Shown one piece after another: positions 1-34,558 of a stretch of 34,558 nucleotides of DNA. The DNA is from Candidatus Dadabacteria bacterium (GTDB lineage: Bacteria; Desulfobacterota_D; UBA1144; Nemesobacterales; UBA2774). The position numbers and the translations under genes were made by a program. The stretch is from positions 1-34,558 of the forward strand of contig JAHKKQ010000010.1 of assembly GCA_020027805.1 (NCBI GenBank), written 5' to 3'. Below the pieces are notes generated by a model. That model saw only the letters and a program-made list of their open reading frames with translations. It was not told where the DNA came from and made no database searches. Within the stretch, counting starts at the first letter, position 1. Every line of letters starts with the position of its first letter.

Positions 1-72
1 AAGATTTGAGCTTAAACACAAGATTTTTAGCAAATTATGTAATGTCTTTTCATAAACCACACTACGTGTGTG

Positions 73-96
73 CTTCTTTTCATCAAGGAAAAGAAG
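73..96. repeat. Hairpin repeat CTTCTTTTC-N6-GAAAAGAAG, copy 1
   Basis: cttcttttcatcaaggaaaagaag: perfect 9-bp inverted arms, 6-nt loop; also at 10354 and 13119. Confidence 0.8.
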
Positions 97-120
97 GATA
101 AAAAAATAGTCTTTCACCTT

Positions 121-162
121 ATGAATAATAAATACTATTACGTTTATATACTGACCAATAGA
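121..162 (+). pseudogene. Possible remnant of a small GIY-YIG endonuclease (N-terminal about 14 aa only)
   Basis: Translation MNNKYYYVYILTN resembles the canonical N-terminus of small GIY-YIG nucleases (YYVYILTN..GTLYIG); the similarity stops after LTN and no GTLYIG follows in any nearby frame. Confidence 0.35.
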
Positions 163-268
163 GTCATCTGCACGCCGGTGCATGTTAGTGCGCTCTTGCG
201 ACCCTTCCCTGTCTCCAGGACTACTGTTTTTTACTTTCCCCGCGTGACTGCATATATTAATTAACATC

Positions 269-811
269 TTGAGGACTTCTCTCTATATTCTGCTTTTTAT
301 GACCGTGATTCTCGCCGGCGAAGCGGCCTTCGCGGTGGGGAAGGAAACGCTCGTCGATATAACGGGCGTCGCCGTCGTTGTGGACGAGGTGCCGCCGACG
401 GCAAGGGAGGACGGGCTCAGTGAAGCCGGCATAAAGGCGCTCGTCGAGGACAGGCTCGCGAGGTCGAACATCGCGGTGCTCGAAGACCGCGAATGGTTCA
501 GCGTATTCGGGGGCTCCTACATGCTCGTAAAGGTGATAGCGTCGAAGGCCGTGAGCGGGGACAGGTACGCGGTCTACATAGACATGGAGCTCTATCAGAC
601 GGTCGTTCTGATGGGGAAAAGGCTCGGGCAGAATATCAACACGGCCGCGGCCACGTGGTCTATAGGAAAGCTCCTGTCCTGCAGCTCCGCCGATATAAAG
701 GACTGCGTCCTAGGCACGGTCTCCGAGCTCACGGGACTCTTTATCAAGGACTACGTAGAGGTGAACACGCTTAAGTGGAAGCAGGAACAGGAGAGGCTTC
801 AGAAGAAGTGA
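269..811 (+). CDS. Hypothetical exported protein
   Basis: 180 aa ORF, TTG start, hydrophobic N-terminal signal-like segment (LYILLFMTVILAGEAAFA); codon usage like neighbours. Confidence 0.65.
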   Translation: MRTSLYILLFMTVILAGEAAFAVGKETLVDITGVAVVVDEVPPTAREDGLSEAGIKALVEDRLARSNIAVLEDREWFSVFGGSYMLVKVIASKAVSGDRYAVYIDMELYQTVVLMGKRLGQNINTAAATWSIGKLLSCSSADIKDCVLGTVSELTGLFIKDYVEVNTLKWKQEQERLQKK

Positions 812-847
812 GCACGCGGCGCCCGGAACGACGGGCTATGCGGCCGG

Positions 848-2107
848 TCATTTGTTTCGTGAAGCGAAGTCGAGCGCGCTTCCGATCTCCATCTCTTCCT
901 CCGTGCTCGCGGCCATATTTCTCACCTTCACGACTCCCCGGTTAAGCTCGTCTTCGCCGATAATAAACGTAAGTCCGGCCCCCGACTTGTCGGCGCGCTT
1001 CAGCTGGCTCTTCAAGCTCTTCTGCCCGTAATCGGTCTCGGCCGAGACTCCCCTGCCCCTGAGCTCCGAGGTGAGCGAGAACGCCTTCTTCCGCGCCTCT
1101 TCGCCCATGTGGGCTATAAACACCCTTATTTCCTTTCCGAACCCCCCGGGGAAGGCCATTTGGTGGAGTAGTATGAGCCTCTCCATCCCCACCGCGAACC
1201 CGACGGCGGGCGTGTGCGGTCCTCCCAGCTCCTCGACGAGCCCGTCGTAGCGCCCTCCGGCGGCCACGGCGTTCTGCGATCCGAGCTCTTCGGTAGTTAT
1301 CTCGAATACCGTTCTGGTGTAATAGTCGAGCCCCCTCACTATCCCTGGGTTCAGGACGTAGGGGACGCCCACCGAGTCGAGGCTCTCCCTCACATCGGCC
1401 AGGTGACGGCTGCAGTCCCCGCAGAGGCTGTCTATCATCCTGGGGGCGTGCGCCGCTATTTCGCTACACCCCTTTACCTTGCAGTCGAGTATCCGGAGCG
1501 GGTTCGTCCCGAGCCTCCTCCGGCAGTCCTCGCACAGGCGCTCCTTTTCAGGGGTGAAGAAGGCGATGAGCATCTCCTTGTACTGCGGGCGGCAGTTGCC
1601 GTCTCCGAGGGAGGAGAGCTCGAGCTTCAAGTATTTCGTTATCCCTATACCTTCCAAGAGCTTCCAGACCATGGCAATGAGCTCCGCGTCGGAAGGGGGC
1701 TCCTCCGGCCCCAGCAGCTCGGCCCCTATCTGGTAAAACCCCCTGAAGCGGCCTTTCTGGGGCCTTTCGTGCCTGAACATCATGCCCGTGTAGTAGAGCT
1801 TCGTGACCGGGGATTTGGCCCACATCGAGTTCTCGATGTACGCCCTCACCACCCCGGCCGTGCCTTCGGGGCGGAGCGTGAGCGACGAGCCGTCCCTGTC
1901 GGTGAAGGTGTACATCTCCTTCTCGACTATGTCGGTCGTCGTGCCGAGGCTCCGGGCGAATATCTCGGTGAATTCGAGGACCGGCATCCGGAGCTCGGAG
2001 AATCCGTGGAGCTCGAAGACGGACTTCGCTTTCTCCTCTATATGGTGCCACCTCTTGATTTCCTCGGGCAGGACGTCGTGGAACCCTCTTATAGATCTCG
2101 TTTCCAT
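848..2107 (-). CDS. hisS: Histidine--tRNA ligase
   Basis: METRSIRGFHDVLPEE..., LRPEGTAGVVRAYIE, GMMFRHERPQKGRFRGFYQIGAE, RGLDYYTRTVFEI, AAGGRYDGLVEELGG. Start trimmed from the ORF track (2332) to the ATG at 2107. Confidence 0.97.
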   Translation of the reverse strand: METRSIRGFHDVLPEEIKRWHHIEEKAKSVFELHGFSELRMPVLEFTEIFARSLGTTTDIVEKEMYTFTDRDGSSLTLRPEGTAGVVRAYIENSMWAKSPVTKLYYTGMMFRHERPQKGRFRGFYQIGAELLGPEEPPSDAELIAMVWKLLEGIGITKYLKLELSSLGDGNCRPQYKEMLIAFFTPEKERLCEDCRRRLGTNPLRILDCKVKGCSEIAAHAPRMIDSLCGDCSRHLADVRESLDSVGVPYVLNPGIVRGLDYYTRTVFEITTEELGSQNAVAAGGRYDGLVEELGGPHTPAVGFAVGMERLILLHQMAFPGGFGKEIRVFIAHMGEEARKKAFSLTSELRGRGVSAETDYGQKSLKSQLKRADKSGAGLTFIIGEDELNRGVVKVRNMAASTEEEMEIGSALDFASRNK

Positions 2108-2319
2108 TCTGCTCCCTTTTGATTGACTGTATGTTCCCCGCGTCGTCCGGGACGGCCGGGCACTCGCGCCCCCGTCAGCCGCGGGTTTATTATATCCAAC
2201 GCCCGGGGCTATTTCTAATAAGCCCGTGAAACCGGGGAAGCGGCCGGCCGGATTCGTCAACGCGCTAATATCATCATATAATAATGGCTGAAGCCGACTG
2301 ACACGGTGCCGGGTCGAAC

Positions 2320-3462
2320 ATGCCGAACGCAACCCCCGAGAGGGTATTCTACATAGGAAGCCCCGAGATCTTCTCGAAGGGCGCGAGCGCCATACACATA
2401 ATGAAGATGTGCCAGGCGATGGGGAGGCTAGGCATAACCGCGACTCTCCTCATCCCGGCTTACCGTACGCCCGGGGAGATGTTCCAGTACTACGGAGTGG
2501 AATCTAATTTCAGGATCGTCTCGTTCCCTTACTCCGGCAACACGACCGTGAGGAACATAATGCACGGCGTCCGCGCCTCCGTCTACGCGGGGAAACGCAG
2601 GAAGCAGTTCGACCTGGCCGTCACCAGGAACATCGTGTTCGCCTCGATCGCGACTAACATACTCGGCGTGCCGACTGTCTACGACGCGCACCATCCGCTC
2701 GTGACCGGCGCGCGCGTGCTCTTCAACTCTTTCAAGCGCTCGGAGCGGCTCGTCCGGTTCTCGACCAATTCGCGCGGGCTGGGCGAGATATACCTTAGCG
2801 AAGGCCTCCCCCCCGAAAAGCTCGTCGTCGCCCACAACGGGGTGGACCTCGAGGGATACAGGTCGCTTCCCGACAAGTCGCGCGCCCGGGCCGACCTCGG
2901 CCTGCCTCCGGATAAGAAGATAGTCTGCTACTCGGGCAACATATACGAGGGCAGGGGTATAGAGCACCTGATAGAGATCGCCCCCGGCATGAGCGGCGTG
3001 CTCTTCCTCATAGTGGGCGGGCTCGAGTCGGACGTCCGGCGCTGCCGCGGTCTCGCCCATGAAAAGAGAGCGGAGAACATCAGGTTTACGAGCTACGTCC
3101 ACCACAATACCGTCCCCCTCTATCTCGCGGCTTCGGACGTCCTCGTCATGCCCTACACGTCGCGCATGACGATAAGGGGCGGGACCATGGCACGCGACTT
3201 CACTTCCCCGATAAAGCTCTTCGAGTACATGGCGTCCGGACGTCCTGTTGTAGCTACATCCATCCCGTCCGTCTCCGAGATACTCCGGGACGGGGTAAAC
3301 GCACTCCTCGTCCCTCCCGACAGCCCGGAGGCGATCGCCGCCGGCATAAAAAGGGCGCTCAATGACCCCGCGCTCGCGAAGGCCCTGTCCGAGAGGGCCT
3401 CCTCCGACGTCAGGGACTATACGTGGGAGGCGAGGGCGAAAAAATTACTTGGAATAGATTAG
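2320..3462 (+). CDS. Glycosyltransferase family 4 (GT-B fold)
   Basis: VVAHNGVDLEGY, KKIVCYSGNIYEGRGIEHLIE, SDVLVMPYTS..., SPIKLFEYMASGRPVVATSIPSVSEILRDGVNALLVPPDSPEAIA. Confidence 0.92.
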   Translation: MPNATPERVFYIGSPEIFSKGASAIHIMKMCQAMGRLGITATLLIPAYRTPGEMFQYYGVESNFRIVSFPYSGNTTVRNIMHGVRASVYAGKRRKQFDLAVTRNIVFASIATNILGVPTVYDAHHPLVTGARVLFNSFKRSERLVRFSTNSRGLGEIYLSEGLPPEKLVVAHNGVDLEGYRSLPDKSRARADLGLPPDKKIVCYSGNIYEGRGIEHLIEIAPGMSGVLFLIVGGLESDVRRCRGLAHEKRAENIRFTSYVHHNTVPLYLAASDVLVMPYTSRMTIRGGTMARDFTSPIKLFEYMASGRPVVATSIPSVSEILRDGVNALLVPPDSPEAIAAGIKRALNDPALAKALSERASSDVRDYTWEARAKKLLGID

Positions 3463-3557
3463 CTATTCAGGTTGTATAATTTTTAGGGTATTTTATCACT
3501 TCAATTTTAATCGATTCTCATCAGGATTGATTCTGGCAGCGTGACAAAGGAGAGAAG

Positions 3558-5069
3558 GTGAGGGTGGCGCACAGGTATCTCTTTATATTTTTGTCTCTGA
3601 TCGTCGGAGTCCAGGCGTCGGCCCGGGAGGACGTCCGCGTGGACGAGATGTTCGATTACGCATTCTCCGGGAACGCAGCCACGGGGCAGAAGCAGGACGA
3701 CGAGAAGGACGGGGAATTCGTCACGGGCGAGGAGGGGAAGGAGCGTCTCGGCGTGAACGCGTTCCTCCGCGACTCCGCCATAATGTACTCGGGCCTCTGG
3801 GCGGCCAGGTTTTTCTACGTAAGGAACAAGAACAGCAGGATATTCGATACGTCGTTATCCAAATGGTGGGACAACGTAACCACCGTGCCCGTCTGGGACG
3901 ACGGCGACTCGTTCTTTACCAACTGGGTGACGCACCCCACAATAGGCGCCGTGGAGTATCTGTTTTACAGGGCCATGGGGCACGGCTACCTCGTCTCGGC
4001 CCTGGGCGTGGTGCTGCAGAGCACGCTGTTCGAGTACACCGTCGAGGGCATGGTGGAGGCCCCCTCGCTCGTAGACCTCGTATCGACGCCACTGGTCGGC
4101 GTCCCGATGGGGTTTGCGCTCGAGAAATCCTCCGACTGGCTCGTCTCCACGAACTTCGTTCCGGCGAAGATACTCGGCCACATATTGAACCCCATGAGGA
4201 ACTTCATATACGAGAGGCAGGTCGGAATATATAACCCGTTCTCGAAGACGTTCTTTTCCGTGACCGGGCCGATAGTGTTCACTCCCAATAAGGACATTGC
4301 GATAGACCTCGCGTACCCGTTCTTCATCGAGCAGCCGCTGCCGATGGGCAGGTTCCGGGCGGACCTCGAGGTCGTCAACCTGAAGAAGGACCTGGGCGGG
4401 GAGTTCGTATTCTATTCGCTCCGGGCGGACGTGCCTTCGAAAAACGGGCTCTGGGGCATTTACGTGAAGATTTCGCAGTCGGGCGTGAACGGGGTCTTCG
4501 TTAACGGCGAGGAGGTGAGGGACGGGTTCGAGTTCGCGAACGTGCTCGCGGGAGGGAAGTTTCTCCTCTGGAAGTCCCACAACTCCGCGGTCTCGGGCGG
4601 CTTCGAGCTCCTGCTCCCTACCTCCTACAAGGACAACATCGACAGGCTTACGACGATCACCCTTTTCAGAAGAAACTACCCGGTAAATCTCCAGGGGGCG
4701 TGGACGCTCAGGCCTTATGTAACGGCTGCGGCGTGGGGCGGCATATTCAACGTACAGGCGATGGTGTCGGCGCCGACCGTGCTCAACGCGGGCGATCTCG
4801 AGGGGAATAGCGCCGAGTTCAACGTGGATTACTCGGCCGCGGCCGGGGTCAACTTCCCCGTGATCGCGTCCCCCGTACTCTTCGCCGAATTCAACGGGTA
4901 TTCGTTCCTCACCGCGGATACGTTCAAGAAGACGGACATGTTCGTGACCTCGGGAGTGAGGTTCGGGAGGAAATTCAGCCCCGGCTTCGCCGTGCAGTTC
5001 CCCGTTTACGGCGTGGACAAGGACGTCGACAGATACAGCTACATGTTCGACTTCCAGATAAGGTTCTGA
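3558..5069 (+). CDS. DUF3943-like outer-membrane-associated protein (paralogue 1)
   Basis: Signal-like N-terminus; WWDNVTTVPVWDDGDSFFTNWVTHPTIGAVEYLFYRAMGH; C-terminus ends in F (FDFQIRF), outer-membrane-like. Close paralogue of the next gene. GTG start. Confidence 0.75.
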   Translation: MRVAHRYLFIFLSLIVGVQASAREDVRVDEMFDYAFSGNAATGQKQDDEKDGEFVTGEEGKERLGVNAFLRDSAIMYSGLWAARFFYVRNKNSRIFDTSLSKWWDNVTTVPVWDDGDSFFTNWVTHPTIGAVEYLFYRAMGHGYLVSALGVVLQSTLFEYTVEGMVEAPSLVDLVSTPLVGVPMGFALEKSSDWLVSTNFVPAKILGHILNPMRNFIYERQVGIYNPFSKTFFSVTGPIVFTPNKDIAIDLAYPFFIEQPLPMGRFRADLEVVNLKKDLGGEFVFYSLRADVPSKNGLWGIYVKISQSGVNGVFVNGEEVRDGFEFANVLAGGKFLLWKSHNSAVSGGFELLLPTSYKDNIDRLTTITLFRRNYPVNLQGAWTLRPYVTAAAWGGIFNVQAMVSAPTVLNAGDLEGNSAEFNVDYSAAAGVNFPVIASPVLFAEFNGYSFLTADTFKKTDMFVTSGVRFGRKFSPGFAVQFPVYGVDKDVDRYSYMFDFQIRF

Positions 5070-5373
5070 TTTTTCCCTCCTGCGATTTTATTACCCCTGT
5101 TATTTCGAGCGTATGCGAGAAATCTATTTTTTTTCTTTAATTCCCTCTCCCTTGTGTGGGAAACGATTCCTTCCAGCTCCTCCGCACCTGCAATACTCCC
5201 GTGAGTCCGCGGCGGGTCGCCGCCCGGACAAATTTAACGCTCCGCAATAATTCTTCTTTTATTTTCGGTCAATTATTGTTAAAATGTGTCAGGCACCCGA
5301 ACGGGCTCGATAATCGTACTGGCCGGAAAGAGCTGTTCGGGGTTTCCGCTACTTACCTTCTGGGAGGATCGGG

Positions 5374-6882
5374 TTGAGGGCGACAATTGTATGTACCGCT
5401 TTGCTCATGCTTTTTCAGCTCGTCCCCGCCTCGGCCGAGGATAATTCCTACATGTTCGCGGCCGGGGAATCCGCCGCGCCCCACGAACCGGACGACGTAG
5501 TATTGCCCGTAGAGCCGCCGCCGGACGGGAAGCCCGCTCCGAACCCCAGCCTCAGGCCCCCCGGTTTCAAGACCTATATGGAAGACACGGCGATCTGGTA
5601 CGGCGCGCAGTGGGCGGCAAGGCTCTGGTGGGTGAGGGACAAGAACCTGAAGATATTCGACGGCTCGTTCCACACCTTCTGGGACAACCTCACGAGCGAG
5701 CCCATATGGAACGACGGGGACGATTTCGTAGTCAACTGGGTGCTCCACCCGTTCTTCGGCATGCTCCACTACCAGTTCTACAGGGCGAGGGGGCACAGCG
5801 TGTGGGCGTCCGCCCTGGGCTCTGTCATACAGAGCACGCTCTTCGAATACGGGATCGAAGGCTGGGCCGTCAGGCCCTCGGGCATAGACCTCATAGTCAC
5901 GCCCGCACTCGGCGTCCCTCTCGGGTGGACGATGGAGCAGCTCTCCGACTGGCTCATCGAGCAGGACTCGAAGGCCGCGCACGTGGCCGCCTACGTCGCC
6001 AACCCCACGAGGATCTTCGTCAGGGACACGCACTTCGGTCTGATTAACCCGGTGACGGGCTCGTTCCAGTACCAGGGACAGTTCACGATATCGACGACCA
6101 AGGGCAAGTCGCTCGAGCTCGCGTACCCGCACTTCTTCGAGGGCCCCCTGCCTCTCGGCCGTATAGGGATCGACTTCGAGATCATCAAGCTCAAGGAGAG
6201 GCTCGGCGGGGAGTTCATACTATATCCGATGAGGTTCGAGTTCCCGTCCGAGAGCAATTACTGGGGCGTGTACATGGACATACCTTACGGCGGAACGAAC
6301 AACGTGAAGGACGGGGATACGGAGATAAGGGACGGGTTCGAGTTCGGCAACCTCATGGTCGGCGTGAAAACGCTCGCGGCGAAATCGAAAAACTTCGCGA
6401 TATCCGCGGGACTCGAAGCATATTTCCCGACCTCATTCACCGACGACCAGAACAGGCTCCAGCAGATAATAAAATACAGGAGGGACTTCCAGATGTACCT
6501 CTACAAGGCCGCGACCGTTTCGCCGTACCTCACGGCGGGGGCGTGGGAGGGGCCCTTCAGCATACAGGGCGCCCTGGGTACGGACTTCATATTCAACGCG
6601 GATCACTTCGAAGGGCAGGACTTCGAGTTCAGGATCAATTACCACGCGGCCGCGGGGCTAGACGTCCCCATGGTCGGCTCGCCCATAGTTTACTGCGAGT
6701 TCGACGGCTACTCGATTACGACATATGACGGCGCGGGAGGGGGCACGGACCTCTTCCTCACCCCGGGCATTAGGTTCGGTAAAAAGTACAGCCCCGGCTT
6801 CTCGGCCCAGCTCCCCGTTTACGGGCCTACGAAGGACATCGCCGACGCCGATTTCGTGTTCGACTTCCAGCTCCGGTTCTGA
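5374..6882 (+). CDS. DUF3943-like outer-membrane-associated protein (paralogue 2)
   Basis: FWDNLTSEPIWNDGDDFVVNWVLHPFFGMLHYQFYRARGHSVWASALGSVIQSTLFEYGIEG; ends FDFQLRF; colinear with 3558..5069. Confidence 0.75.
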   Translation: MRATIVCTALLMLFQLVPASAEDNSYMFAAGESAAPHEPDDVVLPVEPPPDGKPAPNPSLRPPGFKTYMEDTAIWYGAQWAARLWWVRDKNLKIFDGSFHTFWDNLTSEPIWNDGDDFVVNWVLHPFFGMLHYQFYRARGHSVWASALGSVIQSTLFEYGIEGWAVRPSGIDLIVTPALGVPLGWTMEQLSDWLIEQDSKAAHVAAYVANPTRIFVRDTHFGLINPVTGSFQYQGQFTISTTKGKSLELAYPHFFEGPLPLGRIGIDFEIIKLKERLGGEFILYPMRFEFPSESNYWGVYMDIPYGGTNNVKDGDTEIRDGFEFGNLMVGVKTLAAKSKNFAISAGLEAYFPTSFTDDQNRLQQIIKYRRDFQMYLYKAATVSPYLTAGAWEGPFSIQGALGTDFIFNADHFEGQDFEFRINYHAAAGLDVPMVGSPIVYCEFDGYSITTYDGAGGGTDLFLTPGIRFGKKYSPGFSAQLPVYGPTKDIADADFVFDFQLRF

Positions 6883-6929
6883 GGGTCTCATTTTTTCACT
6901 TTAGTCCCGGGTGAATCGCGGCTGCCTGC

Positions 6930-7706
6930 TCACAACCTGAAAAATAACGCATCCGCTTGCAGCGTACGCCCGTCCCTGGGATCGGTGAAGCCCCTGTGTA
7001 TTGACCAGAGTGTAAAGCCTTCGTCCTCGAGGCGCCGGATAATTTCGAGCCAGAGGCGCTGGCCGTCGTAGAGCGGCACCAGCGACAACTCGCAGAGCAC
7101 GCCGCTCATACGCGGGAGTATCGAGCCTGCCCCGTCGAGCACCTGCCATTCGTAACCCTGGGCATCGATTTTCAGGAAAGGTTTATGAGCTTTTTCCAAA
7201 TAGGGCGGCGCGGCCGTGTCCAGCCTGAACATGGGCGCCTTTTCGGCGCCGATATAAGCCGAGCCCGCCGATGCCGATACATGCGACTCCATCATCGGCA
7301 GTATGGAAGATGATACGGAGTTGCCGGCGATGTTAATCTCGACCTCGCCGTCGTACGCGCCGATCGCGCAGCGGGGATGCACTGTCCAGAGGGGGTCACG
7401 CCGAGCAGCTTTCTCCAGCCTCGCATGCGCGCTTGAAAGCGGCTCGAAACTGACCAGACGGCCTTTGTAGCCGAGCCAGAGAAGTTCCCGCGCGAACTGT
7501 CCCTCGTTCGCTCCGACATCCAGGATCAGATCGACCTCGAACCGGTCGATCCCTTTCAGCAGCAGGTTGCCAGCGTTCGATTCATGACCCAGCCTCTGGA
7601 TGTCGTAGCCGGCTAAATTGACCGCCCGCCGAATGACTTTTTGTATGTAACTCACGAAAGGCTCCACATCTTCGGTTTCGATCGGGCGGCTAACCTGCTG
7701 ATACAT
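6930..7706 (-). CDS. FkbM family methyltransferase
   Basis: LILDVGANEGQFARELLWLGYKGRLVSFEPL...; FLKIDAQGYEWQVLDGAGSILPRMSGVLCELSLVPLYDGQ. Confidence 0.92.
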   Translation of the reverse strand: MYQQVSRPIETEDVEPFVSYIQKVIRRAVNLAGYDIQRLGHESNAGNLLLKGIDRFEVDLILDVGANEGQFARELLWLGYKGRLVSFEPLSSAHARLEKAARRDPLWTVHPRCAIGAYDGEVEINIAGNSVSSSILPMMESHVSASAGSAYIGAEKAPMFRLDTAAPPYLEKAHKPFLKIDAQGYEWQVLDGAGSILPRMSGVLCELSLVPLYDGQRLWLEIIRRLEDEGFTLWSIHRGFTDPRDGRTLQADALFFRL

Positions 7707-7716
7707 TCCCCAAATT

Positions 7717-8130
7717 TCACATCACCTCGAGCGTGCCCTTCATCCCCTTCTTCAGATGGGAGCCGAGCAGGCCCTTCTTGCCGCAGTAGAACGGGAACTT
7801 GCCTGTCTTGAGCGGGGTGAACGTCACCGTAACGTCCTCGCCCGAGGGTATATCGACGTCCACGTTGAGTCCCGACGCCGGGTCGTCGATGGTGAAATTA
7901 TGGGGGACGAGGGACGTAACGCTCCTCAGTGTCAATTCGACGGGTTTCCCCCCCGCAACTTTTATGGTGTCGGGATCGAATGAATAGCTGTCGACGACGA
8001 TCTCTACTTTCTGGACGTCCGCCTGAGGGGAGGGCGGGCTTTCCTGGGTTTGCCCGGCGTCTGCCCCTGACGAGGCGTAAGCCGAAAAGAGGATTAATAA
8101 TGCGGGAAGGATTGAAGCTGTGAATTTCAT
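7717..8130 (-). CDS. Exported cupredoxin-domain protein
   Basis: Signal peptide; VPHNFTI...PFYCGKKGLLGSHLKKGMKGTLEV with His/Cys/His/Met type-1 copper ligand pattern. Confidence 0.88.
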   Translation of the reverse strand: MKFTASILPALLILFSAYASSGADAGQTQESPPSPQADVQKVEIVVDSYSFDPDTIKVAGGKPVELTLRSVTSLVPHNFTIDDPASGLNVDVDIPSGEDVTVTFTPLKTGKFPFYCGKKGLLGSHLKKGMKGTLEVM

Positions 8131-8194
8131 CTGTAACCTCCTTTGCCCCGCGGCTCCCTGGTAAGGGGGGGTGCGGCCCTTGACGGAGCCGGGC

Positions 8195-8476
8195 TCACTC
8201 CGACTGGATGGAGACGTAGTTCTGCACGTCCTGGTCGTAGGCGGTTTTTTCGCCCTGGCATTTCGTCTGGTCGCCTGCGCTTGCGTTCATGCACTGGTCG
8301 AGTGCGCTCCTCGATTTCTCGACCGCCTGCCGCGCCTCGTTGAGCGACTGCTTCTTCTTGGATTCAGTCATCGGGTTGTCTATGGCGACGTCCTTCCCTG
8401 TCTTCAGTGTGCTGCAGCAGACCGCAGGGAGGATCGAGATGACGGTCAGCGATATGAGGAGAATGCGGCGGATCAC
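8195..8476 (-). CDS. Small putative lipoprotein
   Basis: GTG start at 8476 within the longer ORF; VIRRILLISLTVISILPAVCCSTLK (lipobox-like) then a charged helical region with two Cys. Confidence 0.6.
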   Translation of the reverse strand: MIRRILLISLTVISILPAVCCSTLKTGKDVAIDNPMTESKKKQSLNEARQAVEKSRSALDQCMNASAGDQTKCQGEKTAYDQDVQNYVSIQSE

Positions 8477-8705
8477 TTTATTACCCCCGGGGATATTTGT
8501 TCGACACGAGCTGCGGTCGATTGCAACATTATAATCGATATTTGAGTGAACCGCTAATAAGGGGAACGGCGGATTATAGAACCAGCGGGGACACTCCGGG
8601 CGGAGAAATAAAATATTCCGGACAGGTGAATCTCTCACCCGCCCGGAATTCCATCATCGCCCTTTTAGGAGTTCGGATGCCGGATATGACTAACGTGTAA
8701 CCTTA

Positions 8706-9143
8706 TTAGGCGCTAAAGCGGTTGAAGTATTCACCGAAAAGCGAGAAAGCCTTTTCGATGTTTTCCTGCGCCATGGTGCGGGCGTCCTTCGCGAACTTCT
8801 CGGTCATGGTCTTCGCCGTCTGTATCTGCTCTTTGCGGAATGTGAGATAGCGGTCGAGATGCTCGGATACCTTCTTAGCGCTCCCGTCGTAAGGAAGGTC
8901 CTTTACGAACGGCAGGTCTTTCGGGAAATCCTTGTAGAACCCGCTGACGTTGGTCATGAATTCCTTTTCGAGGCCGAACATGTGTTCGGCCTGAGCGCCG
9001 AGCGCCTTAAGGTTCTGCTCGAAGAGCGAAAACGTAAACTCGAGGCCGTTCAAATAGTTCTCTTTTACGAGACCTGAAAACTCCTTTACCGGCTCTGTAA
9101 ATTCCTTTACTTTTGAAGCTGACTTCTTTGTAGTTTCGGACAT
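8706..9143 (-). CDS. Phasin-like protein
   Basis: 145 aa, helical, Lys/Glu/Phe-rich, VKENYLNGLEFTFSLFEQNLKALGAQAEHMFGLEKEF; good SD (aggaggt) upstream. Confidence 0.65.
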   Translation of the reverse strand: MSETTKKSASKVKEFTEPVKEFSGLVKENYLNGLEFTFSLFEQNLKALGAQAEHMFGLEKEFMTNVSGFYKDFPKDLPFVKDLPYDGSAKKVSEHLDRYLTFRKEQIQTAKTMTEKFAKDARTMAQENIEKAFSLFGEYFNRFSA

Positions 9144-9318
9144 GGCGAAACCTCCTGATATGATTTTCTAAGAACAATATAAACAGGAAACGGGCGTTGT
9201 CAAGGGTTTTTATTCGCAATTGCACAATTTGATATTCGTTGTAGAACAGGGTGTTACATATATTAACGCAGTGTTAAGAGACGCATATGCTAATAAAATG
9301 GCAAGTCTCGCCGTAGCC

Positions 9319-9420
9319 ACGGTCTGATTATTGTTAGCGGTTAAGACCGTCCCTCCACCCGGAAGCTCCGGGGGCATGCCCGACACCGGACGAGCGCAAA
9401 GAGACCGGCTCCGGGAGGTG
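9319..9420. other. Intergenic region with high secondary-structure potential
   Basis: ACGGTCT/AGACCGT stem (9319-9325/9344-9350), CCCGG-AAGCT-CCGGG hairpin (9358-9372), CCTCC/GGAGG closing pair (9352-9356/9414-9418). Confidence 0.35.
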
Positions 9421-9485
9421 CGGCTAACTTTTAGGTTAGAATGTTGTTTTAAGTGATAATGCCGCCCGGTCGCGGATAGTTCGGA

Positions 9486-10064
9486 ATGAAATACCTAACG
9501 TTAAAATCGGTTCCCGATCTCCTCTGTTACGCGAGGCTCCTCCTGGTCCCGGTGGTGCTGGCGCTCGCCTTGTCGGCCCTGCCCTTCTATGCGGGGATCG
9601 CGCTCCTCGCGGCGGGTATCACGGACGTGCTCGACGGCATTATCGCGCGCAGGTGGAGCATCGCCACCGCTTACGGGAGCAGGCTCGATTCCATAGCGGA
9701 CACGCTCATGGAAGTATCAGCCGCTCTGGCTGTCCTGATTTTGAAGCCCGGGATATTTACGGGCCACGCACTCGTACTCGGCGCGTGGATCGTGATCGAG
9801 GCGTCCTCCATCCTCCTCGGGTGGCTGAAGTTCAGGCGGCTTGCGAACCTCCACCTCTATCTGACGAAGGCTGCGGGCGTAGTAGCGTACGCGTTCGTGA
9901 TATACACGCTCGCCATAGGTTACAACGAAACTTTCTTTTACGTTACGGTTACGCTCCTCATCGTTTCGTCCCTCGAATGCCTCATCCTCCAGCTATTCGC
10001 CCCGCGCGTGGACGAGCACATGAAGTCCATATACCACGCGTACCGGGGCGGGAGGCTCTTTTGA
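9486..10064 (+). CDS. CDP-alcohol phosphatidyltransferase family protein
   Basis: VPDLLCYARLLLVPVVLAL; DVLDGIIARRWSIATAYGSRLDSIADTLMEV matches the D-G-x2-A-R-x8-G-x3-D-x3-D motif. Confidence 0.9.
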   Translation: MKYLTLKSVPDLLCYARLLLVPVVLALALSALPFYAGIALLAAGITDVLDGIIARRWSIATAYGSRLDSIADTLMEVSAALAVLILKPGIFTGHALVLGAWIVIEASSILLGWLKFRRLANLHLYLTKAAGVVAYAFVIYTLAIGYNETFFYVTVTLLIVSSLECLILQLFAPRVDEHMKSIYHAYRGGRLF

Positions 10065-10123
10065 TGCATTATATTCTGTCATCGAGAGACCGTCTTCTGG
10101 TCGTGGCGATCTTGCTTTTCGTT

Positions 10124-10207
10124 GTCATTCCCGCGGAAGCGGGAATCCATATCTTTAAATCAAAATAAGAAAAGACTGGATTCCCGATTAAAGATTTCGG
10201 GAATGAC
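10124..10207. repeat. GTCATTCCCG...CGGGAATGAC palindromic element
   Basis: Perfect 10-bp terminal inverted repeats; left arm is ATTCCC-N8-GGGAAT with GGAATCC/GGATTCC inner arms. Confidence 0.85.
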
Positions 10208-10353
10208 AGAAAAGAAAAGGGTGAGATTGCCGCGCGCTTCACGCCCTCCGGAACAGAAAAGACAAAAATGTTTTTCTTCTTTTCCTTTATGAAAAGACAC
10301 GCATTGTGTGTTTTATGGAACGACAAAGAAAAGAGAAAGGCTGTTTTGTTATT

Positions 10354-10377
10354 CTTCTTTTCCTCGATGAAAAGAAG
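10354..10377. repeat. Hairpin repeat CTTCTTTTC-N6-GAAAAGAAG, copy 2
   Basis: cttcttttcctcgatgaaaagaag; a degenerate copy lies at 10276..10298. Confidence 0.8.
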
Positions 10378-10412
10378 CATAATTCTGTAATGTCGTGAAA
10401 GAAAACTCCGCC

Positions 10413-10573
10413 CTTCGACCCTTCGACAAGCTTCCGTCTTCGCTATCCTCCTATGCTAAAGCTTCGGAGGATAAAAGGCTACGCCGGACAATCAGGGTGA
10501 ACGGGTCTGGCTTCGTTGCTGGTTTGAGCGGAAGAGATTCGGAAGAATCGTAGAGTCACACTACGTGCGTGTT
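10413..10573 (+). repeat. Composite intergenic repeat, copy A (contains 64-bp hairpin module 10429..10492)
   Basis: ccttcgac x2, AGCTTCCGTCTTCGCTATCCTCC...GGAGGATAAAAGGCTACGCCGGACAA, CAGGGTGAACGGG, tail gagcggaagagattcggaagaatcgtagagtcacactacgtgcgtg. Confidence 0.8.
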
Positions 10574-11359
10574 TCAATAACTCGAGAGCGTGCCCCCGTC
10601 CACGACGATAACCTCCCCGGTGATGTAGTCGGACGCCCTCGACGCGAGGAGCACGGTCGCCCCCTTCAAGTCGTCCTCTCCCCCGAACCTCCCCGCCGGA
10701 ATCGACGCGAGGAGCTCCGCCCCTTTGTCCATGAATTCGGGGCTGATCACGGGCTCCGTCATGTTGGTCGGGAACCACCCGGGCGCGATCGCGTTTACGT
10801 TGATGTTGTGCTTTATCCACCTCACGGCGAGGTCTTTCGTGAGGGTGACTACGGCGCCCTTGGAGGCCACGTATGCCGGGGCGCTCACGAGGCTCGTCGT
10901 CTGGTAGCCCATGACGGAAGATATGTTGATTATCTTCCCCCGCCCGGCCTTTATCATCTCCTTTGCCGCCTCCCTCGAACAGAGGAACGTGCCGGTCAGG
11001 TTTACGCGGAGGACCTTTTCCCAGTCCTCGAGAGTGGTGTCCTCGGGGAGCCCGCCCATGGCGATGCCCGCGTTGTTGACGAGTATGTCGAGCTTCCCGA
11101 ATTTCGCGGCAGTGTCCGCGACCATCTTTATTACGTCTGCTTCAATGGACACGTCGCATTTGAGCGGGAGCGTCTTCACCCCCGTGCTCTTCGATATCTC
11201 TTCGGCCGCCTTCACGCAGCCGCCCAAGTTCCTCGCGCATACGACGACGTCCGCCCCTGCCTCGGCGAGCGCGAGCGCCATCTGCTTCCCTATCCCCGTG
11301 TACCCTCCCGTGACTACGGCCGTCCTGCCCGAGAGATCGAAAAGCTCTTTTACGTTCAT
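10574..11359 (-). CDS. SDR family oxidoreductase
   Basis: GRTAVVTGGYTGIGKQMALALAEAGADVVVCAR; LDILVNNAG; SAPAYVASKGAV; ends VDGGTLSSY. Confidence 0.93.
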   Translation of the reverse strand: MNVKELFDLSGRTAVVTGGYTGIGKQMALALAEAGADVVVCARNLGGCVKAAEEISKSTGVKTLPLKCDVSIEADVIKMVADTAAKFGKLDILVNNAGIAMGGLPEDTTLEDWEKVLRVNLTGTFLCSREAAKEMIKAGRGKIINISSVMGYQTTSLVSAPAYVASKGAVVTLTKDLAVRWIKHNINVNAIAPGWFPTNMTEPVISPEFMDKGAELLASIPAGRFGGEDDLKGATVLLASRASDYITGEVIVVDGGTLSSY

Positions 11360-11552
11360 GCGGTGCCTCCTGTGATGCTCGCAATGACAGGCTTATATTT
11401 TTTAAGGTACCCCCTCACCCTACTATTTTGGCTAAGGCATCGACGTACCGGAATTAATTATCAATTCTGCCTTCGCTGTAAGAGCGACCAATTCCTCGTT
11501 CGCTCGGAATTGTTTCCCCTCGAAGGGGAGAGGGGAATGTAGTATATCGCAA

Positions 11553-11571
11553 CTGGAAGCCGCTCCTACAG
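11553..11571 (-). repeat. REP-like half element (CTGTAGGAGCGGCTTCCAG)
   Basis: Reverse-strand copy of the left half of 15235..15297. Confidence 0.6.
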
Positions 11572-11593
11572 ATGGGAGATCCGGAGCCTCCTC

Positions 11594-13000
11594 CTACTTC
11601 TTCGTACCCGGCTCTGTCATCGACCAGGGGTCCAATAACTGCTTCAGCTTCTCGGCCGGGAGCACCTTCTTCTCGAGCGCGACCTGCCTCACCGTTTTTC
11701 CGGTTTCGTAGGCCTCCTTCGCTATCTTCGCGGCGCTGTCGTATCCGATTACGGGGGCGAGGCTCGTGCACATGGCGAGGCTCTTCTCTATCATCTCCTC
11801 GCACCGCTTTTTATCGGCCTTAATCCCCTTCACGCACTTGTCGGTGAATACCTGGGAGACCTTGCCCAGGAGCTCTATAGACTGGAGCAGGTTGTGTCCC
11901 TTGACGGGCATCATGACGTTAAGCTCGAAGTTCCCGAACTGTCCGCCTATCGTTATGGTGAGGTCGTTCCCGATGACCTGAGCCGCGACCTGGCACACGG
12001 CTTCGGGAATTACCGGGTTCACCTTGCCCGGCATGATCGACGAGCCCGGCTGGACCGCGGGTATTATTATCTCCCCTATGCCGCAGCGGGGGCCGCTCCC
12101 GAGCCACCTTATGTCGTTCGCAATCTTCATCAGGCTCACAGCGAGGGTCTTGAGAGAGCCGCTCGCCTCGACCACGGCGTCCTTCGAGCCCTGGGCCTCG
12201 AAATGGTTCTCGGCCTCATAGAGCCTGGTGCCCGTCATCCTGCTGAGCCTCCCGGCGACGAGCCCGGCGAATTTCGGGTGCGTGTTTATGCCGGTGCCCA
12301 CGGCAGTACCGCCGATTGCGAGCTCCGACAGCTCTTCCCTCGCGTGCTCCACCCTTTTGATCCCGTGCTTTATCATGCTCGCGTAGCCGCTGAACTCCTG
12401 TCCGAGCCTTATGGGCGTCGCGTCCTGGAGGTGCGTGCGCCCGATCTTCACTATCTTGTCGAACTCGCGCGCCTTCGCCGAGAGCGCCTTCTCGAGGTTC
12501 CTTAACGAGGGCAGGAGCAGGTCGTTTATCGCGAGTATTGCGGATACGTGTATGGCGGTCGGGTAGACGTCGTTACTCGACTGCCCCATGTTCACGTGGT
12601 CGTTCGGATGTATCCCCGACTTGTCCCCTTTCTTGCCGCCTATGATCTCGTTCGCGCGGTTGGCTATGACTTCGTTCGTGTTCATGTTCGTCGATGTGCC
12701 TGAACCCGTCTGGAATACGTCGAGCACGAAATGGTCGTCGAGCTTCCCGTCGATGACTTCCCTCGCCGCCCTTACTATAGCGGCCCCGGCCTTCTTGCCG
12801 AGAAGTCCCAACTGCATGTTGGACTCGGCCGCGGCTAATTTAATCATCCCCATGGCCTTTATCAGAAGGCTGTGCTTGCGTATTCCGCTGATGGGGAAAT
12901 TCTCTATCGCCCTCGCGGTCTGGGCTCCGTAATATGCGTTCGAGGGGACTTCCATCTCCCCCATCGAATCGTATTCAGTTCTCGTAGATTTGCTGGCCAT
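11594..13000 (-). CDS. fumC: Class II fumarate hydratase
   Basis: QTGSGTSTNMNTNEVIANRA, GQSSNDVYPTAIH, signature GSSIMPGKVNPV; full length 468 aa; SD GGAGGAG upstream. Confidence 0.95.
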   Translation of the reverse strand: MASKSTRTEYDSMGEMEVPSNAYYGAQTARAIENFPISGIRKHSLLIKAMGMIKLAAAESNMQLGLLGKKAGAAIVRAAREVIDGKLDDHFVLDVFQTGSGTSTNMNTNEVIANRANEIIGGKKGDKSGIHPNDHVNMGQSSNDVYPTAIHVSAILAINDLLLPSLRNLEKALSAKAREFDKIVKIGRTHLQDATPIRLGQEFSGYASMIKHGIKRVEHAREELSELAIGGTAVGTGINTHPKFAGLVAGRLSRMTGTRLYEAENHFEAQGSKDAVVEASGSLKTLAVSLMKIANDIRWLGSGPRCGIGEIIIPAVQPGSSIMPGKVNPVIPEAVCQVAAQVIGNDLTITIGGQFGNFELNVMMPVKGHNLLQSIELLGKVSQVFTDKCVKGIKADKKRCEEMIEKSLAMCTSLAPVIGYDSAAKIAKEAYETGKTVRQVALEKKVLPAEKLKQLLDPWSMTEPGTKK

Positions 13001-13118
13001 AAAACTCCTCCTTGGCTTCTGTGTTTAGGGAGAGATAATTATGCCATAACGGGGATATTTTTCTAATTGGCACACAAAGTGTGGGTTTATGAAAAGACAG
13101 AGAAAGCTAAATTTATTT

Positions 13119-13142
13119 CTTCTTTTCCTTGATGAAAAGAAG
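13119..13142. repeat. Hairpin repeat CTTCTTTTC-N6-GAAAAGAAG, copy 3
   Basis: cttcttttccttgatgaaaagaag, next to cacacaaagtgtg and ttatgaaaagaca. Confidence 0.8.
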
Positions 13143-13281
13143 CAAAAATCATCCGACTACAGTATTAGCTAAAAATCTCACGTACTCGCTAAATCTTCCA
13201 ATTCTGCCCCATCCCGTGGAAGATTTTTAACGCTCGTACAATCGATTTTCTTGACGCAAATTCTGTAATGTCGGAAATAAT

Positions 13282-13390
13282 CACCCTTCGACAAGCTCAG
13301 GGTGAACGGGTTGGTTTCGGTTGATGGTTGAGCGGTGGAGTTGGAAGGAACCGTATATGCGCCACACATTACGTGCTGCGCTCACACATT
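13282..13390 (+). repeat. Composite intergenic repeat, copy C (lacks the 64-bp module)
   Basis: cccttcgacaagctcagggtgaacgggttgg...gagcggtggagttggaaggaaccgtatatgcgccacacattacgtg. Confidence 0.7.
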
Positions 13391-15049
13391 AAAGAACAGC
13401 CTTATCTTCACGTCCTCGTGTTTCGCCGAGGTCTCGATCCTGTCGGGATAGACCCCGGTGAGGAAATCCTTTATGCCGTGGACGAACGCGTCCTCCTCCA
13501 TGAAATGACTGTGCTTCGCTCCGACCGCGGGGAGCGCGAGCAGCGTCCCCTTGTATTCGATTATTATTTCGAGATAGACCTCGTCGTATTCGGCCTCTAT
13601 TTTTATAGGTCCGTGCGGGAGGTTAGCCTCCGTCAGGTGCTCGATTATCTGCTCCGTAGACGAAACGGCGTGCTCGATTATCTCGTCGTCGAGCCTCCAT
13701 TCCCTTTCGCGGGATTTCAGGTGCTCACGGAGGTGCTCGCACGACTGGAGCGACTTATCGTACATGAGCACGTCCTTTTTCTTAATGCCGAGTCTGAATA
13801 TGAGGACGAGGACGACCGACGAGATGAGGGCGAGAGAAAGCGTCGTATCCGTCATGAGCTTAAGCCATTCGGGGAAACTATCGAAATAACCATGGAAAAC
13901 CTTCCTGCCTATCCCGAGGAGGAGCGATACGCCTACGACGTAAGTCATTCTGGAGTCGAGGTTCCTCGTCGTCATTATCTCGATACCGCCCGAGATCATG
14001 AACGCTCCGCTCACGACGAGCGACGCGCCTACGACCGAAAGCGGCAGCATCAGGAAGAGGGCCGATATCTTCGGGAAGAATGCGAGCACGATGAGGAATA
14101 TGCCGGTCGGGAAAGCCATGTAACGGCTCGTCGAGCCCGCGGCCTGCGACAGCCCGACTATTCCCGGCGTCGCGTTCATGCCCGGAGCGCCCATGAGGCC
14201 CCCCAGCATGCAGCCTATCCCGTCCGCCAGCATGCCCTTCTTTATCGGTCCGTAATCGGGTCTCTTCCAGTCCAGATCGTTTATCTTCTCCGCCGTCGTT
14301 ACTACACCTATCGTCCTCAGTGACGCGGCTATTCCCGCCGTAAGGAATGCGGGGATGAGCGAGGCGTTGAAGCTGTAGGATATATAGCTCGGATCGGGGA
14401 GCGCGAATATCGCCGAGTTCTTGAACAATTCGATCGAGCTTGGAGGCACGATGCCCAGGAATATGGCTATCACGAAACCCGCCGCTATTCCGAAAAGCGA
14501 GCAGAGGAGCCTTAGTATCCCTTTGAACCAGATACTGAACCCCATGATGATAGAGATGGCTATGACCCCTACTAGCAGGTTCTCCGTATACTGCGGCTTG
14601 CCGAACCCTTTGACGTCGAGCAGGTTGCCGAGTGCCACGAGGCCGAGCTCGATGCCGATAACGAGCACTATGAAGCCCGAGACCGCCGGAGGGAAAACGG
14701 GTTTCAGCCGCCTGATGAATATCGATACCAGGACCTCGACCGCCCCGGCGAATATGGTCATGGCGAATACCGCCGGGAGCCCGCCCGCCTTGACTGCAAG
14801 AACCGACGGGGCCAGGTATACCGCCGAATAGACCGGGGACGCGAAATATCCGGACCCTATCGGCCCCTTCCACAGGGACTGCAGGATCGTCGCTATGCCG
14901 ATGGCTATCATCCCCATGCTTATGGCGTTCGCCGTCACTTTCTCGGGCACGTCGCCGTAGCTCGCGATGAGCACTATGTAGACGAGTGTGACCGCGATGT
15001 AGACCGTGAACTGGAACCCGAGCGGGATGAGCCTCGCGATCGGGGGCAT
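13382..15049 (-). CDS. NCS2-family (xanthine/uracil-type) permease with extra C-terminal cytoplasmic domain
   Basis: FQFTVYIAVTLVYIVLIAS, multi-TM core, AVSGFIVLVIGIELGLVALG, DGIGCMLGGLMGAPGMNATPGIVGLSQAAGSTSRY; about 150 aa hydrophilic tail. Confidence 0.88.
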   Translation of the reverse strand: MPPIARLIPLGFQFTVYIAVTLVYIVLIASYGDVPEKVTANAISMGMIAIGIATILQSLWKGPIGSGYFASPVYSAVYLAPSVLAVKAGGLPAVFAMTIFAGAVEVLVSIFIRRLKPVFPPAVSGFIVLVIGIELGLVALGNLLDVKGFGKPQYTENLLVGVIAISIIMGFSIWFKGILRLLCSLFGIAAGFVIAIFLGIVPPSSIELFKNSAIFALPDPSYISYSFNASLIPAFLTAGIAASLRTIGVVTTAEKINDLDWKRPDYGPIKKGMLADGIGCMLGGLMGAPGMNATPGIVGLSQAAGSTSRYMAFPTGIFLIVLAFFPKISALFLMLPLSVVGASLVVSGAFMISGGIEIMTTRNLDSRMTYVVGVSLLLGIGRKVFHGYFDSFPEWLKLMTDTTLSLALISSVVLVLIFRLGIKKKDVLMYDKSLQSCEHLREHLKSREREWRLDDEIIEHAVSSTEQIIEHLTEANLPHGPIKIEAEYDEVYLEIIIEYKGTLLALPAVGAKHSHFMEEDAFVHGIKDFLTGVYPDRIETSAKHEDVKIRLFFNV

Positions 15050-15234
15050 TTCCGCGACTGAGTATATGAGGTCCTTCGGCTTAGTGGTCAGGTTCGGACC
15101 CTCACTCGAAAACGAGATAAACGAATCTACTTAAAGAAGAGCAGCATTTCAACAGGCGGTTGTGCCTTCGTGCGGCTCACTTTTCATCTCGACGCGGCTC
15201 TACGGGTCTTCCTGGAGATTCCCGATCCTCAAAT

Positions 15235-15297
15235 CTGTAGGAGCGGCTTCCAGCCGCGATTAAACCCGATTATCGCACCAGGATGGTGCTCCTACAG
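15235..15297. repeat. REP/REPIN-like inverted pair
   Basis: CTGTAGGAGC...GCTCCTACAG 10-bp terminal inverted repeat, inner hairpins GCGGCT-TCC-AGCCGC and GCACCA-GGA-TGGTGC. Confidence 0.85.
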
Positions 15298-15417
15298 GGG
15301 TAGGAGAATGACGGAGCAAATGGAGCGTGCGAGGCGGCAGGGCGAAACATTAAAACTTTCTCCCTTTTCCATCGTATAATTAATCGTATATCACATGTGA
15401 TCTGAAACGGGTATCCG

Positions 15418-16053
15418 GTGTTTGGAACAAATACGAAAAGCGGGTTGTCGGACGAAGAAGCGATGCGGAAATTTCAAAACGGCGACGAGGGGAGCTTCGA
15501 CCTCCTCTTGGGCCGGCACGGGGCCGGAGTGCTCAGGTTCGTTATCAGGATGACCGGGGCGGAGAAGGCGCAGGCCGAGGACCTGCTCCAGGAGATCTTC
15601 ATGAAGGTGATAGAGCGGAGGAAGAAGTACGACCCGGGCCAGAAGTTCTCGACCTGGCTCTACAGCATAGCGCGGAACCACTGCATAGATTATCTGCGGA
15701 CGGAGAGCTACAGGAGGCACAGCTCGCTCGACGCACCCATATCGGTTGAGGAGGAGGGCGGGGCGGTCGTAATCGACCTGGTCAGGAGCGGGGACAGGGA
15801 CCAGGAGGAGAGGGCCTTCGACCTCGAGGTGAAGGAGCTTATCGACATTGGCGTGAGAGGGTTGAAAGAGGAGTTCAGGGAAGTATTTTTATTAAGAGAG
15901 ATAGAAGGGCTTTCGTTTGAGGAGATAGCCGCGGTCACGGCGTCGCCGCTCGGCACGGTAAAGAGCCGCTTGAGATACGCGTACAAGGGGCTCCGGCAGG
16001 TGTTCGCGGAGTCCGGGTATTTCGAGGAAAGACAGAAAGCGAAAGGGGTGTGA
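15418..16053 (+). CDS. ECF-type RNA polymerase sigma factor
   Basis: AEDLLQEIFMKVIERRKKYDPGQKFSTWLYSIARNHCIDYLR (sigma2); FREVFLLREIEGLSFEEIAAVTASPLGTVKSRLRYAYKGLR (sigma4); GTG start. Confidence 0.93.
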   Translation: MFGTNTKSGLSDEEAMRKFQNGDEGSFDLLLGRHGAGVLRFVIRMTGAEKAQAEDLLQEIFMKVIERRKKYDPGQKFSTWLYSIARNHCIDYLRTESYRRHSSLDAPISVEEEGGAVVIDLVRSGDRDQEERAFDLEVKELIDIGVRGLKEEFREVFLLREIEGLSFEEIAAVTASPLGTVKSRLRYAYKGLRQVFAESGYFEERQKAKGV

Positions 16054-16062
16054 AGGGATAAT

Positions 16063-17070
16063 ATGAACTGCGAGAGATGCAGCGAATCGTTAATAGAATA
16101 CATGCACGGCGGTCTCGACCCCGAGGAAAGGCAGGCCGTGGCCGCGCACTTGGGCGGCTGCGAGGAGTGCGCCCGCGAATTCGAGGAGTACGCCGAGATA
16201 AGGAGGGCCGTGACTGAGGAACCCGTCCTGCCCGAGCCCTCGCGCGAGGTCATGGCCCGGCTGTCGAAGGCGGCAAGGGACGACGTCGCCCGCGAGAGGC
16301 GCCCCTTCTGGAAGAGGCTCCCTCTTTCCCCCATACTGATCCCCGCTCTAACGACCGCCGTAGCGCTCATGGTCTGGTTCTATTACGGACAGGGCGGCGG
16401 GGGGTACATGGATACGATGTCCCGCGACGTAATGGCGAGGAAGATGAAGGAGCAGGACAGCAGTATGGAGACGGCAGGGCAGGCCGCGCCCGAGATGAGG
16501 CGGGAATATCCCGTTGAGGCCGAATCTTCGCCCGCGATGAGCGAGAGAGGGGCGGCTGACGAGGTTATGCCGGCGGCTCCCGCGCCGCCTCAGGCGGACT
16601 TGTATTCCCTTTCCGACAAAGCGCCAGGCGCGTCCGCCGGAACTGAAGAAGATTCGGACGTTAAGGAAGAAGCGCTCTCCGAAACGGCGGCCAAAAAATC
16701 CGCGCCCGCGCTGCCCCTCCCCCAGGCTGAATCGCTATCGGCGGGCGACACAAAGGATTACGGCGGCATCCTGAGCCTCGCGCTCAGGCAGCAGACGGAG
16801 GGGGACTGCGACGCTTCGATAAGGACGAACGAGATACTGCTCCAGTCATATCCCGAGCCCCCCGCGGACATGCAGGCGCGGTCGTACCGCTCTCTCGCCG
16901 AGTGCTACGAGAAGCAGGGGAAGCTCGACCTGGCTGTCGCGAACTACACGCAGCTCCGGCAGATTGCACCCGAAGAGAGCTCGCTCGCCGATACCCGGAT
17001 CCTCGAGATCAGGCAGAGGTCCGTGCATAAGCTCGGGAGCGTCGGCCCCACGCCCGGGCCCGCGGAATAA
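16063..17070 (+). CDS. zf-HC2 anti-sigma factor with TM and C-terminal TPR-like domain
   Basis: MNCERCSESLIEYMHGGLDPEERQAVAAHLGGCEECAREF (H-x3-C-x2-C); TM ILIPALTTAVALMVWFYYG; ARSYRSLAECYEKQGKLDLAVANYTQLRQIAPEE. Confidence 0.88.
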   Translation: MNCERCSESLIEYMHGGLDPEERQAVAAHLGGCEECAREFEEYAEIRRAVTEEPVLPEPSREVMARLSKAARDDVARERRPFWKRLPLSPILIPALTTAVALMVWFYYGQGGGGYMDTMSRDVMARKMKEQDSSMETAGQAAPEMRREYPVEAESSPAMSERGAADEVMPAAPAPPQADLYSLSDKAPGASAGTEEDSDVKEEALSETAAKKSAPALPLPQAESLSAGDTKDYGGILSLALRQQTEGDCDASIRTNEILLQSYPEPPADMQARSYRSLAECYEKQGKLDLAVANYTQLRQIAPEESSLADTRILEIRQRSVHKLGSVGPTPGPAE

Positions 17071-17141
17071 CGCCGGTCTCGATTTTTGTTCCTGGAGAAT
17101 CTCTGCCGTTCCGGCTTACCCCACTCGTAAGTCCCTGCGGC

Positions 17142-17221
17142 GTCATTTCGAACGCAGGTGAGAAATCTATATTCTGTTTGTTTTGCTTTAATAACGGATT
17201 TCTCCCTCCGGTCGAAATGAC
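17142..17221. repeat. GTCATTTCGA...TCGAAATGAC palindromic element
   Basis: Perfect 10-bp terminal inverted repeats and internal GAGAAATC/GATTTCTC arms; a half copy at 5099..5126. Confidence 0.85.
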
Positions 17222-17380
17222 GATATAAAGAATTATCCGTGTCCCGTTCTAAATTAAAAAACTTCACATCCGTGTGGGCGGCTTTCAGCCGCCACATTCT
17301 TAAATACACACATTGTGTGTGTGAAACTTTCCGCCCTCCCGTTCGTACTAATCCTTAAATCCGCAGTAAGGAGAAAAGTT

Positions 17381-18046
17381 ATGGGATTAAAGAAGCGAGT
17401 GGGACTTATCATGAGGTCCCAGTTGAACGACTGGGTGTCGAGGGCTGAGGACCCGGAGAAGATCCTGAACCAGGCCGTGGAGGAGATGGAGGAGGGTCTC
17501 GAAAGGGCGAGGGTGAAGATAGGCGCGCTCAGGTTCAGGATAGACGAGCAGGAGAAGCTCTTAAAGAGGCTCGGGGAGCAGGCGGAGTACTGGCGGGAGA
17601 GGGCGGAGGACTACGTGAAGAGAAATATGGACGAGAACGCGGTCGAGGCCGTAAGAAAAAAGAGGACGCTCGAAGAGAAAGAGAGGAAGCTCGCCCTTAC
17701 GCAGTCAGGCGACAGGGCGAAGCTCACGGACTACGAAGGGCGCTATGCGGACCTCGAGAGGAGAGTGGAGACCGCGAAGACGAAGAGGACGCTCCTTCTT
17801 AAAGAGATCATCGTCATGAAGGGAGCGCCCGCGGGGAAGGAGGATATCACCGGAGGCGCCGGATCCCGCACCAATGAACCATTCGATATTTTCAGGAAGG
17901 TCGAGGAGCGGATCACTGAAGAGACCGTGCTCTTCGCCGCTGACGGTGAAAGGGAGAGGGATGAGCGTGAGCGCGAGGCCCGGCTCGTTCAGGAAGAGGT
18001 GGAAAGCATGAAAAAGAATCTCAGCAAGGGAGGCGGTAAGAAATGA
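17381..18046 (+). CDS. PspA/IM30 family protein
   Basis: MGLKKRVGLIMRSQLNDWVSRAEDPEKILNQAVEEMEEGLERAR..., long coiled coil; ATG with aaggag SD; the track start at 17315 runs into upstream repeat. Confidence 0.9.
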   Translation: MGLKKRVGLIMRSQLNDWVSRAEDPEKILNQAVEEMEEGLERARVKIGALRFRIDEQEKLLKRLGEQAEYWRERAEDYVKRNMDENAVEAVRKKRTLEEKERKLALTQSGDRAKLTDYEGRYADLERRVETAKTKRTLLLKEIIVMKGAPAGKEDITGGAGSRTNEPFDIFRKVEERITEETVLFAADGERERDEREREARLVQEEVESMKKNLSKGGGKK

Positions 18047-19455
18047 ACAGGCTGAACAGCAAGGTCGTAATCGGAATTTTTCTTCTCGTATTAGCCGCGC
18101 TCGCGGGAGGGAAATACATCTCGGCGTTCCCGACAATACCCAAACCGGTGGATAAAGACATGAATACGAAAACGGATTCGAATACGGATACCGTGACGTG
18201 GGACATCAAATTGAGCCACCCATACGTCGAGACGGGCTCACTCAGGGAGCTTATGCTCAATATGAAGATAAAGGGGAAGGACGCGCAATTGAAAGAGAGG
18301 ACCCCTGTAAACCTCGTGCTCGTGATAGACAGGAGCGGGTCGATGGGCGACAAGGGGAAGATCGAATACGCGAGAGAGGCGGCGAAGCAGATAATCGCGG
18401 GACTCGGCAAGGAAGACAGGCTCGCGGTGGTCGCATATTCGACCGACGTCGAGCTTCTATACCCGATACAGTTACTCACGGATAAGGACAGGGCTTCTTC
18501 AGTCGTGAGCGCGCTCTATCCTACCGACTCGACCAATCTGTCGGGAGGGCTCGTCATGGGGATTGAGCAGCTCGATTCGGTCAAGCGGGACGGGTACGTG
18601 AACCGCCTCATCCTCCTCTCTGACGGCCTCGCCAACGCGGGGATTACCGACATCGGCGAGCTCGGCAGGGTCGCGAGCCGGGCGTCCGAGAAGGGCATAC
18701 ACATAACCACCATGGGGCTCGGCGTCGATTACGACGAGAACCTCATGATGAACCTCGCCGAGCACGGTGCGGGCAATTATTACTTCATAGAGTCCCCGGC
18801 GCAGCTTGCCGGAATCTTTCGGAAGGAGTTCGGTCAGATCGCGGCCACGGTCGCAAAGGACCCTGTGATCAGGATCGGGCTCGCGCCGGGCGTATCGATA
18901 GAGGAGGTTTACGGATACACGTTCACGAAAACCCCGGACGGCGTTACCGAGATAAAGCTCGGCGACTTCTTCGGCGGTCAGGAGAGGGACATACTCGTTA
19001 AATTGAAGGTGCCGGCCGGGACTGCAGGACAGAATGACCTCGGGAAAGCCGTGCTCGATTTTAAAGACCTGCTCGATAACGAGAAGCCCGCGGGCCTGAT
19101 ATCCCCGCTCTCTTACGAAGTGACCGGCGACAGGGACAAGGTCGCCCGGAACGAGAACAAGGACGTAACGGCGAGATGGGTTTCGGTCGATGCCTCGGGC
19201 GATTACTACCAGGCGACGACGGCTTACGAAGAGGGAGACAAGGATAGCGCAATTACCAGGCTCAAGAGGGCGTACGAGAACATCACCAGCCTCAACATGA
19301 GTCCCTACAAGAGCGCCAGGACAGTAGAGCAGGAGGCCGAGCTCAGGGACGCCCTCGATGTCATGTCGTCCCCGGCCGCCCCCGCGCCGGCATCGGGTGA
19401 GGGAAAGGCATTGATAAAGGAGCAGAAGGCGAGCGCGAGGGAGGCTCAGAAGTAG
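18043..19455 (+). CDS. VWA domain protein (YfbK-like), membrane anchored
   Basis: N-terminal TM; VNLVLVIDRSGSMGDKGKIEYAREAAKQII (MIDAS DxSxS); LILLSDGLANAG; ATGA overlap with pspA-like gene. Confidence 0.9.
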   Translation: MNRLNSKVVIGIFLLVLAALAGGKYISAFPTIPKPVDKDMNTKTDSNTDTVTWDIKLSHPYVETGSLRELMLNMKIKGKDAQLKERTPVNLVLVIDRSGSMGDKGKIEYAREAAKQIIAGLGKEDRLAVVAYSTDVELLYPIQLLTDKDRASSVVSALYPTDSTNLSGGLVMGIEQLDSVKRDGYVNRLILLSDGLANAGITDIGELGRVASRASEKGIHITTMGLGVDYDENLMMNLAEHGAGNYYFIESPAQLAGIFRKEFGQIAATVAKDPVIRIGLAPGVSIEEVYGYTFTKTPDGVTEIKLGDFFGGQERDILVKLKVPAGTAGQNDLGKAVLDFKDLLDNEKPAGLISPLSYEVTGDRDKVARNENKDVTARWVSVDASGDYYQATTAYEEGDKDSAITRLKRAYENITSLNMSPYKSARTVEQEAELRDALDVMSSPAAPAPASGEGKALIKEQKASAREAQK

Positions 19456-19467
19456 GTTTCCCAGATC

Positions 19468-19632
19468 GTCATTGCGAGTGAAGCGAAGCAATCTCGCTTT
19501 ATTCATGAGATTGCCGCAGTCGCAAAATACTTAAGTTCTCTCGGGTTAATTCCCGGAGCAAATGGACATCTACGCATTGTAAGCACCAGTGACCGGTTCT
19601 TACGCTTGCTCGGAACCGTTCCTCGCAATGAC
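19468..19632. repeat. GTCATTGCGAG...CTCGCAATGAC element, copy 1
   Basis: Perfect 11-bp terminal inverted repeats; internal gagattgccgcagtcgcaaa. Confidence 0.85.
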
Positions 19633-19675
19633 AACTAGTTTTGGTAAAGAGACAAATATCAGTAAGGAGATTCAA

Positions 19676-20290
19676 ATGAAAGCCTCAATAAAATCATTCA
19701 TAGTGCCGGTGCTCCTCTCGGGCGGGTGGGGGGCGGTAACGCTGCTCCTGGGCTATGTCTTTCTGAATAACGTCCCGCTCGGGTACATGTTCTTCTATCC
19801 TATGCTCCTCACGGGGGTAGCAGTCGCTGCGAGCGCCGGTAGGCCGGGGGGCATGTCGTACGCGCGGGCTGGGATAACGGGGCTTGTATCGGGGTTCATA
19901 TACCTCCTGGTCTCGCCCATGTTCCCTGTCTTCGCATCCATACTCGTGGGGGCGTGTCTCGGCGGAGGTCTCTCTCCCGGAGGGGGCAGGTTCGGGGGTC
20001 TTCTCAACGGGACCATCTCGACTCTCAAGGGTATGATAATCATTCCTCTGGTAATAACGTCGGGCGAGTTCCTTGGCGCCGCGATAATGATTTTTCTCGG
20101 CTCTCTGTTGCTGGCGGCGGTCTTCTGGGGCGCGTGGCTCGGTATGGGCGTGTGTCTTATCCGTTTTCCTTTGTTCGGAAAGAAACGCGGGGACGAAGAT
20201 CACCGGCTGATATCCGGGCTCGAAGAGTTCAGATCGGAGTCGAGGGAGATAGCGAGGGACCTCGGGGAGTTTAATGAGAAGGCCGGTTGA
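19676..20290 (+). CDS. Hypothetical polytopic membrane protein
   Basis: Several hydrophobic Gly-rich segments; ATG with aaggag SD; the track start at 19589 lies in the repeat. Confidence 0.75.
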   Translation: MKASIKSFIVPVLLSGGWGAVTLLLGYVFLNNVPLGYMFFYPMLLTGVAVAASAGRPGGMSYARAGITGLVSGFIYLLVSPMFPVFASILVGACLGGGLSPGGGRFGGLLNGTISTLKGMIIIPLVITSGEFLGAAIMIFLGSLLLAAVFWGAWLGMGVCLIRFPLFGKKRGDEDHRLISGLEEFRSESREIARDLGEFNEKAG

Positions 20291-20457
20291 GCGATCCCGA
20301 CCGGGGCTGATTAAAAGCGGTCTGGAAACCGCATTTTGACCCAATCAACTACTCAATATCCCCCGCCGTTTTTATGGCGAAATTAATGTGTTACTAAAGG
20401 TATTCCATATATCCTCGAATTGCTGTAAAATAAGTAAAATAGAGGAGGATGACCGGA

Positions 20458-21183
20458 ATGAGGCACTTCACCCTTATTACACTGCTAATCTTTTCAATGG
20501 CTCTGGTTTATGGGATTACCGGCTCGCCTTATTGTGAAGCGGCCGATACCCGCACTCAATCGGACGCAGTCAGTCCTGACCAGGTTGAGACAATGGACGG
20601 CGCGCTCGAAGTGAAGGAGGAAGACATCGAGCCCGAACCCCAGCGCCTGTACTGCGCCGCGCAGTGGACAATGCTCTATAAGGGGCAAAAGGCGGACATC
20701 GAGGTCACGACGCGGGGGCAGTACAACGAGATCGCGGTATTCAGCTGCCCTGACTGCAGCCTCGACGAGCATTACGTAAAACCGTTCCTCGAGACCGAGT
20801 ACAGGGGCAAGACCGGGCTCACGAGGCTCCACGAATGCGGCTTCACGCAGGCTGTGTTCAAGGGGATGAGGGGGACGGAGGCGATAGTAGTCGACGTGCC
20901 GCGTGTATTCCCCGACCCGAACAGGCTCGTATGCATTGACGACTGGAGTAAGGACTACCAAAAGAATTATCCGACAATACAGATTTCATCGAGGGGCGAG
21001 CTTGACGAGGTAATCGTTTTCTCCTGCCTGAACTGCCCGTTTCAGAAGTCCTTCATCGCGCCCTTCCTGCTCACCGTATCCGACGGCAGGACGGCCATGG
21101 AGCGGATGAAGCAGTGCGGCTTCACCGAGATAGTGTTTACGAACCCCATGGGCACGAGGGAAGTCGTGAGGGAAGTGCGCTAG
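20458..21183 (+). CDS. Exported protein with two tandem Cys-rich domains
   Basis: Signal peptide; repeats RLYCAAQW...VFSCPDC...CGFTQAVF...GT and RLVCIDDW...VFSCLNC...CGFTEIVF...GT; alternative ATG at 20449. Confidence 0.8.
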   Translation: MRHFTLITLLIFSMALVYGITGSPYCEAADTRTQSDAVSPDQVETMDGALEVKEEDIEPEPQRLYCAAQWTMLYKGQKADIEVTTRGQYNEIAVFSCPDCSLDEHYVKPFLETEYRGKTGLTRLHECGFTQAVFKGMRGTEAIVVDVPRVFPDPNRLVCIDDWSKDYQKNYPTIQISSRGELDEVIVFSCLNCPFQKSFIAPFLLTVSDGRTAMERMKQCGFTEIVFTNPMGTREVVREVR

Positions 21184-21272
21184 GCGGCGCTTGACAAAAA
21201 GCCGATTCAGAATAGCTTGCTCATGCGGCCGGCATACTAGGGCGCGATTCCTGAATCCGAGGAGCATAACCT

Positions 21273-21491
21273 GTGGGCGAGGTCGGAACGTTCCCCTTCG
21301 GCTGGGTGAGGGGAGAGGGCAGCGACAACTGGCAGATTATCTGGGACCCGAAGACGAAGACCGTATTCGCCGAGGGCGCTATATCTAAAAGGGTCCTCCG
21401 GTTGGGGGAGTCCTCCACGTGGGAAGACGCCAAGCGTTTCGCCGACACAGTGATGAGCGAGCCCGGGGGTTATTTTTCCGATCCTGCATGA
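21273..21491 (+). CDS. Small hypothetical protein
   Basis: GTG-start 72 aa ORF MGEVGTFPFGWVRGEGSDNWQIIWDPKTKTVFAEGAISKR...; plausible soluble composition, no family recognised. Confidence 0.45.
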   Translation: MGEVGTFPFGWVRGEGSDNWQIIWDPKTKTVFAEGAISKRVLRLGESSTWEDAKRFADTVMSEPGGYFSDPA

Positions 21492-21584
21492 ACCCCTTCC
21501 GTCGAACTATGTCTCGATCAATTATCGAGCTATTCTCCGAACATAATCTCTGCTAAAATAGAGCCTAACCAGTTTTATGCACCT

Positions 21585-21841
21585 GTCATCGCGAGAGCTG
21601 CTCTGATGAATAAGAAGAGCAGGTCGACATTGGCTGAATACTGTGCACCTATATGCTAAGGCACATAGAAGATTAATACAGAATAAAAGTGGTCGTGACG
21701 ATCTGTATTTTTTTCTTGAGATTGCCGCGGTCGCAAAGTAATTTGGTTTATGTGACTCAGGAACATTGATGAAGGGGCTTATTCGCACTTAGCCGAGGGC
21801 GTCCGATTTCTGCGCACGCTCGAAATCGTCCTCGCAATGAC
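21585..21841. repeat. GTCATCGCGAG...CTCGCAATGAC element, copy 2 (longer)
   Basis: Inverted ends with one mismatch; right-hand ~130 bp shares gagattgccgcggtcgcaaa and gctcgaaatcgtcctcgcaatgac with 19468..19632. Confidence 0.75.
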
Positions 21842-21889
21842 AGTTTAGGATTTGGTAAGGAGTAACCAAGAAATCGTGGATCTTACTGC

Positions 21890-22807
21890 GTGTGCACGGA
21901 CGGACGAATGAAATACATGGAGCAGGAGCTCGTTGCCATACCCTCGGGAGGGGGAAAGATCGACGGGCTCTACTACCACAGCACGGTCAAGGACGACAGG
22001 GTGCCGGAGAAGGACGTCGGGATAATACACGTCCACGGGTTCCTGGGTAATTTCCTCGACGGGAGCCAGCGGTTCCTCCCCCCGATACTCGCAGAGGCCG
22101 GGTATTCCTCGCTCGCCATAAACACGCGCATGGCGAACTTCGGGCTTTTCTTCGGCTACGGGATCATCGACGACGTTATGCCTCAGATTGACAGCGCCGT
22201 CGATTACCTCGTCGGGCTCGGGTATAAGAACATCATAATTTCCGGTTACAGCCTCGGCACCTGCATGGTGCTCAGGTACGCCTACCTCAGGAACGACCCC
22301 GAGCGCCACCCGCATATAAAAGGCGTCATGTCGCTCGCCACTCCCTATTCCATGCCCGAATCGATCAGGAAGCGGTGGAACAGGTGGGGGAGCGAGCCCT
22401 CCTACGACGAGGTGTACGAGGAATCGAAAGAGATACTGAAGCCCGACCCCTATAACACTCAGCACGACAGGACGATCCTCATCTATAAAGGCCGCGGGAA
22501 TACGTATCTTCCCTGGCACACGGAGATCTACACGTACAAGACCTGGTGGTTCCTGGCGGGACCCGAGGCCGACACGGCGAAGGCTTACCTCAAGATGGAG
22601 AAGATAAAACTGCCGCTCCTCCTGATCCAGGGATGGTACGACGAGGTCGTCAAGCCCGAAGAGACGCACAGCCTCGCGGATATCGCCTTACAGTCCGGGA
22701 ACCCGGACGTCTCCGCCTTCTACGTGAACGCCGGGCACACGTTCGAGGGCAAAGAGGAAGAGCTCGGGGAGATCATCGTAAGGTGGCTCGACAAGAGATT
22801 CAGGTAA
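21890..22807 (+). CDS. Alpha/beta hydrolase (tandem paralogue 1)
   Basis: IIHVHGFLGNFLDG, nucleophile elbow SGYSLGT, LLLIQGWYDEVVKPEE, NAGHTFEG; possible internal start at 21908. Confidence 0.88.
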   Translation: MCTDGRMKYMEQELVAIPSGGGKIDGLYYHSTVKDDRVPEKDVGIIHVHGFLGNFLDGSQRFLPPILAEAGYSSLAINTRMANFGLFFGYGIIDDVMPQIDSAVDYLVGLGYKNIIISGYSLGTCMVLRYAYLRNDPERHPHIKGVMSLATPYSMPESIRKRWNRWGSEPSYDEVYEESKEILKPDPYNTQHDRTILIYKGRGNTYLPWHTEIYTYKTWWFLAGPEADTAKAYLKMEKIKLPLLLIQGWYDEVVKPEETHSLADIALQSGNPDVSAFYVNAGHTFEGKEEELGEIIVRWLDKRFR

Positions 22808-22825
22808 CGAAGCGGACGGTCGGAC

Positions 22826-23740
22826 ATGGTCCCGAGACAGAGAAAGCTCTACAACTTTAACGCCCCGGACGGTTTCCTTATAAACGCCGTGCTTGTTTCG
22901 GGTGAATTCAAAAATACAAAAGAACTCTATAACTCGCCCATAGTGCTCATCGTACACGGGGTGCTCGGGCATTTCCTGGCGAGGGGGACGCCGAGGCTCC
23001 TGCCGAACGCGCTCGTCGAGCGGGGCATAAGCTCGCTCTCGATCAACACGAGGCTCGCGTTCACGGGGCAGATATTCGGGGGAGGCATTTTCGACGACTC
23101 CGTGCTCGACATAGACGCGGCCGTCGAAGCCCTCGCGGAGGAAGGCTTCAAAAAAATCCACGTCCTCGGCTGGAGCCTCGGGGCGAACATCGCCGTATAT
23201 TACGCCGTCCGCGGCGCCCACAAGAACGTAAAGGGCATCATACTGGAAGGGTGCTCTTCGTCCCTCCCGCTCTCGCACAAGCGGCGGCTCGACAAGTGGG
23301 CCAGCATCCCGTCTTACGAGCACATATACGAGATCGCGAAGAAGGTGCTCAAGCCCGACCCGTCCGAGACTAAGAACGACAGGATATTCGTCGTGTACAG
23401 GGCGTGGGGGCCTTCGTTCGATCCGTCCGACTGCGAGATGTTCTCTTACAGGACGTGGTGGTACATGAGGAGCCCGGAGGCGCAGAACGCGAAGACGAAC
23501 GAGATAATCGCGGGCGTTAAGGTCCCCGTGCTCTTCATACACGGGGAGCATGACGACGTCGTCGCTGCCGACGAGGTCAATGAACTACTTGGCATACTGA
23601 AGAAGGCGGGGAACAGGAAGGCCGAGCTCAGGTTCATTCCCGGAGCGAAGCACGACTGCATGGAGAACCCGTCCTTCACTGTAGATACGGTCGTCGAATG
23701 GATCAATAGATCGGCCAGCGGGCGGAAGAAGAAGGATTGA
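22826..23740 (+). CDS. Alpha/beta hydrolase (tandem paralogue 2)
   Basis: VLIVHGVLGHFLARG, nucleophile elbow LGWSLGAN, VLFIHGEHDDVVAADE, PGAKHDCMENP; ATG start. Confidence 0.88.
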   Translation: MVPRQRKLYNFNAPDGFLINAVLVSGEFKNTKELYNSPIVLIVHGVLGHFLARGTPRLLPNALVERGISSLSINTRLAFTGQIFGGGIFDDSVLDIDAAVEALAEEGFKKIHVLGWSLGANIAVYYAVRGAHKNVKGIILEGCSSSLPLSHKRRLDKWASIPSYEHIYEIAKKVLKPDPSETKNDRIFVVYRAWGPSFDPSDCEMFSYRTWWYMRSPEAQNAKTNEIIAGVKVPVLFIHGEHDDVVAADEVNELLGILKKAGNRKAELRFIPGAKHDCMENPSFTVDTVVEWINRSASGRKKKD

Positions 23741-23763
23741 GCGGTGTCACCTCTTTTTTCTGT

Positions 23764-24045
23764 CATCGCGAGTAGCGACTTGTCCGGTGTAGCCTTTTAT
23801 CCTCCGAAGCTTTTGCATAGGAGGAATGCGAAGCCGGAAGCTACGTGGCGATCTCATCTTTTTCGTCATCCTGAACCATGTCCCGGACCCGATCCGGGAT
23901 CTATTCAGGATCTCATCTTTTTTATCACCATGCCCGTCCTTCGACAGGCTCGGGACGAACGGAGTGGCGAGTCGCCACGGACATACGAGATGTTGGCAGG
24001 GCCGAGGAGGTTGGGAAGGATCGTATATGAGCGCACATCGTGAGC
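23764..24045. repeat. Mosaic of intergenic repeats (module copy D 23779..23842, CATCCTGAA element, composite tail)
   Basis: gtcatcgcgag-tagcga, reverse 64-bp module, gtcatcctgaacc..ccggacccgatccgg..ttcaggatctc (23865..23914), ccttcgacaggctcgggacgaacgg, gtggcgagtcgccac, gaggaggttgggaaggatcgtatatgagc. Confidence 0.8.
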
Positions 24046-25238
24046 AGGGATGCGACATTCTCATCGTAGGCGCGGGGATAACGGGGCTCGCCGTAGCGCG
24101 GGAGCTCGTCAGCCGCGGGGCGGGCGATATTCTCGTCATAGAGAAGGAGCAGGGGCTCGGGGCGCACGCGAGCGGGAGGAACAGCGGGGTGCTTCACGCG
24201 GGGATCTACTACTCCCCCGGCACGAACAGGGCAAGGTTCTGCGTCGAGGGGAACCGGCTCATGAAGGAGTATTGCCGGGAGAGGGGCCTCACGCTTAAAG
24301 AAACCGGCAAGGTAATCGTGCCGGACACAGATGAGAAAGAAGAAGCCCTCGACGAGCTCAGGCGGAGGGCCGATTCCTCGGGGGCGAGGTCATATCTCAT
24401 CGGCACGAAAGAGCTCCTCGACATAGAGCCGCACGCAGCGCCCAGAGCCAAGGCCCTCTATTCCCCGGACACGGCGGTCGTCGACCCCGTTCAAATCCTC
24501 GGTGAAATGAAAAGGGAGCTGGAAGAAGGGGGAAGGGTGAGGTTTCTTTTCGGCACCTCTTTCGTTTCGCTCGCGGGTACGGGTACGGCTGTGACGAGCG
24601 CGGGGAATATAAAGTTCGCGAAGCTCGTCAATGCCGCAGGCACTTTCGCCGACAGGGTTGCCGGGGCCTTCGGCATAGGCCGGAACTACAGGGTGCTCCC
24701 GTTCAAGGGTACTTATAAAAAACTGAAAAAGGAGAAATCCTATCTCGTCAGGGGGAACATATACCCCGTCCCCGACCTGAGAAACCCGTTCCTGGGCGTG
24801 CACTTCACGAGGAGCGTCCGGGACGACGTGTACATAGGCCCGACGGCGATCCCCGTGCTCGGCAGGGAGGAATACGGGTTCATGGACGACCTCTCTCTTG
24901 AGTCGCTTTCGATACTATTCCGGGACGGAGTCCTCTTCTTCGCGAACGAAGCCTTCAGGGGCGCCGCCCTTACGGAGATAAGGAAGTATTCCGCGCGGAA
25001 TCTCCTGAAAGAGGCGAGGGGGCTTCTTCCCGGGATCGGCATTGACGACATCGAGGACACGCCCAAGAGCGGCATACGCCCCCAGCTCGTCGACTGGGAT
25101 ACGAAAAAGCTCGTGACCGATTTCGTCGTGATAAAGGACGGCGACTCGATCCATATACTGAACGCCATATCCCCCGCATTCACCTGCTCCATGGCCTTCG
25201 CGGGGTATACGGTCGCTATGCTCCTGGGCCACACATAG
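24027..25238 (+). CDS. lhgO: L-2-hydroxyglutarate oxidase/dehydrogenase (FAD-dependent)
   Basis: CDILIVGAGITGLAVARELVSRGAGDILVIEKEQGLGAHASGRNSGVLHAGIYYSPGTNRARFCVEG; start at ATG 24027 (the track start at 23826 is inside repeats). Confidence 0.92.
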   Translation: MSAHREQGCDILIVGAGITGLAVARELVSRGAGDILVIEKEQGLGAHASGRNSGVLHAGIYYSPGTNRARFCVEGNRLMKEYCRERGLTLKETGKVIVPDTDEKEEALDELRRRADSSGARSYLIGTKELLDIEPHAAPRAKALYSPDTAVVDPVQILGEMKRELEEGGRVRFLFGTSFVSLAGTGTAVTSAGNIKFAKLVNAAGTFADRVAGAFGIGRNYRVLPFKGTYKKLKKEKSYLVRGNIYPVPDLRNPFLGVHFTRSVRDDVYIGPTAIPVLGREEYGFMDDLSLESLSILFRDGVLFFANEAFRGAALTEIRKYSARNLLKEARGLLPGIGIDDIEDTPKSGIRPQLVDWDTKKLVTDFVVIKDGDSIHILNAISPAFTCSMAFAGYTVAMLLGHT

Positions 25239-25608
25239 CATGATTTCACGCTCTCGATCTCACTCCGCAGCAAATCATAAGTCGTCATGCTGAACTTGTT
25301 TCAGCATCTCGTCTTTTATTCTTTTCTCCCTCCTTTTGTAAAGGAGGGTGAGGGTGGATTTTGCCCTAACGCATTCCGGTCTATTAATACATTCTTCTAT
25401 TTCTAACATAAACTTGATGCTTCTTAAAACCCATATAAAATTACTAGGGTTCGTGAGGGGATAGTTTAAAAATATCATCCTTCGACAAGCTCAGGACGAA
25501 CGGGAATATATAGCTAAGGTGCCCCCTCACCTTAATCCTCTCCCACGCTGGGGAGAGGAAATTGTGTATTGGAGATCCAGAGGAGTTTGGTGCGCTCCGA
25601 GGTAGCTG

Positions 25609-26898
25609 ATGCCCGAATTGAGAATATTACGCACGTACGTCGATGTGCCTGATTCGCATACGATCGGTTCATATATATCCCGCGGCGGCTATACGGCGCT
25701 CCCGAAGGCTCTCGGGATGAAGCCTGAGGAAATAATAGAAGAGGTAAAGAAGGCGGGTCTCAGGGGGAGGGGAGGCGCGGGGTTCCCGACCGGGGTGAAG
25801 TGGGGCTTCATACAGAGGGACTCGAAGAAACCGATATACCTCTGCTGCAACGCCGACGAAAGCGAGCCCGGGAGCTTCAAGGACAGGGAGATACTCGAGC
25901 GCGACCCTCACCAGATGCTGGAAGGGATTATAATCGGCTGCTACACGATAAATTCGCACAAGTCATACATATACATAAGGGGCGAGATGCCCTACGGCGC
26001 CAGTATTATAGAGGGTGCGATCGGGGAGGCCTACGAGAAAGGCTACCTCGGGAAGAACATCCTCGACTCGGGCTTCGATTTGGACGTCGTGCTCTTCAGG
26101 GGCGCGGGCGCGTACATATGCGGGGAGGAGACGGGGCTCCTCGAATCCATAGAAGGGAAGAACGGAGAGCCCAGGCCCAAGCCGCCGTTCCCTGCACAGA
26201 TAGGGCTCTTCGGCTGCCCAACTATAGTAAACAACGTGGAAACGCTCGCGTGCGTCCCTCACATAATCAACCGCGGCTCCGAGTGGTTCTCTTCGATAGG
26301 CATACCCAAGAACACGGGCACAAAGATATACGGCCTCTGCGGCAATATTAACAAGCCGGGTCTCTACGAGCTCCCCCTCGGCATCACTCTCCGCGATCTC
26401 ATCAACGTGTACGGCGAAGGTATACCGGGCGGAAGAACCGTGAAGGCGGTATCTCCCGGAGGCTCTTCCGCGGCCGTCCTCTCGGCGGACGAGCTCGATA
26501 TAACTATGGACTTCGATTCCCTTGCCGCCGCCGGATCGATGCTCGGGACGGCTGGCGTTACAGTGATGGACGATACCACGTGCATGGTGAGGGTCGCCCA
26601 GAACCTGGCCCACTTCTACAGGGACGAGTCCTGCGGGCAGTGCGTCCAGTGCAGGGAAGGCACCTGGTGGCTAGAGAAGATGCTAACGAGCATAGAGGAA
26701 GGGAAGGGGAGGATGGAGCACATAGACACGCTCCTCGACGCGTGCTACCAGATGAGGGGGACGACTATCTGCGCGCTCGCCGACGGGTGCGCGATGCCCA
26801 TCGAATCCATAGTCAAGAAATTCCGCCACGAGTTCGAGGACCACGTACGCCTGGGCGGGTGTCCCTTCGAGAGGAAGACATTAGGGGAGTGGGTGTGA
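25609..26898 (+). CDS. nuoF: NADH-quinone oxidoreductase subunit F (NuoF)
   Basis: GLRGRGGAGFPTGVKWGF, CNADESEPGSFKDREI, GAGAYICGEETGLLESIEG, ESCGQCVQCREGTWW...TTICALADG. Confidence 0.95.
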   Translation: MPELRILRTYVDVPDSHTIGSYISRGGYTALPKALGMKPEEIIEEVKKAGLRGRGGAGFPTGVKWGFIQRDSKKPIYLCCNADESEPGSFKDREILERDPHQMLEGIIIGCYTINSHKSYIYIRGEMPYGASIIEGAIGEAYEKGYLGKNILDSGFDLDVVLFRGAGAYICGEETGLLESIEGKNGEPRPKPPFPAQIGLFGCPTIVNNVETLACVPHIINRGSEWFSSIGIPKNTGTKIYGLCGNINKPGLYELPLGITLRDLINVYGEGIPGGRTVKAVSPGGSSAAVLSADELDITMDFDSLAAAGSMLGTAGVTVMDDTTCMVRVAQNLAHFYRDESCGQCVQCREGTWWLEKMLTSIEEGKGRMEHIDTLLDACYQMRGTTICALADGCAMPIESIVKKFRHEFEDHVRLGGCPFERKTLGEWV

Positions 26899-27015
26899 GT
26901 CAAAGCGTGGTGCTGCGGGCGCATTACCGCGCCAGTGCGCGAGCCTTTGCTTCCGGAATATGGCTCTTCTTATAGAACTCTCCCAATCCGGTATTCGCCG
27001 GGGCAGCTTTTCTAT

Positions 27016-27171
27016 TTAAACTGACAGCTCGTCGTCCTTCATGGATTTTCTAAACCCTTTTATCCCCTTGCCGAGGGACGCGCCTAGGTCGCCCAGCCTG
27101 CTTGGGCCGAATATAAGAAGCAGTATTACAAGGATTATTAAAAGCTCGGGCAGCCCGAAATGTCCAAACAT
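27016..27171 (-). CDS. tatA: Sec-independent translocase TatA/TatE-type subunit
   Basis: Own translation of reverse strand: [51 protein letters not shown]; not in supplied ORF track. Confidence 0.92.
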
Positions 27172-27261
27172 GTTCTTATCTCTCCACATATAAAGTACAG
27201 ATGTTCCGGGTCAATGTCAATTATGGTCCCTACGGGGCTCCATGCTTAATCCTACCCATTC

Positions 27262-27465
27262 ATCCTTCGACCCTTCGACCCTTCGACAAGCTTCCGGCTT
27301 CGCTATCCTCCTATGCTAAAGCTTCGGAGGATAAAAGGCTACGCCGGACAAGCAGGGCGAACGGGGCGGCGAGTCGCCGGGGACATACGAAAATGCCGCA
27401 TTTGCCGGTTTAGGCTGAGGAGGTGCGGAAGGATCGTATACGAGCACACAATGTGTGCCGCAGGT
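27262..27465 (+). repeat. Composite intergenic repeat, copy B (contains 64-bp module 27289..27352)
   Basis: ccttcgac x3, aagcttccggcttcgctatcctcc...ggaggataaaaggctacgccggacaag, ggcgagtcgcc, gaggaggtgcggaaggatcgtatacgagcacacaatgtgtgc. Confidence 0.85.
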
Positions 27466-27544
27466 TCCGCGCCCCACCTCACAGCAAATATTCCTTGACA
27501 CCCATACGCCTGAGTTCCATACTTAATAATAACAGGGAGAAAAC

Positions 27545-27862
27545 ATGAAAGATAACGGACGGGTCAAAGAAAACATTGATACGCTCAAGGATGAAGTGCT
27601 CAGGCTGAAGCAAGAATTCTCGAACGTTTCCGACAACATACTCGATATCAGCCGCAAGGCTTATAAGACGGGGAACAAGAGGCTCGGGCACGAGGCCAAG
27701 AGGCTCCACGCGGAGCTCGGCGAGGGGCTCGAGAGCGCGCGCAGGATCGGCGGCACCGGCATAGACGCCGTCGAGACCAGGATCACGCAGAAACCGCTGC
27801 TCAGCGTATTGATCGCTTTCCTCATAGGCGTGCTCGCCGGAAAGCTGATGGACCGCGATTAA
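27545..27862 (+). CDS. DUF883-like (ElaB/YqjD-type) membrane-anchored protein
   Basis: Amphipathic helix then C-terminal TM: QKPLLSVLIAFLIGVLAGKLMDRD. Confidence 0.75.
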   Translation: MKDNGRVKENIDTLKDEVLRLKQEFSNVSDNILDISRKAYKTGNKRLGHEAKRLHAELGEGLESARRIGGTGIDAVETRITQKPLLSVLIAFLIGVLAGKLMDRD

Positions 27863-27906
27863 AGCCGCAGTTTTCAAAATCGCTTAATTCCGGGGGATGT
27901 GCGAGA

Positions 27907-28392
27907 ATGGATGCAGCACAGATAGCGAGTTCCCTATCTCTCGAGCTAAAGATACTCCTCTATGTCGTCATATCCATGCTCCTGGGCGCGGCTGTGGGCC
28001 TCGACCGTGAGCTCGCGGACAAGCCCGCGGGTATCCGCACGCACATGCTGGTCGCGGGATCGGCGACGCTCCTCGTATGTTTAGGCAAAATCATGGTTCC
28101 GTCCTTCGGCCTGAGCGACGCCGCTCTCGGCTCGGACCCCCTCAGGATAATAGGCGCTATAATCACGGGCGTGAGCTTCCTCGGGGCCGGTACGATAATT
28201 AGAAGTGGAGGAGAGGACAGGGTCAAGGGTCTTACGACCGCGGCCGCGCTGCTCTTCGTCGCATCGGTCGGGATATGCGTGGCCTTATCCAAGCTCCTAT
28301 TAGCCATAGGCGTGACTGTCATCGCGCTCGCGACGCTGAGAGGCGTCGTCTATCTCGAGAAGAAGTTCGGATTCGGGAGGAAGGAATTTTGA
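27907..28392 (+). CDS. MgtC/SapB family protein
   Basis: LLGAAVGLDRELADKPAGIRTHMLVAGSATLLVCLG, ITGVSFLGAGTIIRSGGEDRVKGLTTAAALL. Confidence 0.94.
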   Translation: MDAAQIASSLSLELKILLYVVISMLLGAAVGLDRELADKPAGIRTHMLVAGSATLLVCLGKIMVPSFGLSDAALGSDPLRIIGAIITGVSFLGAGTIIRSGGEDRVKGLTTAAALLFVASVGICVALSKLLLAIGVTVIALATLRGVVYLEKKFGFGRKEF

Positions 28393-28555
28393 GAATCCTG
28401 GAAAGACCCAGAGCCGGTTCCTTACGTTTTATAATGCCTCCGAAAACTGAAAAGCGGTTCGTCGTACCTTAAAACCCCGGTTGTGAGAAATCTTGAGATA
28501 TGTTAGGGTTTGTGAAGTGTTTGTATGTCAAATTATGCAATGGGGGTAATGAGAT

Positions 28556-28720
28556 ATGCTTGGTTGGGCTGTCACATTTTTAGTCATAGCGATCGTTGCG
28601 GGCGTGCTCGGCTTCGGAGGAATAGCAGGGGCTGCTACGGGAATAGCGAAGATACTCTTCTTCGTTTTTCTCGTTATATTCATAGTGTCGCTTATTTTCG
28701 GCAGGAAGCCGCGTGTCTGA
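28556..28720 (+). CDS. DUF1328 family small membrane protein
   Basis: Own translation: [54 protein letters not shown]; not in ORF track. Confidence 0.93.
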
Positions 28721-28748
28721 GAGGACCGGAGACGAGCCTGAGAATCAA

Positions 28749-30077
28749 TCAGTCCCCGTTATTGCCCTTTTTATTCCCGACGAGAGACGACGGGTAATCG
28801 CCCGTTATCAGCCTCACGCCCCTCTTCCTCGTAAAGTAGTTCCACGCCCACTGGAACAGCACGAGTACCTTGCTGTCGAATTCGATGAGATAGCTGATGT
28901 GGACGAAAGCCCATATGAGCCACGCCGGAAAGCCGGATATCCTTATCCTGCCGAGGTCGGCCACGGCCGCGTTCCTCCCTATGACCGAGAGGCTCCCCTT
29001 ATCTGCGTACCTGAAGGGCTTCGTTTCCTTTCCCGAGAGCCTGTCCCTGATAAGCTCCGCGACGTACCTGCCTTCCTGCATGGCGACAGCGGCGACTCCG
29101 GGGAGGGGCGGACCGCCCGGTGGCGAGAAGCTGGCGAGGTCTCCTATGACGAATATGTCCGGGCGGCCGGGGATTGAGAGATCGGGCCCGACGACGACCC
29201 TTCCGCCTCCGTCTAGCACGGCGCCCGCCCTGCTGGCGAGCACCCTGCCAAGCGGCGAGGCCTTTACCCCGGCCGTCCAGAGTATAGTCCTCGACTCTAT
29301 CTCTTCGCGGATGCCGTCCCTGCTGAGGACCGCGGTATTCCCCGCTATGTCCGTAACCATCGTGTCGAGCCTTATGGTAACGCCCAACCTGCGGAGCGAT
29401 TCCGCGGCCTTTTCCGAAAGGTCCTTCGGATATGACGGGAGCACCAGGCCCCGGCCCTCGACGAGAATTATTTCGGCCTTCCCGGTATCGATGTTCCTGA
29501 AGTCCTGCCTGAGCGTGGTGCGCGTGAGTTCCCCGATGGTGCCCGCCATTTCCACCCCTGTCGGGCCGGCCCCGATTATGAGGAACGTCATCCACTCTTT
29601 TTGTACCTCGGGGTCGGGCTCCCGCTCGGCGGCTTCGAACGAGAGGAGTATCTTCCTTCTTATCTCGAGGGCGTCTTCGACGGTCTTGAGACCCGGCGCG
29701 GACCTGGCCCATTCCTCGTGACCGAAATAGTGGTGGCTCGATCCCGTTGCGACTATCAGCGTATCATAGGTGACTATGCCGTCCCTGAGCACGACCGCCT
29801 TTTCGTCGGGCACTATGTCCGTCACCTCCGCCTGAAAAACGCGGGTGTTCTTATACCTGCTCAGCACCATGCGGAGAGGGGAGGCTATCTCCCCGGGCGA
29901 GAGCCAGCCCGCGGCGACCTGATACAGGAGCGGCTGGAAGAGATGGAAGTTCCTCTTGTCTATGAGCGTTACCCTGATTCCGGAACGGGAGAGCGTTTTT
30001 GAGGCATAGAGCCCTCCGAACCCTCCCCCGAGTATGACTACATGGTGATCTCGGCCGCTCTCGTTCGTCACGGGCAT
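28749..30077 (-). CDS. ndh: Type II NADH dehydrogenase / NAD(P)/FAD-dependent oxidoreductase
   Basis: HHVVILGGGFGGLYASKTL, LLYQVAAGWLSPGEIASPLR, IIGAGPTGVEMAGTI, FVIGDLAS, LPGVAAVAMQEGRYVAELI. Confidence 0.92.
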   Translation of the reverse strand: MPVTNESGRDHHVVILGGGFGGLYASKTLSRSGIRVTLIDKRNFHLFQPLLYQVAAGWLSPGEIASPLRMVLSRYKNTRVFQAEVTDIVPDEKAVVLRDGIVTYDTLIVATGSSHHYFGHEEWARSAPGLKTVEDALEIRRKILLSFEAAEREPDPEVQKEWMTFLIIGAGPTGVEMAGTIGELTRTTLRQDFRNIDTGKAEIILVEGRGLVLPSYPKDLSEKAAESLRRLGVTIRLDTMVTDIAGNTAVLSRDGIREEIESRTILWTAGVKASPLGRVLASRAGAVLDGGGRVVVGPDLSIPGRPDIFVIGDLASFSPPGGPPLPGVAAVAMQEGRYVAELIRDRLSGKETKPFRYADKGSLSVIGRNAAVADLGRIRISGFPAWLIWAFVHISYLIEFDSKVLVLFQWAWNYFTRKRGVRLITGDYPSSLVGNKKGNNGD

Positions 30078-30307
30078 ATATAACTAGTATCCCTGACGGC
30101 CGTGGAATTCAGAAATGGAAATCCACTACGTCCGGAATCTTCCTGATTTACGTCCGCGCCGGAATACCTCTGGATTAAATTCGGGAAAGTTCATACAATT
30201 ATGACAGGCATATCCGCCGGACACGAGCCGGACGGGCCGCGGGGACAGTGTAAATCATCGAAATAGAATAAGGAACGGTAAAACCGGGGGATTCCCGGGG
30301 ACTCTGT

Positions 30308-32134
30308 ATGGGCGAAAGCTTTCTGATCGGATTAGCCGCGATAATAGTGCTCGGCATCGGGGCCTACTGGGTTTCCTGGCGTCTCAGGATACCCGCGATA
30401 CTCCTCCTCCTGGCTTCGGGATTCTTAGCTGGTCCCGTTACCGGGCTGATAGACCCGGACAGGATATTCGGCGATATACTCCTGCCCGTGGTTTCGGTCT
30501 GTGTCGCCGTGATATTGTTCGAGGGCGGCATGAACCTCAAGTTCTCCGAGCTGAGGGAGATAAGGAGGGTGGTCGTAAGCCTCGTAACTATCGGGGTACT
30601 GGTCACGTGGGCGGTGACGGCTATAGCCGCTTATTTCCTCTTCGGTTTCGAGCACCAGATTGCGGTCCTCCTGGGGGCTATCCTCGTGGTGACGGGTCCC
30701 ACGGTGATCATGCCGCTGCTGCGGAACATAAGGGCGTCGGGGAGGATGGACTCGATAATGAAGTGGGAGGGGATAGTGATCGACCCGATAGGGGCGATGC
30801 TTGCTGTCCTCGTGTTCCAGTCGGTAATTGCGGGCGGCGTCCTGGAGGCGTCGGAGCAGGTCGCTTTCAGCGTGCTCAAGACTGTAATCGTGGGAGGCGC
30901 GATCGGAGTAGCCGGGGCGCGGGCGCTCATAACGATATTGAGGAAATACTGGGTCCCCGACTATCTCCAGAACCCGGTCACGCTCATGATACTTATCGTC
31001 TCTTTCGCGCTCTCGGACTATATACAGCGGGAATCGGGATTCGTCACGGTCACTATAATGGGCATAGTTCTCGCAAACCAGAAGACAGTCAGCGTGAAGC
31101 GCATCATGGAATTCAAGGAGACGCTCAGGGTACTCTTCATTTCGAGCCTCTTTATTATTCTAGCTTCGAGGCTCACCTTTAAAGATCTGGATTTTATACT
31201 GACATACAAGAGCGCGCTCTTCCTCGGAGTGTTGATTTTTATCGCGAGGCCGCTTTGCGTATTCCTGTCCACGCGGGGGAGCGGCTTACAGCTGAAGGAG
31301 AAGCTGTTTCTTTCATGGATGGCGCCCCGCGGCATCGTGGCGGCCGCCGTAGCCTCGGTCTTCGGTCTGAAACTTGTGGGCAGCGGGTTCACGCAGGCGG
31401 ATCACCTGGTCAGCATTACGTTCCTGGTAATCACGGCCACTGTGCTCGTTTACGGCCTGACCGCGCCCGCCCTCGCAAAGAAGCTCGGCATCGCCAGGCC
31501 CGACCCCCAGGGAATGCTCTTCGTGGGCGCGCACGACTGGGCGAGGGCTATAGCGAAATTCCTCCAGGATGACGGCTTCAAGGTGTCCCTGGTCGATTCC
31601 CACTGGGAGAACGTGTCCTCCGCGCGCAGGGACGGACTAAACGCCTATTACAAAAATATCGTTCTCGACAACGTAGCCGAGGACATAGACTGTGAAGGCA
31701 TAGGCAAGCTCCTCGCGCTCACGTCGAACGACGAAGTGAACTCTCTCGCGGCGCTCAGCTTCGCCGAGACCTTCGGCAGGTCCGAGGTCTATCAGCTCCC
31801 GAAACAATCTGAACGGCTTGATCCGCATGAAGAGAATTACGTCTCGGATCTTTCGGGGAGGTTCTTGTTCAGCCCCGAAGCGACCTTCGAGAATATCACC
31901 AGGAAGTTCGGCTCCGGCGCGGTGATAAAAAAGACGTATATGACGGCCGAGTTCGACTTCAATGCGTTCAGCGGCCGTTACGGGGATAAAGCCATGCCGC
32001 TCTTCCTGATCAAGGAGAACGGGGACCTCCTCGCTTTCGCCAACGATAACCCGCCCGCTCCGCAGCCCGGCCACTGTCTCGTGGCGCTCGTCGCCGAAAT
32101 CACGGAAGTAGTCAGCGTGAGCGAGCCGGCGTAG
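30308..32134 (+). CDS. CPA-family cation/proton antiporter with C-terminal TrkA-N-like domain
   Basis: Multi-TM; VILFEGGMNLKFSELREIRRVV, ILVVTGPTVIMPLLRNIR, LSWMAPRGIVAAAVAS; tail GMLFVGAHDWARAIAKFLQDDGFKVSLVDSHWENVSSARRDGLNAYYKNI. Confidence 0.92.
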   Translation: MGESFLIGLAAIIVLGIGAYWVSWRLRIPAILLLLASGFLAGPVTGLIDPDRIFGDILLPVVSVCVAVILFEGGMNLKFSELREIRRVVVSLVTIGVLVTWAVTAIAAYFLFGFEHQIAVLLGAILVVTGPTVIMPLLRNIRASGRMDSIMKWEGIVIDPIGAMLAVLVFQSVIAGGVLEASEQVAFSVLKTVIVGGAIGVAGARALITILRKYWVPDYLQNPVTLMILIVSFALSDYIQRESGFVTVTIMGIVLANQKTVSVKRIMEFKETLRVLFISSLFIILASRLTFKDLDFILTYKSALFLGVLIFIARPLCVFLSTRGSGLQLKEKLFLSWMAPRGIVAAAVASVFGLKLVGSGFTQADHLVSITFLVITATVLVYGLTAPALAKKLGIARPDPQGMLFVGAHDWARAIAKFLQDDGFKVSLVDSHWENVSSARRDGLNAYYKNIVLDNVAEDIDCEGIGKLLALTSNDEVNSLAALSFAETFGRSEVYQLPKQSERLDPHEENYVSDLSGRFLFSPEATFENITRKFGSGAVIKKTYMTAEFDFNAFSGRYGDKAMPLFLIKENGDLLAFANDNPPAPQPGHCLVALVAEITEVVSVSEPA

Positions 32135-32232
32135 GATAGTGTCCGGTTCGCGGCTCGGGAGATTCTTTTTGAACGCATACCCGGAGAAGGAGCCTTAATC
32201 CGAAGGGCCACAAAATAATCCAGGAGGGATAC

Positions 32233-32628
32233 ATGGGAACAGTAACCATCGTGTTAAACGATTCGCCTTATGGGATTGAAAAGCTTTGGAACGCCTTGAG
32301 GTTAGCGCAGGCGCTTATGGTCTCCGGGGAGAAGATCAATTTATTTCTTATGGGGGACTCTGTCGTCGCTGCCAAAGCGGGGCAGGAAACGCCGAAAGGA
32401 TATTACAATGCAGGGGAGATGGTAGCGGATATCGTATCAAAAGACGGCACGGTCAAAGTATGCGGGACGTGTATCAAGGCAAGGGGCATAAGAACCGAGG
32501 AATTGGTGAACGGGGTCCAGGTCGGAAGGATGCTGGAGCTAGCCAGTTGGATCAAAGAAAGCGAGAAGGCGTCGCTTCAGCAATTCCTTCCGCAATTCCT
32601 ACAGCCGCTACACCGGCTCCCAGTATAG
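32233..32628 (+). CDS. DsrE family protein
   Basis: VTIVLNDSPYGIEKLWNALRLAQALMVSGEKINLFLMGDSVVAAK...VKVCGTCIKARGI; aggagg SD. Confidence 0.88.
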   Translation: MGTVTIVLNDSPYGIEKLWNALRLAQALMVSGEKINLFLMGDSVVAAKAGQETPKGYYNAGEMVADIVSKDGTVKVCGTCIKARGIRTEELVNGVQVGRMLELASWIKESEKASLQQFLPQFLQPLHRLPV

Positions 32629-32702
32629 AAACCATAAACACAGGTAATAGTCATAGAACTGGCCCTCATATATATTATCTGCGGGACTCAGCCTTTTAAA
32701 AA

Positions 32703-33524
32703 TTACATCATTCCCCCTCCCATCTTATCATCGTGGTTAGGGTCGTCCCTGTCCATATCGCCGCCGTCGTGAAAGCCGTCGTGGTCCATGTCACCGTCAT
32801 GGAACCCGTCAAAATTCATATCGTCATCATGAAAGCCGTCATGATCCATATCGTCGTCATAATAACCGTCGTGGTTGTCATCTTCCACATTACCACACAC
32901 ATAATCAGGGTCATCAAAATCCATAATTCCGTCCTCGTCAAAATCTACTTCTTCGAGCGGGTTATTCATCGGCGATGTGAAACTATGGTCCGAATTAACT
33001 GTTACAATCCCCAAATCGACAGGCTCGTCACCATCGGATAAACAAAACTGGTCGTCGGATTCACCCATATGTTCCGGACCGCAGTCAAGAACCATAAAGT
33101 CGAGGAATTCGTCCATCATTTCCTGGCCGGTGTGAGCAGTGAAACTCATTGTATAGCACTCTTCCACCGGGAGCTCCATCATAAACTCTCCTGTCGCGGA
33201 ATCCGTATTGGACTCGTGAACGGAACCGTCCCTTGCTATAGCTGTAACGATAAAAGTTCCGGCTTGGCCTGCAGCCAGCGCGCTTGTAGGTGCTATGGAC
33301 TTAAATAGTGGGTTAGACATAAAGGTAGCAAATAACTTGTCTTTATGGATAGTCGGAGAAATATTCTTTACCGTACCTGTACTGACAGCACCTGTAACCA
33401 CTCTGGTCCGGACTCCCGGATTATCTCCACCGTCCCCTACATCATTTCCGCCGCACCCGCCAATAAGGTAAAAACTCAAGAATACGATTATCAGTGGGAC
33501 AAAAGAAAAAGATTTACTTTTCAT
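32703..33524 (-). CDS. Putative lipoprotein with C-terminal DxDxDG repeats
   Basis: MKSKSFSFVPLIIVFLSFYLIGGCGG (lipobox); C-terminal 10-aa repeats DMDHDGFHDD; ORF track starts at 33545. Confidence 0.8.
   Translation of the reverse strand: MKSKSFSFVPLIIVFLSFYLIGGCGGNDVGDGGDNPGVRTRVVTGAVSTGTVKNISPTIHKDKLFATFMSNPLFKSIAPTSALAAGQAGTFIVTAIARDGSVHESNTDSATGEFMMELPVEECYTMSFTAHTGQEMMDEFLDFMVLDCGPEHMGESDDQFCLSDGDEPVDLGIVTVNSDHSFTSPMNNPLEEVDFDEDGIMDFDDPDYVCGNVEDDNHDGYYDDDMDHDGFHDDDMNFDGFHDGDMDHDGFHDGGDMDRDDPNHDDKMGGGMM
32751..32873 (-). repeat. In-frame 30-bp tandem repeat (4 units, one of 33 bp)
   Basis: Units at 32751, 32784, 32814, 32844 encoding DMDHDGFHD-type motif. Confidence 0.85.
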
Positions 33525-33710
33525 GACTTCAAGATTCTTAAACATAATTCACCCCCATTTTATTTCAGCTGTTATAATAATGGGCTGCAATTGACATGCC
33601 ACGAACAACTTATGTAAATCCGGGGAGTTGTAACTGTTCAGTTATTACACCGTTAATGATTAGTGTAGGGAATTAAGACATCTTACAAATTATTTTTTCC
33701 CGGAAGTTCG

Positions 33711-34343
33711 ATGAAGGACGTTGATAAATTCGCTCGGTTTTATGAAAGTGACTTCGGGAAACGTATTCTGGAGAAAGAAGCGGAATATATTCAGAAAGAG
33801 CTTAAAGATTGTGATAAGATACTCGACGTCGGGTGCGGTATCGGTATTTTTGAGGAACGGCTGTCCGGTCTCGACATTACGGGCCTGGATATTTCGGAAG
33901 AGATGATAACGGAGGCCGGGAAAAGAAGCGATAAAAAGTTTGTCGTGGGTGACGCTGAAAATCTGGAATTCGATGACGCGTCTTTCGACGGTGTTTTATA
34001 TGTGGCGGCGTTGGAATTCATAGCCGATTATAAAAAAGCGGTTCGGGAATCGTGGAGAGTGACCAAACCGGGCGGAAAGCTCCTCGCGCTCATGCTTAAT
34101 CCGTCGTCACGGTATTTCCATGAGCAGTCGGAAGATAAGGATTCGTATTTCGGGAGAGTGCTGCACACGGATGTCGATGAGATCAGAGACTACATTGCGG
34201 AACTTTACGAGATTGTAAAGGAAGAATACTTTCTGGGAATTACGGGGAAAGGAGTCTTTGAAACCCGCGATAAAAATATGCGGGCTTGTACGCGGTCGTC
34301 GGGAAAAAGAATCGATAGAGATAATAAGGTAAGCATGATATGA
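33711..34343 (+). CDS. Class I SAM-dependent methyltransferase, possibly frameshifted at the C-terminus
   Basis: KILDVGCGIGIFEERL, GLDISEEMI, GDAENLEFDDASFDGVLYVAALEFI; expected C-terminus AGLYAVVGKK is in another frame from 34280. Confidence 0.88.
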   Translation: MKDVDKFARFYESDFGKRILEKEAEYIQKELKDCDKILDVGCGIGIFEERLSGLDITGLDISEEMITEAGKRSDKKFVVGDAENLEFDDASFDGVLYVAALEFIADYKKAVRESWRVTKPGGKLLALMLNPSSRYFHEQSEDKDSYFGRVLHTDVDEIRDYIAELYEIVKEEYFLGITGKGVFETRDKNMRACTRSSGKRIDRDNKVSMI

Positions 34344-34558
34344 ACGCCGGGACGAAAGATCATTGGAACCACGTTTACGCCTCAAATGAGATAAACAGCC
34401 TGGGCTGGTATGAAGCGGCTTCAGAACCCTCCATACGCCTGATATCGAAATGCCTGATCGGAAAAGACGACCCCGTCCTGGACGTCGGCGCGGGCGCATC
34501 GACATTGATAGATTATCTTCTCGATCAGGGATACGGGAACGTCACCGCCGTCGATATA
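34340..34558 (+). CDS. Class I SAM-dependent methyltransferase, truncated by window end
   Basis: Own translation MNAGTKDHWNHVYASNEINSLGWYEAASEPSIRLISKCLIGKDDPVLDVGAGASTLIDYLLDQGYGNVTAVDI (motif I VLDVGAGAS). Confidence 0.85.
   Translation, partial: MNAGTKDHWNHVYASNEINSLGWYEAASEPSIRLISKCLIGKDDPVLDVGAGASTLIDYLLDQGYGNVTAVDI

Follow-up and report, generated by a model that had tools for sequence, protein, structure and literature searches.

A palindromic repeat has probably replaced the start of lhgO in a genus of Candidatus Dadabacteria

Introduction

The question raised by this locus is whether the start codon of lhgO, the gene for an L-2-hydroxyglutarate oxidase, belongs to the gene itself or to a dispersed repeat whose tail overlaps its 5' end. 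The stretch of DNA analysed here, called the window (34,558 nucleotides), corresponds to contig C85 in the G000 draft genome (2.35 Mb), and the nearest named relative by lhgO is RBC041 (Candidatus Dadabacteria), with 95% identity. The lhgO open reading frame scores above the curated equivalog cut-off of the NCBIfam model NF008726 (Table 1). The match to this model begins at residue 9, and the first 8 residues of LhgO therefore lie outside it. A preliminary description of the window proposed that an intergenic repeat had been exapted as the translation initiation region of the gene, providing both its ribosome-binding site and its start codon.

Results

The sequence at the 5' end of lhgO is as that description gave it. 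The ATG located in the repeat tail opens the 403-amino-acid reading frame, a Shine-Dalgarno-like motif precedes it by six bases (spacer, 24021-24026), and the remnant of the tail palindrome coincides with codons 2 to 6 or 7, so that the first LhgO residues counted from this ATG come from the repeat. The 47-nt tail includes GAGGAGGTtgGGAAGGATCGTATATGAGCgCACAtcGTGagC, and the stretch GAGGAGGTtgGGAAGGATCGTATATGAGC begins at position 24004. From the reading frame, the predicted N-terminus is (M)SAHREQGCDILIVGAG, and the frame upstream of the tail ATG would encode GGWEGSYMSAHR if it were read through. When the window was searched with a 24-nt tail pattern allowing 3 mismatches, only two matches were found, the lhgO tail and a copy at 27417, while 0 were expected from 100 shuffles. 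The second copy has an ACG (27440-27442) and so opens no frame there. The T-versus-C difference between the two copies had been regarded as what sets the lhgO copy apart, and this point had to be abandoned. Among 141 distinct copies from G000-G003 and the sister-genus genome G013, the codon at the position of the lhgO start is ATG in 73, ACG in 25 and another triplet in 43. The T is thus not specific to lhgO; a copy with ATG is the ordinary form of the family, and the ACG at 27440 is a variant. No match to Rfam was found in the window at gathering thresholds. The window also contains a second repeat family (CTTCGACAAGCTTCCG..TATCCTCCTATGCTAAAGCTTCGGAGGATAAAAGGCTACGCCGGACAA) at 10411-10505, 27271-27365 and, inverted, 23779-23842; its copies are 92-97% identical to one another and are joined in places to the tail-bearing repeat.

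Table 1. Features of the lhgO region and of the second tail copy in the window (positions as numbered in the window)
Feature	Position	Strand	Remarks
Upstream hydrolase gene	22826..23740	+	Adjoins lhgO in 14/14 genomes; 286 nt from lhgO in G000
Portion of the lhgO-tail repeat unit lying upstream of the tail (CCTTCGACAGGCTCGGGACGAACGG...GGCGAGTCGCC...)	23937..24000	+	Similar sequence also found at other places in the genome
Tail of the repeat (positions 1-47 of model R1), overlapping the start of lhgO	24001..24047	+	64.6 bits; 38/42 bases surrounding the ATG agree with the consensus
Shine-Dalgarno-like AAGGA, separated from the ATG by 6 nt	24016..24020	+	Predicted duplex with the G002 16S 3' end, -6.8 kcal/mol
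Putative start codon ATG, in the repeat tail at codon -14 relative to GxGITG	24027..24029	+	Start at -14 in 3/3 genus members
lhgO, L-2-hydroxyglutarate oxidase, 403 aa	24027..25238	+	ORF; NF008726 314.2 bits, cut-off 299
Remnant of the tail palindrome, now lhgO codons 2-6/7	24031..24045	+	5/6 stem pairs kept
Second tail copy, with ACG (27440-27442) and no gene starting there	27414..27460	+	

A covariance model of the tail was built from 17 copies, the G000 lhgO tail being one of them, and in G000 and its three congeners it identified 61, 64, 119 and 37 copies (E <= 0.1). Under stricter filters, applied to 44 genomes of the order, these numbers were 51, 56, 110 and 32; G013 had 23 copies, the other members of the family had 0-2 each, and none were found elsewhere in the order. 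The repeat family is therefore abundant in only one Ca. Dadabacteria genus and one sister genus, that of G013. The tail terminates in the palindrome GCACACATTGTGTGC, or its variant GCGCAGATTCTGCGC, and all six stem pairs are intact in 105 of 140 copies. Neighbouring tails (for instance at L189, L160, L108, L147 and L181) are often about 80-84 or 105-109 nt apart, a spacing that suggests a repeat unit about 81 nt long, with a longer version of about 107 nt. Among the papers searched, none contained the 21-nt core of the upstream part of the repeat, and those mentioning Dadabacteria together with repeats and palindromes dealt, according to their titles and abstracts, with sponge microbiomes or defence systems.

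The lhgO gene is present in 14 of the 16 genomes of the family; the fourth member of the genus, G001, gave no lhgO match in an assembly that is 86% complete. The comparison included G000, G002 and G003, all of them fragmented drafts, and as outgroups 11 genomes from four other genera, and for each genome we tabulated every in-frame start codon preceding the GxGITG motif. Every outgroup gene has a start codon, ATG or GTG, precisely 10 codons before GxGxxG, which gives a protein beginning with M/V-E/Q-x-x-C. The three genes of the genus have CGT, AAA or TCT at that codon, none of them a start, and an ATG at codon -14, from which the N-termini would read MSAHREQGC, MSTHKAEGC and MSTHSAQSC. The 11 repeat-free orthologues thus start at -10, while the 3 repeat-bearing ones have lost that start and carry the ATG at -14, and this pattern of ancestral and derived starts supports the earlier proposal that the repeat was exapted at lhgO.

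The similarity to the tail around the -14 ATG is well above what chance would give. Ungapped matches to the tail consensus amount to 38/42 in G000, 31/42 in G002 and 29/42 in G003, as compared to 10-15 of 42 at the outgroup 5' ends (n=11). In 20,000 shuffles with the ATG fixed none reached the values of the genus, and the outgroup values had p of 0.34-0.81. The covariance model matches the lhgO start with 64.6 bits in G000, a sequence used to build the model. The match in G002 scores 19.4 bits (E 3e-4), and that in G003, at 11.5 bits (E 0.08), is weak when taken alone. The distance from the hydrolase stop codon to the lhgO start, 16-44 nt in the 11 outgroups, is 286 nt in G000, 114 nt in G003 and 447 nt in G002, and the repeat extends well upstream of lhgO in both G000 and G002. 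None of the 11 outgroup orthologues has the repeat at lhgO, including that of the repeat-bearing G013. That the tail-like 5' end is ancestral to lhgO, with the dispersed repeats derived from it or alike by chance, is hardly credible: it would account for the 5' sequence common to the three orthologues of the genus, but not for its absence from the 11 outgroup genes, for a sister genus that has the repeat family and no copy at lhgO, or for a repeat that reaches so far upstream of the gene.

A repeat located at the 5' end of a gene could also lie merely upstream of the true coding start, or be read through. In G000 no stop interrupts the frame over the 92 codons preceding GxGITG, which include a GTG at -35 and an ATG at -81, the latter preceded by AGGAGGA, and translation from either codon would extend the protein through the repeat. 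However, the frames of G003 and G002 are open for merely 18 and 17 codons, with in-frame stops beyond, which excludes any upstream start in two of the three species and makes the -35 and -81 codons unlikely starts in G000. In addition, the extension would be encoded by the repeat, and the outgroup proteins begin near the Cys codon. Initiation at one of the upstream codons is on these grounds very unlikely. The starts remaining in G002 and G003 are the ATG at -14 and a GTG at -1, and use of the latter would remove the first beta strand of the FAD fold. The tail ATG is, as judged by the reading frames, a sensible start in all three members of the genus.

The contribution of the repeat to ribosome binding is less uniform. 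With the 16S 3' end of G002 (GGATCACCTCCTTT), the predicted Shine-Dalgarno duplex at lhgO is -6.8 kcal/mol in G000, -5.6 kcal/mol in G002 and -2.2 kcal/mol in G003, and those of the outgroups range from -3.1 to -5.8 kcal/mol. The tail-derived motif would then be normal to good in G000, fair in G002 and weak in G003. On these predictions, the repeat would supply a clear ribosome-binding site of lhgO in G000 and a fair one in G002 but not in G003, and this contribution therefore does not appear to be conserved. What the repeat appears to contribute in all three species is the start codon and the first residues, rather than the Shine-Dalgarno motif.

The palindrome invites another explanation, in which the repeat at lhgO acts mainly as an RNA or DNA element, either a hairpin or a 3'-terminal element of the hydrolase transcript, whose sequence contains the shared ATG as a neutral by-product. 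Tails are palindromic and are usually found at gene 3' ends, and the lhgO tail does follow the hydrolase gene, albeit in the orientation opposite to the usual one. Nevertheless, the three lhgO copies retain just 5/6, 4/6 and 1/6 of the stem pairs, yet all of them still have the ATG, and two of the species have no alternative start available. We consider it highly improbable that the structure is the main function here, and a structural role of the upstream portion of the repeat could coexist with the role as a start. The predicted folding around the lhgO start of G000 (-16.6 kcal/mol) is as strong as that of the non-coding copies. The copies at lhgO in G003 (-7.1 kcal/mol) and G002 (-7.6 kcal/mol) fold less than any of 140 other copies, and loss of the hairpin was considered as a mark of selection; this argument was dropped because the G000 value is typical and the G002 and G003 copies have decayed throughout.

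The genomic contexts of the copies come from the stretches around them, in which genes were called by a simple method based on codon usage. Among the 141 tail copies, the lhgO tail is the only one that overlaps a called gene, and the family is mainly intergenic. The 3' end of an opposite-strand gene lies within 100 nt downstream (<=100 nt) of 44 tail copies, and the start of a same-strand gene follows 10 copies. This bias suggests an insertion preference or a role at 3' ends. Most copies face the 3' ends of genes, and the repeat is therefore not a general start module: exaptation as an initiation region is supported for lhgO but not as a general route, and capture of a start codon is rare.

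At one other locus (L147; G000:C170:13288-14205), a HAD-family gene has two tandem tails immediately ahead of its native ATG, and this arrangement occurs in G000 only. The ATG of the second tail is in frame, 9 codons before the native one (13423 versus 13450), and the orthologue in G001, whose protein is 94% identical, has no tail there. This gene is a possible younger parallel, or early stage, of a capture such as that at lhgO. As further captured genes, an mqnC-like gene (L172/L121), an ArsR-like gene (L198) and the HAD gene (L147), all named by eye from the sequence, were rejected; the tails are upstream, yet internal starts remain. The mqnC-like gene has a tail at the same position in G001 and G003, and the frame is not kept between the species. 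In G003 the frame from that tail ATG stops after 8 codons, so the ATG is not a start there. It is unlikely that the tail is a portable initiation module, bringing a Shine-Dalgarno-like stretch and an ATG in fixed register and repeatedly capturing genes, with lhgO as a completed case, the G000 HAD gene as an early one, and N-termini in the genus changing recurrently through initiation at repeat starts.

Discussion

The comparison of the 5' ends makes it very probable that a copy of the repeat tail replaced the ancestral start of lhgO and that translation begins at the repeat ATG at 24027. A lineage-specific palindromic repeat would have inserted between the hydrolase gene and lhgO in the ancestor of the genus, at or inside the first few lhgO codons; the insertion is seen by comparing the genomes, and we infer the exact junction. 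The ancestral initiation region, with M/V-E/Q-x-x-C at 10 codons before GxGxxG, would have given way to the repeat, and translation would begin at an in-frame ATG that already existed in the tail, as the reading frames indicate. The new N-terminus would be 4 residues longer, its first residues, MS[A/T]H, being encoded by the repeat, and in G000 the tail would provide the AAGGA at 6-nt spacing as well. Then, the rest of the repeat would have decayed unequally in the three species, with the ATG and the frame retained. In G002 the palindrome ends only about 5 nt before the conserved Cys codon, whereas three codons lie between start and Cys in the outgroups, which suggests, from this one junction, that the element landed inside the first lhgO codons. 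G013 carries the repeat elsewhere in its genome and has a short, repeat-free lhgO start. The insertion is therefore placed most simply after the split from the genus of G013 but before G000, G003 and G002 diverged, a dating that rests on the taxonomic grouping. Ancestral and derived states, together with a possible intermediate at another gene (HAD), are visible in related genomes, and they illustrate in concrete terms how N-termini and expression signals may drift. Start sites annotated near repeats should be compared with those of relatives.

The tails resemble REP/RAYT-associated repeats in that they are short, intergenic, palindromic, often paired and mostly close to gene 3' ends. They differ in that the cognate PF01797 was undetected in four of the five repeat-rich genomes: in these draft assemblies, no such (RAYT) gene was found in G000, G001, G003 or G013, and one was found in G002. 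This sole PF01797 (Y1_Tnp) gene (L214:1276-1902, G002:C8) adjoins a tail copy. The tail L214:1280-1326 directly follows a stop codon ending at 1279. G002 also carries the most tail copies. A RAYT as the mobiliser of the family was not retained, since the support is limited to one neighbouring gene in G002.

Fusions between repeats and genes in the same frame are already known. Rickettsia palindromic elements (RPE) are small palindromic repeats that occur inside protein genes, in frame with them (Ogata et al. 2000, via PMC2229807 and PMC10969869), and as described in the passages of those reviews devoted to them, they resemble the lhgO repeat in being palindromic and in frame with a protein gene. 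By the same descriptions, RPEs are inserts translated within genes, whereas the repeat at lhgO takes the place of the initiation site and contributes only about 6 codons. The term "start codon" is absent from the main texts of both reviews, and their passages on such fusions mention no conserved enzyme whose start a repeat has replaced. A reading frame of the repeat fused to other coding sequence has been reported for the enterobacterial MITEs ERIC and YAPL/RU-2, and the signal peptide of Yersinia YPO1552 is partly MITE-derived (PMC2229807). The likeness to lhgO is the fusion of a repeat-encoded frame to coding sequence. In the part of that review concerned with these elements, the examples stressed are new or putative genes, although some conserved genes are mentioned too, whereas lhgO encodes an old metabolic enzyme. 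In comparison with these cases, what is replaced at lhgO is apparently the known ancestral start of a conserved enzyme, by an event that can be placed on the species tree.
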